Shown: one piece after another, positions 1 through 64,000 of the stretch
Position numbering within the stretch: position 1 is the first letter of the stretch
Layout: every line of letters begins with the position of its first letter
Notes under the pieces: model-generated
What the model saw: only the letters and a program-made list of their open reading frames with translations
Databases searched by the model: none
Told to the model about the DNA's origin: nothing
DNA from: Desulfurispora thermophila DSM 16022
Lineage (GTDB): Bacteria > Bacillota > Desulfotomaculia > Desulfotomaculales > Desulfurisporaceae
Assembly (NCBI RefSeq): GCF_000376385.1
Contig: NZ_AQWN01000010.1
Span: 231-64,230, forward strand
DNA: 64,000 bases
Direction: 5' to 3'
Position numbers and translations under genes: made by a program

Positions 1-120
1 CCTTTGCCTTGCGCTGTTCAGTTTTCAAGGATCGGGTTTTCTTTTCTGGCTATCGCTGCTGGTGTCCCGGCAGCGACGTTTTTTATCTTAGCACATCTTA
101 TGCTCTCCTGGCAAGTGTTT
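1..120 (-). promoter_or_regulatory. Probable rRNA operon leader, transcript leaving the window leftwards
   Basis: Read on the minus strand, positions 31-14 give TCCTTGAAAACTGAACAG, a motif typical of Firmicute pre-rRNA leaders and spacers. Just upstream is a hairpin with seven paired bases (arms 53-59 and 70-76). Further upstream is a possible promoter, TTGCCA (114-109) and TAAGAT (90-85), spaced 18. No rRNA gene is inside the window, so the 16S or 23S assignment is inference from the motif. Plus-strand reading frames across this stretch have no ribosome binding site and look accidental. Confidence 0.5.
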
Positions 121-247
121 TTTTATGCCAGTTTTGTTTCTCTGTTCCCTCTCCCCCGGCCGCTTTGCTCCTGCGTCCGCCGGGAGTTCCTATGTTATCA
201 TAAAATAACCTGGCTTGACAAGAGAGAAATTTATGGAAAAAATAAAC

Positions 248-269
248 GCAGGTCAAAAAACAGACCTGC
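248..269 (-). terminator. Intrinsic terminator after the 45-residue peptide gene
   Basis: The arms GCAGGTC and GACCTGC pair perfectly over seven bases around an eight-base loop. On the minus strand the stem is followed by a T-rich stretch, so it ends the transcript of the small gene at 313-450. Confidence 0.75.
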
Positions 270-312
270 ATTCAAAAACTCAAGCGTTCACCAAACAGCA
301 ATTAGTTCGCAA

Positions 313-450
313 TTAACATCCGCCATCCATGGTTGTGGTTGTATCACCTTTTTCAGGCTTGGCTTCACAGCAAGCCATGCCGGTAGTAGTACTTCTACCG
401 GTTCTCACTTCGGTACCGGTCGGAGTAGCCTTTCCGTTCTTTTTAGCCAT
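313..450 (-). CDS. 45-residue Cys/Thr-rich peptide, unknown function
   Basis: This short frame encodes a hydrophilic 45-residue peptide. It begins MAKKNGKATP, has a central Cys-Cys pair (C27, C28), runs through four consecutive threonines (37-40) and ends DGGC with a C-terminal cysteine. An AGGAGGTG ribosome binding site lies at good spacing before the ATG, and an intrinsic terminator follows 43 bases after the stop. It sits 80 bases downstream of the LpdD-like gene on the same strand and may share its transcript. The composition (11 Thr, 6 Gly, 6 Lys, 3 Cys) recalls a metal-binding or modified peptide, but no maturation enzyme is adjacent. I do not recognise the family. Confidence 0.7.
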   Translation of the reverse strand: MAKKNGKATPTGTEVRTGRSTTTGMACCEAKPEKGDTTTTMDGGC

Positions 451-530
451 TTCTCTTCACCTCCTGCTCCATATTCTTTCCCGGGAAGCAGAGGGATTAT
501 GGCAGAAAAAAATTGCCTTATGGACAAGTA

Positions 531-926
531 TTAGCTAAAAGAAAAGTCCTTTTGCATGGCATCAATTAATTGTAACGCTGCATTGCGGCTGTTTTGCATA
601 AGGGTAATAATATCCTTCTGCGTAGCATTTTTTATGTGCAGGCCTGCCGCTACTGTTACCGGCTTGCTAATTTGCCGGGTGATAGTTTCAGCCACCATTT
701 TGGCGGCAAGCTCATCTTTATGCGCAGCCAGCGGTAATACAGACGTGGTGCAACTGGTTCGTTCCGGATTGCTGCGGCTGGGACGTGGCAGACTCAGCAC
801 AACAGCACCCAGGTGTGGCACCTCGCCCCCAATCAAATGAATCATAATCCCACTTTCTGTGGCCGTAGCCATCAGGTAAACTGTATGCTTTCCTGTACCT
901 GCCTGAAACTGATAAGTTTTAAACAT
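531..926 (-). CDS. LpdD-like protein (prenylated-flavin chaperone family)
   Basis: The 131-residue product resembles the small LpdD-like family, members of which accompany UbiD-type decarboxylases and are thought to handle prenylated flavin. The conserved-looking blocks are GGEVPHLGAVVLSLPRPS, a TTSVLPLAAHKDE segment and a C-terminal NATQKDI. I start it at the ATG at 926, which follows GGGGAGG at 11 bases; a longer GTG frame from 950 would overlap the gene upstream. The upstream neighbour is midA, so any link to a UbiD enzyme would be to the distant ubiD-like gene at 12286. The family assignment is from memory of the motif layout and is moderate. Confidence 0.6.
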   Translation of the reverse strand: MFKTYQFQAGTGKHTVYLMATATESGIMIHLIGGEVPHLGAVVLSLPRPSRSNPERTSCTTSVLPLAAHKDELAAKMVAETITRQISKPVTVAAGLHIKNATQKDIITLMQNSRNAALQLIDAMQKDFSFS

Positions 927-930
927 TTTT

Positions 931-2103
931 CTAAAATCCTCCCCTTGCACTATCGGCAGTTGTCCAACCCTGCTTGCCGCGTCTTACAGCTTGAAAACCA
1001 GATGGCTTTATATCCGGTACATTTTTGCCCAACAAAAGAACCTTGAAGCGGCTACCCATCCCTTCAGGTAGGATTAGTTTTTTTACCTGTAAGGTATCTC
1101 TCAACGTTTGGCTATTAAAAATATACGCTTCACTATTATTTATCAAATCTAAAATACCAGCGTTTATAAGAAAATTCATCTGCGAAGTATAGCCAAGGCA
1201 GGAGAAACCCAACTCTGATGCCCAATTTTGCAAAGCAGAAAAATTCACATCAGCAGTTAGATCCATCTCTCCCGGTTCAGACAAGAAGTCCGTCCTGACA
1301 TTGTGGCGGTAATATGCACGCAATGTACCATTTAACCGGCTTTCATTATACAGCTCCTGGCTCGTACCACCATAATCGATGATCAAAACATACCCTCGCG
1401 ACAAACTTTCCCATAGCTCTGTCAGCCATTGCCTGGCTACCAAATTAACTTCAATTATCTGTCCTTCCTGGCATGAAGACACATATATATCAATATACTC
1501 CAACAAATCTCTTTGAGCAATAGGTACTGCCTCTTCCAACAGTTTATCCTCATCCTCCTGCCAGGTTACACAGATCTCTTGCCACTGCCCATTCTGATAG
1601 ATCAACCGGTGAACGGGGAAAGCATCTACCAACTCATTGGCCAGAATAACGGTGGGACAAATCCGCGGTAATTCCTGCAATCTGGACAACCAGACTACTT
1701 TATTTTTAAAAGTCTCTTCGAGCAATTCCCTCTGCTGTCGGCGCATAAAAGGGCTAATTTCAACAATATAATAAACCAAATTTTCATATAATGTTTTGTG
1801 ATGCTTTAATAAATGTGTCAGGATATCTCTTGTTAAAAAACCATTACCAGCACCATATTCCACAATATTAAAGCCATTGAGACAGCCGCTCAATTGCCAT
1901 AGCTGAGCAATCTGTCCCGCTAATGTGTTGCCAAACAATGGGCTTACGTTGCTACTGGTGTAGAAATCTCCCTCTGCGCCAATCTTGGACCGCGGACTCA
2001 TGTAATATCCCTGGCTGGGATGGTACAGGGCCCACTCCATAAATTTGGCAAAACTTACACGTCGGTGTTTTTTTATTAAATCAAATATTTCACAATTTAC
2101 CAA
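931..2103 (-). CDS. midA: MidA-family class I SAM-dependent methyltransferase
   Basis: The product of about 390 residues belongs to the MidA/NDUFAF7 family of predicted protein-arginine methyltransferases. The N-terminal block reads FMEWALYHPSQGYYM, followed by GAEGDFYTSSNVSPLFG and the SAM-binding loop VEYGAGNGFLT. In mitochondria the family methylates a complex I subunit; the bacterial role is not settled. The open frame runs to 2220 but then overlaps the divergent PPC gene. I prefer the TTG at 2103, seven bases after GGGTGG, giving a start shortly before the conserved EIFDLIKKHRR. The start is uncertain; the family is clear. Confidence 0.85.
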   Translation of the reverse strand: MVNCEIFDLIKKHRRVSFAKFMEWALYHPSQGYYMSPRSKIGAEGDFYTSSNVSPLFGNTLAGQIAQLWQLSGCLNGFNIVEYGAGNGFLTRDILTHLLKHHKTLYENLVYYIVEISPFMRRQQRELLEETFKNKVVWLSRLQELPRICPTVILANELVDAFPVHRLIYQNGQWQEICVTWQEDEDKLLEEAVPIAQRDLLEYIDIYVSSCQEGQIIEVNLVARQWLTELWESLSRGYVLIIDYGGTSQELYNESRLNGTLRAYYRHNVRTDFLSEPGEMDLTADVNFSALQNWASELGFSCLGYTSQMNFLINAGILDLINNSEAYIFNSQTLRDTLQVKKLILPEGMGSRFKVLLLGKNVPDIKPSGFQAVRRGKQGWTTADSARGGF

Positions 2104-2188
2104 GACTTGTCCACCCTTTGTAATTGGATATAAAATGATTTTGTCCGGACTTAAGTCTAATAGTTCAACAGATAAGGAGGAATTATCC

Positions 2189-2623
2189 ATGTTCCCGGTA
2201 TCAGTAAATCGCGGGCGCACCTTGATAGGCCGTTTGGCTAAAGGGGAAGACTTATTAGATGCTTTAAACAGAATATGTCAGGAAGAAAACATCAGGCTGG
2301 GCAAGATCCAGGCCATAGGCGCATTGATAAAAGCTTCAGTCGGTTATTACCACCAGGATACACAAAAATACAGTCAACTAACATTTAATGAACACCTGGA
2401 ACTGATCAGTTTGCAGGGAAATATCTCGGTCAAAGATGACCAGCCTTTTGTACATGCGCATGTAGCTTTGATGAAACAAGACGGTCAAATGTTTGGTGGA
2501 CATTTGATGCCCGGCTGTCAGGTATTTGCCTGTGAATACATCATTAATGAGTTTCTGCCGGAAGAAGCAGAATTCATAAGACAGTATGACCCGGAAACAG
2601 GCCTTTTTCTCTGGGCAGAGTAA
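2189..2623 (+). CDS. PPC/DUF296-domain protein
   Basis: The 144-residue protein is a single PPC (DUF296) domain, a fold found alone in bacteria and archaea and fused to AT-hooks in plants. Seen here are the GKIQAIGALIKASVGYY strand, LELISLQGNIS, and the HAHVALM...GGHLMPG metal-site block with its histidines. The ATG at 2189 follows ATAAGGAGG. It diverges from midA and ends in a convergent terminator shared with selB. Function is unknown beyond the fold. Confidence 0.85.
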   Translation: MFPVSVNRGRTLIGRLAKGEDLLDALNRICQEENIRLGKIQAIGALIKASVGYYHQDTQKYSQLTFNEHLELISLQGNISVKDDQPFVHAHVALMKQDGQMFGGHLMPGCQVFACEYIINEFLPEEAEFIRQYDPETGLFLWAE

Positions 2624-2631
2624 TAAATAGC

Positions 2632-2660
2632 ACGCGGGTTAAATACCCGCGTTATTTTTT
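2632..2660 (+). terminator. Convergent terminator between PPC gene and selB
   Basis: An eight-base perfect stem (ACGCGGGT with ACCCGCGT) around TTAAA is followed by a T-rich run on the plus strand. The selB stop codon lies inside its 3' arm region. Confidence 0.85.
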
Positions 2661-4556
2661 AGCCAGTACCCGCAGATCGCCCACCCTTTTTGTTATTTTT
2701 TGTTTGTCAAAATAATCGAGCAGTGGCAGAGCATATTTGCGCGAAGTAGCCAGAATATCCCTGGCTTCACCCACACTGATCTGGTCCTTTTGTTGTAAGT
2801 ATTCCACCAACTTGTTCCGGGCGTCGTCCAGCACCTGCTGGTGAAAATACATGCCGTCAGCAACTTTGACCAATGCACCCTGACGCAACAAATACCCCAG
2901 CACTTCCTCAGCTTGTTGGGGCGAAATGCCGGCCATATGTGCTGCCTGTAAGAAATCCGGCGGCTGGCAGGCTGATTCGATATACTTTTTAAGTAAAGCA
3001 TCGATTTTCTGAACCAAATAATCAGAGGGGGTTGGCACAAACGTTGGACTGGCAATGTAACTGGCAACAACCTTTATATAATTGTCCATTGCCAGTCCAG
3101 CCAGCAAAGCCTGCCATTGTTTTTGATTTAAAAAAGCAAATTTACGGCTGTGCAAGTCTTCTTTAGGCACACCGGGCCGCAGAGGATACTGACTGTGGTA
3201 TTGCTCACACAAGTTACGCGTCTCATGACCCCAATGCGCGAAAAGCTGTCTATCAACCCAGTACTGTTCCCCTTCATTTTCCAATAATATAACCGCATTT
3301 TCACCGTCTGCACCCCGCAACACTTCCTCCACTGTTGTCAGAGCCAAACCGGTAATGCGAACGATTTCGGCTGAAGTGAGCAAGGTGGCTTTCTGCTTCA
3401 GCGTCTGGCTGATTATCTCCATAGGGGAACCTTGCTCTTTAACCTGTAGTTCAGCCAAGGTTTCTTTTTTATACCTGCGATGCTTGACCGCACATGGCTC
3501 AATTACTGTCCCTCCACCTATTGTGTGCATAGGTGAATATGACCTGATCACAAAGCGATCCCCACGAGCCGCCACAGCTTCATTTTCCAGCTCAACCGAA
3601 GCGTAACATACGGCCCCCGGTTGTAACTCCTCCCTGTCCAGCAAGATAACACGCCCCAATATTTCTGCCGTGCCCAGATAAAACCTTACCCTGGACCGGT
3701 GCTTGAGTGGTTTGGCACTGCCCAATAATTCCAGTCTAACGTCCATGCGATAAGACGGTTGCAAAAAACCCGGCGCAGCAACAACGCTACCGCGCGGCAC
3801 ATCAGTAGTATCCAGCGCAGTCAGGTTGACGGCCACCCTTTGTCCCGCCACCGCCACTTCAACCTTTTTTCCATGCACTTGCAAAGAGCGTACCCGGCTT
3901 TTCAACCCAGCCGGCAGAACAACAACTTCTTCCCCCACTGTGACAGTACCACTGCGCATAGTTCCTGTCACTACTGTACCAAACCCCGTGACAGAAAACA
4001 CACGGTCTACAGGTAAATAACAAGGTCCCGTGTTGTTGCGTTTTTCTATGTCCTCGGCCATTTGTCTCAATACTTGTTTCAGCCTGTCCAACCCATATCC
4101 GGTCACAGCCGAGGTCTCAATAATCGGAGCACCTTCCAACATGGTACCCTGCAAATATTGCTCAATATCATCCTTGACCATTTCCAACCATTCCCGGTCA
4201 ACCAGATCTACTTTGGTCAAAACGACAAGACCTTTTTTCACATGCAAGAGCTGGATAATATCTAGATGCTCCCTGGTTTGTGGCATGATCCCTTCATCGG
4301 CGGCAATAACCAGCATAACCATATCCATGCCGCCCGCTCCAGCCAGCATGTTCTTTATAAAGCGCTCGTGACCGGGCACATCCACCAGCCCCAAACGCCA
4401 GGGCCCCAGATCCAGGTAAGCAAAACCCAGTTCAATTGATATACCACGCTCTTTTTCCTCTTTCAAACGATCGGTTTCAATGCCTGTTAAAGCTTTGACC
4501 AGGGCGGTCTTGCCATGATCAACATGTCCGGCAGTACCTATGATTATATGGTGCAT
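2652..4556 (-). CDS. selB: Selenocysteine-specific elongation factor SelB
   Basis: The 634-residue GTPase delivers Sec-tRNA to UGA codons marked by a SECIS hairpin. The G1 motif GHVDHGKT is at 10-17, G3 DVPGH at 59-63 and G4 TKVD at 114-117. These are followed by EF-Tu-like beta domains (about 175-340) and a long C-terminal region of winged helices that reads the SECIS element. Its start overlaps the end of selA by 13 bases, so the two are translationally coupled. No selC tRNA, selD or clear selenoprotein gene is in the window. Confidence 0.96.
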
Positions 4557-5980
4557 CCTCTTCCCGCCTCCCGCCTGGTCAGGGCAGCCGCCAAGGCTGC
4601 CGCCAAAAGAATTTCCTCTCCCTTGAGGAGAGTGCGCACGTCAAAAAGTAATCTGTCATCCTGCAAACGACCCATCACTGCCGGTTCGCCCTGGCGCAAG
4701 TTGGTGGCCAGTTCTGAGACACTCATATTATTTGGCTTGACGCCTATTAATGTAGCCGGCAAATCGGCCGTAGGCATGGCTCCGCCCCCCACCGCCGAAT
4801 TGCCTTCCAGCATTTCGATCTCTGCTCTGCCTCCGGCCGCTTCTTCCAGCAACCCGGCTAGCTCCCTGGCTTTATGTTTGTGCTCCTCACGGGACATGGC
4901 CAGCATCCTGTATGTGGGAATGCTAAGAAGATTTTTATCGCCGGGCAAGTATTCACGCAATGTAGCCTCCAAAGCGGCAACTGTCATTTTATCTATCCGC
5001 AACGCCCGGGTGAGAGGGTTTTGGCGCATTTTTTCAATATACACTCTTTTACCCACAATAATCCCGGCCTGAGGTCCACCCAGTAGTTTATCTCCCGAGA
5101 AAGTGACAATATCCGCCCCAGTCCTTACCACTTCGGGCACAGACGGCTCATAGGGAAGTCCCAGATTACGCATATCCACCAAGAAACCGCTGCCCAAGTC
5201 GCACATCACCGGCAAACCAGCTCTTTGGCCCAGCTCCACCAGTTCGGCCAGTGGGGTTTCCCTGGTAAAACCCACTATCCGGTAATTACTGGTGTGCACC
5301 TGCAACAAAAGAGCGGTTTCAGGGGTGATCGCCCTTTCATAATCACGCAGGTACGTTTTATTGGTAGCTCCTACTTCTACCAAAAAGGCTCCACTTTGCT
5401 CCATTACTTCCGGAATGCGAAAAGATCCGCCTATTTCCACCAGCTGACCACGCGAGACAATAACCTCTTTCCCCTTGGCCAGAGTAGACAGGCAAAGCAA
5501 AACAGCCGCTGCGTTGTTGTTAACAACCATTGCCGCTTCGGCACCGGTGATCAAAGTCAAAAGGTTTTCCACATGCGCATATCTGGAACCACGTTTGCCG
5601 GTGGCCAGGTCCAGTTCCAGGTTGGTATACCCGCTGGCAGCGGTTATTACCGCTTCAATAGCTGTCGGCGCCAATACCGCCCGGCCCAGATTGGTATGCA
5701 GGACAACACCGGTGGCGTTAATCACCCTGCGCAGTCGCGGCCTTGTATTTGGCAACAGCTTTTCCTTTACCTGCTCAGCAAGCCGCGAAACAACTTCCGT
5801 GCATTTCTCATAATCAGGGAAAGGTAGTTGATTTTCAAGCAACATCCTGCGCCATTCTTGAATTGTTTGCCGCACCTGCTCCAAAACAACGTCGCGTGGC
5901 AGTTGAGAGAGCAAAACCTCTATTTCGGCATGCTGGAGAACATGTTCTACAGCAGGCAGTTTGCGCAATAATGAAGACAT
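4544..5980 (-). CDS. selA: L-seryl-tRNA(Sec) selenium transferase SelA
   Basis: The 478-residue PLP enzyme converts Ser-tRNA(Sec) to Sec-tRNA(Sec) using selenophosphate. The expected PLP lysine is K298 in SGDKLLGGPQAG (295-306); NATGVVLHTNLGRA near residue 88 is the family's N-terminal signature. The ATG at 5980 follows GCGGGAGGC. It is first in a selA-selB pair and is preceded by the terminator of the acyl-CoA synthetase gene. Confidence 0.96.
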   Translation of the reverse strand: MSSLLRKLPAVEHVLQHAEIEVLLSQLPRDVVLEQVRQTIQEWRRMLLENQLPFPDYEKCTEVVSRLAEQVKEKLLPNTRPRLRRVINATGVVLHTNLGRAVLAPTAIEAVITAASGYTNLELDLATGKRGSRYAHVENLLTLITGAEAAMVVNNNAAAVLLCLSTLAKGKEVIVSRGQLVEIGGSFRIPEVMEQSGAFLVEVGATNKTYLRDYERAITPETALLLQVHTSNYRIVGFTRETPLAELVELGQRAGLPVMCDLGSGFLVDMRNLGLPYEPSVPEVVRTGADIVTFSGDKLLGGPQAGIIVGKRVYIEKMRQNPLTRALRIDKMTVAALEATLREYLPGDKNLLSIPTYRMLAMSREEHKHKARELAGLLEEAAGGRAEIEMLEGNSAVGGGAMPTADLPATLIGVKPNNMSVSELATNLRQGEPAVMGRLQDDRLLFDVRTLLKGEEILLAAALAAALTRREAGRGCTI

Positions 5981-6040
5981 AAAAATATAGCCTCCCGCCT
6001 TTACACCATAACTAACACAAAATTATAGGTACCATGGTCA

Positions 6041-6075
6041 TAAAAAGCAAGCCTGCACTACAGTTGCAGGCTTGC
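6041..6075 (-). terminator. Terminator of the ADP-forming acyl-CoA synthetase gene
   Basis: An eleven-base perfect stem (GCAAGCCTGCA with TGCAGGCTTGC) is followed on the minus strand by a run of five T. It lies between the synthetase stop at 6089 and the selA start. Confidence 0.9.
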
Positions 6076-6088
6076 TAAGGAATAATTT

Positions 6089-8239
6089 TTATTGTTTTTT
6101 CAAGACCAGCAAACCGTCAGCGGCAACAATGCCTCCGGGTGTAGCTATCAGCGGGTTAATGTCCAGCTCGGCAATAGCGGGAAAATCGTGGGCCAGCGCC
6201 GCCAGCCGCACAAGAATCTGGGCAAACTGGACACGGTCTACCGGCTGACGCCCCCGTATACCGTTTAAGACGCGTTGCGCTTTGAGCTCGTCAATCATGG
6301 CCAGAGCTTCATTAAAAGTCAATGGCAAAAGGCGCATGGCCACATCGCGCAGGGCCTCCACAAAAATACCGCCCAAACCGCACAACACTGTGCTCCCAAA
6401 AACAGGATCATGTCCGATACCGGCAATTAACTCTGTACCTGCCGGCAGCATTTGCTGCACCAGCACCCCTTCCAGCCTGGCTGCCGGTTTGTACTGCAAA
6501 GCGTTGCCGTTTATTTCCCGGTAGGCACGGCGCAACTCCTCTTCGTCATTAATATTTAGCTTCACCCCGCCGGCCTCGGTTTTGTGTAAGATATCCGGCG
6601 ATTCAATTTTTAAAACAACCGGGTAACCTACTTCTTTGGCTGCCCGGACTGCCTGCTCCTCATCTTTAGCCAGTATTTCATTGGTGCATGGAATGCCATA
6701 ACAGCGTAAAATCTGCTTAGTTTTATACTCGCCCAGGCTGCTGCCGGGTGCCAGATCACCCAACAACCCGGCTACCTTCTCTCTGGCCCCGGCCGGAATT
6801 GGCACTAACGGAGAGGGCTCGCTCAACTCCCGTTGGCGTTTTACATACCAGGCCAGGGAGGACAGGGCCTGCACGGCAAAATCAGTTTCCCGCGCTGCCG
6901 GTACGAGCATGTCGTTTAAAAAGTTCACAACTTCTATAGCTGGCTGCTCCGGTCCCCAAATCAAGTTCAAGACCACTTTACCGGAGTTCCTGCACATATC
7001 AGCCAGCTGCTCCAAATAAAGTTCAGTTCTGTCATGCAGAGCCCAGTAGCAAAGTATTAATATGTCAAAATTGGGGTCACTCATAATTATTTCCAGCGCT
7101 TCTTTCAATAACATGGGGTTAGCAATTACCTGGCCGGTGATATCTACCGGGTTGGCTGTAGAGGCAAATTCGGGCAATACCAAACTAAGTTTTCTCCTGG
7201 TTTCCTCAGAGAGTTCAGCCAGTTCCAGCCCATACTCCACACACTTGTCCGCCAGCAAAACCCCACTTCCGCCAGAAGTGGCAACAATGCAGACCTTATT
7301 GCCACCCGGCATTTTGCCACTGGCCAGAACCGACAGGGCCACCTTCATTTCTTCAATGCTCTCCATGCGCAAGATACCCTTTTGCCGGAACAGGGCCTGA
7401 TAGACATTGTCTGAACCTACCAGTGCCCCCGTATGCGATGCAGCCGCTCTGGCAGCCGCCTCGTGCCGGCCGGTCTTGATCAGCAGGATGGGCTTACCGG
7501 CCCGATTGGCCATATCCACAGCCTGGATAAATTTTCGCCCGTCCTTAACCCCTTCCAGGTATCCGCCAATTACCCGCGTGTGCTCGTCCTTAGCCAAAAA
7601 AGCAATATACTCGGCAAAATCAACATCGGCTTCATTCCCGGTGCTGATAAAATAACTGAAACCTATCCCACGGTCGCGAATTATTTCATATACAGCACTG
7701 CCGAACCCTCCACTTTGCGAAATAAATCCCAAAAAATCTTGCACAATCACCCTATCCGGTAAAGTGTCAATGGAAAAATTAGCCATTAAGGAGTTTCTCG
7801 CCCCGAAGATTCCCATACAATTTGGCCCGCAAACCCTTATGCCATTTTGGTGAGCCATATCAGCAAGTTGTTTCTGAAGTTGCGCACCTTCCGGGCCTGT
7901 CTCGGCAAATCCGGATGTAAAGATAATAACTGCCGGTACTTTTTTCTCTGAACAAGCTCTCATCTGATCTAAAACCTGTCTGGCCGGAACAGCAATAATT
8001 GCCAGATCCACTGTTCCCGGTATCTCTGTAACTGACGGGTAACAGGGAATTCCGTGCAAAGAAGTATACCGCGGATTTACAGGATAAATCTTTCCTTTGT
8101 AGCCATTTTTCAATAGGGCTACCAGAGGTTGCCCGCTCGGTTTGTTTGGATTGCTGGATGCACCGATGATGGCCACACTGGACGGGTCAAACATGGGTCG
8201 CAGCGATGTTAGAATTTCGTCCCACTTTTGTTCATGCAT
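6089..8239 (-). CDS. ADP-forming acetate/acyl-CoA ligase, fused alpha-beta
   Basis: The 716-residue enzyme interconverts acyl-CoA, ADP and phosphate with the free acid, CoA and ATP. The N-terminal CoA-binding domain (about 13-140) starts with the SVAIIGASSNPNKPSG loop. Succinyl-CoA-ligase-like domains follow, with the expected phospho-histidine H269 in ASHTG. From about residue 500 comes an ATP-grasp domain with the VLKIESPDILHKTEAGGVKL block. Alpha and beta parts are in one chain and no GNAT domain is attached, unlike Pat/PatZ proteins. The ATG at 8239 follows GAGGGGG. A FadR-type operator lies just upstream, suggesting control by acyl-CoA. Confidence 0.92.
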   Translation of the reverse strand: MHEQKWDEILTSLRPMFDPSSVAIIGASSNPNKPSGQPLVALLKNGYKGKIYPVNPRYTSLHGIPCYPSVTEIPGTVDLAIIAVPARQVLDQMRACSEKKVPAVIIFTSGFAETGPEGAQLQKQLADMAHQNGIRVCGPNCMGIFGARNSLMANFSIDTLPDRVIVQDFLGFISQSGGFGSAVYEIIRDRGIGFSYFISTGNEADVDFAEYIAFLAKDEHTRVIGGYLEGVKDGRKFIQAVDMANRAGKPILLIKTGRHEAAARAAASHTGALVGSDNVYQALFRQKGILRMESIEEMKVALSVLASGKMPGGNKVCIVATSGGSGVLLADKCVEYGLELAELSEETRRKLSLVLPEFASTANPVDITGQVIANPMLLKEALEIIMSDPNFDILILCYWALHDRTELYLEQLADMCRNSGKVVLNLIWGPEQPAIEVVNFLNDMLVPAARETDFAVQALSSLAWYVKRQRELSEPSPLVPIPAGAREKVAGLLGDLAPGSSLGEYKTKQILRCYGIPCTNEILAKDEEQAVRAAKEVGYPVVLKIESPDILHKTEAGGVKLNINDEEELRRAYREINGNALQYKPAARLEGVLVQQMLPAGTELIAGIGHDPVFGSTVLCGLGGIFVEALRDVAMRLLPLTFNEALAMIDELKAQRVLNGIRGRQPVDRVQFAQILVRLAALAHDFPAIAELDINPLIATPGGIVAADGLLVLKKQ

Positions 8240-8261
8240 GACTGTTGCCCCCTCAATAAAG

Positions 8262-8279
8262 TGAATGAATATTCAATTA
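8262..8279 (-). promoter_or_regulatory. FadR-type operator upstream of the acyl-CoA synthetase
   Basis: TGAATGAATATTCAATTA matches the Bacillus FadR box pattern TGAATGAnTAnTCATTCA with two mismatches. It sits between the likely start point of transcription and the ribosome binding site, where bound repressor would block elongation or initiation. The same core recurs upstream of acuA at 28425. The match is seen in the sequence; the identity of the regulator is inference. Confidence 0.6.
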
Positions 8280-8285
8280 TTTTAC

Positions 8286-8313
8286 AATATACTTATTCGA
8301 CTTGCTATAGCAA
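8286..8313 (-). promoter_or_regulatory. Promoter of the acyl-CoA synthetase gene
   Basis: On the minus strand TTGCTA (8313-8308) and TATATT (8291-8286) are spaced by 16 bases. The start point would fall a few bases before the operator at 8279-8262. Confidence 0.55.
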
Positions 8314-8372
8314 ATTTCCTGCCTGTATCTGAAAAACACTATTTCATCAACCAAATATCTAAACAAAAAACC

Positions 8373-8408
8373 CCAAAATTGAAAAGACCTTCCCTATAGA
8401 GAAGGTCT
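8373..8408 (-). terminator. Terminator of the menaquinone operon
   Basis: The stem AGACCTTC (8385-8392) pairs with GAAGGTCT (8401-8408) and is followed on the minus strand by TTTTCAATTTTGGGG. It overlaps the mqnC stop codon and ends the seven-gene operon. Confidence 0.8.
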
Positions 8409-9478
8409 CAAAATGTTCGTACAGTCTGATAAAGATTTGTCCGCTGGACAGCTGTAAAGCCAGCATCCTGGATGCACCGTACAATCTCCTCCATCGGCAC
8501 ACGGTAATCCACTCCTGCTGCCCGCACCACATTTTCCTCCAGCATAGTGCTGCCAAAATCATTGGCTCCGAAGGACAATGCTACCTGCGCTACTTTCGCA
8601 CCCTGAGTCACCCAGGAAACCTGCAGGTTGGGCACATTATCCAGAACCAGGCGGGAAATGGCCAGCAGCCTCAGGTATTCCACCGCGGTCACGGGCTCTC
8701 CACCCAAGGCGGTGCGACCGGGTTGAAAAGTCCAGGGAATAAATGCGGTAAAGCCTCCCGTTTCATCCTGCAAGTCCCTAATTTTGAGCATGTGTTCTAT
8801 GCGTTCGGCAGGAGTTTCCACATGACCGAACATCATCGTGGCCGTAGTCCGCATGCCCAACTCATGCGCCGCTCGCATCACGTCCAGCCAAACCCGGGCA
8901 CTGGCTTTGCGCGGGCTGATCAGTTTGCGCACCCGGTCGACTAAAATTTCCGCCCCGCCGCCGGGCAATGAGTCCAAACCCGCCCGTTGCAACCTGGCCA
9001 ACACCTGCTTGTAGTCCATGTTCGATTTTTCCGCCAGATATGCTATTTCGGGTGGAGAAAAAGAGTGCACGTGAATACCCGGGAAATGCTCTTTTATTGT
9101 ACGTAACATTCTCTCAAAAAAAGTGAGATCCAGATCGGGATGTAAACCACCCTGGATTAACACACCGGTTCCACCGACCTGGATGGTTTCAGCAATTTTC
9201 TGTAACAACTCATTCTCGGTAATAACATAAGCATCAGCATCACCAGTGCGGCGGTAAAAAGCACAAAAACGGCATCCGCACTGGCATACATTTGTGTAGT
9301 TTATATTGCGGTCAATCACGAAGGTTATTACATTCTCCTTGTGCCAGCGCCGCCGCACCATGTTGGCTGCCTGACCCAGGACAAGCAAATCCGCTTCCAG
9401 GTACAACGTCAAGTATTGTTCGGGACTCAGCCTCTCACCCTGCCCAACACGTTCCAACAGTATATCTACCCGGGACAA
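8408..9478 (-). CDS. mqnC: MqnC, cyclic dehypoxanthinyl futalosine synthase (radical SAM)
   Basis: The 356-residue radical SAM enzyme cyclises dehypoxanthine futalosine in the futalosine route to menaquinone. Its [4Fe-4S]-binding CX3CX2C is C65, C69 and C72 in NVCQCGCRFCAF, with an extra C67. The family blocks GGLHPD, LDSLPGGGAEI, TTATMMFGHVET and FIPWTFQPG are present. The TTG at 9478 lies seven bases after GGGAGG, and an upstream TTG at 9493 is less well placed. The start overlaps the end of mqnA by 13 bases. It is the last gene of the operon. Confidence 0.93.
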   Translation of the reverse strand: MSRVDILLERVGQGERLSPEQYLTLYLEADLLVLGQAANMVRRRWHKENVITFVIDRNINYTNVCQCGCRFCAFYRRTGDADAYVITENELLQKIAETIQVGGTGVLIQGGLHPDLDLTFFERMLRTIKEHFPGIHVHSFSPPEIAYLAEKSNMDYKQVLARLQRAGLDSLPGGGAEILVDRVRKLISPRKASARVWLDVMRAAHELGMRTTATMMFGHVETPAERIEHMLKIRDLQDETGGFTAFIPWTFQPGRTALGGEPVTAVEYLRLLAISRLVLDNVPNLQVSWVTQGAKVAQVALSFGANDFGSTMLEENVVRAAGVDYRVPMEEIVRCIQDAGFTAVQRTNLYQTVRTF

Positions 9479-10323
9479 TTTCCTCCCTCCCAAATATGCA
9501 ACACCGCTCGCTCGTCCAGGATGCCACTCTTGTAAGCATAATCATAAAAAACCATTAAATCCTGTTGGTCCTGGGCGTGGAAACTGTACTGAATAAGATT
9601 ATCCAAATAATCATTGATAAACGCTCGGGAAAAACCGGTTAATTTATGGCCATATTCAATCACATCAGGCCAGTTTTGTCTGGCTAACCGGTAAGCATCA
9701 TGCAGCAGCCGGCAGGCAACAGCTATCTGATCAGGCATCTGTTCCATTACTTGTCTGGTGGTCACCCAGAGAGCATAAATCATTTTACACCCGGTAAACT
9801 CTTTCCAGGCCAAGCCCAGATCTGTTACCAGGACATCCCAGTTCTCCAGTATCACTTTGCGGTGGGCAGCAATAGCATCGTCTCCAATTAACAGGGCGCC
9901 TTCCGCTTGGTTTAACATAGCTGTAATATCGGGCGGTGCGGCAGCCATTTCCACATCCACATGGTAATAATGTTCAAACAGAATACGCAATAAGGCTACA
10001 GACGTAGCCGAAGATGTGGTTACCAGCACTCTCTTGTGCTCCAGTTCAGTCACGGGCAGCTTGCTAAAAAACAAGATGCTTTCTACCCGCCCGTCGGCTC
10101 CAATGGCCAGGTCGGGTAAAATAATACAGTTGGCAGCGTTTTTGGCATATTCAATTGATGAGATGGGCGTAATGTGCAATTTGTTTTCCAGCAGCATTTT
10201 GTTCAACATGGTGGGCGGACCGGGAAACAGTTCCCCTGCAAAAGGCAGGAGGCCCTTTTCCAGTGCATAATAAACCGGCAAACAATTTAAATAGCTAACC
10301 CTGCCCAGGCGTAAGTTCAGCAA
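9466..10323 (-). CDS. mqnA: MqnA, chorismate dehydratase
   Basis: The 285-residue protein is of the MqnA/MqnD periplasmic-binding-protein-like family; it removes water from chorismate to make 3-enolpyruvyl-benzoate, the first step of the futalosine pathway. RVSYLNCLPVYY at the N-terminus and ITPISSIEYAKN are typical of MqnA. The start is TTG at 10323, eight bases after GGGAGGG, which lies at the very end of mqnE. It is sandwiched between mqnE and mqnC with overlaps, so translation is coupled. Confidence 0.93.
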   Translation of the reverse strand: MLNLRLGRVSYLNCLPVYYALEKGLLPFAGELFPGPPTMLNKMLLENKLHITPISSIEYAKNAANCIILPDLAIGADGRVESILFFSKLPVTELEHKRVLVTTSSATSVALLRILFEHYYHVDVEMAAAPPDITAMLNQAEGALLIGDDAIAAHRKVILENWDVLVTDLGLAWKEFTGCKMIYALWVTTRQVMEQMPDQIAVACRLLHDAYRLARQNWPDVIEYGHKLTGFSRAFINDYLDNLIQYSFHAQDQQDLMVFYDYAYKSGILDERAVLHIWEGGNCPG

Positions 10324-10326
10324 CTT

Positions 10327-11427
10327 CTAGCCCTCCCAAATCACATTGTAGAGCGTATCCCTTTCCACGGGCTTTCTTCCCGCAGCCCGGATCATGTCCA
10401 CAAGCTGTTGTCTGGTCAAACTCTGAGCCGTATCCGCCCCGGCATCATGCACAATCTTTTCTTCTTCCACTGTTCCGTCCAAATCATCTACACCAAAGGC
10501 CAGTGAAATTTGGGCTAATTTGGGGCCAACCATGATCCAGAAAGCTTTGATGTGATCAAAGTTGTCCAGCATTAAACGCGATATAGCCAGCACCTTCAGG
10601 TCATCATAACCGGTAGTGCGGGTGCGCACCAAGTTCTCCAGTTCAGTATTGTGGGGATGGAAAGCCAGCGGAATGAACGTCAAAAAACCTCCGCTCCTGT
10701 CCTGCTGCTCACGGAGCATGAGCAGGTGTTCCACCCGCTCCTCAATTGTTTCAATATGCCCGTAAAGCATGGTGGCATTGGTCCGCATGCCCAGCCTGTG
10801 CGCTGTTTCGTGCACCTCCAACCAGCGCTGGCCGCTGATTTTTTTGGGACAGAGCTTCTCCCGTACCCGCGGCGCAAATATCTCCGCCCCTCCACCGGGC
10901 AGTGAATCCAATCCCGCCTCCCTCAACTGCCTTAGTACTTCCTCTACGCTCAGGCCATTTTGCCGGGCATAATAATCTATCTCCACAGCGGTAAAAGATT
11001 GAATAACCGCACCGGGCACGGCGCGCCGCACCCGCTGCATCATCTCCAGATAATAATCCAGGCTCAAACTTTCATTCAAGCCACCCACAATGTGAATCTC
11101 TTTGATTCCTTTATCCCGGTAGGCCAAAGCTTTGGCTTCAATCTCGTCCAGGCTGAGAGTATAGGCACCCGGTGAATCCGGGTCTCGTCCAAAGGCACAA
11201 AACCGGCACCTGTTTACACAAATGTTGGTATGGTTAATATGCCGGTTAACTATAAAATAAGCCCTGTTGCCGTTTTTTTGCCGGCGCACATAGTCGGCCA
11301 TAGCCCCAATGCTCAAAAGATCATGGGAGCGAAATAGGCGCACCCCATCAGCAAAATCAAGCCGCTGTCCCGCCAGCACTTTTTCACCAATATCAGCCAG
11401 CTCACTGTCCTGCCAGATATATCGCAC
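10327..11427 (-). CDS. mqnE: MqnE, aminofutalosine synthase (radical SAM)
   Basis: The 366-residue radical SAM enzyme joins enolpyruvyl-benzoate to SAM-derived adenosine, giving aminofutalosine. The cluster cysteines are C70, C74 and C77 in NICVNRCRFCAF. FIPLAFHPHNTELE and the IVHDAGAD segment separate it from its MqnC paralogue downstream. The start is GTG at 11427 after AGGGGGG. Its product needs deamination or hydrolysis before MqnC, and no mqnB is in this window. Confidence 0.93.
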   Translation of the reverse strand: MRYIWQDSELADIGEKVLAGQRLDFADGVRLFRSHDLLSIGAMADYVRRQKNGNRAYFIVNRHINHTNICVNRCRFCAFGRDPDSPGAYTLSLDEIEAKALAYRDKGIKEIHIVGGLNESLSLDYYLEMMQRVRRAVPGAVIQSFTAVEIDYYARQNGLSVEEVLRQLREAGLDSLPGGGAEIFAPRVREKLCPKKISGQRWLEVHETAHRLGMRTNATMLYGHIETIEERVEHLLMLREQQDRSGGFLTFIPLAFHPHNTELENLVRTRTTGYDDLKVLAISRLMLDNFDHIKAFWIMVGPKLAQISLAFGVDDLDGTVEEEKIVHDAGADTAQSLTRQQLVDMIRAAGRKPVERDTLYNVIWEG

Positions 11428-11444
11428 CGGGAATCCCCCCTTAG

Positions 11445-12299
11445 TTATAGCAAAATATCCAACAATGTGCAGGTAAAGATAACCACGCTCAAAGTTCCGT
11501 TCAGGTTAAAAAAAGCCACTCCCGCCCGGGACAGATCGTCGGGACGTACCAGGCGGTGCTGGTAAAACAAAAGCCCCACCGCCAGTAAAAGCCCGGTGAA
11601 ATAAAACCATCCCAAATTAAGAACAAACCCGGTTGCAGCAAAAAGCAACGGAGCAATAATATGAAAAACACCAGAAATACGCAAAGCGGCCGGAATGCCA
11701 AAACGGGCCGGAATGGAGTATATTCCATAGCTGCGGTCAAAATCATAATCGTCACAGGCATATATAATATCAAAACCCGCCACCCAGAACATCACCCCGC
11801 CGGCCAACAGTATAGGCGCCAGGTCAAACCGGTTGGCAATGGCAATCCAGGCTCCCAGGGGGGCAAGCCCCAAGGCCAACCCCAGGAAAAGGTGACAGGT
11901 CCAGGTAAAGCGCTTGGTGTAAGAATATAATGTCAGCACCAGCACCGCCACCGGAAACAGGCGCAAGGCCAGCGGGCTAAGCTGAGTGGCAGCATAAAGT
12001 AAAAGCACAAAGGAAAGAACCACATATACCCAGACCTCGCCCACCCGGAGCAACCCAGCCGGTATGGCGCGGTTGGCCGTGCGGGGGTTTTTCGCATCAA
12101 TGTGCCGGTCTATAATCCGGTTCAGTGACATGGCCGCCGTGCGGGCTCCCACCATGGCCAAAGTTATCCACAATAAATCTCTCCCGGCCGGCAATGACTG
12201 GTGAACCAGCAGCGCCCCTGTATAAGCAAAAGGCAGAGCGAAAATAGTATGCTCAAACTTAATCATCTCCAGGAAGATACTTAACTTACTCCAGCCCAT
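11445..12299 (-). CDS. mqnP: UbiA-family prenyltransferase of menaquinone synthesis (MqnP-like)
   Basis: The 284-residue membrane protein has about eight hydrophobic helices. It carries both Asp-rich motifs of the UbiA family: NRIIDRHID near 60 and DDYDFD near 185. It should attach the polyprenyl tail to the 1,4-dihydroxy-6-naphthoate intermediate or its acid. Its start overlaps the ubiD-like gene by 14 bases. The pathway role follows from the operon. Confidence 0.9.
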   Translation of the reverse strand: MGWSKLSIFLEMIKFEHTIFALPFAYTGALLVHQSLPAGRDLLWITLAMVGARTAAMSLNRIIDRHIDAKNPRTANRAIPAGLLRVGEVWVYVVLSFVLLLYAATQLSPLALRLFPVAVLVLTLYSYTKRFTWTCHLFLGLALGLAPLGAWIAIANRFDLAPILLAGGVMFWVAGFDIIYACDDYDFDRSYGIYSIPARFGIPAALRISGVFHIIAPLLFAATGFVLNLGWFYFTGLLLAVGLLFYQHRLVRPDDLSRAGVAFFNLNGTLSVVIFTCTLLDILL

Positions 12300-13734
12300 A
12301 CTCCCGCCACTTCCTGTCCACCAAATCTTTTATCTCCCGGCTCATTTCAATGTCCTCAGGCCAGGGACGGGTATGCCCCTCACTGGGCCATTTACGGGTG
12401 GCATCAATACCCAGCTTACTGCCATAGTGGGGCAGAGGCGACGAATGGTCCAGCGCATCCAGAGGCCCGCGAGTGATCTCAAGGTCGCGCTCCGGATCAA
12501 TATTATTGAAGACACGCCACATGACTTCGGACAAGTTTTGTACATTGACATTTTCATCTACAACAATGATCAACTTGGCCATCATCATCAGGCCCATTCC
12601 CCATAAAGCGTGCATAACCTTGCGGGCATGGCCGGGATAACGCTTTTTGATAGAAACAATCACGCAGTTGTGAAAGACACCTTCCGGCGGCATGTTCATA
12701 TCTACCAACTCGGGCAAAACCATTCTGGCCAGGGGCAAAAAAATACGTTCGGTGGCCTTGCCCAGGAAAGCGTCTTCCATGATGGGCCGCCCTACAATAG
12801 TAGCGGGGTAAATGGGTTGGCGACGCTGCGTCACGCAGGTAAGGTGGAAGACCGGATAGTAATCGGCCAGGGAGTAGTACCCTGTGTGGTCACCAAAGGG
12901 TCCCTCCAGACGGGTTTCCTGCCGGTCCACATATCCTTCCAAAATTATTTCGGCGTGAGCCGGCACCTCTAGGTCAACCGTGATACAACGCACCATCTCC
13001 ACCGGCTCTTTGCGCAGAAAGCCTGCCAGGAGCATCTCGTCTATCCCCGACGGCAAAGGGGCCGTAGCGGCATATATGACAGCCGGATCACCGCCCAGAG
13101 CTACTGCCACCGGTATTTTCCCGTCTCTCTCCCCTGCTTTGCGCAAGTGCTCCGCGCCATCTTTGTGGATATGCCAGTGCATACCGGTGGTACGGTCGTC
13201 AAAGACCTGCATCCGGTACATACCCACATTGCGCTGGCCGGTCTCCGGATCCTTGGTAAATACCAGGGGCAGGGTAATGAACGGCCCGCCGTCATCGGGC
13301 CAACATTTCAATACCGGCAAGTGCTTTAAACTGGGCGGGTCTTTGATAATGACCTCCTGGCAGGGTGCCTGGCGCACGGTTTTGGGTAAAAAAGACGCCA
13401 GTTGGGCCAGTTTGGGCAGAGCCTTTAATTTATCAATAAAGCTCGTTGGCAACTCGGGTGGGCGTAAATATTGCATCAGTTCCCGCCCGATGTCATCCAG
13501 GCTCTGTACCTGCAGGGCCAGGCACATATGCTCGTAAGTAGCAAAAGCATTGGTTAAAACGGGGATGTTGTAGCCACGTACATTTTCAAATAATAAAGCG
13601 GGTCCGCCTGCTTTGACGACCCGGTCGGTTATCTCGGTGATCTCCAGTTCAGCCGATACTTCGGTGGTAATGCGCTTTAACAGGCCTTTTTGCTCCAGAG
13701 CTTGCATGTAAGCCCGCAGGTCACGATAAGCCAT
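12286..13734 (-). CDS. mqnL: UbiD-family decarboxylase (MqnL-like)
   Basis: The 482-residue protein has the UbiD layout. It begins MAYRDLRAYMQALEQKG and carries GMHWHIHKDGAEH, then LEGPFGDHTGYYS, then the AFLGKATERIFLPL segment. UbiD enzymes use prenylated FMN, and this one probably removes the carboxyl group from the naphthoate ring. It is translationally coupled to the prenyltransferase. The LpdD-like gene at 531 could serve the same cofactor, but it is not in the operon. Confidence 0.9.
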   Translation of the reverse strand: MAYRDLRAYMQALEQKGLLKRITTEVSAELEITEITDRVVKAGGPALLFENVRGYNIPVLTNAFATYEHMCLALQVQSLDDIGRELMQYLRPPELPTSFIDKLKALPKLAQLASFLPKTVRQAPCQEVIIKDPPSLKHLPVLKCWPDDGGPFITLPLVFTKDPETGQRNVGMYRMQVFDDRTTGMHWHIHKDGAEHLRKAGERDGKIPVAVALGGDPAVIYAATAPLPSGIDEMLLAGFLRKEPVEMVRCITVDLEVPAHAEIILEGYVDRQETRLEGPFGDHTGYYSLADYYPVFHLTCVTQRRQPIYPATIVGRPIMEDAFLGKATERIFLPLARMVLPELVDMNMPPEGVFHNCVIVSIKKRYPGHARKVMHALWGMGLMMMAKLIIVVDENVNVQNLSEVMWRVFNNIDPERDLEITRGPLDALDHSSPLPHYGSKLGIDATRKWPSEGHTRPWPEDIEMSREIKDLVDRKWREYGLE

Positions 13735-13752
13735 ATACCATTTTTCCCTTCC

Positions 13753-14484
13753 CTATGGAGTTGCGACAGTGCCCACATGAACACTGACAATGCCGCCGGT
13801 TAACTCATAATAGCAAGCATCTTGCAAACCCAGCCGGGCAAACAAGTCCCTGATTTCCGACTGGTGGGGGAAAGATTTCAGCGACCGGGGAAGATAGCTG
13901 TAGGGTCCGTCCAAACCCACACCAATCCGGCCCAGGACAGGTAAAATATAATCAAAATACAGGTAATAAAGCTGTTTAAAAACCGGCCAGCTGGGTTTGG
14001 AAAGTTCCAGGGAAACCACTTTGCCCCCCGGCTTTACCACCCGGGCCATTTCCCGAATGGTTTGCTCTATGTCGGGTACGTTGCGCAGGGCAAAGCCTAT
14101 CGTAGCGCAGTCAAAAGTATTGTCTGCAAAGGGCAGGTCCACCGCGTTCCCTTGCACCAACTCGATGTTGTTCTGGTACGGAGTGCGGGCAATATTCTGC
14201 CTGGCTACGGCCAGCATATTTTCACAGAAGTCCAGGCCGACCACTTTTCCGGCCGGCCCCACCACCCGGGCCTGTTCAATAGCCAACATGCCCGTACCAC
14301 AGCAAACGTCCAGACCAAACCCGCCCGCTTGCAGGCCGCTTTTTTGCACGGTAAAGCGTCGCCAGTATTTGTCCTGGTTGAAGCTAAGCGCCGTGTTTAA
14401 CAGATCATAACGGTGCGCTATACTGGAAAAAATATGATGCACATACTCTTCTTTGCTCTTATACTGCTGCGGTATATCTACCAT
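13753..14484 (-). CDS. menG: Demethylmenaquinone methyltransferase MenG/UbiE
   Basis: The 243-residue class I methyltransferase performs the last step of menaquinone synthesis. The SAM loop is LDVCCGTGMLAIEQ; NTFDCATIGFALRNVPD and the MARVVKPGGKVVSLELSKP block are family hallmarks. I start at the ATG at 14484, eight bases after AGGTGG, rather than at the GTG at 14496. The C-terminal LTGGIVSVHVG is typical. Confidence 0.93.
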   Translation of the reverse strand: MVDIPQQYKSKEEYVHHIFSSIAHRYDLLNTALSFNQDKYWRRFTVQKSGLQAGGFGLDVCCGTGMLAIEQARVVGPAGKVVGLDFCENMLAVARQNIARTPYQNNIELVQGNAVDLPFADNTFDCATIGFALRNVPDIEQTIREMARVVKPGGKVVSLELSKPSWPVFKQLYYLYFDYILPVLGRIGVGLDGPYSYLPRSLKSFPHQSEIRDLFARLGLQDACYYELTGGIVSVHVGTVATP

Positions 14485-14520
14485 CAGTGCTACCACCTTT
14501 TATAACAAAATGGTGCAACA

Positions 14521-15300
14521 TTATCCCACATTTAATACTTTCTGCTCCGCCTGAGTAATATATTGCACCAGCTGCCGCAAAACAACCCGGCTTTCCCCCC
14601 CGGGCAGACACTGTAAAATCTCCAGTGCCCGGCGCAGAAAAACGACCGCCTGCTCAAACCAGGCACCCTTTTCTGTAAGGCCCACATTCATGCCCAAATT
14701 AAACCCAAATTTTTCTGCCTGCTCACTCTGTTTTTCACTGGCTCCCGCCAGCTGAGCCCCCAACCGGCAGCCCAGAGCAATTAAAGAAGCCGTCTCCCGT
14801 TCTACCAGCAATTGCTGTTCGGGCCAGGTAGTATGTTGCATATGAGTAGACCTTTTCAGTCTTAAAATCCCACCTGTATTAATCTGGCAAATTACTTCCG
14901 CCAGGGGCTGCAAAAAACATTCAATACCGGCTTCGCACAGGGTAGTAAAAAACCGGCCATAAAAATAATCTCCCACCAAAACAGGATACTGACTTCCTTC
15001 CCTGGGGTCAGCAACCAAAGGATCACTGTCATGCTGGTCCTCGTTAATATTATCGTGTACGCGCGCAGCCAGATGAATAAATTGCACAACTCCGGCCAGA
15101 GACAAAACTCGGGTATCTATTTCGCCAAAAAGCTTTGCCACCAGTACCACCAAGGCGGGACGCAGCTGGCTATCCAAATGGCTTAGCTCCACATGAGCAA
15201 AATCACCCAGGTACCCTGCTTTAATATAAAAGTGTTTTTGCATGTAACCTGCCACCTGCTGCAATTCCGGCCGTATAGGACGCAATACCTCTGCCAGCAT
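14521..15300 (-). CDS. Degenerate polyprenyl synthetase-like protein
   Basis: The 259-residue protein has the fold signature of trans-prenyl synthetases (GYLGDFAHVELSHLDSQLRPALVVLVAKLFG, then VQFIHLAARVHD). However, the first Asp-rich motif is altered to D83-N-I-N-E-D and the second DDxxD is missing, because the chain drops from about 325 to 259 residues. It is first in the menaquinone operon. I infer a non-catalytic or regulatory partner of a long-chain prenyl diphosphate synthase encoded elsewhere; an active but divergent enzyme cannot be excluded. The ATG at 15300 follows AAAAGGGGG. Confidence 0.75.
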   Translation of the reverse strand: MLAEVLRPIRPELQQVAGYMQKHFYIKAGYLGDFAHVELSHLDSQLRPALVVLVAKLFGEIDTRVLSLAGVVQFIHLAARVHDNINEDQHDSDPLVADPREGSQYPVLVGDYFYGRFFTTLCEAGIECFLQPLAEVICQINTGGILRLKRSTHMQHTTWPEQQLLVERETASLIALGCRLGAQLAGASEKQSEQAEKFGFNLGMNVGLTEKGAWFEQAVVFLRRALEILQCLPGGESRVVLRQLVQYITQAEQKVLNVG

Positions 15301-15430
15301 GCCGGTTCCCCCTTTTGTATTACCTGCCTGAACATGTTGTAATTAGCTTACTAAGTATTCGTTATACACAAAAATATTCCTGCCCCGGATAAACCAATAA
15401 AGCCGGCAAATATATCGCAAAAATAATGAA

Positions 15431-15462
15431 GCCTTGCCCTTTCTCTCCAGGAAAGGCAAGGC
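15431..15462 (-). terminator. Terminator after speH
   Basis: GCCTTGCC and GGCAAGGC form an eight-base stem, extended by a TTTC/GAAA pairing past one bulged base. On the minus strand a T-rich stretch follows. It lies 42 bases past the speH stop. Confidence 0.65.
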
Positions 15463-15503
15463 TCACTAGCTTTCGCTAAAACGGGTACTAATAAATATCC
15501 CCC

Positions 15504-15884
15504 CTATAGGTTTACAGCCGCCTGCTCCACTTCATACGGAATTATCCCTCTCTTGGTCTCACGGGCCGACATCTGTTTGGCACAGAACCTGGCAGTCAGA
15601 TAATTGCAGGCGTCCCACGGGTCGACTTTTTCACCGCACGTAAAAACATCTACCGCGGCGTAACCCAATTCGGGCCAGGTATGGATGGCCAAATGTGATT
15701 CGGATATAACAACTACACCACTTACTCCCTGCGGACTGAATTTGTGGAATACATACTCCCTTACCTCCGCCCCTGCTTCCAGAGCAGCGTTGACCATAAT
15801 CTCCTCAACTTTTTTAATGTCGTTCAGAATATCAAAGTCACAACCGTAAATCTCCGCAAGTACATGGCGGCCCAAAGGTTTCAT
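15504..15884 (-). CDS. speH: S-adenosylmethionine decarboxylase proenzyme SpeH
   Basis: The 126-residue proenzyme cleaves itself to form the pyruvoyl cofactor and makes decarboxylated SAM for spermidine synthesis. The processing site is the E-S bond in [15 protein letters not shown]; the FTCG block supplies a catalytic cysteine. The ATG at 15884 follows AAAGGGGGAAG. The gene is preceded by its own strong promoter and a structured leader. No spermidine synthase is adjacent. Spermidine synthesis yields MTA, which the mtn operon at 48-53 kb could recycle. Confidence 0.95.
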
Positions 15885-15993
15885 TTCAGTTATCTTCCCC
15901 CTTTAACATTATTAATTGGAACCGTTTTGCCGGCCTGAGCGCCGCCCCGGTTCCAACCAAATTCAATTTTAACATATAATCTTGCTTTGTCAA
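15885..15993 (-). promoter_or_regulatory. speH promoter and structured 5' leader
   Basis: On the minus strand TTGACA (15993-15988) and TAAAAT (15971-15966) are spaced by 16 bases. The leader then holds a nine-base perfect stem, arms 15956-15948 and 15924-15916, enclosing a GC-rich 23-base loop that itself contains GCCGGC. No T-run follows the stem, so it is not a simple terminator. I do not recognise a known riboswitch consensus. Confidence 0.6.
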
Positions 15994-16075
15994 CAAATTT
16001 TTGGATATACTGTCAGGCAACCCGGTAGAAAGTAAATAAAGCAAAGGAACTATATTATAATAAAAGTCTCGCCAG

Positions 16076-16828
16076 TTATCTAACATTATTGCGCAATATT
16101 CCCAGGGGTTGGATAACCACTTCCACCACATCCCCCCGCTGAAGTGGTCCCACCCCGGCCGGCGTACCGGTAAGAATAACATCCCCGGGTAGCAGAGTCA
16201 TCACGCTGGAGATAAAACTAATCAACTTGGATATGGAAAAAATCATATTTTCCGTATTTCCCTGCTGTTTCAGCTTACCATTGACATAGGTCCGCACAGA
16301 CAAGCCAGCGGGCTCAATGTCTGTAATAATATATGGCCCCAGGGGCAAAAAAGTATCAAAGGATTTGGCCCGAGTCCACTGACCGTCTTTCTGCTGCAAA
16401 TCCCTGGCCGTCACATCGTTGGCACAGGTATAGCCAAGAACATAATCCAGAGCATCGGCTGGCGACACATGACGGCAGGTCCGGCCAATAATCACAGCCA
16501 GTTCCGCCTCATAGTCCACCCGCTGGCTTTGTTCGGGAATAATGATTGACTGCTCCGGACCAATTACGGCCGTTGCCGGTTTAATAAACAGCACTGGCTC
16601 CTCGGGTACCTGGCGCGGCCCAAATTCTCCAATGTGATCCAGGTAATTCAAACCCACACAAACCGCTTTGGTTGGTTCACATGGTGCCAGCACCCGGAGG
16701 TCCGCCAGCCTGTAGCGGCAGCCGGTCGGTTGCCGTTCAAACAGGTTATTCAGCTCGATGACCCATTCCCCGTTGATCTGACCGTAAATAATCTTCCCGT
16801 CCAGCGCAAAGCGCCCCAGTACTGCCAT
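16076..16828 (-). CDS. Fumarylacetoacetate hydrolase-family protein
   Basis: The 250-residue protein carries the FAH metal-binding pattern: VCVGLNYLDHIGEFG, the acidic DYEAELAVIIGR, and GYTCANDVTARDLQ. Members hydrolyse or decarboxylate acyl-pyruvates, oxaloacetate or similar compounds, and the substrate cannot be told from sequence. I choose the ATG at 16828; a GTG directly before it is also possible. It follows the membrane phosphatase-like gene within a few bases and is probably in the same transcript. Confidence 0.88.
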   Translation of the reverse strand: MAVLGRFALDGKIIYGQINGEWVIELNNLFERQPTGCRYRLADLRVLAPCEPTKAVCVGLNYLDHIGEFGPRQVPEEPVLFIKPATAVIGPEQSIIIPEQSQRVDYEAELAVIIGRTCRHVSPADALDYVLGYTCANDVTARDLQQKDGQWTRAKSFDTFLPLGPYIITDIEPAGLSVRTYVNGKLKQQGNTENMIFSISKLISFISSVMTLLPGDVILTGTPAGVGPLQRGDVVEVVIQPLGILRNNVR

Positions 16829-16834
16829 CACCTT

Positions 16835-19087
16835 TTAACTCCTTTCACTCAGTATCAAATACAACATAGGCGGAGCAGCATATATCATTGCCGTTGCTGC
16901 CGCGACAATACCCGAATCGTTAAATATTAGCGCCGCAATGCTGGCTACCGTCACTCCGGCAAAGGCAGCAAAAAGCTGTGGGTACTTGAGTTGAATTTTT
17001 TTCATTACACCCACCGGCCGGTAAAAGAGCAAACACAGACTGCCCAAACTGGCAATAAAAACCCTGCTCCAGATGGTGTATTTTATCAAACGGATATTCA
17101 CCTCCGTTTTGCGCTGGACAATTTGCCAAACCGCCCCCATACCGCCAGCAATGACCTCGCCGGCCGCCCGGCCAATGTGAGATTGCATGTCCACCGGCCG
17201 TCCCAAATCATAGATAATAAATCCGGCTAAAAACAATACTGCCAACAGCATCAGAGAGAGGGCCAGGCGCCAGTTTATCCTGCGACCGTAAAATAAAAGA
17301 ACGGTCAACGGCAAAGAAATAAGCGCGGCGATAGTCCCCCCCACATTGGTCCCCAGGTGAGGAGCAGCCAGAGTATATAACGTGATGCCAAAGACCGGCA
17401 CGCACAAAGCCCGCAATAAAGCCTGAGAAAATGGGGATACGGTTGCCGCAACGCTTAACACAGCCCCCGCCCCGGCAATCAGCGACCCCAGCAAAATGCC
17501 CATGTACTCATTGCCAATGCCGTAAAAACGCGCCCCCACAACCGGATCATAACTTAACACGGATACGCTCTGCAAACGCCCCCCCCACCAGGTGTCCAGC
17601 AGGATCCCCAGAGCTGTAAGCAGACAAATAACGAGAAAGGGAGCCAGCATATTAATCCTCTGCATAAACATAGAAAGGCAGGTTAACAACAGCGCTATGA
17701 GGACAATTTCACAACCCAAAACCCATAAACCGGGCTGCGGCAAAAGACCAACCAGCAAAAAGGCCAGCGGTGCCGCCATCACCGCCAACAAAAATGGTTT
17801 TATGTATTCCTGCCAGCGCCATTTTAAAATAATTAAAAAAACCGTAATGAGCAATAAAACCACCTGAAGTACAGCATAAGTCTGCAGGAGCGGCCAGCGG
17901 GCTTCATAAACCAGGGCAATCTGCTCGTACATCTGCACCAGTCTATCGTATCTCACCCCACCCGGCAGCACCTGCATAACACGGCCGGTCATCCTCTGGA
18001 GTGGTTCCATGCCCAAAAACGCTAGCACAGTCGGTGCAATATCCGTGCTCATCACCAACCCAGGTCTTTTGGTGGTGGGTGAGGTCAACCAGCCCTTTCC
18101 TACACCCGCCCCGTATGCCAGCAGAGGCGTGAGGTAGTCGCGCTTTCCCCCCTCTTCACCGGGAGTGGGCACCATTAAAAGCAGCAGATCCTGGCGCACG
18201 CGCAAATCATTTGTGATTTCTTGTAAAAAACGGTCCAGTTCATTCAAAGCCTGCTGTTTGAGCTCGGCGTAACGCGCTTTGGTTATGAAATTGGCCTGTT
18301 CGTAAAGTCGGGACAAATCGCCAGCATCTATTACCACCAACCGCACCGGCTCCGGCAAAGCCTTGTATTGCTGCATGATGTAATGGTAATCAGTACGGTG
18401 CCCGCCAGGAAAAAGAGGATCACTGCGCAGACTTTCCCGCCCTACCAGACCATAATCCACTATCCCCTTTTCATCCATGGCCAGATTAACAGCACTGCGC
18501 TGCAACCTGCTGCCCCAGTCGCTGTTGCCAATCACTGCCGTCAGGCCACCATGCCTGTGCACAGTCTGCCCCAGCGCACCCGGCTGGTTAGCATAGGGAA
18601 GCAATCTGTTTTGTTCCAGTAGGTCATTGATGTTCAATTGCGCAGCCATTTCGGGTTTGATTTCCCTTCCCGTGCGCTGGGCATACAGTTCGGCAGCACT
18701 CAATCCCTCCACTTTTTCCTTGGCCTGGAGAGCCCAGGCCCCTGTATCGGTTGCTTTCAGGTGCGCACCCGCCCCGATGGTAGCCGCCGAGTTTTCCGGG
18801 GTGATGGGCCCAGCCGTATTCACATTTAACAGCGCGCAGGCACCCTGCTCAAAGAGCCGGGCAAACCCCGGCATTCGGGCCGGCTCTATATCCTTTAAGC
18901 GCAGGCGGTTCACAGTGATGATAATCACACGGCCCGGCTGACCGGAAAATCCCTGTTCAATCGGCTGAGCCTTTGCCTGTGGTATAGGTCGCTCCAACAG
19001 CCAGGCCGGACTGTAACCCACCGCTCTGTCCGGTCTTGCCCCCAGGCACAGCAAGAAAACCACCATAAACCAAAAAGCTTTCCTCAT
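16835..19087 (-). CDS. Membrane-anchored alkaline-phosphatase-like protein with multi-helix C-terminal domain
   Basis: The 750-residue protein begins with a signal peptide (about 1-24). An extracytoplasmic domain (about 50-380) follows with the look of the alkaline phosphatase/sulfatase fold: PITPENSAATIGAGAH, VIGNSDWG, LVVIDAGDLSRLYEQ and MSTDIAPTVLAFLG. The C-terminal half (about 400-745) has roughly ten hydrophobic helices with the loop GARFYGIGNEYMG. I infer action on a lipid-linked or cell-envelope glycan, because the upstream gene is a GT4 glycosyltransferase whose end overlaps this start by four bases. The substrate is unknown. Confidence 0.75.
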   Translation of the reverse strand: MRKAFWFMVVFLLCLGARPDRAVGYSPAWLLERPIPQAKAQPIEQGFSGQPGRVIIITVNRLRLKDIEPARMPGFARLFEQGACALLNVNTAGPITPENSAATIGAGAHLKATDTGAWALQAKEKVEGLSAAELYAQRTGREIKPEMAAQLNINDLLEQNRLLPYANQPGALGQTVHRHGGLTAVIGNSDWGSRLQRSAVNLAMDEKGIVDYGLVGRESLRSDPLFPGGHRTDYHYIMQQYKALPEPVRLVVIDAGDLSRLYEQANFITKARYAELKQQALNELDRFLQEITNDLRVRQDLLLLMVPTPGEEGGKRDYLTPLLAYGAGVGKGWLTSPTTKRPGLVMSTDIAPTVLAFLGMEPLQRMTGRVMQVLPGGVRYDRLVQMYEQIALVYEARWPLLQTYAVLQVVLLLITVFLIILKWRWQEYIKPFLLAVMAAPLAFLLVGLLPQPGLWVLGCEIVLIALLLTCLSMFMQRINMLAPFLVICLLTALGILLDTWWGGRLQSVSVLSYDPVVGARFYGIGNEYMGILLGSLIAGAGAVLSVAATVSPFSQALLRALCVPVFGITLYTLAAPHLGTNVGGTIAALISLPLTVLLFYGRRINWRLALSLMLLAVLFLAGFIIYDLGRPVDMQSHIGRAAGEVIAGGMGAVWQIVQRKTEVNIRLIKYTIWSRVFIASLGSLCLLFYRPVGVMKKIQLKYPQLFAAFAGVTVASIAALIFNDSGIVAAATAMIYAAPPMLYLILSERS

Positions 19088-20247
19088 CGCCCCTCGCTCC
19101 TCAACCTTTTCCTAAAACGTTTCAGCCAGGTGAAATAAAGCTGCTCGGTTTTTTGCACCATACTTTGCGCCGTAAACTCCTCCAGCACGCGCATTCTCCC
19201 CGCTTCTCCCATACGGCACCGCAATTCCGGTTGCTGTACAAGGTAGCGTAGTTTTTCCGCCAGTGCCGCCTCATCACCGGGCGGTACCAAAAAGCCAGTC
19301 TGCCCATCCCACACTGCTTCGGGTATTCCCCCAACCCGGCTGGCTACCACAACCAACCCGGCCGCCATGGCCTCCAGCACCGTCAGGGGTAGACCTTCGG
19401 TCAGCGAAGGAAGAACAAATATATCGAAGCAGTGCATCAACTGCGGGATATCCCGGCGCATACCTGTGAATATGACCCTCTCGCCAATACCCAGCTCCCC
19501 AGCCAGGGCCCGGAGCTCAGACATCAGCGGCCCGTCCCCCACCAGAACCAGCCGCAGATCATTTTCCCCCGCCATCTGCCCGTATAAAAGAGCAAAAGCC
19601 TTGAGCAGGGTGGAAAGCCCCTTTTGGGGGGCTAAGCGGGCCACCGTACCCAACACTACGCTTGCCCCGCTCAATCCCCAATCTTGCTTCATATCTGGGC
19701 GCCTTTGATCCTCGAGAAACCGACCGGGCTCAATCCCGTTGTGGATACACACCACCTTATGGGGCGGCAGCTTTTCCCGCTCAATGAGCTCCCGGCGCAG
19801 ATTCTCGGAAACCGCAATCACTTGCTGACTGCAGGCGGCCAGGACACGTTCGGCCAGTACCAACGAAAATTGCTTCCATGCCGGCCACCCCGAGTAAAAA
19901 ATTGAGTTATGGGCAGTAAAAAAACGCAAAGGCGTCCCGGCCAGGAGAGCAGCCAAGCGACCCAGCAAACCGGCCCGGGAACCGTGTGCGTGCAGCAGAT
20001 CAATCTTTTCCTGTTTTAACAAAACAGCCAGTTTTTTAACTACTACTCTATCTGTAAGCAGGTCAGTATCTGGAGATATTGGCAACGAAAAAACCTTAAC
20101 CCCCATAGCCTCGACTACCCCTACCATCTCGGGCGGACAGGCCACGGTCAGCTGAAATGTCTCCCTATCCGCGTAGCGAAGTTGTGCTAAAAGGTGATTT
20201 TTCATACCACCGGCAGCCGGTCTTATGACATGCATGATCCGATACAT
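19084..20247 (-). CDS. GT4-family glycosyltransferase
   Basis: The 387-residue GT-B enzyme begins with the acceptor-side loop IRPAAGGMKNHLL and DLLHAHGSRAGLLGR. It continues with GTVARLAPQKGLSTLLKAF and ends with the donor-site motif FVLPSLTEGLPLTVLEAMAAG (EX7E). It should transfer a nucleotide sugar in the cytoplasm to a lipid or envelope acceptor. It is first in the operon with the phosphatase-like membrane protein and the FAH protein. Confidence 0.92.
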   Translation of the reverse strand: MYRIMHVIRPAAGGMKNHLLAQLRYADRETFQLTVACPPEMVGVVEAMGVKVFSLPISPDTDLLTDRVVVKKLAVLLKQEKIDLLHAHGSRAGLLGRLAALLAGTPLRFFTAHNSIFYSGWPAWKQFSLVLAERVLAACSQQVIAVSENLRRELIEREKLPPHKVVCIHNGIEPGRFLEDQRRPDMKQDWGLSGASVVLGTVARLAPQKGLSTLLKAFALLYGQMAGENDLRLVLVGDGPLMSELRALAGELGIGERVIFTGMRRDIPQLMHCFDIFVLPSLTEGLPLTVLEAMAAGLVVVASRVGGIPEAVWDGQTGFLVPPGDEAALAEKLRYLVQQPELRCRMGEAGRMRVLEEFTAQSMVQKTEQLYFTWLKRFRKRLRSEGR

Positions 20248-20333
20248 ATTGACTCCTCACCTTTATTTTCCCACTTTTTGTATCTTACCAGAACTAACTG
20301 CTCAAGACAACTTTCCATTAACAAATAACAAAC

Positions 20334-20359
20334 ACAAAAAAAATCGCCCTTACGGGCGA
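20334..20359 (-). terminator. Terminator of the 62-residue ferredoxin gene
   Basis: A TCGCCC/GGGCGA stem with a four-base loop is followed on the minus strand by eight T. It lies 12 bases past the ferredoxin stop. Confidence 0.85.
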
Positions 20360-20370
20360 CCGGTCAAGAG

Positions 20371-20559
20371 TTATTCTTCCTTAATAGCATTTGTAGGACA
20401 ATTTTCTACCGCTTCATGGGCCTGGTCTTCCAGTTCAGCAGGCACTTCGCTGACAGTAGCATGCGCCTTATCATCGCTGTTCCAGTCAAAGACTTCCGGG
20501 CATGTATCAATACAGGCCCCACAACTGATACACAAATCCTGATCCACTTCCACGCGCAC
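20371..20559 (-). CDS. [4Fe-4S] ferredoxin, 62 residues
   Basis: This small acidic ferredoxin has one cluster bound by C10, C13 and C16 in CISCGAC plus C54 in ENCPTNAI; C20 is additional. The EVFDWNSDDKAHA loop between the motifs is typical of monocluster Clostridia/Thermotoga ferredoxins. The start is GTG at 20559 after GGGAGGTG. It is a monocistronic gene with its own terminator and serves as a general electron carrier. Confidence 0.92.
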   Translation of the reverse strand: MRVEVDQDLCISCGACIDTCPEVFDWNSDDKAHATVSEVPAELEDQAHEAVENCPTNAIKEE

Positions 20560-20638
20560 GACTCACACCTCCCGGAAATAGTATTATCTAAAAACAGGGA
20601 TATTTTCTGCATCCCCCAGGAAAAATATGCTCGTGCCA

Positions 20639-20668
20639 GCGACAAAAAATACAAGTTTGGAGTATAAT
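20639..20668 (+). promoter_or_regulatory. Possible promoter of the 171-residue gene
   Basis: A perfect TATAAT (20663-20668) has GCGACA 18 bases upstream as a weak -35. It lies about 35 bases before the start codon. Confidence 0.4.
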
Positions 20669-20702
20669 TCTAATATATCGGGAAAAGGGGAGATAGCAAC
20701 AC

Positions 20703-21218
20703 ATGCCCTCATTTCAGCAGCAAAAAATACGCCAGTATGGTCTATGGCTGTTAGTAATCGGCCCTGCCCTGTTTTTTGCCGTCTACTACTTCGCCCAGAC
20801 CTCCCCCACCGCGATAAAACAACAAACAACATTACCGACAAATATATTCACCGCCGGGCAGAATATCCGGTTTGGCCAGCATGATGTCAGTGTGCTACCA
20901 CAATACAATATACACAAAGAGCTTCATCTGCCGGGCAATACAGTTGTTGCCGACGCCGGCTGGATATTTTTAATTGTTCCGGCCATAATTCCCAACGAAC
21001 TAAACAATACGGGAAAGTGGCAAGTTATTGATTCCGAGATGCGTCCCTACCCTCTATTAAAAACACTTTCTTTCTTTCCAGGCAGCAAAAAGCCTTCTCC
21101 TTCCAAACAACCGGACCTGCAATACCAGATTTACAAAATACCAGAGAGCAAGGCCAAGAACAAATTTTACGTGCTCTGGCAGATGAAAAACCGGCAATTT
21201 TGCTGGGTATTCAAATAA
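20703..21218 (+). CDS. Membrane-anchored protein, unknown function
   Basis: The 171-residue product has a single N-terminal membrane helix (about 12-31, GLWLLVIGPALFFAVYYF). A predicted exported domain of about 135 residues follows, with no motif that I recognise. The strands IRFGQHDVSVLPQY and AGWIFLIVPAII look like a beta-rich domain of the kind seen in secreted DUF4352-type proteins, but the resemblance is weak. The ATG follows AAAGGGGAG. It stands alone between the ferredoxin and tRNA-Pro. Confidence 0.7.
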   Translation: MPSFQQQKIRQYGLWLLVIGPALFFAVYYFAQTSPTAIKQQTTLPTNIFTAGQNIRFGQHDVSVLPQYNIHKELHLPGNTVVADAGWIFLIVPAIIPNELNNTGKWQVIDSEMRPYPLLKTLSFFPGSKKPSPSKQPDLQYQIYKIPESKAKNKFYVLWQMKNRQFCWVFK

Positions 21219-21258
21219 ATACAGCTCATACACCTACAAAAATCAAATGCAAAGACCC

Positions 21259-21287
21259 TTGACACCCAGGCCAATTTATTATATCAT
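21259..21287 (+). promoter_or_regulatory. Promoter of tRNA-Pro
   Basis: TTGACA (21259-21264) and TATCAT (21282-21287) are spaced by exactly 17 bases, 14 bases before the mature tRNA. Confidence 0.85.
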
Positions 21288-21300
21288 ACTACTTGCACGG

Positions 21301-21378
21301 CGGGGCGTAGCTCAGTTTGGCTAGAGCGCTACCTTGGGGTGGTAGAGGTCGCACGTTCGAGTCGTGTCGCTCCGACCA
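21301..21378 (+). tRNA. tRNA-Pro (anticodon GGG)
   Basis: The cloverleaf is complete. The acceptor stem CGGGGCG pairs with CGCTCCG (one G-U), the D arm is GCTC/GAGC and the anticodon stem is CTACC/GGTAG. The loop TTGGGGT places GGG at 34-36. The T arm is GCACG/CGTGT with a wobble pair, and CCA is encoded. The length is 78 bases. Confidence 0.95.
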
Positions 21379-21381
21379 GCA

Positions 21382-21440
21382 AGCAACCATAAAGGGTTCG
21401 GTTTAAACCGAACCCTTTATGGTTGCTATTGTTTTTCCAG
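21382..21440 (+). terminator. Bidirectional terminator: 23-base perfect inverted repeat
   Basis: The arms 21382-21404 and 21405-21427 are perfectly complementary with no spacer. A T-rich run follows on the plus strand, ending the tRNA transcript. On the minus strand it directly follows the stop of the 64-residue gene, so it can serve both. The arm length is unusual for a tRNA terminator. Confidence 0.85.
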
Positions 21441-21620
21441 CATTTTTAACCGCCAGGCACATGTCACATCCTCCACATCTTCAATGCAGCCCTTTATTTC
21501 GGGACAAAGAAAACTGCAAACAGCAACTTCCTCTTCCACCTTTTCCTGTTTTACAATGAGCTTAATCCTGTCGGCATAGTTGTCTTTTAGTTGTCTGGCT
21601 ATTGGACAATGCTGCGGCAT
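21426..21620 (-). CDS. 64-residue Cys-containing protein, unknown function
   Basis: The product has five cysteines (C5, C35, C39, C45 and C54). It contains a charged helix (KLIVKQEKVEEE) and a CSFLCPEIKGC segment that could bind a metal or disulfide. The ATG at 21620 follows AAGGGGG at about ten bases, and the TAG stop lies at the base of the bidirectional terminator. I do not recognise the family. Coding potential is supported by the ribosome binding site and terminator, not by homology. Confidence 0.6.
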   Translation of the reverse strand: MPQHCPIARQLKDNYADRIKLIVKQEKVEEEVAVCSFLCPEIKGCIEDVEDVTCAWRLKMLEKQ

Positions 21621-21718
21621 ATTTTCAACGCCCCCTTGTCATCTTGGTTCTGTCCGTTTACTTTTTACTTTGCTAAAATACGGCATGTCCGCACAACCCG
21701 GCCCAAGACAAACCCGAC

Positions 21719-22216
21719 CTAAACTGACCGGCCATATGTAGGTTTTTTGGCCCAAAACTTCCACCATTTTCTTTGCTGGCCGGGCGGTTTCAGCACTGCC
21801 CAATCGTTGACAACCGAATTACTCGTAATATCAGAATTACCCGTATGAAGCGAATTTGAGGTTGGGTGCGCTTCCCTTTCCTCACCCACAGCTACTTCCT
21901 GCGTGGGATCCTGGACCATATCGGGCATACGACCCGGGACTGGATCCTTTTCAGAGTCTGGCTCTGATTCCGGAACAGGACTTGGGATCATGTCCTCCAT
22001 CACTGCAGCTGGATTGTGAGTAGAAACCAGGGGATCACCAGTCCAGTACTGCTCACCGAGCATGGAAAAATCCAGCGAATTTGTTACACAAGACCGGGCC
22101 CGCAATAAAGTAAGCTCATTTTTCAGCTCGGCAACTTCCTTTCTCAATCTATCTAATTCACGTCTGGTCTCCAGCCAATGTTGAGCCTGACCACCGGCTC
22201 CCCACAGTTTGAACAC
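21719..22216 (-). CDS. Coiled-coil protein with acidic low-complexity middle, unknown
   Basis: The 165-residue product has a heptad-like helix at about 12-41 (WLETRRELDRLRKEVAELKNEL). A Pro/Glu/Asp/Ser-rich linker (about 75-140) follows, with a short basic and aromatic tail (RKWWKFWAKKP). I start at the GTG at 22216, eight bases after GGAGG; an upstream GTG at 22231 has no such site. No domain is recognised. It is monocistronic between the tRNA region and the ANL-like pair. Confidence 0.6.
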   Translation of the reverse strand: MFKLWGAGGQAQHWLETRRELDRLRKEVAELKNELTLLRARSCVTNSLDFSMLGEQYWTGDPLVSTHNPAAVMEDMIPSPVPESEPDSEKDPVPGRMPDMVQDPTQEVAVGEEREAHPTSNSLHTGNSDITSNSVVNDWAVLKPPGQQRKWWKFWAKKPTYGRSV

Positions 22217-22299
22217 AGTATATACCTCCACATTTTACCATCATTACATTGATATACCATAGCTATTTATTATACACAAATCCTTATTTTCCTCCTGCC

Positions 22300-22335
22300 A
22301 AAAAAGAGAAAAAGCCATGCTTTTACCATGGCTTT
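22300..22335 (-). terminator. Terminator after the ANL C-domain gene
   Basis: A nine-base stem (AAAGCCATG with CATGGCTTT) is followed on the minus strand by TTTCTCTTTTTT. Confidence 0.85.
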
Positions 22336-22348
22336 AATTCCAGTAAGA

Positions 22349-22636
22349 CTATAGAGCCAGCAAATGCCGGGCCACTTTCCCCGAAGGCGTGCGGGGTATC
22401 AGGCCGTATTTGATGAACAGCGGGTAGGACAAGGACAATACCTGCTGGCAAGAACTGGCCAGATTATACCGCAAACCTGCTGGTAAAGGCTCGTTATCCG
22501 GCTCCACCAGTGCTTTAAAACAATTATCACCCTCCGGAGTCACCTCGTGCACCACTACAGCGTCACCCACACCGGGTTGGCTGACTAAAAATTTTTCAAT
22601 CCTGCGCACCAGGATTTGAATTTCTGTGGCTGTCAA
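22349..22636 (-). CDS. Free-standing C-terminal domain of an ANL adenylating enzyme
   Basis: This 95-residue protein matches only the mobile C-terminal lobe of acyl-CoA synthetases and adenylation domains. It has an EKFLVSQPGVGDAVVV strand, FKALVEPDNEPLP, and the A10 motif PRTPSGKVAR with the catalytic lysine. The large N-terminal AMP-binding lobe is absent here and in the neighbours. The TTG at 22636 lies eight bases after GGGAGG. It overlaps the upstream 62-residue frame by 41 bases. It could be a decayed enzyme or a partner in trans; the intact ribosome binding site, clean frame and terminator argue against simple decay. Confidence 0.75.
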   Translation of the reverse strand: MTATEIQILVRRIEKFLVSQPGVGDAVVVHEVTPEGDNCFKALVEPDNEPLPAGLRYNLASSCQQVLSLSYPLFIKYGLIPRTPSGKVARHLLAL

Positions 22637-22784
22637 CGCGGCCACCTCCCGTTTCTCCCGTCATTTCTATTAAAATACGCAGATTATCCACAATATCTAT
22701 AATATCCAATAATTCCATCCCATCACTGTATTTGGCCAGAATAGCCGTGATGTTTTCCGCCACTTGTTCCGGCGTAGGTTCCAT
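22596..22784 (-). CDS. 62-residue acidic helical protein, unknown
   Basis: The product begins MEPTPEQVAENITAILAKYS and is mainly helical and acidic. It ends in a polar tail that overlaps the start of the ANL C-domain gene. The ATG at 22784 follows GGGGAGG at nine bases. The pairing and overlap suggest that the two proteins act together. The length and helix pattern recall a carrier protein, but no DSL phosphopantetheine site is present. Confidence 0.6.
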   Translation of the reverse strand: MEPTPEQVAENITAILAKYSDGMELLDIIDIVDNLRILIEMTGETGGGRVDSHRNSNPGAQD

Positions 22785-22931
22785 TACCCGAAGCCTCCCC
22801 GGCAAAAGATAAACATAGAATGTTCAATTAGGTAATTATATAATAGTCTGAAATTTTCCATCAGCCAATATTTTCACCCTCAGCAGTATATTTTGCCTAT
22901 CCAACGGTCAGTCCCTATGGCCAAAGCCAAT

Positions 22932-22957
22932 CAGCCAGCTATTTTAACAGCTGGCTG
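22932..22957. other. Nine-base inverted repeat upstream of the nucleoside-kinase-like gene
   Basis: CAGCCAGCT (22932-22940) pairs with AGCTGGCTG (22949-22957). No T-run follows on either strand, so it is not a terminator. It lies 100 bases before the start codon and could be a leader structure or a transcript-stabilising hairpin. Confidence 0.4.
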
Positions 22958-23057
22958 TAAAAAGAATAAATCTAAAAATTTTATTCTGCACTTTATAAAT
23001 TGCTTGCAAGTCAATATAATTTTTAACACCAACTCAAAAAGCAATAGGAGGAATACC

Positions 23058-24719
23058 ATGACGGTAAAGATTTCCATTAACATTGAAGGTTACGGTAGTA
23101 TGGAAATACCAAGCCACACACGACTTGGGGAAGTTTTACAGAGCGCTTTACCCGACAAATTTGCCCTGATAGTGGCAGCCAGAGTCAACAACAGTTTGGC
23201 TGGGCTGCACACAGAGATCAACGCTCCCTGCCAGATCCAACCGGTTTTTCTAACAGAAGAAGCCGGCCAGCGCATCTATCAAAACTCTTTGCTTGTTTTG
23301 CTTGCCAGAGCGGTCAGGGATATCCTGCCGCAGGGCATATTGCGTGTCAAACACTCCCTGGGTAACGCGGTGTACGGAGAAATAGAAATGGCCGATTCCT
23401 TCCTCAAAGACAGCGATGTAGAGGCTATAGCCAGTCGGATGTGGGAACTGGTTAATGCCAATGAGCCGTTTTTAGTCAGCAAAACCCCACTGCCGGAAGC
23501 AAGGCAAATATTTATACAAAATGGAATGCTGGATAAATATGAACTATTGCAATTCTGGCCCCAGCCCGATGTTCCCCTGGTCAACTACGGCTCTCACCCA
23601 GACATCGCGCTAACCCCCCTGGTACCGGAGGCGGGCTACCTGAAAGCATTCAACCTGCGCTATTATCTGCCCGGCTTTATCCTGGAAATGCCCCGCCGGG
23701 AGGATCCGTTGCGCATACCTCCTTATGTAGAGCAGGGTAAACTGGCCAATGTGTTTTATGAGTCGGAAAAATGGAACAAGATTATTCATGCCGATAACAT
23801 CTGTGAACTGAACAAAATTTTTCAGGACGGCGGGGCAAAAGAGCTGATTTTGGTCGCCGAAGCGTTCCAAGAAAAAAAGCTGGCCCAGATTGCCGACCGC
23901 ATCAGCCAGAATATCGACCGTATCAGGATAGTGTTGATTGCCGGACCTTCCTCATCGGGCAAAACCACCTTTGCCCGCCGCCTGTCAGTCCAATTAAAAG
24001 TTAACGGAATCAACCCGGTGGCCATATCACTGGACGACTATTTTGTCGACAGAGAACAAACGCCCCGGGATGAAAACGGCGAATATGACTTTGAATGCCT
24101 GGAAGCTATTGACCGTCAGCTTTTCAACGATCACCTGATTAAACTCATCCAAGGTGATGAGGTGGAAATACCCAGCTATAACTTTAAAACCGGGCGACGG
24201 GAATATCACGGTCATAGGATTTCACTTAAACCCCAGGAACTGATCATCATCGAGGGAATTCACGGCCTGAACGACCGGCTGACCGCATCAATCCCCCAGG
24301 GCCGCAAGTTTAAAATTTATGTCAGCGCCCTCACCCACCTGAACATTGACAATACCAACCGCATGCACACCACCGATGTAAGAGCAATCCGGCGCATGGT
24401 GCGGGATAACAGCCACCGGGGCTACTCGGCCAGAGAGACTCTGGAAAGGTGGCCATCCGTACGGCGGGGTGAAGAAAAACACATTTTCCCCTTTCAAGAA
24501 AGCGCCGATGTCATGTTCAACTCAGCCCTGCCCTATGAACTGGCAGTACTGAAAAACTTTGCCCTGCCCTTGCTGCAGCAGGTAACGCCGGAATCCAGAG
24601 CCTATGCCGAAGCTGTCCGTCTGAAGCAACTGCTGGACCTTTTCGTAACTATCTCCCCCGACCTGGTACCATCCAATTCCATTTTGCGGGAGTTTATTGG
24701 CGAAAGCTGTTTCTACTAA
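23058..24719 (+). CDS. Nucleoside (uridine) kinase-like protein with TGS-type N-terminus
   Basis: The 553-residue protein joins a ThrRS/TGS-like N-terminal half (about 1-230) to a P-loop uridine-kinase-like domain (about 280-480). The N-terminal half includes LLARAVRDILPQGILRVKHSLGNAVYGEIE. The Walker A motif is GPSSSGKTTFARR, followed by LDDYFVDREQTPRDENGEYDFE and IEGIHGLND. This architecture is common in Firmicutes and Thermotogae; it likely phosphorylates nucleosides, but the exact substrate is not settled. The ATG at 23058 follows ATAGGAGG. A TATAAT lies at 23015 with only a weak -35. Confidence 0.9.
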   Translation: MTVKISINIEGYGSMEIPSHTRLGEVLQSALPDKFALIVAARVNNSLAGLHTEINAPCQIQPVFLTEEAGQRIYQNSLLVLLARAVRDILPQGILRVKHSLGNAVYGEIEMADSFLKDSDVEAIASRMWELVNANEPFLVSKTPLPEARQIFIQNGMLDKYELLQFWPQPDVPLVNYGSHPDIALTPLVPEAGYLKAFNLRYYLPGFILEMPRREDPLRIPPYVEQGKLANVFYESEKWNKIIHADNICELNKIFQDGGAKELILVAEAFQEKKLAQIADRISQNIDRIRIVLIAGPSSSGKTTFARRLSVQLKVNGINPVAISLDDYFVDREQTPRDENGEYDFECLEAIDRQLFNDHLIKLIQGDEVEIPSYNFKTGRREYHGHRISLKPQELIIIEGIHGLNDRLTASIPQGRKFKIYVSALTHLNIDNTNRMHTTDVRAIRRMVRDNSHRGYSARETLERWPSVRRGEEKHIFPFQESADVMFNSALPYELAVLKNFALPLLQQVTPESRAYAEAVRLKQLLDLFVTISPDLVPSNSILREFIGESCFY

Positions 24720-24770
24720 GCACAGCAGGATTAAAAACTGCTTACAGGTTAGCCTAATAGAAAGCGCAAA

Positions 24771-24803
24771 TCAAAAAGCGGTGTACAAAACACCGCTTTT
24801 TGA
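24771..24803. terminator. Bidirectional terminator between kinase-like gene and ferredoxin
   Basis: Twelve perfectly paired bases (AAAAAGCGGTGT with ACACCGCTTTTT) around a five-base loop give T-runs on both strands. Confidence 0.9.
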
Positions 24804-24806
24804 CTG

Positions 24807-25016
24807 TTACAGGTTTATTTTCACCACCGCACCGGCCGGGCAAGCCCGGAAACACCGGCCACAACGTTTGCAACTATCCTTATTGATGGCGTAAGCGGTA
24901 GCGCTGTCGTTCACCACAATGGCGTTATCCCGGCACTCCAACTCACAGGCCGCACAGGCCATACAAACAGCTTCATTGATTTCATAGTCGAATTTAAATT
25001 TTTTGGGCGCAGACAA
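24807..25016 (-). CDS. 2[4Fe-4S] ferredoxin, 69 residues
   Basis: Two CX2CX2CX3C motifs are present: C18-C21-C24-C28 (CMACAACELEC) and C49-C52-C55-C59 (CKRCGRCFRACP), sixteen to twenty residues apart as in clostridial-type ferredoxins. The first motif lacks the usual proline after the last cysteine. The gene is monocistronic and serves as a low-potential electron carrier. Confidence 0.92.
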   Translation of the reverse strand: MSAPKKFKFDYEINEAVCMACAACELECRDNAIVVNDSATAYAINKDSCKRCGRCFRACPAGAVVKINL

Positions 25017-25164
25017 TAGAATGACCTCCCCTGGCAGATATTTCTAAATTATTTATCAATTATTTTTTAGTTCTACAAAACAATATTAAATCCTGCCCGG
25101 GAATGGAATTTTATTTTACATCCCGGAAAAAATAATAAAAAACAAGCTGCAAGGAGGTCTGTTC

Positions 25165-25317
25165 ATGAGCCCGCTCAAAAGGATTACCGGCATCATAAAA
25201 AGTTACCGCAGTTCCACCGACCAAACAAAAGAAGGATATAAAAGATGGGACCAGGGCCGGGCCGGCAACGCCAAGCAGCTTTCCCGTCTGGAAGGCGAAA
25301 ACAGACCAGCCACCTGA
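25165..25317 (+). CDS. 50-residue basic protein, unknown
   Basis: The peptide begins MSPLKRITGIIKSYRSS and ends SRLEGENRPAT; it is basic and polar with no cysteine. AAGGAGGTC lies seven bases before the ATG, and a terminator with TTTT follows ten bases after the stop. These flanking signals make it a probable gene. No family is recognised. Confidence 0.6.
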   Translation: MSPLKRITGIIKSYRSSTDQTKEGYKRWDQGRAGNAKQLSRLEGENRPAT

Positions 25318-25326
25318 AGTTACCGG

Positions 25327-25354
25327 GCAAGCCTGCTCAGTGGGCTTGCTTTTC
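25327..25354 (+). terminator. Terminator of the 50-residue gene
   Basis: A seven-base stem (GCAAGCC with GGCTTGC) is followed by TTTT on the plus strand. Its 3' arm overlaps the end of the convergent pheA gene. Confidence 0.65.
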
Positions 25355-26476
25355 CTGTGCCAGCATTTTGGCCTGCATATCAACAAATTGTTCCATCAGC
25401 AGGCGATAAATCTGCATGACCATATTTTCATCCACACCCTCCTGTCGCGCCTGCTCACAAACCTGCCGCAAAACTTCCGCTTCCCGTTTGCTATCCCGGA
25501 TCCACCCCAGCCCGCTTTTTAACTCACCGATTTGTTGCACCAGCCGGGTGCGCATACCGAGCAACCTTACCACCTGGCTGTCAATAGTGTCGATCTCACG
25601 GCGACACTGGGCCAGCAAATCTGCTACGGAAGGTGGATCCAGCAACACCTGTTCTGGCTCTCCATCCGCGATGTATGATCCCAAACAGGCAAAAAATGTG
25701 GAGCGTCTCTCCACTGCCCGCAAAACACCAGCAATAACCGGGTCATCTTTGTTTCCCCAAAAATCAACAAAAAACATATAATCCTCCGGGTTGCTGCGTA
25801 CCCGCCGGGAAGTAATAAAGGTCAGGTTGATTCCCCGCCAGGCAAACTCGCGTAACACACTGTACAACGCACCCGGACGGTTGGCTACCTGAAACACCAG
25901 TGTAGTTTTACATTTTTCGCCCTTTTCCAACTCACCTGGTCCGGCCAGCCAGAAGCGGGTGTAATTGTCAGGAGCATCACTGATATTATCCACCAACACC
26001 TCTAACTGATAAAGTCTGGCCGCGAAGGGACCAGCAACTGCCGCCCATGGCCGGTCGCTTTCTGCCACCTGCCTGGCTGCCTGTGCCGTACTGGAAGTTT
26101 CCACCCACTGGGCACCCGGCAAGTGCTGCTCCAAGAATCTACTACACTGGGCTAATGCCTGAAAATGGGATACAACACGTTCTATCTCGCCCATTTGCCG
26201 CATTGTTTTGGCCAGCAGACAATGGTAAATGGGTAACACAATTTCTCTCTGAATATTTAATCTTCCCGGTTGCACAAACAGGTCCATAACTTGCCCCACA
26301 GTACCTTCAATAGAGTTCTCCACCGGGAAAATGCCCGCTGCCAGGTGACCACTTTGCAAATCCTGCCAGAGAGCGCTTAGAGAAGGATAGGCAATCAGAG
26401 AATATTTGTCTCCCACCCTGAGCGCCGCCTCATGCGAATAACTGCCCGCTGGACCCAGGTAACCCAATTTGGGCAA
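25337..26476 (-). CDS. pheA: Prephenate dehydratase-ACT-chorismate mutase fusion
   Basis: The 379-residue bifunctional enzyme should turn chorismate into phenylpyruvate. Prephenate dehydratase comes first (1-180, with NYTRFW at 171-176), then an ACT domain (about 190-270), then an AroQ chorismate mutase (about 287-370). The mutase carries its expected R292, R311, K320 and E334. This order is the reverse of the E. coli mutase-dehydratase P-protein. In the ACT domain the Phe-binding ESRP motif is replaced by TSRRVR, so feedback control may differ. It is a single gene, convergent with the 50-residue gene. Confidence 0.92.
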   Translation of the reverse strand: MPKLGYLGPAGSYSHEAALRVGDKYSLIAYPSLSALWQDLQSGHLAAGIFPVENSIEGTVGQVMDLFVQPGRLNIQREIVLPIYHCLLAKTMRQMGEIERVVSHFQALAQCSRFLEQHLPGAQWVETSSTAQAARQVAESDRPWAAVAGPFAARLYQLEVLVDNISDAPDNYTRFWLAGPGELEKGEKCKTTLVFQVANRPGALYSVLREFAWRGINLTFITSRRVRSNPEDYMFFVDFWGNKDDPVIAGVLRAVERRSTFFACLGSYIADGEPEQVLLDPPSVADLLAQCRREIDTIDSQVVRLLGMRTRLVQQIGELKSGLGWIRDSKREAEVLRQVCEQARQEGVDENMVMQIYRLLMEQFVDMQAKMLAQEKQAH

Positions 26477-26592
26477 AATCTCACACCCTTTCCGGACAAT
26501 GTAACTCTCTGCAGGTATTTAATCCTGATTATAGCACAGTTCAGGTTTTTTTTAACCCAATTATTTTTAAGAACAATTGGGTAACACTAATC

Positions 26593-26622
26593 TTGTTGAA
26601 AAAAATAACATTATAGTATAAT
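26593..26622 (+). promoter_or_regulatory. Promoter of the response regulator
   Basis: TTGTTG (26593-26598) and TATAAT (26617-26622) are spaced by 18 bases. An eight-base inverted repeat (ACCCAATT ... AATTGGGT) lies directly upstream and could be an operator. Confidence 0.6.
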
Positions 26623-26665
26623 AATTTTTGTAGAACTTCTTCAGGCGGGGAGTGCTCCGGTTATA

Positions 26666-27484
26666 ATGTTTAACATTTTGGTGGTAGACGACTCGGGCGT
26701 TATCAGGCTCCAGGTAAAACAAATGCTTAAAGGGACAAATTGTCGCGTTTTTGAAGCAGTAAATGGTCAGCAGGTTCTAAATAATACTTTCAGCAAAGAA
26801 TGTTCCCTGGAAAATGTCCACCTTGTGTTGCTGGATATATATTTGGGGGAAATAGACGGGTTTGAAGTCTTGAGAATGTTGTCCTCCCGCTACCCTTCCC
26901 TGCCCGTAATTATGATGAGCGTGGAAAGGCGCAAAGAGAGTATCTTGAAGTGCATAGAATTGGGCGCCAAAGATTATCTGATTAAGCCCTTCACCAAGGA
27001 AGTATTGCTCTCCCGCATTAGCAGGTTTTGTCCCATCACATCCCTGGACGCGGAAGCCAACTTGCAAACCATGGAAGAGACTCTCTGGGCGGAAATTGAC
27101 CGGGCCATCCGCACCAAATCGTCTTTTACCATTTACATTATCAAATGTGGCAAATTAAGAACCATCAGCCCGGAAACCAAAGGCCTAATACGACAGAAAC
27201 TGCCGCAAATATTACGAAAGATAGATGGTATTAACTACATCAATGACCATATTGTGCTGTTCCTGCCTGTCACAAATAAAGAGGGGTGGAATGTAGTAAA
27301 AGACAAACTAGCTGCCGTATTTGCCGAGCATAAGATAAAACTTTCCCAAATACCCCAGGAAACCATTTTTTTCCCCGACGACGTAGAACAACAAGAACTA
27401 ATTAGTTCATTTAACAGCAAACAAATAAAAGAATCATTTATGCAAACAATCATTAATGCTACTGGTGCAAAAAAAATCTCCTGA
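26666..27484 (+). CDS. Response regulator with an unrecognised output domain
   Basis: The 272-residue protein has an N-terminal receiver domain (about 1-122). Its acidic pocket is D8-D9, the phospho-Asp is D58 in VLLDIYLGEIDG, and the lysine is in YLIKPF. A linker helix and a C-terminal domain of about 120 residues (SSFTIYIIKCGKLR ... HIVLFLPVTNKEG) follow. That domain looks like a shortened GGDEF-type fold without its signature, so it probably has no cyclase activity. No histidine kinase is adjacent. The ATG follows CGGGGAG at a rather long spacing. Confidence 0.8.
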   Translation: MFNILVVDDSGVIRLQVKQMLKGTNCRVFEAVNGQQVLNNTFSKECSLENVHLVLLDIYLGEIDGFEVLRMLSSRYPSLPVIMMSVERRKESILKCIELGAKDYLIKPFTKEVLLSRISRFCPITSLDAEANLQTMEETLWAEIDRAIRTKSSFTIYIIKCGKLRTISPETKGLIRQKLPQILRKIDGINYINDHIVLFLPVTNKEGWNVVKDKLAAVFAEHKIKLSQIPQETIFFPDDVEQQELISSFNSKQIKESFMQTIINATGAKKIS

Positions 27485-27516
27485 AACAACCATCGGGTTG
27501 AGCAGGGGATTTTTGT
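27470..27516 (+). terminator. Terminator after the response regulator
   Basis: AAATCTCCTG pairs with CAGGGGATTT with one mismatch, and the loop contains a further CAACC/GGTTG stem. TTTTTG follows. Confidence 0.6.
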
Positions 27517-27574
27517 GTTAGACAAGGTTTTTGACCACTCACATACTATTTACGCTATGTTAACGTTTAATTTA

Positions 27575-27602
27575 TTGACCTTCAACAACAATGCTTTATA
27601 AT
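27575..27602 (+). promoter_or_regulatory. Promoter of the 36-residue gene
   Basis: TTGACC (27575-27580) and a perfect TATAAT (27597-27602) are spaced by 16 bases. Confidence 0.7.
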
Positions 27603-27654
27603 TTATATTACCCACCTTATTATTTTAAAATTTATAAAAAGGAGTGAGTAAGCT

Positions 27655-27765
27655 ATGACCAGAGAGTTAATTGAGGAAATCCTGACCAGTATTGGCCTAG
27701 AAAAAATATCCAGCGAAGAAGATGCCTTACAGACAAAGCACCCGCCTTTGTCTCCAGACGACTAA
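27655..27765 (+). CDS. 36-residue acidic peptide, unknown
   Basis: The peptide begins MTRELIEEILTSIGLEKISS and ends PPLSPDD. It has its own near-consensus promoter and an AAAGGAG ribosome binding site, so it is probably expressed. Its last four bases overlap the end of acuA on the other strand. No family is recognised. Confidence 0.6.
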   Translation: MTRELIEEILTSIGLEKISSEEDALQTKHPPLSPDD

Positions 27766-28397
27766 AACCGCACCAGCGCTTTTTGAAAGCACATGCTTTC
27801 AAAACGGCTGATGTCCTCTTTACTCACCCTGCTCCCCAACCGTACCATCAGCACATTGGCCGGATGCTCACATATCTCCGGGTCATCTGTATGCCTGCGT
27901 ACAAAGCCAAACTGCCCGAAAAACGCAGTCAACATTCTTTGGTAAGCCCACATATCCAGCTCGCAACCTTTTAAATCCCAGTGCCAACAATACTCAGTCG
28001 TGATAGTTAAATAGTCCTCCAACCTGCCACTGGCGCAGGCTTCCGCCAGCAAGGCTTTACCTATCCCCAATTTCCTCCAGTCCCGGCTCACCTCTATACT
28101 TCCCAGCTCCAGAATGCGGGAATGAGCCCGCCAGCGACTATGTTCGTTCGGGTAGTGAAACGTAAGGTAGCCAACAATCTCCTTTTTATACCGGGCGACA
28201 AACACCATGCCTTCATAAAAGTCAGCTATAGTTAATAAAGCCTGGTGTTGCCGCTCCGGCGCCCGGAAATTATCCAGGCGGGAGTTAATCACGAGCGTTT
28301 GTAAATATGTGCTCTCAACCGGACCCTGCACCACAACCGGACCGTGCGGTGTCGGTATGACAGTTTGTTCCAGTCGCGCTTGCATCAAATTATTCAC
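27762..28397 (-). CDS. acuA: AcuA-type GNAT protein acetyltransferase
   Basis: The 211-residue protein aligns well with Bacillus AcuA, which acetylates and switches off acetyl-CoA synthetase. The shared segments are ELGSIEVSRDWRKLGIGKALL (97-117, acetyl-CoA loop), TTEYCWHWDLKG (133-144) and DDPEICEHPANVLMVRLG (171-188). The start is GTG at 28397, nine bases after AAGGAG. Unlike Bacillus, no acuB or acuC follows. A FadR-type operator sits over its promoter, tying it to acyl-CoA control. Confidence 0.92.
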   Translation of the reverse strand: MNNLMQARLEQTVIPTPHGPVVVQGPVESTYLQTLVINSRLDNFRAPERQHQALLTIADFYEGMVFVARYKKEIVGYLTFHYPNEHSRWRAHSRILELGSIEVSRDWRKLGIGKALLAEACASGRLEDYLTITTEYCWHWDLKGCELDMWAYQRMLTAFFGQFGFVRRHTDDPEICEHPANVLMVRLGSRVSKEDISRFESMCFQKALVRF

Positions 28398-28424
28398 CAG
28401 GATTCACTCCTTACCTCTAAATAA

Positions 28425-28442
28425 TGAATGAATATTCATTTT
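28425..28442 (-). promoter_or_regulatory. FadR-type operator at acuA
   Basis: TGAATGAATATTCATTTT matches TGAATGAnTAnTCATTCA with two mismatches and contains the perfect palindrome AATGAATATTCATT. It lies directly after the -10 box of acuA, covering the likely start point. It shares a 14-base core with the site at 8262. Confidence 0.65.
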
Positions 28443-28443
28443 T

Positions 28444-28472
28444 ATTTTAATTGATCAGTTATTGCTTTGCAA
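28444..28472 (-). promoter_or_regulatory. acuA promoter
   Basis: On the minus strand TTGCAA (28472-28467) and TAAAAT (28449-28444) are spaced by 17 bases. Confidence 0.7.
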
Positions 28473-28724
28473 AGGGATCTAGCAAAAAAAATACCGGCAT
28501 GGGCCGATTTTTCCCACACCAGTATTTCTATAACAAACCATGCTGGATGAGCAGTTACCATTAACCATTGTCAAGCACGCACTTATCAAAAGTCAAATTT
28601 GACAAAGGATCACAGCCGGAAAAAGTCTACAGCTCGATATATGTCTCCAGTAGACACAAATCTGGAAGGGACAAATCAAATAAGACACAGCAATAAATAA
28701 AGCCGACCATCTCCATCCGCAAAG
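28473..28724. other. Intergenic region between acuA and the biotin carboxylase gene
   Basis: This AT-rich stretch holds one imperfect hairpin (about 28489-28527, ATACCGGCATGGG with CCCACACCAGTAT) and no frame with a ribosome binding site. I see nothing else in it. Confidence 0.5.
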
Positions 28725-28784
28725 CAAGTATACTGGTATACTTGCCAGATTGTTATTGAACCAGTCAAATAAATTTTAGATAAT
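28725..28784 (+). promoter_or_regulatory. Palindromic operator and promoter of the biotin carboxylase gene
   Basis: CAAGTATACTGGTATACTTG (28725-28744) is a perfect inverted repeat with nine-base arms. It lies 11 bases upstream of TTGAAC (28756-28761) and GATAAT (28779-28784), which are spaced by 17. The position suits an activator or repressor site. I cannot name the regulator. Confidence 0.6.
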
Positions 28785-28814
28785 TATACATAATATGTTT
28801 TTTGGGGGGCAACC

Positions 28815-30194
28815 ATGTTCAACAAGGTATTAATTGCCAACCGGGGCGAAATAGCAGTGCGGGTAATCAGAGCCTGTAAAGAAATGGGCATCAAGACAGT
28901 GGCCATATATTCGGACGTAGATAAGGACTCCCTGCACGTTCAAAAAGCCGATGAAGCCTACTGTCTGGGGGAAGTCCTCAGTTACATGCATATAGATAAG
29001 ATTATACAAATTGCCAAACGCACCAGGTGTGAGGCTGTTCACCCCGGCTATGGATTTTTGGCCGAAGTGCCGGAATTTGCACAGGCCTGCGAACAAAACG
29101 GTGTTGTATTTATCGGTCCTGATGCACGGGTAATTCGTCTGATGGGCAACAAGGTGCACGCCCGCAAGGCAGCCATCGAGGCCAGCCTGCCCGTCATTCC
29201 TGGGTACAATATTGACTACATGCGCCTGGATGACATTGAAGCTATAGCCGAAGAAGTGGGCTTTCCTCTACTGGTTAAAGCGGCCAGTGGGGGCGGAGGC
29301 AAGGGTATTAACAAGGTTTATACCAGGGAAAAACTGCGCGAAGCCATTTTTGACGCCCGGGAACAGGCCGTCACGTACTTTAAAGACGAGGTCGTATACC
29401 TGGAAAAATATCTGGAGCAAACCAGGCATATAGAAATACAGGTGCTGGCCGACAACTACGGCAATGTGGTCAGCCTGGGTGAAAGGGATTGTTCTTTACA
29501 GAGGCGCAATCAAAAGCTGATCGAGGAATCACCATCCCCTTTTCTGGACGAACAATTGCGCCAAAAAATTGCCCGTAGCGCGGTAAACCTGGCCTGGCAA
29601 ATCGGCTACCGCGGTGCCGGGACAATGGAATTTTTAGTGGAGCCAGACGGCAATTACTATTTTGTGGAAATGAACACCCGTATTCAAGTAGAACATCCAG
29701 TTACTGAAATGACCACGGGCATTGATATAGTGAAAACCCAGATCATGGTTGCTGCCGGCCTGCCACTGCCCTTCACCCCCAAGGATATACGACCGAGGGG
29801 CTGGGCTATCGAATGCCGGATTAACGCCGAACGGCCGGACACTTTCTTCCCCAGCCCGGGGCACATATCTGAAGTTACATTTCCCCAGGGCCCCTGGGTG
29901 AGAGTGGATACCTTTATCTATCCCGGGTATGATGTAAAACCTTTTTATGATTCACTGATTGCCAAACTGATTGTCTGGGCTCCCAACCGCCAGGAGGCCA
30001 TCTGCCGCATGAAAGCAGCCCTGAATGAGTTTAACATTGAGGGTATCTACACCAACCTGGACTTCCACCGCTATGTAATGGACCACCCCCTGTTTGTCCA
30101 TGGCGCCATCACCACCGACTGCTTGCCCCGCCTTGGTTATAAACCGCTCAAGCTGAGCAAAGGAAGCAAACGTATATTTATTTCCCCGGTGTAG
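28815..30194 (+). CDS. accC: Biotin carboxylase subunit (AccC/PycA-like), stand-alone
   Basis: The 459-residue ATP-grasp enzyme carboxylates the biotin of a carrier protein with bicarbonate and ATP. Seen are FNKVLIANRGEIAVRVIRAC, the AVHPGYGFLAE block, the ATP loop KAASGGGGKGI, and EMNTRIQVEHPVTEMTTGID. No biotin carrier or carboxyltransferase gene is adjacent. It may therefore serve acetyl-CoA, pyruvate or another carboxylase encoded elsewhere. It has its own promoter, a palindromic operator and a terminator. Confidence 0.93.
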   Translation: MFNKVLIANRGEIAVRVIRACKEMGIKTVAIYSDVDKDSLHVQKADEAYCLGEVLSYMHIDKIIQIAKRTRCEAVHPGYGFLAEVPEFAQACEQNGVVFIGPDARVIRLMGNKVHARKAAIEASLPVIPGYNIDYMRLDDIEAIAEEVGFPLLVKAASGGGGKGINKVYTREKLREAIFDAREQAVTYFKDEVVYLEKYLEQTRHIEIQVLADNYGNVVSLGERDCSLQRRNQKLIEESPSPFLDEQLRQKIARSAVNLAWQIGYRGAGTMEFLVEPDGNYYFVEMNTRIQVEHPVTEMTTGIDIVKTQIMVAAGLPLPFTPKDIRPRGWAIECRINAERPDTFFPSPGHISEVTFPQGPWVRVDTFIYPGYDVKPFYDSLIAKLIVWAPNRQEAICRMKAALNEFNIEGIYTNLDFHRYVMDHPLFVHGAITTDCLPRLGYKPLKLSKGSKRIFISPV

Positions 30195-30200
30195 GGATCA

Positions 30201-30250
30201 TAAATAACAGGGTTCCACCAATTCACAGGGAACCCTGTTATTTATTACCA
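30201..30250 (+). terminator. Terminator of the biotin carboxylase gene
   Basis: A 16-base perfect stem (30201-30216 with 30229-30244) around a 12-base loop follows the stop codon closely. Confidence 0.85.
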
Positions 30251-30261
30251 TTAAGTAAATC

Positions 30262-30291
30262 TTGACAAATATCCAGACAGGACATTATAAT
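30262..30291 (+). promoter_or_regulatory. hisG promoter
   Basis: Consensus TTGACA (30262-30267) and TATAAT (30286-30291) are spaced by 18 bases, about 60 bases before the start codon. Confidence 0.8.
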
Positions 30292-30352
30292 TACTACATC
30301 ATTTTAATAAGTTAAATTAATAATATATTAACATGTTATTCAGGAGGCCAAG

Positions 30353-31222
30353 ATGAAGCTCAGATTGGGTTTACCGAAAGGCAGTTTACAGGAAGCAACA
30401 TTCCAACTTTTCAAAAAGGCCGGCTACAACCTGACAGTGCGCAGCCGTTCCTATTACCCCTCTATCGATGACCCCGAACTGGAAGTGGTATTGATGCGAG
30501 CCCAGGAAATCCCCCGCTACGTCAGTGAGGGAGTTTTGGATGCCGGCTTGAGCGGTCTGGACTGGATCCTGGAAAACGAAGCAGATGTGGTGGAAGTGGC
30601 AGACTTAAACTATTCCAAGCAGACCACCAACCCCATCCGCCTGGTGCTGGCCGTAGCTAACGACAGCCCGTTTCAAACTGTTCAGGACCTGCAAGGCAAA
30701 CGTATCGCCACCGAATTGGTTAATGTAACCCGCAAATACCTGGCTGCCAACGGGGTACAGGCCAGTGTGGAATTTTCTTTCGGCGCAACCGAGGTCAAAG
30801 TGCCGCATCTGGTGGACGCCATTGCCGATCTGACGGAAACAGGCAGCTCATTAAAGGCTAACAATTTACGGGTTATTGCCACCATTCTGCAATCAACCAC
30901 TCGCCTGCACGCCAATAAGAGTGCCTGGGCTGATCCCTGGAAAAGAGAGAAGCTACAAAACCTGGCCGTGCTGCTGCAGGGCGCATTGCTGGCCGATAGT
31001 AAAGTCGGGTTAAAAATGAATGTGCCGGAAAGTAAAATAGAACAGGTGCTGGCAATATTGCCGGCCATGAAACACCCCACAGTATCCCGTCTCTACAACA
31101 GCGACTGGGTAGCGGTGGAAACAATCCTGGACGAAAAAGTTTCCCGGGATTTGATTCCAGCCCTGCTGAAAGCAGGTGCCCAGGACATTATCGAGTATCC
31201 GTTGAACAAAGTAATTCCATAA
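30353..31222 (+). CDS. hisG: ATP phosphoribosyltransferase HisG, long form
   Basis: The 289-residue enzyme starts histidine synthesis from ATP and PRPP. The catalytic part carries [35 protein letters not shown] and the PRPP loop [14 protein letters not shown]. The last 75 residues form the HisG_C regulatory domain, so this is the homohexameric long form that needs no HisZ and is inhibited by histidine. It stands alone with a strong promoter, away from any other his gene. The ATG follows CAGGAGG. Confidence 0.95.
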
Positions 31223-31287
31223 AGCGGTCAGGCAAATATATTAAAACCTGCCAGGAAAATTATGTTTTGTTTCTTCACCCCAGTTCG

Positions 31288-31320
31288 GGCCAGTTTTCGC
31301 ATTTGCGAAACTGGCCTGTT
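31288..31320. terminator. Hairpin after hisG
   Basis: GGCCAGTTTTCGCA pairs with TGCGAAACTGGCC apart from one bulged T. The trailing T-run is poor on either strand, so it is a weak terminator or a boundary hairpin. Confidence 0.5.
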
Positions 31321-31546
31321 AAATTAATGTCCCGGGGCAAATATTGATGTTAAATGTAACACAAAAATTGGGGTTGAACTGTATTTGCAAGGTCAGGGCA
31401 GCTAGTTCGGTACTGCTTTCCGGTACAAAGGAAATAGTAAACGCCAGGCGATGTTGACGTAGCAAAATGATTAAAGCGGTGAGTTCGGCCGCTTCAATAA
31501 ATTTTTTTTGTTGCAATCCCTGACAGACTCTCTGTACCAGGTTCAT
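31319..31546 (-). CDS. 75-residue hypothetical protein
   Basis: The product begins MNLVQRVCQGLQQKKFIEAAELTAL and continues with alternating hydrophobic strands to an ICPGTLI end. The ATG at 31546 has only a weak purine stretch upstream. It is convergent with hisG. I do not recognise it, and coding status rests on the plausible protein-like composition. Confidence 0.4.
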   Translation of the reverse strand: MNLVQRVCQGLQQKKFIEAAELTALIILLRQHRLAFTISFVPESSTELAALTLQIQFNPNFCVTFNINICPGTLI

Positions 31547-31676
31547 GGGCACGGCCTGCCTTTTTTATACTTTAATATGCCGGCAATGAAATTTTTGTTA
31601 ATAAACCGCTACCACCTGACAAAAAATAGGCATATAATTTATTCACGGATTATTTCTACCGAAGAGAGGGAAATCA

Positions 31677-32366
31677 TTGATACCACTGCGCGATAGCACC
31701 CGTTCGCTACGACGGCCCTATGTGAACTGGTTTTTAATCGCCCTGAACCTGTATATATTTATTCATGAGATCATGCTGCCCCGGGGTATGCTCAACCAGT
31801 TGTTTTTACAATACGGGCTGATTCCGGCCGATGTTTTTTATGTACTGGCTACCGGCGGCCCCCTAGCGCCCGTTTTATTGACCTTTATCACTGCCACCTT
31901 TCTCCACGGTGGCTGGCTGCATGTGCTGGGCAATATGCTCTATTTGTTTATTTTCGGTGATAATGTAGAAGACCGGCTGGGTCATTTCCGTTACCTGCTC
32001 TTTTATTTGACAGCAGGGGTAGTGGCCGGCGTGGTGCAGGTGCTGGTCGACCCCACATCGCAAGTCCCCGTGGTGGGGGCCAGCGGCGCGGTGGCCGGAG
32101 TGCTGGGGGCGTATTTCGTCACCTTTCCCCGCGCCCGCGTATTAACCCTGGTTCCCATCCTGTTTTTCTTCACTATTATTGAAGTACCGGCGGTAATCTT
32201 TCTGGCCATATGGTTCATACTGCAAGTTTTCAACGGCACAGCCAGCATAAACCAGTCCGCCGACATGGTAGCCTGGTGGGCGCACATTGGTGGCTTTATC
32301 TTTGGCATGCTGGCCATTAAAGTGCTGATGTCTTCCCGGGCCAGTTACTACTACCCTCGCCATTAA
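31677..32366 (+). CDS. Rhomboid-family intramembrane serine protease
   Basis: The 229-residue protein has six to seven membrane helices. The catalytic serine is in GASGAVAGVLGAY, the catalytic histidine in WWAHIGGFIFGM, and HGGWLHVLGNMLYLFIFGDNVED forms the conserved L1 region. It cleaves substrates inside the membrane; targets cannot be told. The TTG at 31677 follows AGAGGG at good spacing. Confidence 0.93.
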   Translation: MIPLRDSTRSLRRPYVNWFLIALNLYIFIHEIMLPRGMLNQLFLQYGLIPADVFYVLATGGPLAPVLLTFITATFLHGGWLHVLGNMLYLFIFGDNVEDRLGHFRYLLFYLTAGVVAGVVQVLVDPTSQVPVVGASGAVAGVLGAYFVTFPRARVLTLVPILFFFTIIEVPAVIFLAIWFILQVFNGTASINQSADMVAWWAHIGGFIFGMLAIKVLMSSRASYYYPRH

Positions 32367-32402
32367 CCGGCCACACTGAGAGCCTTGGCTTATAAGACAA
32401 GC

Positions 32403-32426
32403 AGCGGCCCATCCAAAAGGGCCGCT
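32403..32426. terminator. Convergent terminator between rhomboid gene and glpX
   Basis: AGCGGCCC pairs with GGGCCGCT around an eight-base loop. T-runs are short on both sides. Confidence 0.65.
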
Positions 32427-32460
32427 ACCTAATTTTGTAAATATTGATTTACTTAGCCTA

Positions 32461-33450
32461 TTACACCTGGCGCAAGCACTCGGTGTTAAAAACCAGGTGC
32501 GGCTTGCGGGTCAAACGATGCACCGCCTTGATGTAGCGAATGGTGCTGGTTTTGGCCCGCATGACCAGGGAATGCGTTTCCGCCATTTCGCCCCCCACAA
32601 AGCGCACGCCGCGCAGCAGTTCACCATCGGTCACACCCGTGGCAGCAAAAATGGCATCATCCCCCTTCACCATATCATCCATATACAGGATCTTTTTGGG
32701 GTCGGTAATGCCCATTGCCGCACAGCGAGCCACGTCCTCCTCGTCTTCCGGCCACAGGCGGGCCTGCATTTCACCGCCCAGGCATTTCAAAGCAGCCGCT
32801 GCAATAACTCCCTCAGGTGCACCACCAATCCCCACAAACAGGTCAATGCCGGTATCGGGAATTGCCGTGTAAATGGCCGCTCCCACGTCGCCGTCACCGA
32901 TCAAGCGCACCCGCGCTCCGGCCCGGCGCACTCCGTCAATAATTTCCTGGTGGCGCGGCCGTTCCAAGACCATGACCACACAGTCGGATATGCGTTTGTT
33001 ATTGGCTTTAGCTACAATCTCCAGCGTCTTTTCGATGGGGTCATCCAGGTGAATCTTACCGGCCGCCCGGGGACCCACGGCAATCTTCTGCATGTACATA
33101 TCCGGAGCGTGCAACAGATTACCCCTGTCGGCAATGGCCACTACGGACAGGGCGTTGGGCAACCCCTTGGCTAAAATATTGGTGCCTTCCAAAGGGTCCA
33201 CCGCCACATCCACTTCAGGTGTAGCCGCGCAGCCCAACTTTTCCCCTATGTATAACATGGGGGCCTCATCCATTTCCCCCTCGCCAATAACTACAGTACC
33301 GTTCATGGCCACAGTGTCAAACATGGCCCGCATGGCATTGGTAGCGGCCTCATCCGCCTCTTTTTTGCAACCCCGTCCCATCCACTGGGCGGCGGCCAGG
33401 GCAGCTACTTCGGTAACCCGGACGATTTCCAGCGTTAGCTCCCGGTCCAT
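32461..33450 (-). CDS. glpX: Class II fructose-1,6-bisphosphatase GlpX
   Basis: The 329-residue metal-dependent phosphatase acts in gluconeogenesis. Its lithium-sensitive-phosphatase motifs are [14 protein letters not shown] and [12 protein letters not shown], and [19 protein letters not shown] is also present. The length and motifs match GlpX throughout. The gene is monocistronic, with about 210 bases of upstream sequence containing no other feature that I can identify. Confidence 0.96.
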
Positions 33451-33645
33451 TGTTCCACTCTCCTAAAAAATTTTTCAAGAGCAAATTAATTATAGCATAT
33501 TCGACTTAATAAGTCACACAATCATCCAACCAATTAACTATTGCCTGTATTATTTATACGATGCTGCTGCCAATATTTATGCTCTATAGCATGAACCGGT
33601 CCGCTTTCGCCCTTGCCGGGCTTGCCATGTTGCACAAACTGGACA

Positions 33646-33675
33646 AAAGAAAAAGGCGGGTCAGGCCTGCCCGCC
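33646..33675 (-). terminator. Terminator of the BON-domain gene
   Basis: GGCGGG and CCCGCC pair around a nine-base loop, and the minus strand continues TTTTTCTTTT. The stem overlaps the stop codon. Confidence 0.75.
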
Positions 33676-34194
33676 GCTGATCTCCACTCCGCCCTTTTCC
33701 TCGTCATTGTTGACCTGGGAATGAAAGATCTGTTCCAGGTCGTCGGCATCCAGACCGGCCGGCTTTACTTTCAGCTGGCTGATCACATTCTTGACACCGC
33801 GGGCCCGGCTGGCCGCTTCAATTGCCGCCCGCTCCTCGTCCGGGTCATGTACTGTGCCCACCAGGTAGACGTTGCCCTTGATGCTTTTTACGCCCACATG
33901 CTTCAAGTCCACCCGCGGGTCGGCGCTTAATTCCTCACTCACCTCAAACATGACCGCCCGGTCGTTGATTGCTCCGTCTGTGCTGATTGTGACATCGTTC
34001 CGGTAGGTGCTGATCCCGTACCTGGCCAGCAAGCCGTCCACCTTTTTCTTATCGGCCAGGGTATCCACTATACCGGTAATCTGCAACAGATCGTTGCTCA
34101 TCTCCGCGTTCAGTCCATAAGCCCGGATGTCGGCATCGCTGTCCAACAGTTGCTGTACCCGCTCCAGCAATTGTTTGTCCTTCTGCTTGTGCAT
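33661..34194 (-). CDS. BON-domain protein
   Basis: The 177-residue product holds tandem BON-like domains: about 10-75 (LLDSDADIRAYGLNAEMSNDLLQITGIVDT) and about 75-145 (VSEELSADPRVDLKHVGVKSIKGNVYLVGTV). An acidic tail follows. BON domains bind phospholipids or small ligands. No signal peptide is present, so it is probably cytoplasmic. The ATG at 34194 follows AAGGAGG at eight bases. The gene opposite encodes a 60-residue hydrophobic protein. Confidence 0.85.
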   Translation of the reverse strand: MHKQKDKQLLERVQQLLDSDADIRAYGLNAEMSNDLLQITGIVDTLADKKKVDGLLARYGISTYRNDVTISTDGAINDRAVMFEVSEELSADPRVDLKHVGVKSIKGNVYLVGTVHDPDEERAAIEAASRARGVKNVISQLKVKPAGLDADDLEQIFHSQVNNDEEKGGVEISGGQA

Positions 34195-34317
34195 GGGCAC
34201 GCCTCCTTGTGTCACACTCTTTTTTTTATTGTGCCCCCGAAAGAAGCGGGTATAAACCGACCGGCAGGAAAAATAATAAATCATGATCTCTCAGAAAAAC
34301 TATGAAGGGGGCAAAAC

Positions 34318-34500
34318 ATGCGAGAAGGACTGCTTCCGACTGTACTCGGCACAGCGGTAACAGCCACCGGACTGGCGCTACGCATGGCCAATCCGGTGCT
34401 GGGTTGGGGAATTGCCGGTTTCGGGCTGGCGCATGTTGTCCTGGGCGCGATTGACCTGTTTGAACACGCTCCGGAAAAAGCCCCGCGCAGAGTTTTTTGA
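34318..34500 (+). CDS. 60-residue hydrophobic protein, unknown
   Basis: The product carries one or two hydrophobic helices (LLPTVLGTAVTATGLALRMANP and LGWGIAGFGLAHVVLGAIDLF) and a basic tail. The ATG follows AAGGGGG, and a strong terminator lies just after the stop. It is divergent from the BON gene. No function is known to me; it is a small membrane protein. Confidence 0.7.
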   Translation: MREGLLPTVLGTAVTATGLALRMANPVLGWGIAGFGLAHVVLGAIDLFEHAPEKAPRRVF

Positions 34501-34510
34501 GAGAGGCACG

Positions 34511-34544
34511 GGAGGGCGGGTTGCTAAGCTAATACCCGCCCTCC
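34511..34544. terminator. Convergent terminator before pabC
   Basis: An eleven-base perfect stem (GGAGGGCGGGT with ACCCGCCCTCC) encloses a 12-base loop that contains the pabC stop codon. Confidence 0.8.
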
Positions 34545-35332
34545 TGTTGCATTAATACATAATATTTTGCGGCCAGCGGCCCGGGACGACCACCGCCTAC
34601 CGGACGGTTTTCCAGATAAGATACCGGCATGAGCAGCAGCAATGAGTTGGTCAGCCAGACCTCCTGAGCCCGGTAAAGGTGCTCAGGGTAAATGATCTCT
34701 TCCCGCACATCCAGCCCCTCCCGCCGGGCCACCTCCATCAGGCGCGCCCGGGCCACCCCAGGCAACAGGCCGCATTGCAGTGGAGGCGTCCGCAGAACCC
34801 CATTCTGCAGGACAAAAATATTGCTGATGGTCCCTTCACAAACCTGTCCGTCCGTATTCAGCCACAGCGCTTCCTGCCACCCCGACCGCCGGGCCTCCTC
34901 CCGGGCCAGCAAATTATTCCAGCAACAGATGGTCTTGTGCTGTAACAGGGGATCGGCAGCACTGCGTTGCCAGGGTACCAGCCCCAACCGCCAGCCCTGC
35001 CGGTAGTCTTCGGCCCGGTAAGGGAGCGGGCGGCACTGTATAAACAGACTATCGGTCAAGGTCAGCCGTACCGCTCCATCAAACACCTGGTTGGCGGCAA
35101 CCGTTTTCTCGATCACTTGCACCAACCGGTCAGCGCTGAAATCTACGGTCAATCCCAGGATGCGGGCGGAGGTTAGCAAACGATGCAGGTGTTGGTCCAG
35201 CCACATCACCCGGCCCGCGCTCACCCGCATGGTTTCAAAGAGCCCCCGCCCGTAAAGCAACCCGCTGTCCGGGCGGCCACCCGGCAGGCTGTCCAGAGGA
35301 CAAAGTTGCTGGTTATAAAACACCCAGTGCAT
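34529..35332 (-). CDS. pabC: Aminodeoxychorismate lyase PabC (class IV PLP enzyme)
   Basis: The 267-residue enzyme releases p-aminobenzoate and pyruvate from aminodeoxychorismate. The PLP lysine is in HKTICCWNNLLA, and GQVCEGTISNIFV is the class IV signature. The fold is shared with branched-chain aminotransferase, but the neighbours pabA and pabB settle the role. I start at the ATG at 35332, eight bases after GGGAAG. Confidence 0.93.
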   Translation of the reverse strand: MHWVFYNQQLCPLDSLPGGRPDSGLLYGRGLFETMRVSAGRVMWLDQHLHRLLTSARILGLTVDFSADRLVQVIEKTVAANQVFDGAVRLTLTDSLFIQCRPLPYRAEDYRQGWRLGLVPWQRSAADPLLQHKTICCWNNLLAREEARRSGWQEALWLNTDGQVCEGTISNIFVLQNGVLRTPPLQCGLLPGVARARLMEVARREGLDVREEIIYPEHLYRAQEVWLTNSLLLLMPVSYLENRPVGGGRPGPLAAKYYVLMQQEGGY

Positions 35333-35358
35333 GGTCTTCACTTCCCGGTACAGATTTT

Positions 35359-36894
35359 TTACTTTTTCCAGTAAAGCTCATACATGCCGCCCGGTTCCGG
35401 TAAACCCAGCGCCCTTAAAAGGGCCCTGGCTTTATCATGTGTTTCCAGGTATTCGGCCAGCGGATCGGAATCTATGGTCACGCCCCCGCCGGTGTTGAAA
35501 ATAATTCGCCCGTTGTGATACACCAGCGTACGAATGACTATATTCAGATCGGCCTGACCATCAAAACTCAAATAACCAATGCTGCCACAGTAAAGCCCCC
35601 GCCGCACCGGCTCCAGTTCTTCAATGATCTCCATGGCCCGGATTTTGGGCGCCCCGGTCACCGAACCACCGGGAAATGTCGCCTGGAGCAAATCCACCAG
35701 GTCGCGTCCTTGCTCCAGTTCCCCCTGCACAATGGAAACCAGGTGAAAGACCGTCGCATATTCCTCCAGGCGATACAGTTCGGACACCCGCACACTGCCC
35801 GGCCGGCAGACCCGGCCCAGATCATTACGCTCCAAATCAACAATCATGACCAGTTCGGCCCGGTCCTTTTCACTCTGCCAGAGTTCCCGGCGCCAGAACT
35901 CGTCCTCCTCCCGGGTGCGGCCGCGCGGCCGGGTCCCCTTGATCGGCCTGGTCTCCACCCGGCCATGTCGCACCTGCAAAAAACGCTCGGGAGAGGAACA
36001 GACCACTTCTAAACCGGGGAAATTAATATAAGCTGCCATGGGCGCGGGATTCATGTGGCGCAACCGCTGGTAGAGCTGCCAGGAAGGCACCAGCTGAGGC
36101 AGGCAAAAGCGATGGGTCATATTGACAATAAAAACGTCCCCGGCGGCTATGTAGTCCTTTATTTTTTGTACCGCCCGGCAATATTGCTCCCGGCTCAGAT
36201 CGGCCCGTACCTTTACCTCTCCGCCCCCGACCACCGGAATGCAAACTCCTGTCCCGACCCGGCCTATCCCATTGCCCGGATCATAAGCGCTGGCAATACG
36301 CTCCTGCCAGGTATCCAGCCGCCGGGCAGCCCGCTCAGCAGCGGTGAGTGGCGGTGCTGGCAAACCATTGGCCACCAGGTAGACCAGCTCCTCCTGGTGG
36401 TCAACAATGAGCGCCCAATCGTAAAACCCCAGCACCATATCCGGCAATTGATCTTCCAACCCGGCCAGTTCGGGCAAGCGTTCAATCTGCCGCCCCAGGT
36501 CGTAGGCAAAACAGCCCACTGCCCCGCCAGCAAAAGGCAAGCCGCTATCCAGAGCGGGCAAACGATACAGGGCCAGCAAACGCTGCAATATTTGCAGCGG
36601 CGCGGCGGCAAACCATCTATTAAGGGGAAGATCGGGCCGCACTGCTTTGGTGCATTCAGATCTCCAGTGCAAATAAACCTGGTAACCATGGCTGTACAGC
36701 ACCAGGAAAGGATCGGCACCCATTAGCGACCAGCGGGTAAAACCCGGCACGGCCAGACTGCTGTCCAGCAAAAAGCTATAAGGAAAGGCACGCAGGGAAC
36801 TGTACAATCCCACCGGGTCGGGCGGTAGATCCGTGCTGCGCCAGCACACACCGGGCCAGGTCGCTTCCAGTGACTTTTTATTATCCCATTGCAC
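35359..36894 (-). CDS. pabB: Aminodeoxychorismate synthase component I PabB
   Basis: The 511-residue enzyme aminates chorismate with ammonia from PabA. PIKGT at 317-321 carries the lysine typical of PabB, where anthranilate synthase TrpE has PIAGT. DLERNDLGRVC, PGGSVTGAPKIRAMEIIEELE and FNTGGGVTIDSDP are the chorismate-binding blocks. The start is GTG at 36894 after AGGGGTG. It is second in pabA-pabB-pabC. Confidence 0.94.
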   Translation of the reverse strand: MQWDNKKSLEATWPGVCWRSTDLPPDPVGLYSSLRAFPYSFLLDSSLAVPGFTRWSLMGADPFLVLYSHGYQVYLHWRSECTKAVRPDLPLNRWFAAAPLQILQRLLALYRLPALDSGLPFAGGAVGCFAYDLGRQIERLPELAGLEDQLPDMVLGFYDWALIVDHQEELVYLVANGLPAPPLTAAERAARRLDTWQERIASAYDPGNGIGRVGTGVCIPVVGGGEVKVRADLSREQYCRAVQKIKDYIAAGDVFIVNMTHRFCLPQLVPSWQLYQRLRHMNPAPMAAYINFPGLEVVCSSPERFLQVRHGRVETRPIKGTRPRGRTREEDEFWRRELWQSEKDRAELVMIVDLERNDLGRVCRPGSVRVSELYRLEEYATVFHLVSIVQGELEQGRDLVDLLQATFPGGSVTGAPKIRAMEIIEELEPVRRGLYCGSIGYLSFDGQADLNIVIRTLVYHNGRIIFNTGGGVTIDSDPLAEYLETHDKARALLRALGLPEPGGMYELYWKK

Positions 36895-36978
36895 TTGCTA
36901 CACCCCTGTTGTGTTGTTAAGTACAGGTATATGGGGCAAACTGGTTACCTGTTCGGGTACCGGAAACCTACTTCCGGC

Positions 36979-37584
36979 TCAAGCGCTGGCCAGATCCCCT
37001 GATATGTGGCGCCACCGCTCACCCAGCCGCAAGAAGTTGGCCAGCAGATCCAGGCCGTCCGGTGTGAGCACCGACTCGGGGTGGAATTGCACTCCCTCCA
37101 CCGGCCAATACTTGTGACGCAGACCCATGATCTCGCCCTGCGCCGTGGTGGCCGTAACCTCCAGACAATCGGGCAGACCCTCCCTGTCCACCAGCAGGGA
37201 GTGATAGCGGCCCGCCGGCAGTGGCAGCGGCAGGCTTGTAAAAACCCCCCGTCCGTCGTGCCACACCAATGATGCTTTGCCATGCATGGGCCGCCGCGCC
37301 CGCACCACCCGGCCGCCAAAGGCCTGGCCAATGGCCTGGTGGCCCAGGCACACGCCCAGAATGGGGATGCGCCCGGCAAACTGGCGGATGGCATCCAGGC
37401 AGATGCCGGCTTGATCCGGAGCGCAGGGCCCCGGCGAGAGCACCAGGTAATCGGGGGCCAGCGCGGCAATCTCGGCCAGAGAAATGCAATCATTGCGCCG
37501 CACCAGCACCTCCTGGTCCAGCAGGCGAAAATACTGAACTAAATTGTAGACAAAAGAATCATAATTATCAATCATTAAAAGCAA
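36979..37584 (-). CDS. pabA: Glutamine amidotransferase PabA/TrpG
   Basis: The 201-residue class I glutaminase supplies ammonia to PabB and perhaps also to TrpE, as the amphibolic subunit of Bacillus does. The nucleophile is C79 in GVCLGHQ, and HPES provides the histidine-glutamate pair. The TTG at 37584 gives the canonical [11 protein letters not shown] start and follows GGGAGAG at eight bases. A GAG-repeat leader and terminator stand directly upstream, which would fit control by tryptophan through TRAP. Confidence 0.93.
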
Positions 37585-37613
37585 TTTCCCATCTCTCCCA
37601 TATATTTACAAAT

Positions 37614-37639
37614 AAAAAAGACCAGCTTGACCGCTGGTC
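37614..37639 (-). terminator. Attenuator-like terminator in the pab leader
   Basis: GACCAGC and GCTGGTC pair over seven bases around a six-base loop, and six T follow on the minus strand. It stands about 30 bases before the pabA start and downstream of the pab promoter, so it can only act on the pab leader transcript. The last GAG triplet directly abuts its 5' arm. Confidence 0.8.
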
Positions 37640-37719
37640 CTCACCCCGCAGCTCCGAGTCGTCTCATCTCCACTCACCCGCACTCATCTCCGCCCGGCTC
37701 AGCACCGGCAACTCGACTC
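37640..37719 (-). promoter_or_regulatory. GAG-repeat leader of the pab operon (TRAP-binding-site-like)
   Basis: Ten GAG triplets occur in 80 transcribed bases. Their spacers, 5' to 3', are 2, 11, 7, 2, 7, 2, 2, 8 and 9 bases. A spacer of 7 equals one lost triplet in a 5-base register, and the central eight positions keep that register exactly. TRAP binds arrays of GAG or UAG triplets separated by two to three bases, and in Bacillus it controls trpG of the folate operon. The array is seen in the sequence; the regulator is inference, and no mtrB is in the window. Confidence 0.6.
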
Positions 37720-37738
37720 AGCTTTAATTGTGTGAATT

Positions 37739-37768
37739 ATTTTACCACATTGCTGGCTCAAAAATCAA
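37739..37768 (-). promoter_or_regulatory. Promoter of the pab operon
   Basis: On the minus strand TTGATT (37768-37763) and TAAAAT (37744-37739) are spaced by 18 bases. Transcription from it would give a leader of about 150 bases containing the GAG array and the terminator. Confidence 0.65.
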
Positions 37769-37905
37769 TGTTTGTCCACCAACAGGCCCATTGCCGCCGG
37801 GCGACAACACGGTACAATCCGGCCAAAAGAGATTGCACATATTCCATCCAACCATGCAAAAAAATGCCGTGGCGGGGAGAAAATACAAGGTGAGGTGAGC
37901 AATAG
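37769..37905. other. Spacer between pab promoter and germination cluster 1
   Basis: No gene or clear promoter is seen except the GAGGTG ribosome binding site of the gerA gene at its right end. No remnant of the missing GerA N-terminal subdomain could be read in any frame. Confidence 0.5.
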
Positions 37906-39150
37906 ATGACCTGGAAAGTAAGACGGCCCCGCCGGCTGAGCCACAACCTGCCCCCGACCGGACAGCTCCGAAATAATTCACCGTGTGCCTGCGGGTTGGC
38001 TGAAAAGGCCCTGTCAATGGTTACCGGACAGATCCTTCGGCAAACAAAGCAAAAAAAGCCGCCGCTGCGCCAGGTCAGCGAGCCCCAATCAGAAAATGCC
38101 GTGCGCGGCCCGCGGAATAGCTTTATAGAAGACCTGGAAACCAACCTCAGGTTATTGAACAAACACCTGCCCGCCCCGGACCTGACCAGAGAAGATATGA
38201 CCCTGGGCCGGGCCAGCCCCACTGCCATCGCCCTGGTCTACCTGCGGGAAAGAGTCCGCCCCGAGCTGGTGGACGAAGTTAAACGCCGGCTGGACAAAAT
38301 AAGTGTGGTTGCCGTGCTGGAGAGCGGCTACATTGAGCATTTCATCCAGGACAGCCCGGCTTCGCCCTTTCCCCAGGTAATGGTCACCGAGCGCCCGGAC
38401 CGGGTGAGCATTGCCCTGCTGGAGGGCCGGGTAGCCATTTTGGCCGACAACACACCCTTTGTCCTGGTGGTGCCGGGTGAGTTGCTCAGCCTGCTGCAGG
38501 CAGCCGACGACTATTACAATAAGCGCCATTTCAACACTTTGGTCAAGCTACTGCGCTATCTGGCGCTGGTAGCATCGCTCATGCTACCTTCTCTGTATAT
38601 AGCCATTACCGCCTTTCATCAGGACATGATTCCCAGCGAATTGCTGATCAACATTGCCGCCGCCCGGCAGGGCGTACCATTTCCAGCTATCCTGGAAGCA
38701 GTATTCATGGAAGTAACTTTCGAATCTCTGCGTGAGGCCGGTATCCGGCTACCCACTGTGGTGGGGCAGACCGTAAGCATTGTGGGAGCCCTGGTCATCG
38801 GCCAGGCCGCCATCCAGGCCGGGCTGGTCTCCCCCCTGATGGTGATCATTGTGGCCTTCACGGGCATCGCTTCTTTCACAGTACCCCAGTACCCGCTGGG
38901 CCAGGCCGTCCGGGTGCTGCGCTTTCCCCTGATGCTGACCGCGGCACTGCTGGGCTTGTTCGGGGTGATGCTGGGCCTGCTGGCCATTCTGTTGCACCTG
39001 AGCGCCCTGCGCACTTTCGGCATACCCTATTTAAGCCCTTTGTCCCCCCTGCAACCTACCCGGCTGGCCGCCAACATCACCCTGCCCCCACAGCACCTGG
39101 ACAAAACCACACCGTCTGAGCAAGACGCAGTTCATCCAGACCAGGCATGA
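37906..39150 (+). CDS. Spore germinant receptor A subunit, lacking the first N-terminal subdomain
   Basis: The 414-residue membrane protein belongs to the GerA/SpoVAF family of the inner spore membrane. A unique, basic stretch of about 60 residues leads straight into VRGPRNSFIEDLETNLRLLNKHL (about 66), which in full-length paralogues comes after some 190 residues. The second subdomain and the five-helix membrane domain (QDMIPSELLINIAAARQGVPFPAILEA) are intact. The cluster 2 paralogue at 43233 has the complete N-terminal region. I infer a shortened germinant-sensing domain. The ATG follows GAGGTG. Confidence 0.88.
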   Translation: MTWKVRRPRRLSHNLPPTGQLRNNSPCACGLAEKALSMVTGQILRQTKQKKPPLRQVSEPQSENAVRGPRNSFIEDLETNLRLLNKHLPAPDLTREDMTLGRASPTAIALVYLRERVRPELVDEVKRRLDKISVVAVLESGYIEHFIQDSPASPFPQVMVTERPDRVSIALLEGRVAILADNTPFVLVVPGELLSLLQAADDYYNKRHFNTLVKLLRYLALVASLMLPSLYIAITAFHQDMIPSELLINIAAARQGVPFPAILEAVFMEVTFESLREAGIRLPTVVGQTVSIVGALVIGQAAIQAGLVSPLMVIIVAFTGIASFTVPQYPLGQAVRVLRFPLMLTAALLGLFGVMLGLLAILLHLSALRTFGIPYLSPLSPLQPTRLAANITLPPQHLDKTTPSEQDAVHPDQA

Positions 39151-39166
39151 TGGAGGTTGCTGTGCG

Positions 39167-40363
39167 GTGAAAAATTTGCCCCGGCTGGTTCTTGCCCTTT
39201 TGTTGACCATCATACTGCCCCTGAGCGGCTGCTGGGACAGGACCGAGGCGGAAAAACTGGCCCTTGTGATCGGCGCGGCCATCGACCGCCTGCCCGACGG
39301 ACAGATCCTCCTGCTCTGCCAGACTGTGGACCAGTCCACAAGGCAGATGGCCGGCCAGCCAGGGGAGCGGGTAAACAGCAATACCAGCTACCACAACTGG
39401 TCGGCCAGTGGCAGCACTTTGTTCGATGCCATTCGCCGCCTGACACTCAGCGCACCACACCGCTTTTACTGGCCCCACTGCCGGGTGATCGTGATTAGCG
39501 AAAGACTGGCCCGGCACAATATTGTCAGTGTGCTGGATTTCCTGGAACGGGATGCGGAAATTAAACGCAGCCTGTGGCTATTCATCGCCCGGGACACGCC
39601 GGAAAATATCTTCGCGGCGGGAACGTACAACAATTTGCCACCGGCCAGCTTGCTGGCGGAGAGCGTCAACACCCGGCAACGCAATTCCTGGTACGCCGTT
39701 GCCCGCCTGAACGACTTCATCCGCCAGCTCAGCACACCGGGCCGGGAAGCCCACACGGCCGGAGTGGACAGCGTTGCCGGACTGATGCACCGGGATGTGC
39801 AGGCCGCGGGCAGCGGCCCCACCCTGCGCGAGCTGCGCATTTCCCACACTGCCCTTTTCCGGGGCGGCAGGCTGGTGGGCTGGCTCAACGACCGGCAAAG
39901 CCGGGGGCTGCTCTGGATGCTGGGCGAGGTGAGAGAGGGAATTGTTCCCGTAGCGCTAAGCGAAAAAATGATCAGTTTTGAGGTAGTCGGCAGTCAAAGC
40001 AGTATCAAACCATCCATTACCAATGGTGAGCTGAAAATAAAAATTTCTGTCAAGGTAGATGCAAACATCGGAGAAGTAAGCCCCGGTCTGAACACGATCA
40101 ATAGCGGAGTTATCAAGCAAATGGAAGGCGCCCTGGCGCACCATGTGCGAGAAGACATTGCCGGCGCTTTAAGCGTCATGCAGGCTCTGGGAAGCGACGC
40201 GGCCGGGCTGGGCGAAGCAGTCTACCGGCGCTACCCGACCGAGTGGCGGGAAATGTACGCTGAAAACTGGCCCACCATCTTCTCCTCCCTGGCCTGCGAG
40301 GTAGATGTGCAGGGACGTGTGCGCAGCCTGGGCCGGTTCAGCAGTTCGCTCAAGCCGCTTTGA
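39167..40363 (+). CDS. Spore germinant receptor C subunit, Ger(x)C lipoprotein
   Basis: The 398-residue lipoprotein has a signal peptide with lipobox LSGC (lipidated cysteine near residue 22). The Ger(x)C domains follow, with RFYWPHCRVIVISERLARHN, VLDFLERDAEIKRS and a C-terminal GSDAAGLGEAVYRRYPTEW. It sits on the outer face of the inner spore membrane. The start is GTG at 39167, ten bases after GGAGG. Confidence 0.92.
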   Translation: MKNLPRLVLALLLTIILPLSGCWDRTEAEKLALVIGAAIDRLPDGQILLLCQTVDQSTRQMAGQPGERVNSNTSYHNWSASGSTLFDAIRRLTLSAPHRFYWPHCRVIVISERLARHNIVSVLDFLERDAEIKRSLWLFIARDTPENIFAAGTYNNLPPASLLAESVNTRQRNSWYAVARLNDFIRQLSTPGREAHTAGVDSVAGLMHRDVQAAGSGPTLRELRISHTALFRGGRLVGWLNDRQSRGLLWMLGEVREGIVPVALSEKMISFEVVGSQSSIKPSITNGELKIKISVKVDANIGEVSPGLNTINSGVIKQMEGALAHHVREDIAGALSVMQALGSDAAGLGEAVYRRYPTEWREMYAENWPTIFSSLACEVDVQGRVRSLGRFSSSLKPL

Positions 40364-40424
40364 GCAAAAGCCTGATGCAAGCTGTCCTAAACCGCCAAAC
40401 CAACCCGGGAGGATATGATAAACC

Positions 40425-40655
40425 ATGTGGCTGGATTTGCTCCTGCTCAGCGCCGCCTACGCTCTATTGATCACTTTTCAGATCCATCTGCTGCTCAAGT
40501 CTCCCCGCTGGCGGGACGCGGTGGTTACCGCACTGCTTTTGCTGCTCGCCCTAATATACAGTTACGGCCTGGTGCTGGACGTGCAGTTACCCAACCCCAG
40601 CACAGCCTTAGAACAACTTTTCCGGCCACTGGCCCAGAAGTTGGGGCTGGGGTAA
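40425..40655 (+). CDS. Small two-helix D-type subunit of the germinant receptor
   Basis: The 76-residue product has two hydrophobic helices (about 3-24 and 31-52). It ends in an amphipathic segment with PNPSTALEQLFRPLAQ. The cluster 2 protein at 41788 has the same size, helix layout and a PNPYDYLDLIFRP end, so the two are homologous. Bacillus receptor operons contain comparable small D subunits that modulate germination. The ATG follows GGGAGG. Confidence 0.85.
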   Translation: MWLDLLLLSAAYALLITFQIHLLLKSPRWRDAVVTALLLLLALIYSYGLVLDVQLPNPSTALEQLFRPLAQKLGLG

Positions 40656-40682
40656 CCGGGTGGCACAAAGGAGGTCAAGCCC

Positions 40683-41801
40683 GTGCGCCCGCAAGATGAG
40701 ATCATCTCCTGCCGGCAGTTTACCCTGCTGGTCTGCAGCTTCATCATTGGCACAGCTATCTTGCTGGTGCCGGGACAGGTCATTGCCACCAGCCGCCAGG
40801 ACGCCTGGCTGGCCACCCTGCTCTCCTTCTTCCCCGGCCTGTTGCTGATCGTGCTGCTGGTCACATTGCAAAAACAATACCCGGGGCGTTCCCTGGTGAC
40901 AATCTGTGCCGATGTTCTCGGCATCTGGGGATTACCAGCCGCTGCCCTACTGGTCTGGTTCGCCCTGCACCTGGGCGCTCTGGTGCTGCGCAATATTGGT
41001 GACTTTATCAACACAGTAATGCTGTTCCAGACCCCCCTTGCCGCCACCCACATTCTGGTCGCTTTGCTCACAGCTTATGCTGTATTTCTGGGCCTGGAAC
41101 CACTCACCCGGGCCATATCCCTGCTCATGCCCTTAAACCTGGCCCTGTACCTGTTGCTCCAGGTGATCGCACTGCCCGACAGCCGCTGGGCGGAGTTGCT
41201 ACCTCTGCTCGGCCAGGGCATGTTACCCGTGCTCAAGTCGGTGCTTGATCTGAGCAGCTTTCCCGTCGGCGAAATGATCCTGCTGGCCATGATTGCCTGG
41301 CCCATCCGGGATTCCCCCCGCCGCCTGGCCGCTTACTGGGCACTGGGACTGGGCGGCGGACTGGTCATTTTGCTCCTGGCCGTGCTCGGCGCCATCACTG
41401 TGCTGGGTCCGGCCGATGCCGCCCGGGCCACTTTCGCTCGTTTGAGCACGGCCGACGCCGGTCCGGCCAGCCACCTGACCGTGCCCGTGCTGGCCTTTAA
41501 CTGGTTCATCTTCACCTTTGGCAAGTTCTCACTTTGCTATTACGCTTTTGTCAGCGGCCTGGCCAGCCTGACGGGAATTGACGATTACCGGACACTTATA
41601 TTGCCCGCCGGAGCATTGCTCACCACCTTCTCCCTGGCCGCATACCAGAACCTGGGCCAGGAACTGAACTTTGCCCGCATGATCTGGCCGCTGTATGCCC
41701 CGCCCATCGAATATGGCTTGCCCCTTTTGTTGCTGGCTGTCGCACTTGCCCGCAGACTTGTTATGCGGGGACGAAACACTGGAAAGCTTACAAAGCCATG
41801 A
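40683..41801 (+). CDS. Spore germinant receptor B subunit (GerB/YndE family)
   Basis: The 372-residue protein has about ten membrane helices, an APC-transporter-like fold believed to bind the germinant. The N-terminal block ISCRQFTLLVCSFIIGTAILLVPG is typical. The start is GTG at 40683 after AAAGGAGG. Its last 14 bases overlap the end of the cluster 2 D gene on the opposite strand, with no terminator between them. Confidence 0.9.
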   Translation: MRPQDEIISCRQFTLLVCSFIIGTAILLVPGQVIATSRQDAWLATLLSFFPGLLLIVLLVTLQKQYPGRSLVTICADVLGIWGLPAAALLVWFALHLGALVLRNIGDFINTVMLFQTPLAATHILVALLTAYAVFLGLEPLTRAISLLMPLNLALYLLLQVIALPDSRWAELLPLLGQGMLPVLKSVLDLSSFPVGEMILLAMIAWPIRDSPRRLAAYWALGLGGGLVILLLAVLGAITVLGPADAARATFARLSTADAGPASHLTVPVLAFNWFIFTFGKFSLCYYAFVSGLASLTGIDDYRTLILPAGALLTTFSLAAYQNLGQELNFARMIWPLYAPPIEYGLPLLLLAVALARRLVMRGRNTGKLTKP

Positions 41802-42021
41802 GGCTTTTTTCAATAAAAAATGTCACCGGACGGAAGATGAGGTCCAGGTAATCGTACGGGTTGGGAAAATCCCGCCCGGCCACATAGCCCCAGCTGTAGA
41901 ACAGGGCCAGGCTCATCAGCAGGGCATATACCAGCAGTTCACGCCAGGCTCCCCGGCGCAAAAGCTGCCATAGCTGCCAACCCATCAGGAGCAGCAGGAT
42001 AAATATCAGTAATATTTTCAT
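41788..42021 (-). CDS. Small two-helix D-type subunit of germination cluster 2
   Basis: The 77-residue protein has two membrane helices (about 3-21 and 28-47) and the conserved tail PNPYDYLDLIFRP. It is homologous to the protein at 40425. The ATG follows AGGTGAG, six bases after the gerC stop. It is the last gene of cluster 2 and overlaps the convergent gerB. Confidence 0.85.
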   Translation of the reverse strand: MKILLIFILLLLMGWQLWQLLRRGAWRELLVYALLMSLALFYSWGYVAGRDFPNPYDYLDLIFRPVTFFIEKSLMAL

Positions 42022-42027
42022 AAACGC

Positions 42028-43236
42028 TCACCTGGCCTTGAAGCCCTGGGTGATCAACCCAAGGCGGCGTATTTTTACTTGGGGTTGGATAATAAATTCC
42101 GCAGCGGGAAAAATCCCCTCCCGCCAGTTGTTTTCCACCTGCTGCCAGTAGGCTGGATGCTGCGCGGCCAAGTGGCGGCCAAAACCAAAGGGATCGCTGC
42201 CCAGTTCCTGACAGCGGCTGATAGCCCGGGCAATATCGCGCCGGATCTGCTGCCGGGCCAGTTCTTTGATCTCATTGATCACCCGCACATCGGCGAGGTT
42301 TACTGCCGCCATACTTTCCCCCACATTGCAATCCACCTGCACATCGATGATAAAGCGGGGCCTATCTTTATTTAATTCGGCCCGCAAACTGCTTTGATTA
42401 TTAGTAATTTCCAGTGCCACTTCCCTCCCCCGGTAATTCAGCGTAATAATGCCGCTGTCGGCTTCCCCCCGCACATATAATAGCCCCCGCCCGCCCGCAG
42501 CGTCCAGCCAGCCGGCCAGACGATCGCGGCGGAAAACCGCGGTCTGGTTTAAACGGGGCACTGGAAGCTGGGGGGTTGATTGCGCCATTCCCTGTTGCTG
42601 GCTCTGGGCAGGTGTTTTCAACTCTACTCCGGCGGTAAAGGCGTCAATCCCGCTTTCATTCATATATTGCACAAAGTCGCCCAGGCGCAGCGGAGCGTAA
42701 GTGCTGCTCAGGTGGCGGTGCAGTAGTACACCGGCCAGATATTGCCCCAGCGGCTGATTGAGGCTGTTCACAGTGTTAAAAAGGCGCGGCATGAGGCGCG
42801 AGCGCAAGACCAGGATCCAGACGGTACGGCGGAACTCGGGATCGCGTTCCAAAAAGTCCAGCACCTCACCCACGCCGTGCTGCCGGGCCAACCTTTCACC
42901 GATAATGAAGACCTGGTTATGGGAAAAAAAGAGGCGGTGGGGTGTTTCCCGGGACAGCAGGCGTACGGCGTCAAAAACTGTCCGGCCCAACCCCTGGTGG
43001 TTGTGAAAGGGGGCGGGAAACTCTTTGCCGGGGGCTCCTATCTGCTGTGCACCGCCACCAGGGTTGGCTTCCTGCACCCAGATTTCGTACCCTTCCCCCC
43101 GATCGGGCAACCTGATGCCAAAAGCCATCACCAGGCCCAGTTCTTCCACCTCCCGCAAATCCCAGCAACCGGTGGGCAGCAGAACAGCCAGCAGCAAAAG
43201 AAACGCCAGGGCCCGGCGCCGCCATACCCGCCTCAT
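42028..43236 (-). CDS. Ger(x)C lipoprotein of germination cluster 2
   Basis: The 402-residue lipoprotein starts MRRVWRRRALAFLLLLAVLL with lipobox PTGC. It carries the same Ger(x)C blocks as the cluster 1 protein (PHRLFFSHNQVFIIGERLARQ, VLDFLERDPEFRR). The ATG at 43236 forms an ATGA overlap with the gerA stop and follows GGGAGG at four bases. A longer open frame upstream is out of context. Confidence 0.92.
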   Translation of the reverse strand: MRRVWRRRALAFLLLLAVLLPTGCWDLREVEELGLVMAFGIRLPDRGEGYEIWVQEANPGGGAQQIGAPGKEFPAPFHNHQGLGRTVFDAVRLLSRETPHRLFFSHNQVFIIGERLARQHGVGEVLDFLERDPEFRRTVWILVLRSRLMPRLFNTVNSLNQPLGQYLAGVLLHRHLSSTYAPLRLGDFVQYMNESGIDAFTAGVELKTPAQSQQQGMAQSTPQLPVPRLNQTAVFRRDRLAGWLDAAGGRGLLYVRGEADSGIITLNYRGREVALEITNNQSSLRAELNKDRPRFIIDVQVDCNVGESMAAVNLADVRVINEIKELARQQIRRDIARAISRCQELGSDPFGFGRHLAAQHPAYWQQVENNWREGIFPAAEFIIQPQVKIRRLGLITQGFKAR

Positions 43237-44807
43237 CTTTCCTCCCGCCCGGCCGGACGGTGCATGCCCGAACCCGGCAGGCGCACCAGCACATCGCGCA
43301 GCGAAGCGGCACGCAGCGGGGCGGCCGGGGCCAGGTAGGGCACGCCAAAACTCTGCAGGGAAGCCATATGCAACAGGATAACCAGGATAAAGCACATCAC
43401 GCCGAAAAGACCCAGCAGGGCGGCCGTGAGCATAAGGGGAAAACGCAAAATGCGCACGGTTTGCCCCAGACTGAAATGGGGCACCGAAAATGAGGCGATA
43501 CCCGTAAAGGCCACCACAATGACCATGAGGGCCGAGACCAGACCGGCCTGCACGGAGGCCTGCCCGATGACCAGCGCGCCCACAATGCTCACGGCTTGAC
43601 CCACGGGGCGGGGCAGACGCACACCGGCCTCGCGCAATATTTCAAACATCAATTCCATGGTCAGCGCCTCCACCAGGGCCGGGAATGGCACCCCCTGACG
43701 GGCAGAAATGATGCTGAGCAACAATTTGCTGGGTATCATCTCCTGATGGTAAGTGGTGGTGGCAATATAAAATGAGGGTAAAACCAGAGATACCGCAAAA
43801 GCCGCGTAGCGCAAAAAGCGCACAAAGGTGGCGAAAAGATAATTCTGGTTGTAGTCCTCGGATGTTTCCAACAGCGAAAAAAACTCACCCGGCGCAATCA
43901 GGGCCTGGGGACTGTTGTCGGTTAGAATGACCAGCCGGCCCTCCAGCAAAGCGGCCACTGCCCGGTCGGGGCGTTCGGTGTTGCCCAGCTGGGGAAAAGG
44001 AGAAAGAATGCTGTCCTGGAGCAGCTCTTCCAAATAGTAGCTCTCTTGAATGGCATCCACGGTCACACTCTGCAGGCGCTGGCGCACATAACACACCAGC
44101 TGCGGGTCGCACAACCCCCGGATGTACAATATGACCACACCGTTCTGGGAAACCCGTCCAATTTCCATCTTTTCCACCTGCAGGTTGGGACTGTGAATGC
44201 GCCGCCGCACCAGGCTGATATTGGTCTGCAGATGTTCGACAAAAGCATCGCGCGGCCCGCGTACCACGGGCTCCTTTTCCGACTCCTGAATTGCCCGCAC
44301 CTGGTAACCCTTAATCTCCACGCTGAGCAACCTCATTTCCCCTTCCACCAGCAACAAAGCGCTGCCGCGCAGCAGTTCGTCCAGAGCCGGCGCCAGCTCT
44401 GCCAGCCAGCGGGACTGGCTGCGAGTGAGCAAACTATTGCGCTGCAAAGCCAACAATACCTCCTGCCCGGTATGCAGCCCTATCACGGGCGCATCGTACA
44501 GCAGTGGTCGCAACACATGTTCGTCCATCAGCCGCCCTTCCAGCATGCTTTCCAGAAAAAGCAGCGCGGCCGGCAGCACCTTTTCCTGCCCCAGGTAAAA
44601 CCGCCGCACCTGCAGGTCGCTGCTTTCTCCCAGCACTTTTTTAATCAGGCCCAGGTTGTATTCCAAATCAGCAGATGTTTTTAGTGCGGCAATTTCTTGT
44701 GCCGTGACGGCCCGCCTGACCCGCCTGGTTTTGTTGAGCAGCGGGTTGGGCATGTCCTCGGCCCGGTGCCGCCAGTAGCGGGCCAGGCGTTGCAAATATT
44801 TCAGCAT
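43233..44807 (-). CDS. Full-length germinant receptor A subunit
   Basis: The 524-residue protein has the complete GerA plan: subdomain 1 (about 35-190, NLGLIKKVLGESSDLQVRRF), subdomain 2 starting VRGPRDAFVEHLQTNISLVRR, and the membrane domain (HQEMIPSKLLLSIISARQGVPFPALVEA). The ATG at 44807 follows AGGAGGGG, inside the end of the preceding gerB. It serves as the internal standard for the shortened paralogue at 37906. Confidence 0.93.
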   Translation of the reverse strand: MLKYLQRLARYWRHRAEDMPNPLLNKTRRVRRAVTAQEIAALKTSADLEYNLGLIKKVLGESSDLQVRRFYLGQEKVLPAALLFLESMLEGRLMDEHVLRPLLYDAPVIGLHTGQEVLLALQRNSLLTRSQSRWLAELAPALDELLRGSALLLVEGEMRLLSVEIKGYQVRAIQESEKEPVVRGPRDAFVEHLQTNISLVRRRIHSPNLQVEKMEIGRVSQNGVVILYIRGLCDPQLVCYVRQRLQSVTVDAIQESYYLEELLQDSILSPFPQLGNTERPDRAVAALLEGRLVILTDNSPQALIAPGEFFSLLETSEDYNQNYLFATFVRFLRYAAFAVSLVLPSFYIATTTYHQEMIPSKLLLSIISARQGVPFPALVEALTMELMFEILREAGVRLPRPVGQAVSIVGALVIGQASVQAGLVSALMVIVVAFTGIASFSVPHFSLGQTVRILRFPLMLTAALLGLFGVMCFILVILLHMASLQSFGVPYLAPAAPLRAASLRDVLVRLPGSGMHRPAGREER

Positions 44808-44811
44808 GGTC

Positions 44812-45855
44812 TTACCCCTCCTGCTTTTTCCCGCCCAGGCGGGAAAACAGGTATACTGCCAGTAAAAAAACAATGTTATAAAACAATAAATAGGGCGGTA
44901 CAGTCAAATTACTGAACTGTAACAAAGCGCTGATATTTTCCCAACCATAAAGGGCCAGGGCCAGGATGAGCAGACCACAGGGCAACAAACAAAAACGGTA
45001 GTCGGACAGCTGTACCGCCCGCAGCAAGCAGAGTTTAGCACAGGACATAAAAACGGCCAGCTTGAAAGCCATCCCCAGCACCCAGACCGCCATAAACAGC
45101 GCATCCGTGCGTTCAAAAAAACTCAGTGTTTCCAGGCGGGTTTCCCGGATCAGATTGAAGGCAGGAAAAATCATCCGCGCACTAACCTCTGCCCCAAACA
45201 GGCCAATGGTGGCAAAATTAACAAACAAAAGCAACAGGTAGTCCAGCAACAGGGCTAACAAGCCGGCCAGCCTGATTTGACGCGGGTCGGATAAGAAATA
45301 CCCCAGCAAAAGGGAAAACAATATCGTCTCACTCATCCAGCCCAGCGGCAGCAAACTGCCCCGCAATAGCCCCGGCCAGTGACTGAACTGGGGCCTTAGG
45401 AACTCCAGATCCAGGGCATGCAGGTCGGCTACAACCACCGTCACTACAATGACCAGGGTGAGCGATACGGCCAGGCCATTAATTCTGGCCACGGGCAACA
45501 ACCCCACCCGCAAACCATAATCCACCACGAGCAACAGCGTCACTGCCACAAGCCAAACCGGCGTGTTGCGCAAATAAATAGTGCCCATCAAGTCCACAAA
45601 TTCACGCAGAACGACAGAAGAAGAGAGAATAAAGTAAATCACCAGCATGAGGTTACAAATAACCTGTCCCCAGCGCCGCCCCCCGTTGTTTTCTCCCGCC
45701 AACAGCGACCAGACCGGGCGAAAACAAGCCGGCGCAGTGAAAAGGTAGCAGAGCAACGAAGCTAACAGCCACGCTATGGTCAGGGGAGCCCAAAAATTGT
45801 TGCCAGCGTAGACCGCTGTATTGGTGGGTACCACCAAAAGGGCGGTGGGCAGCAC
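44812..45855 (-). CDS. Second GerB-family subunit of cluster 2, 5' end anomalous
   Basis: The frame from the GTG at 45855 gives 347 residues with about ten membrane helices. The conserved GerB N-terminus continues upstream in the same frame as NKISCFQLTALLVAG to about 45900, but no ATG, GTG or TTG is available there. A good ribosome binding site (AGGAGG) with GTG at about 45922 exists in the next frame. That frame encodes VNNPAGS and then hits two stop codons; removing one T would join the two. A frameshift, a rare start codon or a sequencing error is possible. Confidence 0.75.
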   Translation of the reverse strand: MLPTALLVVPTNTAVYAGNNFWAPLTIAWLLASLLCYLFTAPACFRPVWSLLAGENNGGRRWGQVICNLMLVIYFILSSSVVLREFVDLMGTIYLRNTPVWLVAVTLLLVVDYGLRVGLLPVARINGLAVSLTLVIVVTVVVADLHALDLEFLRPQFSHWPGLLRGSLLPLGWMSETILFSLLLGYFLSDPRQIRLAGLLALLLDYLLLLFVNFATIGLFGAEVSARMIFPAFNLIRETRLETLSFFERTDALFMAVWVLGMAFKLAVFMSCAKLCLLRAVQLSDYRFCLLPCGLLILALALYGWENISALLQFSNLTVPPYLLFYNIVFLLAVYLFSRLGGKKQEG

Positions 45856-45898
45856 GCCGGCTACCAGCAGGGCCGTCAGTTGAAAGCAAGATATTTTA

Positions 45899-46993
45899 TT
45901 AGCTGCCGGCAGGGTTGTTCACCTGCCCTCCTAATTTCAGGCGCAGTTTGAGCAAAATCAATGCTGGCAGAACAACTTGAAAAACGAAAGACATACCCGG
46001 CCAACTTAAAGTAAGTGAGCGAATAGACCGGCTGGTTTCGTCAATGGCCAAAAGCGGCAAAACCGCCATGAGCACGGTCATGGGCAGCAAATGGCACGTG
46101 GTGGCCGGAGCAACCTGCTGCCAGAGATGCCAGGTCAGGTAATAAAAAAACATCAGCTTGATGCAAACCGCGCCAAACCAGAAAGTCATGGCAAAGGCGT
46201 CCAGGTTGAGCATGGGCGAACTTAAACTGGCCAGGCGAATAATATCCAGCACCGGGAAAACCAGGGCGGAAGCCTGACGAACACCGAAAACGCCTATGGA
46301 TTCGTACAACACAATATTGATCAGCACCACGGCCCAAACTGCAGCCAACAAATAGGGCAGCAAATTGGGGCGCCTTTCCGGCAGAGGTAACAGCAACAAA
46401 ATGAGAAAAAATTCACTGAACCAGGCCAGAGTCTCGAATGTGCACGACAACAACATCCCCGCACCGCTGCCCAGCATGGGTAAATAATTTAAGGGTTTGA
46501 AAGCGGGCAGGGCCACCAGCAAGATGACCAGGCGAAAAAGAATGCCGGGCCAGAAAAGCAGCTCATTCACCCGCAACAGCGTCTGAAAACCGCTGTACCG
46601 GGCATAGGCGCCCAGCAGCAGCAAGATGGCGATGAGAATGTACGGCGGGGTGGCCACTAAAAAGACAGAGCTGATAATCTGGACAACCTCACTTAAAAGA
46701 ACTGTGGTGATCAGAAACACAAACAAAAAGTAGAACCAGGCCAGCAAGCGGCCGGGCAGACGGCCGAAAGCCACGCCGAGAAGCGTTGTGAAATTGCCGC
46801 CCGCCCCCCGCACGGCCAGGGAATTGTAGAGCACCACCAGCAATGAGGCAGCCACTCCAGCCAGCAAGGGAACCAGCCAGGCATCGCGCTGGCAGTGTTG
46901 CAAGATCATTGCCGGCAAGAAAACATCGGCGCTGGATGTGATAGTAACAACCAACAAATAGGTAAGCTGTAGCGGGCTGATCTGGTTGAACAC
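45899..46993 (-). CDS. First GerB-family subunit of cluster 2
   Basis: The 364-residue protein has about ten membrane helices and the family start ISPLQLTYLLVVTITSSADVFLPA. The GTG at 46993 follows GGGAG. It is the first gene of the cluster gerB-gerB-gerA-gerC-D. Two adjacent B subunits for one A and one C would allow alternative receptors with different germinants. Its stop is a double TAA at the anomalous junction with the next gerB. Confidence 0.9.
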   Translation of the reverse strand: MFNQISPLQLTYLLVVTITSSADVFLPAMILQHCQRDAWLVPLLAGVAASLLVVLYNSLAVRGAGGNFTTLLGVAFGRLPGRLLAWFYFLFVFLITTVLLSEVVQIISSVFLVATPPYILIAILLLLGAYARYSGFQTLLRVNELLFWPGILFRLVILLVALPAFKPLNYLPMLGSGAGMLLSCTFETLAWFSEFFLILLLLPLPERRPNLLPYLLAAVWAVVLINIVLYESIGVFGVRQASALVFPVLDIIRLASLSSPMLNLDAFAMTFWFGAVCIKLMFFYYLTWHLWQQVAPATTCHLLPMTVLMAVLPLLAIDETSRSIRSLTLSWPGMSFVFQVVLPALILLKLRLKLGGQVNNPAGS

Positions 46994-47044
46994 GACTGTC
47001 TCCCAATAGATACCTTTTTCTGTTTAGTTTTCCATAGATGGCAT

Positions 47045-47081
47045 GATTTATGCAAAAGCGACCTGCCAGATGGCAGGCCGC
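47045..47081 (-). terminator. Terminator of the rRNA methyltransferase gene
   Basis: GCGACCTGCC and GGCAGGCCGC pair with one mismatch around a short loop (47058-47081). TTTTG follows on the minus strand. Confidence 0.65.
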
Positions 47082-47084
47082 TTT

Positions 47085-48266
47085 CTAAAAAACCTGTATT
47101 ACCAAACATTTTAAATAATAGTTTTCCGGCATGGCCAACAACATGGGGTGGTCTTTGGCCTGCCGGCGCAGTTCCACCAGGCGTAGCTGGCGGCGGCAAT
47201 CGCGGGCCGCTTCCCGGATGGTCTGGATGAACAGTTCCTCACTCATGTGGTATGAACAGGAGCAGGTGACCAGGAATCCGCCTGGAGGCAGCAGGCGCAT
47301 AGCCCGCAAATTGATCTCTTTGTAACCCCGCACGGCACCGGGCAAAGCGCCTTTGGACTTGGTAAAGGCCGGCGGATCCAGAATGATCAGGTCGAACAAT
47401 GCTTTTTCCCTTTCCAGGCGCCGCAAAGCGTCAAAGCAATTTTCCTCAATGAAGTGACAGAGATGCCCCACTCCGTTGCGGGCGGCGTTGCGCCTGGCCA
47501 CTTCCAGGGCCGGAGCAGAAATATCAATGCCGGTCACAGAAACTGCTCCCGCTACCGCCGCATAAACTGAAAATGTTCCCGTATGGCAAAAACAGTCCAG
47601 TACCCGTGCTCCTTTAGCCAGGTAAAACATCACCCGGCGGTTTTCCCGCTGGTCCAAAAAATAGCCAGTCTTCTGCCCGCCAGCCAAATCCACCTCCAGT
47701 TGCAGGCCGTTTTCCTCAATGATCACCAGTGGGTCAAAAGGGGGGCCGATAAACCCGCTTACCAAGGGCAGGCCCTCCAATTGCCGCACGCTGGCGTCAT
47801 TACGCTCAAAAATGCCGCGCGGGCGACAAACCTCACCCAGCACGTCCACAATGGTATCTTTAAACCTGTCCATGCCCAGAGCCAGTGTCTGCAGGGAGAG
47901 ATATCCGGCAAAATTGTCCACAATCAGAGCGGGCAAAAAATCCGCCTCGCCGAAGATCAACCGGCAGGCATTGCTGTTTTCCAGCACCCGGCGGCGGTAA
48001 TCCACTGCTTGCCTGATGCGGCGGACAAAAAAATTCCGGTCGATTTGTTCGTTTTTATCCCGGGTCAGTATGCGCACGGCAATTTGCGAAGCGGTGTTAA
48101 TAAATCCACAGCCGACAAACCTGCCGGCGCTGTCCGTGACCTCTACAATGTCACCGGGGTTGATATTCCCTTTGATCTCGGCAATTTCTGTCCGGTAAAC
48201 CCAGGGGTGGCCGTCTTTCACCCGCTGCTCCCTCTGTCTGGCCAGAACCACTGTTGGCAATCGCAT
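47085..48266 (-). CDS. rlmI: RlmI/RlmK-like 23S rRNA (m5C) methyltransferase
   Basis: The product of about 393 residues has an N-terminal PUA domain (RVKDGHPWVYRTEI ... GDIVEVTD) and a Rossmann methyltransferase. The methyltransferase has the SAM loop DCFCHTGTFSVYAA and the catalytic blocks LDPPAFTKSK and VTCSCSYHM. The family methylates C1962 of 23S rRNA. The start is uncertain: the ATG at 48266 is only two bases after AGGAG, and the TTG at 48260 is better spaced. Confidence 0.92.
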   Translation of the reverse strand: MRLPTVVLARQREQRVKDGHPWVYRTEIAEIKGNINPGDIVEVTDSAGRFVGCGFINTASQIAVRILTRDKNEQIDRNFFVRRIRQAVDYRRRVLENSNACRLIFGEADFLPALIVDNFAGYLSLQTLALGMDRFKDTIVDVLGEVCRPRGIFERNDASVRQLEGLPLVSGFIGPPFDPLVIIEENGLQLEVDLAGGQKTGYFLDQRENRRVMFYLAKGARVLDCFCHTGTFSVYAAVAGAVSVTGIDISAPALEVARRNAARNGVGHLCHFIEENCFDALRRLEREKALFDLIILDPPAFTKSKGALPGAVRGYKEINLRAMRLLPPGGFLVTCSCSYHMSEELFIQTIREAARDCRRQLRLVELRRQAKDHPMLLAMPENYYLKCLVIQVF

Positions 48267-48340
48267 CACTCCTGGGAATTTGTCCTCATCTACGCTAACC
48301 ACTCCGCATTGTTAGACCCCAATTCCACCCGCCGGCCGGA

Positions 48341-49657
48341 TCATTTTTGCGCGGCCGCCACCAGGCGGTTTGCCCGTTGCGTCACCTCGGCATATACTTT
48401 TTCCTCTTCCACAGTCAGCACCTGCCGGTTCTGCATCACCAACCGGCCGTCTATAATCACGGTATCCACATCAGCCGCTCCGGCCGCATACACCAGATGG
48501 GCATACCAGTCATGGGGCGGGCAGAGGTGGGGCACCCGGGTGTTGAGCAGGATCAGGTCGGCTCTCAGGCCCGCCTGCAGCCGGCCCACCTGCCCTTCCA
48601 GACCAAGCGCCGCCGCTCCTCCGGCCGTGGCCATGTACAGTGCCGCATAGGCGGGCAGAGCCGTAGGGTCGCCGGTGGACACTTTTTGCAGCAGGGCGGC
48701 CGTGCGCATTTCTTCAAACATATCCAGATTGTTATTGCTGGCCGCACCGTCCGTCCCGATGCCCACAATGGCTCCGGCCCGGCGCAATTTTTCCACCGGG
48801 GCGATGCCGCTGGCCAGCTTCATATTGCTTTGCGGGTTGTGTGCAATCCCTACGCGGCGGCGCACCAGAATTTCTATATCGGCTTCGGTCAAATGCACAC
48901 AGTGGGCGGCCAGCACCGGGCGCTCAAAGAGCCCCACCTGCTCCATTAGAGCGATGGGGGTTTGGCCATACTGTTGGTTGATCATGTTAATCTCGTCCCG
49001 GGTCTCGGCCAGGTGAATGTGAATGCCCACATTTAAATCATGGGCCAGGCGGACCACCTTTTCCAGATAGGCCGGCGGGCAGGTGTAGGGGGCGTGCGGC
49101 CCCAGAGTGACGGTGATGCGCCCGTCGCCCTGTCCCTGCCAGGACTGAACCAGCTCCCGGCTGTAGGCCAGGGCCTCTTCGCTGTTGGGCGCCGTACCAA
49201 TCATGCCCCGGGCGATGCTGGCCCGCATCCCCGCGTCCAGGGCGGCCTGACCGGCCCGCCGCATGTGAAAGTACATATCGGCAAAGCAGGTGGTGCCCGA
49301 TTTGATCATCTCCAGGCAGGCCAGCATTGTCCCCCAGTATATATCATCGCGTTCCAGATTGGCCTCCAGGGGCCAGATTTTGTCATTGAGCCAGCTCATG
49401 AGCGGCATGTCGTCGGCATAGCTGCGCAGCAGGGTCATGGCGGCGTGGGTGTGGCAGTTGACCAACCCGGGCAGAGCCAGCATTCCGGTCGCATCTATGG
49501 TCTGGTCGGGTTGGAAATCAGCCGGCAGTCCGGACAACGGACCGGCATAGGCCAGGGTATTCCCTTCAATGGCAATGGCGCCGTTTTCTATGGGCGGCAC
49601 CGGGCTGGTGCTTTCCATGGTAATAATAGTGGCACCGCGAATTAAAATGCGGGACAT
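48341..49657 (-). CDS. mtaD: MTA/SAH deaminase (amidohydrolase)
   Basis: The 438-residue enzyme deaminates methylthioadenosine, S-adenosylhomocysteine or 5'-deoxyadenosine to the inosine forms. Metal ligands are in CHTHAAM (H69, H71), HLAET (H215) and GTDGAASNN (D303). The ATG at 49657 follows GGAGGTG. An open frame running further upstream is the shadow of the aldolase gene. It is last in the mtnP-mtnA-ahcY-aldolase-mtaD operon. Family members can also deaminate aminofutalosine, so the substrate range is open. Confidence 0.93.
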   Translation of the reverse strand: MSRILIRGATIITMESTSPVPPIENGAIAIEGNTLAYAGPLSGLPADFQPDQTIDATGMLALPGLVNCHTHAAMTLLRSYADDMPLMSWLNDKIWPLEANLERDDIYWGTMLACLEMIKSGTTCFADMYFHMRRAGQAALDAGMRASIARGMIGTAPNSEEALAYSRELVQSWQGQGDGRITVTLGPHAPYTCPPAYLEKVVRLAHDLNVGIHIHLAETRDEINMINQQYGQTPIALMEQVGLFERPVLAAHCVHLTEADIEILVRRRVGIAHNPQSNMKLASGIAPVEKLRRAGAIVGIGTDGAASNNNLDMFEEMRTAALLQKVSTGDPTALPAYAALYMATAGGAAALGLEGQVGRLQAGLRADLILLNTRVPHLCPPHDWYAHLVYAAGAADVDTVIIDGRLVMQNRQVLTVEEEKVYAEVTQRANRLVAAAQK

Positions 49658-49700
49658 GCTCTCACCTCCAAAAAATAACAGTTCCAACCAGTTTCCTGTA

Positions 49701-50402
49701 TTAGCGCGGCTGGCCGTAGTGCCGGGTAAAGATGCGGCGCAGTTCAACCACTTCATCCGGCGGCAAAATATGCGGCCGGCCAATGGATCTGGCCAGCAGG
49801 TAAACCATGGCCGACTTTTCCACCACCTGGCAGACCGTGAGGGCCTCGTCCAAACCGCGCCCCACTCCCACCACACCGTGGTTGGCCAGCAGCACTGCAT
49901 TGCCCTGACCCAGCGTCGCAGCGGCTGCTTCCGCCAGCTGGACCGTGCCGGCCCGGGCATAGGGGGTACAGGGGACAGCCCCGCCGGCCACCTGGGCGGT
50001 TTCCTCCAACAGCGGCGGCAGTTCCTGGCGCAAAGCCGCCAGTGCGCTGGCATAGATGCTGTGGGTGTGTACAATGGCCCGTACATCGCTCCGCCGCCGG
50101 TAGATAGCCAGGTGTAGCAAATATTCCGAAGAAGGGCGGAGGTTGCCCCGGACGACATTTCCTTCTCCATCCAGGCAGACGATGTCCGTCGGGACCAATT
50201 GGTCGTAGGGCATACCGCTGGGAGTAATTAGCACCAGGTCTGACTGCAGACAGCGGCAGGAAATATTCCCCCAGGTACCCAGCACCAACCCGCCTGCACA
50301 CATGGCCCGGCCGGTGTTGATGATTTCTCCAGCCAGAGCCTGAAATTCCTGTTCTGCACTTGTTGCCTTCTCCGCAAAAGCATTTGTACCACAGCTATTC
50401 AT
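49701..50402 (-). CDS. Class II aldolase, probable DHAP-shunt aldolase
   Basis: The 233-residue zinc aldolase has GTWGNISCR, LITPSGMPYD, the metal histidines of HTHSIYASALA and ANHGVVGVG. Class II aldolases of this type cleave 5-methylthioribulose-1-phosphate or 5-deoxyribulose-1-phosphate to DHAP and an aldehyde (DHAP shunt) in organisms lacking the full methionine salvage pathway. Its place between ahcY and mtaD, behind mtnP and mtnA, supports that over fuculose-phosphate aldolase. This is inference from context. Confidence 0.85.
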   Translation of the reverse strand: MNSCGTNAFAEKATSAEQEFQALAGEIINTGRAMCAGGLVLGTWGNISCRCLQSDLVLITPSGMPYDQLVPTDIVCLDGEGNVVRGNLRPSSEYLLHLAIYRRRSDVRAIVHTHSIYASALAALRQELPPLLEETAQVAGGAVPCTPYARAGTVQLAEAAAATLGQGNAVLLANHGVVGVGRGLDEALTVCQVVEKSAMVYLLARSIGRPHILPPDEVVELRRIFTRHYGQPR

Positions 50403-50452
50403 TGTATCTCATCCATTCTTGTGCTTCATAGCGCTTGTAAACCAAGCATTTC

Positions 50453-51718
50453 CTATGCGTTGTGCGCCGGTAAACCGTGCGAATTCACATATTCCTGTTG
50501 TTCCGGGCTCATCTGGTCTATGGCAACTCCCAGGGACTGGAGCTTCAAGCGGGCCACCCGCTGGTCGATTTCCACCGGCACATTGTAGACACGCTTTTCC
50601 AGTCCCCGCCCCTGCTCACTAACATAGCGGGCCGCCAGGGCCTGCAGGGCGAAAGACATGTCCATGATTTCGGCCGGGTGACCGTCACCCGCGGCCAGAT
50701 TGACCAGGCGCCCCTCGCCCAGCAAGTACAGTCGCCGCCCATCGGGCAAAGTGTACTCTTCAATGTCCTTGCGCACCAGACGCCGCCCGGTGGACACCCT
50801 CTGCAACTCGGGCTTGTTTATTTCCACATCGAAATGACCGGCGTTGGCCAGAATGGCTCCGTCCTTCATGCGCCGGAAGTGGTGGGCGCGCAACACATCT
50901 TTGCAACCGGTAACAGTGATGAAGATATCGCCCACCGCCGCCGCTTGGTCACTGTTCATGACCTGGTGCCCGTCCATGTAAGCCTCGATGGCCCGTACCG
51001 GGTCCACTTCCGTAACAACCACCCGCGCACCAAGCCCCCGGGCTTTCATGGCCACACCGCGGCCACACCAACCGTATCCCATAACCACCACTGTTTTACC
51101 GGAAACAATCAGGTTGGTGGTACGCATGATGCCCGCCCACACCGACTCACCGGTTCCATACCGGTTATCAAACAAGTATTTGCATCGAGCGTCGTTGACC
51201 GCCAGCATGGGAAACAGCAGCCGGCCATCCCTTTCCAGGGCCCGCAGGCGCATGACGCCGGTGGTGGTTTCCTCACAACCGCCCAGCACGTGGCCGGTCA
51301 GGTGGGTCATGCTGGTGTGCAACAGATGCACCAGGTCGCCACCATCGTCAATAATAATGTGCGGTTCCCAGGCTAAAGTGGCCGCCAGATGATCGTAATA
51401 TTCCTGCTCGCTGGCGTTATACCAGGCATAAACATTGATGCCCGCCGCAGCCAGGGCGGCCGCCACATCGTCCTGAGTGGAAAGGGGATTGGAACCGGTG
51501 ATGGCCACCTGGGCACCCCCCTCCCGGATTACCTCGGCCAGGTAGGCCGTTTTGGCCTCCAAATGTATGCTCATGGCCACCCGCAGGCCGGCGAAGGGCT
51601 TTTGTGCCGCAAATTCTGCCCGGATCACATTCAATACCGGCATGTGCGCCTTTACCCAGTCTATTTTTAAACGTCCGGCCGGTGCCAGACCAATATCGCG
51701 AATAATGTAATCTCGCAT
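50453..51718 (-). CDS. ahcY: Adenosyl- (or inosyl-) homocysteinase AhcY
   Basis: The 421-residue NAD-dependent enzyme splits SAH, or S-inosylhomocysteine, to homocysteine and the nucleoside. Seen are SIHLEAKTAYLAE, ETTTGVMRLRALERDGRL, the NAD loop VVMGYGWCGRGVA and AGHFDVEI. It is of the short archaeal/Thermotoga type without the C-terminal Lys-Tyr extension. Its operon includes a deaminase acting on SAH, so the inosyl form may be the real substrate, as described for Methanocaldococcus. Confidence 0.93.
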   Translation of the reverse strand: MRDYIIRDIGLAPAGRLKIDWVKAHMPVLNVIRAEFAAQKPFAGLRVAMSIHLEAKTAYLAEVIREGGAQVAITGSNPLSTQDDVAAALAAAGINVYAWYNASEQEYYDHLAATLAWEPHIIIDDGGDLVHLLHTSMTHLTGHVLGGCEETTTGVMRLRALERDGRLLFPMLAVNDARCKYLFDNRYGTGESVWAGIMRTTNLIVSGKTVVVMGYGWCGRGVAMKARGLGARVVVTEVDPVRAIEAYMDGHQVMNSDQAAAVGDIFITVTGCKDVLRAHHFRRMKDGAILANAGHFDVEINKPELQRVSTGRRLVRKDIEEYTLPDGRRLYLLGEGRLVNLAAGDGHPAEIMDMSFALQALAARYVSEQGRGLEKRVYNVPVEIDQRVARLKLQSLGVAIDQMSPEQQEYVNSHGLPAHNA

Positions 51719-51757
51719 ATTTTGCCCTCTCCTTCTGTGTGTTACAGTAAAATTTTT

Positions 51758-52798
51758 TCACCGGAAAAGAGCGGCCAGACTTTCTTCATAGGGCGGGCGG
51801 GCCACACCCCGTTCGGTGATAATGGCTGTCACCAGCCGGGCCGGAGTAACATCAAAGGCCGGGTTCCATACCTGCACCCCTTCGGGCGCCACCCGCACGC
51901 CGCCAATGTGGGTTACTTCCTCGGGCTGACGCTGCTCAATGGGAATCTCCCGGCCGCTGGACAGGCTCAGGTCAATGGTGGACAGGGGAGCAGCCACGTA
52001 AAAGGGTATGCCGTGTTCCCTGGCCAGCACGGCTACTCCATAAGTGCCAATTTTGTTGGCCACATCCCCGTTGCGGGTAATGCGGTCGGCACCTACAATG
52101 ACCACATCCACCTTACCCAGGGCCATTAGATAACCGGCCATGTTGTCGGTAAGCAGAGTCACCGGAATCCCTTCCTGGCTCATTTCCCAGGTGGTCAGGC
52201 GTGCCCCCTGCAGGAGAGGGCGGGTCTCGTCAGCGTAAACGTGGATCTTTTTACCCTGCCGGTGGGCGGCCCGGATTACCCCCAGAGCCGTGCCAAAGCC
52301 TGCCGTGGCCAGAGCTCCGGCATTGCAGTGGGTGAGCACATTGGCCTGCTCGGGCAGCAATGCCGCCCCGAACTGCCCCATGGCCTGGTTGGCCCGGTAG
52401 TCCTCATCGTAAATGGCCCGGGCTTCAGCCAAAAGCAATTCTTTTAGTTGATCGGGCGGAGCAGGCAGGGCCGCCTCCATTTTGTCCAGCAAGCGGCGCA
52501 AGGCCCAGTTTAGATTGACAGCTGTGGGTCGGGTGGCGGCCAGCCGGGATGCAATTTCCTTGACCTGCTGTAGAAAAAGTTCGCTATCCTGGCAGTTGAT
52601 GCACCTGGCCCCCAGGGCCAGCCCGTAGGCCGCAGCCGCCCCGATGGCCGGCGCTCCCCGCACGGCCAGACGGCGGATAGCGTCACAGACGGTATCCACG
52701 TCCCGACACTGGATGTATTTCACCTGTCCGGGTAGCAAGGTTTGGTCCAGCAATACCAGGCAATCGTCCTGCCAGCGCATGGTTTCCATGTCGGGCAT
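51758..52798 (-). CDS. mtnA: 5-(methylthio)ribose-1-phosphate isomerase MtnA
   Basis: The 346-residue isomerase converts the aldose-1-phosphate made by the phosphorylase into the ribulose-1-phosphate. The family motifs RGAPAIGAAAAYGLALG, LTHCNAGALATAGFGTALG (catalytic cysteine) and VGADRITRNGDVANKIGT (catalytic aspartate) are present. Substrates would be the methylthio or 5-deoxy sugar. It is second in the operon, shortly after mtnP. Confidence 0.95.
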   Translation of the reverse strand: MPDMETMRWQDDCLVLLDQTLLPGQVKYIQCRDVDTVCDAIRRLAVRGAPAIGAAAAYGLALGARCINCQDSELFLQQVKEIASRLAATRPTAVNLNWALRRLLDKMEAALPAPPDQLKELLLAEARAIYDEDYRANQAMGQFGAALLPEQANVLTHCNAGALATAGFGTALGVIRAAHRQGKKIHVYADETRPLLQGARLTTWEMSQEGIPVTLLTDNMAGYLMALGKVDVVIVGADRITRNGDVANKIGTYGVAVLAREHGIPFYVAAPLSTIDLSLSSGREIPIEQRQPEEVTHIGGVRVAPEGVQVWNPAFDVTPARLVTAIITERGVARPPYEESLAALFR

Positions 52799-52865
52799 TT
52801 TCCTTTCTCAATTTATTTTACCTTGGTGCAGGCACATTCTGACGTAATAAGTAAAAAAACAGATT

Positions 52866-53663
52866 TTAATTATTTTTCTCGGGCACAGCCACCGGTTCTG
52901 CCAAAGCGTGGTGACAGGCGCAGTCGCGCTCAGGCGGCAGCAGGCTGATCGCCCGCATTAGCAGGCGGCGCAGGTTGGCGCCGTTATCCGTCATAATTTC
53001 CACCACTTCCTGATGGGACAGCTTGCTGGAAGAGATCCCGGCAGCGTAGTTGGTGACCATAGCTACAGTGGCGTAGCATATCTCGGCCTCGCGAGCCAGC
53101 ACCACCTCGGGCACACTGGTCATACCCACCAGATCACCGCCCAGCATCTTAAACATTTTAATCTCGGCCGGCGTTTCAAAGCGTGGCCCCTCGGTACAAA
53201 CATACGTTCCAGCCGGATGGCAGGGCAGCTCCAGCTCGCGTGCTGCCCGCAGCAAAACCTGGCGCAATTCCGGACAGTACGGCTCGGTCATATCCAAATG
53301 CACAACACCCTGCTCAACAAATGTGGAGGGTCGACCCTTAGTGAAATCCAGGAACTGATCCACCAGCACAAAATGGCGCGGCGCAAAATCCATGTTCAGC
53401 GACCCGACAGCCGCCGTGGCAAAAATACTTTTGACGCCCAACTGCCTCAAGGCAGCAATATTGGCCCGGTAGTTTACCAGATGCGGGGGAACCGAGTGAT
53501 CGGCCCCGTGCCGGGTCATAAAGGCTACTTCCCGTCCCTGGTAGCTGCCAATTTTTAACTGAACTTGACCGTAAGGGGTACTAAGCTGTTCTTCCCGTAA
53601 ATCGGACAATATTTCAGGGTCATAAACACCCGTGCCGCCAATCACGGCAATAGTTACTGCCAT
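52866..53663 (-). CDS. mtnP: MTA/MTI phosphorylase family, probable 6-oxopurine (methylthioinosine) type
   Basis: The 265-residue phosphorylase has VIGGTGVYDP, RHGADHSVPPHLVNYRANI, TEGPRFETPAEI and TNYAAGISSSKLSHQEV. In MTA phosphorylases the base pocket has Asp in a TDYD segment, which binds the 6-amino group; here N205 of TNYAAG replaces it, as in enzymes for 6-oxopurines. With the deaminase in the same operon this fits methylthioinosine as substrate. The ATG at 53663 follows GGGAGGG; the longer frame to 53831 is rejected. First gene of the operon. Confidence 0.9.
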   Translation of the reverse strand: MAVTIAVIGGTGVYDPEILSDLREEQLSTPYGQVQLKIGSYQGREVAFMTRHGADHSVPPHLVNYRANIAALRQLGVKSIFATAAVGSLNMDFAPRHFVLVDQFLDFTKGRPSTFVEQGVVHLDMTEPYCPELRQVLLRAARELELPCHPAGTYVCTEGPRFETPAEIKMFKMLGGDLVGMTSVPEVVLAREAEICYATVAMVTNYAAGISSSKLSHQEVVEIMTDNGANLRRLLMRAISLLPPERDCACHHALAEPVAVPEKNN

Positions 53664-53884
53664 CCAATTTCCCTCCCGCTTCAAGGCTACTTTTTGTGCT
53701 ACAGCGAAAGTATGCCCGCACCCGCTGCAGACAAGAAATTGTGCTGTAGAGTTAGCATGGTTAACAACAATTCCAAGTATTCGCCTTTTTTCCAGGCTTT
53801 CCTGTTGGGCGGGGAAATTTTGTCCCGGCAACCGCTGTCCGGTCTAGTTTGCAACCGGCAGAGCAGAAATACAGACCGGTGGAC
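53664..53884 (-). other. Upstream region of the mtn operon
   Basis: About 220 bases separate the preceding terminator from mtnP. I see no SAM, SAH or other riboswitch consensus and no near-consensus promoter. A short frame with one CxxC (VCSGCGHTF) runs into mtnP in frame but lacks a start with a ribosome binding site. Confidence 0.4.
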
Positions 53885-53916
53885 CAAAAAACAAAAAACC
53901 GGAGACATAGCTCCGG
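53885..53916 (-). terminator. Terminator of the 216-residue gene
   Basis: CCGGAG and CTCCGG pair around a six-base loop, and the minus strand continues with TTTTTTGTTTTTT. Confidence 0.85.
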
Positions 53917-53985
53917 AGCAGGTTTGTTCAGCAGTAATTTCGCCAACAGAAAGGCAAAATTTCACCTTCAGGCGAGGCAAAGCAC

Positions 53986-54636
53986 TCAAGCACTTTTTTC
54001 TAAATTGGAAATTTCCGCCATACCTTCACTATCGCAAAACTGAGCCTGCAGAAATGCTGTTACACTGTGTTGAATGCTCAGATCGCAGAACAAATCCAGC
54101 ACCTGTTGCAATTGATCCAGAAAAGCCGGTTGGCTAAAAAGAGCAGGCAACATTTCCGCCCACTGGTTGATATAAGTGGCCAGTGTACTGCTATTGGGCA
54201 GTGAAGTGAGAAATACAGGCAGCTGATAAATCATTTCCCGTACCTGTTGCGCCTCGGGCGGGCTGGCCAGGAACTCCTGCAAATAACCCAGAACTTGCTT
54301 AAACCCTTCGTAGTCGGGCAATTGTCTGGCAAAAACCAAAAAGCCGGCTGCTTTTTCCACCCATTCATCCTTGACCGAGAGATCGCAGATGTAATCAGAT
54401 AGATTATCCAGAATATCGCGCATTCCCTCATACTTATCCAAGTCACGTACAATATCCAGACCAGCTTCAATAATCAAGCCAATTTCCTCTGCTGTAAATG
54501 GTATATGATTAGCTAATTCATACAATTGGGCTGCTAAGTCTCCAAGCTGCCGCCAACTGGCCAGATCGCAAAATAAATCAAATAAGTTACTAATAGGCAC
54601 TGCATTTTTGTTTGTATACAATGTTAGTTCAATCAT
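53986..54636 (-). CDS. 216-residue all-helical repeat protein, unknown
   Basis: The protein appears wholly helical and acidic, without signal peptide or membrane helix. A short motif recurs: DLFCDLAS at 20-27, DYICDLSV at 81-88 and DLFCDLSI at 181-188. DKYEGMRDIL (67-76) and PDYEGFKQVL (107-116) form a second repeated unit. The spacing suggests a duplicated helical hairpin. The ATG follows GGGAGG at nine bases, and a strong terminator follows the gene. I do not recognise the family. Confidence 0.7.
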   Translation of the reverse strand: MIELTLYTNKNAVPISNLFDLFCDLASWRQLGDLAAQLYELANHIPFTAEEIGLIIEAGLDIVRDLDKYEGMRDILDNLSDYICDLSVKDEWVEKAAGFLVFARQLPDYEGFKQVLGYLQEFLASPPEAQQVREMIYQLPVFLTSLPNSSTLATYINQWAEMLPALFSQPAFLDQLQQVLDLFCDLSIQHSVTAFLQAQFCDSEGMAEISNLEKSA

Positions 54637-54838
54637 TACCTTCTACCTCCCGTGCTCCTTATTTTACATAAGAAATTGCAAAAAGAAAAGATATTTTTTC
54701 AAAATTAAAACTAGCGAAAATACTTCATAGAAACATAGATATCTATTCGTTCAAAAAGTAATAGCGAAAATTTAACACAGATGAATAGTTTGTTTTGCCG
54801 TTCGCAGAGATCTCCACCCGAATAAGATTGCAGCATAT

Positions 54839-54867
54839 TGCCAGTCCTGGGGAAACATGCAATAATT
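54839..54867 (+). promoter_or_regulatory. Promoter of the PAS-GGDEF-HD-GYP gene
   Basis: TTGCCA (54839-54844) and AATAAT (54862-54867) are spaced by 17 bases, shortly before the start codon. Confidence 0.5.
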
Positions 54868-54884
54868 TTTTTAACTGAGGCCAG

Positions 54885-56849
54885 ATGATATTTTTTTCGA
54901 CAGCGATCAGGGCGGTGGGAAGTATGCTAAACAAGCATGAAGTACCGGAATCTATCGACAGAAAAATGCAAGGTATGGCATCATGCAGCTACCTGCCAGA
55001 GATGCTCTCAAACCAGGAGGAATTTTTTCGCATAATTCTGGAAACAACGGCCAGTGTTGTGCTCATTCTGCAGGGCGAAGCAGGGCAACTAGTGTATATC
55101 AATCCTTTTGCCAGGCAACTTCTGGGCTACCAGATTTCCGAACTTCAGAATAATAATCTTATTGAAATGCTGGTACCGGCCAAACACCGGGCAGAAGTAA
55201 CCCGGCACTACCTGGCCGTACTGGCAGGACAAAAGCCTTTGCCTTTTTACGAAACCGCCATACTCACCAAAAACGGCAAAACCTGCTACATCCGCTGGAC
55301 AGGTTCTCTGCTGCCCGGCAAACAATCAGTTCGGCAAATAGTACTGATTGGCCACGACATTACCGCCAGTGTCATAGCACGCCGGCAGTTAAAAGCATCG
55401 CGGGAGAAATATTTTCGCCTCTTTAACAATTCCCCTGATGTCATTTACACCTTAAACCACCAGGGTCTGGTTACCAATATTAACAAAACAGCACTGGAAT
55501 TGATGGGTTATCAAAAACATGAGATTATCGGCCAACACTACAAGAATTTTTTACACCCCGCTGATCAAGAACTGGCCGAAAAAAATTTCTTTGTAATCAG
55601 CCAACCCGGCAGCCGCCATCACTACACCCTGCGTCTAAAACACAGGGACGGCAATTACCTGTATTTTGAAATAAAAACTTTTTCCCATTTTGACCAGACC
55701 GGCGACTTCGTATTTATAGAAGGCGTTGCCCGCGACATTACAAAGCAGGTTCGGGCCCGGAAAAAACTGCTTGAGCAACATCAACAATTAAAAGAAATGC
55801 ACGCAGCCCTGCAAAAAGCAATGATCACCGACCGTCTGACCGACCTGGGCAACCGGGAGCACTATGAACAACAACTTCTGGAAACTGAGACAAAGGAGCC
55901 ATGGCCCTGTGGTATCCTTCTGCTGGACGTCTGCGGTTTGAGTCTGATCAACGACTCCCTGGGCTATGAACAGGGCAACCTGCTGCTGAAAAAAGTCGCG
56001 GCCGTTTTAAAGCGATACGAAAGTGAGCAGATTTCATGCTACCGCATCGATGGCGATGGCTTTGCCGTGCTCTTTAAAAATTTGCCGGAGGAAAATATAA
56101 AACAGCAGGTGAATACCCTGCTGCAGGACCTGGCCAGCGTAACAATTGACGTTGCCAACACCAGGGTTCTCTTCTCTTATGGACTGGCCATTTCCAATCA
56201 GGAGTGCTCGTTGCAAGACCTGCACTGGCAGGCCGACCGCGATTTAAACCAGGGTAAGCAAAATGAACGCAACCAGGCCCAGATGTCTATCATCTCTTCC
56301 CTGCAGGCCGCGCTGGAAGAGCGCGACTATATGACAGAAGCCCACGCCGAGCGCCTGGAACAGCTGGCCGACATCTTTGCCGTTGCGCTGGACTTAACAC
56401 CCCAGGACAGAGCCCACCTGCGCGCTTTTATGTTGATGCACGATATCGGCAAAGTGGGCATCCCGGACCGGATCCTGCTCAAGCCCGGACGGCTAACAGC
56501 ACAGGAAATGAAGATCATGCAACGTCATTCCTCAATTGGCTACCGCATTGCCATGGCCTCACCGGAAATGGCTCCCATTGCCAAATACATTCTGCACCAC
56601 CATGAGCGCTGGGACGGTACAGGCTACCCGGCCGGCCTCAAGGGCGATGACATACCGCTCCTGTGCCGCATTCTGGCCATTATTGACGCTTTTGACGCCA
56701 TGACCAACGACCGCCCTTACAGGCGAGCCATGCCGGAAGAAAAGGCCATCAAAGAGCTTCAACGCTGCGCCGGCAGCCAGTTTGACCCATACCTGGTGCA
56801 ATTGTTTGTGGAACATGTGCTTCCAAGACAAAAGACTTCACACTCCTGA
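54885..56849 (+). CDS. PAS-PAS-degenerate GGDEF-HD-GYP signalling protein
   Basis: The 654-residue cytoplasmic protein has two PAS domains (about 44-160 and 172-288), a GGDEF-like domain (about 315-450) and an HD-GYP domain (about 480-645). The cyclase signature is changed to DGDGF at 389-393, so diguanylate synthesis is unlikely. HD at 519-520 and GYP at 580-582 are intact, so c-di-GMP hydrolysis is the probable output. Two starts are possible: ATG 54885 and ATG 54924 after GGTGGG. Confidence 0.9.
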   Translation: MIFFSTAIRAVGSMLNKHEVPESIDRKMQGMASCSYLPEMLSNQEEFFRIILETTASVVLILQGEAGQLVYINPFARQLLGYQISELQNNNLIEMLVPAKHRAEVTRHYLAVLAGQKPLPFYETAILTKNGKTCYIRWTGSLLPGKQSVRQIVLIGHDITASVIARRQLKASREKYFRLFNNSPDVIYTLNHQGLVTNINKTALELMGYQKHEIIGQHYKNFLHPADQELAEKNFFVISQPGSRHHYTLRLKHRDGNYLYFEIKTFSHFDQTGDFVFIEGVARDITKQVRARKKLLEQHQQLKEMHAALQKAMITDRLTDLGNREHYEQQLLETETKEPWPCGILLLDVCGLSLINDSLGYEQGNLLLKKVAAVLKRYESEQISCYRIDGDGFAVLFKNLPEENIKQQVNTLLQDLASVTIDVANTRVLFSYGLAISNQECSLQDLHWQADRDLNQGKQNERNQAQMSIISSLQAALEERDYMTEAHAERLEQLADIFAVALDLTPQDRAHLRAFMLMHDIGKVGIPDRILLKPGRLTAQEMKIMQRHSSIGYRIAMASPEMAPIAKYILHHHERWDGTGYPAGLKGDDIPLLCRILAIIDAFDAMTNDRPYRRAMPEEKAIKELQRCAGSQFDPYLVQLFVEHVLPRQKTSHS

Positions 56850-56851
56850 AA

Positions 56852-56877
56852 AAAACCGGCCACCAGGCCGGTTTTTT
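56852..56877. terminator. Bidirectional convergent terminator
   Basis: AACCGGCC and GGCCGGTT pair around ACCA, with T-runs on both strands. It separates the HD-GYP gene from the GltD-like gene. Confidence 0.9.
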
Positions 56878-56917
56878 GTACAAACAATTTATTACTTTAC
56901 AATCAGGCAAGCCAGGA

Positions 56918-58903
56918 TCAAGCACCGTATACATTTTGCAGCCAGACAGAGCGAGCGCAGTCCGGACAAACCGCCCGGTTGGTATACAAATCCGCCGCCG
57001 CTGATTGCACCGGCAAGTCGCACACCCGCTCAGCAGCGTACTGCTCAAGCAAGCCGAGCTCCCCGCGCCGGATTTCGCCATCGGTCAGGAGGGCGTTGAT
57101 AAAACTCAAATGGCGGGTGGTAACAAAGGGACGACCGCAGTGGGCGCAATGCACCAGAGGCAGGCGGGCCAACAGCGCCCCCGTCAACCGGATCTCCCGG
57201 TAACCTTCCCGGTCGGTGGCGGTCAGCGCACCGTGCGGACAGTTATTAACACAGCTACCACAACCCAAACAGCGTTCCGCAACGCGAGTAAAATCTGTCG
57301 GTCCGCTACCACCTGTAACATAGCCCAGCTGTAATGCCGCCACCCCGATTTGGTTGGTACAGGTATCCACGCAGCGGCCGCAAGCCTGGCAAATGTCACA
57401 GCGCAGGCAGCGACGGGCTTCGGCCATAGCTGCGGTGATATCGGGTGCGGCCATAATCTCCTCAAAGCCCGACTTTTTCTCCGTCTGGTACAGACGATGG
57501 TGGTCAATGGCACCGGAGTTTTGCCGCTGCCCGGCACTGACCAGCAAGGGCGGTTGGGGCTCACGGCGCTGTGGAACAAAAAGACCTTCCGTCAGTTGAT
57601 GCCCCCTCAGGTAGGCATCGATCCCCTCCGCCGCTCTCCGGCCCGCCGCAATGGCCCGCACAGCGCTGGCCGGACCGGTAACACTATCCCCACCGGCAAA
57701 TACCATGGGCAAGCCGGTTTGCTGATAGCTATTGACCACGATGCGCTGGTCCTGTACACCAATTTCCCCGCTCAGGCCCTCCAAATATTCCAGGTCAGGC
57801 CTTTGCCCGGTGGCAAAAACCACAATATCCACCGGCAGATCCCATTCCGAGCCTGCCACCGGCACCGGGCGGCGGCGACCGCTGGCATCGGGCTCACTGA
57901 GACGATTTTGCTGACAGCGCAACCCGACCACACTACCATTAAAACTTTTAACTTCCAAAGGCGAAGTAAGAAAATGCCATTTTACCCCCTCTATTTCCGC
58001 CGCCCAGATTTCCTCAGCCAGGGCAGGCATTTCTTCTTTACTCCGCCGGTAAACAGTATACACCTCACTGGCTCCCAAACGCAGGGCTGTACGGGCCACA
58101 TCAATGGCTACATTGCCACCCCCCACCACGGCCACCCGGCGTCCGGCAACACCCAACTCGGCGGGATACCGCTCCTCCATCAGGGCAGTGTTGGCTGTAC
58201 GCAAAAAACCAATCCCATCGTACACCCCGGCTATCCCGGCCGCATCAACCAGCGGAATGGTGGATTGCCAGGCCCCGGTGGCCAGAAAAACTGCCATATA
58301 TCTTTGTTGAAAAAGCCTGGTCAGCCCTTCCCGACCGCGCACCGGGTGGTTAAGTTGCAAATCCACACCCAGGGCCTGAATGTAGGCGATTTCTTCCCAC
58401 AGAACCTGGCGGGGCAAACGATAAGGCGGAATCCCGTAGGCCAGCATGCCCCCGGGCCGGGGCATACTTTCAAAGATGGTCACTTTATAACCCTTGCGAG
58501 CCAAAAAGTATGCTGCCGCAAGGCCGGCCGGACCCGACCCCACCACAGCCACCTTTTCCGGGTACTTTACCGGCAGGTGAACCGGCCGGGGAACTGCCTG
58601 CCTAGTCCGGTCGTAAACCACCCGTTTTAGGGCACATATCTCCACTGGCCGATCCACCTGACCCCGCCGGCAGGCTGTCTGGCAGGGGTGCTCACAGATG
58701 CGGCCCAGCGTACCGGGTAAGGGCAGGTCTTCATAAATACGCTCCAGTGCTGCGGTATAGTTGCCGGCTCCCAGCAGAGTGATATAGCCGGGAATATCCA
58801 GACCGGCCGGACAGGCGGCCTGGCAGGGCGGCAGGGAAACAACCTGTTCACACTGGTCCACAGAATCCCGGGGGACAACAAAAGGTATAAATTTTTCATC
58901 CAC
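56918..58903 (-). CDS. GltD-like NAD(P)/FAD iron-sulfur oxidoreductase with ferredoxin tail
   Basis: The 661-residue flavoprotein starts with the Cys-rich helical domain of glutamate synthase small subunits (CQAACPAGLDIPGY, CEHPCQTACRR). The FAD loop VAVVGSGPAGLAAAYFLARKG, an NAD(P) loop VAVVGGGNVAIDVART and ATGQRPDLE follow. After about residue 520 comes a two-cluster ferredoxin domain (CDICQACGRCVDTC, CLGCGSCVNNCP), then a CAHCGRPF/CPDC pair that may bind zinc. It is last in an operon with a ferredoxin subunit and a PsrA-like molybdoenzyme, so it probably feeds them electrons from NAD(P)H. Confidence 0.88.
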   Translation of the reverse strand: MDEKFIPFVVPRDSVDQCEQVVSLPPCQAACPAGLDIPGYITLLGAGNYTAALERIYEDLPLPGTLGRICEHPCQTACRRGQVDRPVEICALKRVVYDRTRQAVPRPVHLPVKYPEKVAVVGSGPAGLAAAYFLARKGYKVTIFESMPRPGGMLAYGIPPYRLPRQVLWEEIAYIQALGVDLQLNHPVRGREGLTRLFQQRYMAVFLATGAWQSTIPLVDAAGIAGVYDGIGFLRTANTALMEERYPAELGVAGRRVAVVGGGNVAIDVARTALRLGASEVYTVYRRSKEEMPALAEEIWAAEIEGVKWHFLTSPLEVKSFNGSVVGLRCQQNRLSEPDASGRRRPVPVAGSEWDLPVDIVVFATGQRPDLEYLEGLSGEIGVQDQRIVVNSYQQTGLPMVFAGGDSVTGPASAVRAIAAGRRAAEGIDAYLRGHQLTEGLFVPQRREPQPPLLVSAGQRQNSGAIDHHRLYQTEKKSGFEEIMAAPDITAAMAEARRCLRCDICQACGRCVDTCTNQIGVAALQLGYVTGGSGPTDFTRVAERCLGCGSCVNNCPHGALTATDREGYREIRLTGALLARLPLVHCAHCGRPFVTTRHLSFINALLTDGEIRRGELGLLEQYAAERVCDLPVQSAAADLYTNRAVCPDCARSVWLQNVYGA

Positions 58904-58914
58904 GCGACTTCACC

Positions 58915-59442
58915 TCACTGCCCCGCCCACCTTAGTTTTCTTTCCAGAGGAAAGCAATCCCTGGCGTAGCGGATGCGTTTGATATCGGGCAGGTGGTCCA
59001 CGGCAACCAATTGCAGGCAGTCAACGGGACAAGCTTGCACGCAGGCCGGTTTTTCCCCCTTGTCCAGGCGGTCTTTGCATAAATCGCATTTGACCACTTT
59101 ACCCAACCGGGCATCCCACTGGGGCGAACTCCATGGGCAGGCCATAATGCAGCTTTTGCAACCCTTGCATAAATTTTGATCCACATAAACAATGCCGTCC
59201 TGCTCCCGTTTGCGCATGGCCCCGTTGGGGCAAGCCGCCACACACCAGGGTTGCTCGCAGTGAAAACAGGAAATGAAGACAAAATTGGCCCGGGGCTGCC
59301 CGCTGACCAGCATGGGACCCACGGCAATCACCTGGTTGGGCCGCGGACCCAGCGGCAACCCTTTGTTTACTTTGCACTGCACTTCGCAAGCATGACAGGA
59401 AATACATTTATGGCTATCGTGGTAAAGGTAATAATTGCTCAT
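58915..59442 (-). CDS. Four-cluster ferredoxin subunit (DmsB/PsrB-like)
   Basis: The 175-residue protein has four groups of cysteines: CISCHACEVQC, CFHCEQPWCVAACP, CKGCKSCIMACP and CDLC ... CVQACPVDC. These are those of the electron-transfer subunit of complex iron-sulfur molybdoenzymes. The ATG at 59442 follows AGGAGG at nine bases. It links the molybdoenzyme to the flavoprotein. No NrfD/PsrC membrane subunit is nearby. Confidence 0.92.
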   Translation of the reverse strand: MSNYYLYHDSHKCISCHACEVQCKVNKGLPLGPRPNQVIAVGPMLVSGQPRANFVFISCFHCEQPWCVAACPNGAMRKREQDGIVYVDQNLCKGCKSCIMACPWSSPQWDARLGKVVKCDLCKDRLDKGEKPACVQACPVDCLQLVAVDHLPDIKRIRYARDCFPLERKLRWAGQ

Positions 59443-59465
59443 TTGCCCGCGCCTCCTGAAGATTT

Positions 59466-61547
59466 TTATAGCGGCTTCACCGTAACCAAGACATGCTGCA
59501 GGGCCGGACTGCCTCCCACCCGGTCGCTTACATTCTCCTGCAACACCGCATCGCTGCCGCCCTTGCCGTAACTGCGGGTCTGCGCCGGCACTGTGTGTCC
59601 AAAACCGTGCAGCATAAAGACCGCTTCCGGATGAATGTATTCGGTCACCTGAGCCTTCAGGCGCACCTGCCCGCAACCGGAAGCGACCTCCACCAGCTGG
59701 CCGTCCCGGATCCCCAACCGGGCTGCCTCAGTGCTGTTAATCCACAGGGTATTTTCCGGCAATTGCTCGCTGAGCAGCGCATTGTTCTGGGTGGAGACAT
59801 GAGTGTGCACTGCGGCTCGTCCCACCAGCAGGCGGAAGAAACCGGCCGGAGCAGGTGGCACAGCTTCATAGGGGGGCAGGGACGGGTAGCCGTTTTTCTC
59901 CAGCAGGCTGGAAACAAACTCGATCTTACCGGAAGGGGTTTTGAATTTTAGCCCGTCCCGGCGATCCTGGAATATGGCCTGATCGGTCAGGGTAACGTAA
60001 CCGCGGCTGGCAAAGTCACTAATGGAAATACCCGTGCCTTCCAGCTGGTAGGCCCACAGGTCTTCCAGCGTTTCATAGGGGAAATAATGCCCGATGCCCA
60101 ACCGGTCAGCCAATTCTTTCATTATTTGCCAGCCCGGCCGGGTGTTGTAACGCGGACTGACAGCCGGGCGGCGCATCACCAGCATGGGCTTGAGGCCTCC
60201 CACTTCCTGGATGGAGTCACCACGTTCCAGGTATGTTGATTCGGGCAGGATAACATCGGCCAGCCAGGCCGTCTCGCTGAACTGAATATCAATAACCACC
60301 AGCAGGTCCAGATTATTGAAGGCCTCTTTAGTATACTGGCTGTCGGGTATGGACATCACCGGGTCGTGCCGCCAAACCAGCAACCCTTTCACCGGGTATG
60401 GTTTTTCTTCTTTGATTACCCGGGGCAGTTCCTGCACCACGCCGTGTTCCGGATCGGCCACCGGGTATAGTTCACCTCCCGCCCCATCGCAGCGGGGAAA
60501 AGATATGGCCGGCAGTTCCTGGCCGGTCAGCCGCCGCAGAGCGGGTCTCCCCAAATCGCGGGCTGTTTTTTTGATAAACAGTCCACCGGGACATTCAATG
60601 CTGCCCATGAGGGCATTGAGCATAAGAATAGAACGGCGCAGGTATATTTCATTTGTGTAATGGGAGCAGCGATAGCCATAGTGGAAGATCACCGCCGGCC
60701 GGGCAGCAGCAGCCTCACGGGCCAGACCCACTATCTCCGTGGCTTTAATGCCGGTTTCCTGTTCGGCCCACTGCGGGGTATAGGGCTGGACGAATTCGGC
60801 CAGAGCGGCAAACCCTTCCACCCAACGTTCCACAAATTCCCGGTCATATAAGCCTTCGTTGATTATGACATGCATTAGAGCATAATTGAGAGCCAGATCG
60901 GTGCCGGGACGGATCATCAGGTAGCGATGGGCTTTGGTGGCGGTGACACTAACCCGCGGGTCAATGTAGACCAATCGGGCACCGTTTTCCAGGGAACGAC
61001 TCAAGGTTTTGACCGCCTTCAGTTCCAGGGACTCAAAATAATTGCGCCCGTACAACACCAGATAGCGGACGTTTTTTAAGTCCACACCAAACTGGTCATC
61101 TGTATAACCAGTCAGTGAGCGGAATGCCGTATTCAAGGATCCTTTGCAACAGGAGTTATGTGTAAAGTAATTGGGCGAGCCCAGGGCGCGCAGGAAGGTC
61201 TTGCTGATGTGGGAGTTCAGGTGAGAGCGCTCGGTCAGGGCAATGCTATGACTGCCGTATTTCTCCTTTATCCGGACCAAACGCTCGGCTACATAGTCCA
61301 GCGCTTCCTCCCAGCTGGCCTCGCGCCACATGCCCGTACCGCGCGGACCGGTGCGAATGAGCGGGTTTTTCAGCCTCTGCACGTCGTTCAGCAGGCTGAC
61401 CCCCGCTGCTCCTTTCGGACAGATACTGCCTTCAATCCCCTCCATAAAAGGGTTGCCTTCAATCAGCCGGACATCATCTTTTTCCACCCGCACCCGGACT
61501 GGACAGCGCACGGTGCACATCAAACAAATACTGAAAACATCAGGCAT
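59466..61547 (-). CDS. Molybdopterin oxidoreductase, PsrA/PhsA-like, without Tat signal
   Basis: The 693-residue catalytic subunit has the N-terminal [4Fe-4S] cysteines C8, C11, C15 and C43. The probable molybdenum ligand is the Cys pair C133-C134 in HNSCCKGS, as in polysulfide and thiosulfate reductases. The chain begins directly with MPDVFSICLMC, so no twin-arginine signal is present and the enzyme should be cytoplasmic. Known PsrA/PhsA proteins are exported. The substrate is unknown; polysulfide, sulfur or another oxyanion is possible. Confidence 0.88.
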   Translation of the reverse strand: MPDVFSICLMCTVRCPVRVRVEKDDVRLIEGNPFMEGIEGSICPKGAAGVSLLNDVQRLKNPLIRTGPRGTGMWREASWEEALDYVAERLVRIKEKYGSHSIALTERSHLNSHISKTFLRALGSPNYFTHNSCCKGSLNTAFRSLTGYTDDQFGVDLKNVRYLVLYGRNYFESLELKAVKTLSRSLENGARLVYIDPRVSVTATKAHRYLMIRPGTDLALNYALMHVIINEGLYDREFVERWVEGFAALAEFVQPYTPQWAEQETGIKATEIVGLAREAAAARPAVIFHYGYRCSHYTNEIYLRRSILMLNALMGSIECPGGLFIKKTARDLGRPALRRLTGQELPAISFPRCDGAGGELYPVADPEHGVVQELPRVIKEEKPYPVKGLLVWRHDPVMSIPDSQYTKEAFNNLDLLVVIDIQFSETAWLADVILPESTYLERGDSIQEVGGLKPMLVMRRPAVSPRYNTRPGWQIMKELADRLGIGHYFPYETLEDLWAYQLEGTGISISDFASRGYVTLTDQAIFQDRRDGLKFKTPSGKIEFVSSLLEKNGYPSLPPYEAVPPAPAGFFRLLVGRAAVHTHVSTQNNALLSEQLPENTLWINSTEAARLGIRDGQLVEVASGCGQVRLKAQVTEYIHPEAVFMLHGFGHTVPAQTRSYGKGGSDAVLQENVSDRVGGSPALQHVLVTVKPL

Positions 61548-61661
61548 TTTCTTCCTCTCCCCTAAAAAATAAGTTAATGCAAGGCATTAAAGATTTTAAT
61601 ATTCTTTTAACTTGATTTTAGCAGGACAGCGACAAACAAAATGTCCCGCAAATTGCAATCA

Positions 61662-61683
61662 CTTTGTCGGAAGAGTGACAAAG
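61662..61683 (-). promoter_or_regulatory. Inverted repeat upstream of the PsrA-like operon
   Basis: CTTTGTC (61662-61668) and GACAAAG (61677-61683) are perfect seven-base arms eight bases apart. They lie about 115 bases before the molybdoenzyme start. A further half-site TTTGTCG occurs nearer the gene, near 61634. They could be operator sites. Confidence 0.4.
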
Positions 61684-61745
61684 CGGCTAATACAAAGACA
61701 ATAATTTACATGGCGCCTGTTATTGACAAAAGTAACCCCGGGCAA

Positions 61746-63134
61746 CTAACGGCGGGGTGGGTAAAAGGCCAGTTCCAGCCCGGTTATTTGCGCCACATCC
61801 CGGTCCACAGTGAACATATCTTCCGGCCCCACCTGATAGAGCGCGGTTTTGCCCAGCGCTTTTATGGCTTCCTCCATTTCCCGCACGGTGCTTTTTAGAA
61901 AGCGGGCCAGACTGCGAGCGCCTTCATCCACATTGAACTTATTGTGGTAATAACCATCGGCATATGCTATCTGTGTGGGAGGCTCAAAGGGTACCGCCTT
62001 CAAAGCCTGGGTGTGGGTAGTGGCAATCAACACCGCAGTGCCCAGGTAAACCGCATCGGCGCCCAGGGCCAGTATCTTCAGGCAGTCCCCGGGTGTGACC
62101 AGCCCTCCGCCCACCAGCAGGCTCACCTTACCTTTGAGACCATTTTCCCGCCAGAAGCGGACGGCCCGGCAGGTGGCAATCAGGGTGGGCAACCCGAAGT
62201 CGTCTTCCAGAATGGGCATACTCAGATGCGTTCCACCTTCCCGGCCGTCCACACTGACAAAGTCCGCCCCCGCCCAGGTAATTATTTCCAGATCCTGCTC
62301 CAGGTACTTGCCCGCGGCAATTTTCACCCCTACCGGAACCCCGCCGGTCACCTCTTTTAATCGGCTAATCAGAGCACCCAGCTCTTTGGGAGTGGTGGCC
62401 TCGCGGAGGCGGTTTTCCACCACCAGGTCCTGCCCGGCGGCCAGACCGGCCTGCCGGCGCACCTTTTTGCTTATTTTGGCGACCGGCAACAAAAAACCCG
62501 CCCCGGCCCGGGCTCCCTGGCCCAGCTGAATTTCCACCGCATCAGCCTGGCGCAGAATTTTTACATCCTTGTTCCAGCTTCCGCGCGAGTATTGCAGAAT
62601 CAGGCAGCGGGCCGCCGCCCTCTCGGCCGGTAGCCAGGGCCCCTGACCGGTGTTGGTGGCCGTACCGGCCAGAGTCGCCCCCCGGGCAAAAGCTATTTTA
62701 AACTGCTCGGACAAGGCCATCCCGTAGGCCATCCCGCCGATCAAGATGGGAATTTGTAACTTTAATGGCCGGGCGGCCGCGGGGCCAATGACCACGCTCA
62801 TGTCCACCTTGCTCTGCAGAGGCGCGGGCAACACAGCCAACTGGGCGGCATTGAAGAGGATTTTATCCAGGTAGTTGAACTTGCGCTGTGTACCCAGCGG
62901 TCGCTCAATGTAATCGTCTGACGCCGCCCGGAGCTCGGTTTCCACCAGCCCGTCCGGCGTCAGGCGCTGGGTACCGATGACCAACTCCCAGAGGTTATTT
63001 TCATATTTTTCAGTAATCACAGGCCGGATGATACTTTTAACCGCAAACCCCGCCGCCCGGCGAACAATACAGGGCAGGCCCAGCGCCCCCAGAGCCGCCA
63101 AGCCGCCTATCTTCCACAATCTACCCAATCGCAT
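61746..63134 (-). CDS. FMN-binding glutamate synthase-like protein with N-terminal membrane segment
   Basis: The 462-residue protein corresponds to the synthase (GltB/GltS FMN) domain alone, without the glutaminase domain. After an N-terminal hydrophobic stretch (about 9-33) come IGGMAYGMALSEQFKIAFARGA, NTGQGPWLP, GVKIAAGKYLEQDL, VDGREGGTHLS and the FMN-binding LLVGGGLVTPGDCLKILALGADAVYLG. Members are annotated as glutamate synthase-like, but the true reaction is often unknown. The ATG follows GGCGGGGTAGG. It lies upstream of the PsrA-like operon but is separated by about 200 bases. Confidence 0.88.
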   Translation of the reverse strand: MRLGRLWKIGGLAALGALGLPCIVRRAAGFAVKSIIRPVITEKYENNLWELVIGTQRLTPDGLVETELRAASDDYIERPLGTQRKFNYLDKILFNAAQLAVLPAPLQSKVDMSVVIGPAAARPLKLQIPILIGGMAYGMALSEQFKIAFARGATLAGTATNTGQGPWLPAERAAARCLILQYSRGSWNKDVKILRQADAVEIQLGQGARAGAGFLLPVAKISKKVRRQAGLAAGQDLVVENRLREATTPKELGALISRLKEVTGGVPVGVKIAAGKYLEQDLEIITWAGADFVSVDGREGGTHLSMPILEDDFGLPTLIATCRAVRFWRENGLKGKVSLLVGGGLVTPGDCLKILALGADAVYLGTAVLIATTHTQALKAVPFEPPTQIAYADGYYHNKFNVDEGARSLARFLKSTVREMEEAIKALGKTALYQVGPEDMFTVDRDVAQITGLELAFYPPRR

Positions 63135-63284
63135 GGCACCTACCCCGCCTTTCCCCGTATTGATGACCCTTTTTTATTATTTGCCCTCCATCACCCTGTT
63201 TTGCATTTCTTAACCTATAAATTTGTTCATACCCGCCGCAACTGAGCAGAATACCCTCCACTAACACAAAAGCCAATGGTACTC

Positions 63285-63314
63285 AAAAAAAAAAAACCGG
63301 GATTTACCCCGGTT
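63285..63314 (-). terminator. Terminator of the transporter gene
   Basis: AACCGGG and CCCGGTT pair around a short loop, with twelve T on the minus strand. Confidence 0.9.
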
Positions 63315-63352
63315 CAATGAAATGATTGCAATTATGCAAACAGCGGACTCAT

Positions 63353-64000
63353 CTAACGGTTTGCAGCGCGCCTACGTAAGTGCTGAATCAACCCAGCTAT
63401 CAGAAGCAGTCCCAGACCGGCCACATCGGTTTGCCAGCGAGGATCCACCAACAGCAACCCACCGGCAAAAAACATGATCCGCTCCCCAAAAGCCGTCCGG
63501 GTAAAGAAATACCCGGCCACTGCCGATCCAATACCCACCATGCCTATAATGGAAGTCAACATCATGCGCAACACTTCGGGCCAGGTGGTATCAATCATGA
63601 GCAAAGATGGCGAAAGGACGAAAATATATGGTATCAAAAAAGCAGCAATAGCCAACTTGGATGCGTTAACCCCGGTGCGCATGGGGTTGGCCCGGGCAAT
63701 GCCTGCTCCGGCATAAGCGGCCAGGGCCACGGGCGGAGTCACGTCGGCCACAATCCCGAAGTAAAAGGCAAAAAGGTGGGCCGCCAGCACTGGTACTCCC
63801 AGCTGAATGATGGCCGGAGCGGCAATGGTGGAGGTGATCACATAGTTGGCCGTGGTGGGCACGCCCATACCCAGCACAATGGATGAAATCATAGTAAAGA
63901 AGAGCGTGGGTAGCAGGTGTCCCTTGGCCATAGCAATTAAGGCGGTAGCCAGTTTCAGGCCCAACCCGGTTTTGGTAACCACCCCAATGATGATGCCGGC
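63353..64000 (-). CDS. TRAP-type transporter large permease (TAXI/4TM-12TM fusion), 3' part
   Basis: The gene runs off the right edge; the C-terminal 215 residues are visible. Helices and loops match the DctM family: IVLGMGVPTTANYVITSTIAAPAI, the FAFYFGIVADVTPPVALAAYAGAGIA signature of TAXI-type fused permeases, and a C-terminal extra helical part. It imports organic acids using an ion gradient with a separate binding protein. Its terminator follows closely. Confidence 0.88.
   Translation of the reverse strand, partial: AGIIIGVVTKTGLGLKLATALIAMAKGHLLPTLFFTMISSIVLGMGVPTTANYVITSTIAAPAIIQLGVPVLAAHLFAFYFGIVADVTPPVALAAYAGAGIARANPMRTGVNASKLAIAAFLIPYIFVLSPSLLMIDTTWPEVLRMMLTSIIGMVGIGSAVAGYFFTRTAFGERIMFFAGGLLLVDPRWQTDVAGLGLLLIAGLIQHLRRRAANR

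Follow-up and report, generated by a model that had tools for sequence, protein, structure and literature searches.

The window is the whole 64,000-nucleotide (64 kb) stretch of the Desulfurispora thermophila DSM 16022 genome analysed here. On its minus strand a promoter-like site, an array of GAG triplets and an intrinsic terminator precede a pabA-pabB-pabC operon, whose genes serve synthesis of the folate precursor PABA. The features of the locus are:

37739-37768, minus strand: promoter-like site from a consensus scan, TTGATT (37768-37763), 18 nt, and TAAAAT (37744-37739), with TG before the -10 element
37640-37719, minus strand: array of ten GAG triplets, proposed TRAP binding site, from its array score and the register kept in relatives
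37652-37665, minus strand: core part 1, GAGACGACTCGGAG, of which AGACGACTCGGAG is nearly invariant in a comparison of 41 distinct leaders
37636-37647, minus strand: core part 2, GGGGTGAGGACC, extending into the 5' arm of the terminator, from the same 41 distinct leaders
37614-37642, minus strand: intrinsic terminator, GAGGACCAGC-GGTCAA-GCTGGTCTTT plus T-run (stem 37642-37617, T-run to about 37614)
36979-37584, minus strand: pabA, glutamine amidotransferase of the aminodeoxychorismate/anthranilate synthase type, with a TTG start at 37584 or an ATG at 37575
35359-36894, minus strand: pabB, aminodeoxychorismate synthase component I, above the TIGR00553 cut-off
34529-35341, minus strand: pabC-like class IV aminotransferase/lyase, below all equivalog cut-offs and named mainly by context

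About 30 nt separate the end of the terminator from the TTG start of pabA, and GGGAG at 37599-37595 lies before that start. The upstream neighbour, a GerXA-like gene (37906-39150, plus strand), is divergent, and the terminator is thus not that of a preceding gene. A second glutaminase is encoded elsewhere in the genome, trpG of the trp operon (C3:277692-278249).

The initial annotation had reported a GAG-repeat leader and terminator ahead of pabA, and both are confirmed. The ten triplets fall within 80 nt (37719-37640) and are separated by 2, 11, 7, 2, 7, 2, 2, 8 and 9 nt, with degenerate triplets (GGG, CGG, GAC) sitting in register within the longer gaps. The bare number of GAGs is unremarkable for so purine-rich a leader, as 507 of 5000 shuffles have as many; what makes the array unusual is its spacing. 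When (G/T)AG triplets are scored for lying 2-3 nt from one another, the array reaches 7.0, a value attained by none of 5000 dinucleotide shuffles of the leader, and the next best score in the window, on both strands, is 3.5. The five-base register is likewise borne out, with four GAG pairs exactly 5 nt apart where 0.5 are expected (2 of 5000 shuffles). The suggestion that the array may be decaying did not hold up, since the five-base register of its triplets is maintained relative to a nearly invariant core, described below; that several of them are degenerate nonetheless counts against a TRAP attenuator.

A search for mtrB, the gene for TRAP, had been proposed as a check, and the gene is present (C14:24048-24248; E-value 6e-41). 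Its product scores 139.8 bits against PF02081 (cut-off 21.3) and aligns with solved TRAP structures, agreeing in the GLTRG-DT-FHH, EKLD and SAIKIRG stretches; among the control genomes only B. subtilis gave a match. Across the order, mtrB was found in 105 of 113 genomes. A standalone anti-TRAP gene (PF15777) was not found convincingly in the D. thermophila genome, where one candidate was set aside, a 379-aa frame whose 22.2 bits fall short of the cut-off and probably reflect a DnaJ zinc domain. The sole standalone anti-TRAP-like protein seen in the order has 74 residues (54 bits; G064:C1:1839768-1839935).

A genome scan for triplet runs, using GAGNNGAGNNGAG and its relaxed form, returned the pab leader and three sister leaders, each with a terminator:

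C3:276058: leader array of the trpE operon
C1:125564-125525, minus strand: leader array of a trpP-like ECF transporter gene
C12:61749-61727, minus strand: iorA-like leader with seven GAG/TAG triplets, then two terminators

An array precedes all 24 of the trpP-like genes collected, and its combination with a terminator suggests that these genes are attenuated; trpP of B. subtilis is controlled at translation. No Pfam family matches the trpP-like protein at 1e-10, and the name given to this protein is therefore a homology judgement. That of iorA (indolepyruvate ferredoxin oxidoreductase alpha) comes from the sequence and a POR_N match. TRAP-type arrays were seen in 8 of 30 ior loci, that of D. 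thermophila included, making the iorA-like gene a possible TRAP target, and one that we do not know from Bacillus. The trpP and iorA genes lie about 3 kb apart in many relatives. The analysis took in sixty trpE leaders that have both array and terminator; those of the order (L028-L126 and L023) share a terminator like CCGGYRCTCATTTGAGYRCCGG, in which CUCAU can pair with AUGAG triplets.

For the pab leader itself, 100 loci around PabA/TrpG-like genes were collected for comparison. Array, core and terminator are all present in 26 of the 33 pabA-pabB operons of the order, D. thermophila included, and the array beats all 300 shuffles in 22 of these 26 leaders and is weaker in the other four. Relatives that keep the terminator and lack the triplets, which the initial annotation had named as grounds for abandoning its proposal, generally do not occur; the weakest case is L072 of G015, with a degenerate array. 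The terminator base before ACC changes with its partner, A facing T in 7 of 7 cases and G facing C in 17 and T in 9, and by this alignment the two arms vary together across relatives. Array and core are absent from the remaining seven operons, all in genomes that carry mtrB, which counts against a TRAP attenuator, as does genome G028, where the leader is kept and mtrB gave no match. An assembly gap is the probable explanation in G028, because its trp leader has a full array. The seven operons are L039, L043, L077, L107, L110, L111 and L112, of which L043, L077 and L107 appear close behind another gene.

The gene that follows the leader also varies. In Moorella and several other bacteria pabB is the first gene after the same leader, with no pabA match within 3.5 kb downstream. 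The regulated gene had been taken to be the same amphibolic glutaminase as in Bacillus; the separate trpG of the trp operon and these pabB-first operons lead us instead to regard the PABA branch, and not only the shared glutaminase, as the target.

Between array and terminator the pab leaders share an element that had been overlooked, a core of the form AGACGACUCGGAG-N3-6-GGGGUGAGRACC. Nearly every core position is fixed in the 41 distinct leaders. Some of these were retrieved with a search pattern that itself requires the core, whereas the pab operons of the order were assembled without reference to it. Exceptions occur in single leaders, such as L030, with UAG in place of GAG, and L082, which has GGAGU where the others have GGGGU. 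Upstream triplets in the relatives' leaders stand at offsets -6, -11, -16, -21, -26, -31 and -36 relative to ACUCG; a distance of exactly 5 nt separates 103 triplet pairs, compared with about 10 at nearby small distances. About ten slots of five to six nucleotides are thus visible in the relatives, the last two or three being the GAG-GAC-GAG of the core.

A search for the core alone across 84,980 species gave 31 matches and 29 usable leaders. With the exception of L130, the matches are array-bearing leaders and lie before pab operons wherever the downstream gene can be read; L131 is cut off, and L147 has no pab match in the stretch examined. The L130 match is a chance one, inside a gene of a genome without mtrB. 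All 14 tested genomes with core leaders carry mtrB, three Moorella and Candidatus Formimonas among them. Four core records are labelled Actinobacteria, Flavobacteriales, Armatimonadetes and Deltaproteobacteria (L128, L130, L138 and L146); apart from the chance match L130 they look like mislabelled Desulfotomaculum-like MAGs.

The core is absent from trp leaders. No Rfam family (T-box, THF riboswitch and others) matched above its gathering score, and permissive thresholds also gave nothing credible. The likeness of GGGGUGAGRACC to a T-box is superficial only, as judged by eye, and inspection of the D. thermophila leader likewise showed no start codon at the right distance for the core to be the ribosome binding site of a leader peptide. 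A local GAG-ACGA-CUC hairpin was also considered; it is broken where UAG or CAG replaces GAG, UAG still being a TRAP triplet.

The initial annotation had found no antiterminator, and on this point the leaders divide. A classical one went unnoticed in the trp and trpP leaders, where CUC lies within the terminator stem-loop (52 of 60 trp leaders, 13 of 22 trpP leaders) and can pair with the triplets, in trp leaders with the last of them. In pab leaders CUC never occurs in the terminator, and folding revealed no antiterminator formed by array and terminator, which again counts against a TRAP attenuator. In silico, the trp terminator gains on average 3.5 kcal/mol in stability (P 1e-9) when the triplets are blocked, and that of trpP leaders 2.5 kcal/mol, so that both kinds of leader are predicted to behave as expected of a classical antiterminator; in complete pab leaders the gain is 0.85 kcal/mol (P 0.057; P 1e-4 versus trp).

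Folding of the nascent pab RNA points to a different arrangement. ACUC pairs with the array at 0.74 and ACC with GGGGU at 0.56; with the triplets blocked these values are 0.25 and 0.38, and pairing of ACUC with GGGGUGAG rises from 0.04 to 0.29. Such shifts suggest a relay. Species-swap tests gave no covariation in its support, and we therefore put it forward as a candidate; its GGU-ACC pairing is broken in two leaders (L082, L120). Two further pairings were rejected by the same kind of comparison: that of the 5' leader with the core, for which within-species pairs are no better than between-species swaps, and an antiterminator formed by the N4 stretch and the terminator loop, which reaches -9.9 kcal/mol in D. 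thermophila but does not exceed swapped loops (P 0.73). In the B. subtilis trp operon TRAP induces termination directly, even without the attenuator hairpin (PMC3913778), and what the pab leader lacks thus weakens its claim to be a classical member of the class, not its claim to a like function.

We consider the pab leader very probably to be a tryptophan-responsive transcription attenuator. The array and its register, the terminator, mtrB, the sister leaders, conservation in relatives and the co-occurrence of core and mtrB are read from the genomes themselves, and on them TRAP-controlled attenuation outside Bacillus, as originally proposed, appears well supported; from these we infer that TRAP binds the pab leader, the sign of its effect and the switching step. 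RNA polymerase would start at the promoter-like site at 37768-37739 and transcribe the GAG array. With tryptophan in plentiful supply, the TRAP ring would be loaded with it and wrap the array, and polymerase would halt at the terminator behind it, leaving pabABC untranscribed; when tryptophan is scarce, TRAP would be off the RNA and polymerase would pass the terminator. Two forms of the switch are favoured. Bound TRAP may directly stimulate termination, as in B. subtilis trp, or a short relay may operate in which two pairings form when TRAP is absent, one between GACUC and GAG triplets and the other between GGGGU and ACC.

The alternative that survives best holds that the core is a second sensor, of a chorismate or folate small molecule or of another protein, making the leader a two-input attenuator with TRAP as one input. 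Conservation is far higher in the core than in the array, and array pairing does not explain the core; it occurs only before pab genes, is missing from trp leaders that answer the same TRAP, and resembles no Rfam family. Against this, core and array essentially always occur together, the core triplets keep the register of the array, as expected of part of a TRAP site and switch, and the core is short, with no covarying structure found. We regard an independent second input as unlikely, if worth keeping in view. Considerably less probable is that TRAP binds here and acts mainly on translation or mRNA stability, with the terminator incidental. TRAP does repress translation of trpG in B. subtilis (Yang et al. 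1995, as cited in PMC3913778), but about 55-65 nt separate the end of the pab array from the start codon, the array is clear of the ribosome binding site, and a terminator with covarying arms lies between array and gene. A chance purine-rich leader with an ordinary terminator, consistent with the shuffled GAG counts, is refuted as a complete account by the spacing, the window-wide rank of the array, its conservation in dozens of species and the co-occurrence with mtrB, and is hardly credible.

In its parts, then, the proposed tryptophan-responsive attenuator is of a known kind. As in the B. subtilis trp leader, a TRAP gene is present, (G/U)AG triplets (about 9-11, mostly 2-3 nt apart) stand in a five-base register of the nascent leader, a terminator lies just downstream and before the first gene, and the genes controlled serve biosynthesis from chorismate. 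It differs in controlling PABA genes, in the nearly invariant core that lies between its array and its terminator, in lacking a detectable array-formed antiterminator that competes with the terminator, and in the terminator itself, which combines a GC-rich stem with an almost uninterrupted T-run where that of B. subtilis trp is described as weak (PMC3913778).

The TRAP site of trpG (pabA) in the B. subtilis folate operon involves the same pathway gene and the same regulator. This textbook case is translational and concerns the shared glutaminase: TRAP blocks translation inside the operon, whereas the pab leader stands at the operon head with a terminator, its array stops short of the ribosome binding site, and the leader is also found in related operons that begin with pabB and show no detected pabA. 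The trpE, trpP-like and iorA leaders of the order also combine array and terminator under the same regulator; the pab terminator differs from those of trp and trpP in having no CUC, and blocking the array is predicted barely to favour termination. Searches of the open literature turned up no account of pab genes under TRAP control beyond Bacillus, though subscription papers may hold earlier predictions; as far as the open literature shows, neither the gene set nor the placing of the leader ahead of pab operons has been described, nor have the core and the missing classical antiterminator.

We tentatively propose, at rather less than even confidence, that the core serves as a second element in its own right, working either as a TRAP-driven RNA relay that dispenses with a classical antiterminator or as an independent sensor. 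On this view pab leaders would be a TRAP attenuator class of their own, tying PABA synthesis, and not merely the shared glutaminase, to tryptophan in Desulfotomaculum-like and Moorella-like bacteria. With 41 distinct leaders carrying the nearly invariant core, and trp and trpP leaders as a matched contrast under the same regulator, the pab switching step becomes directly testable.

With these leaders, a large group of anaerobes would have its PABA operons headed by a TRAP-controlled terminator, as part of an outlined TRAP regulon (trp, trpP, pab and ior) that appears to work by attenuation. At high tryptophan TRAP would lower trpG, and lowering pabB as well would keep the synthase subunits balanced where trpG serves both enzymes; in genomes with two glutaminases, that of D. 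thermophila included, the reason for controlling pab may be a shared chorismate economy.
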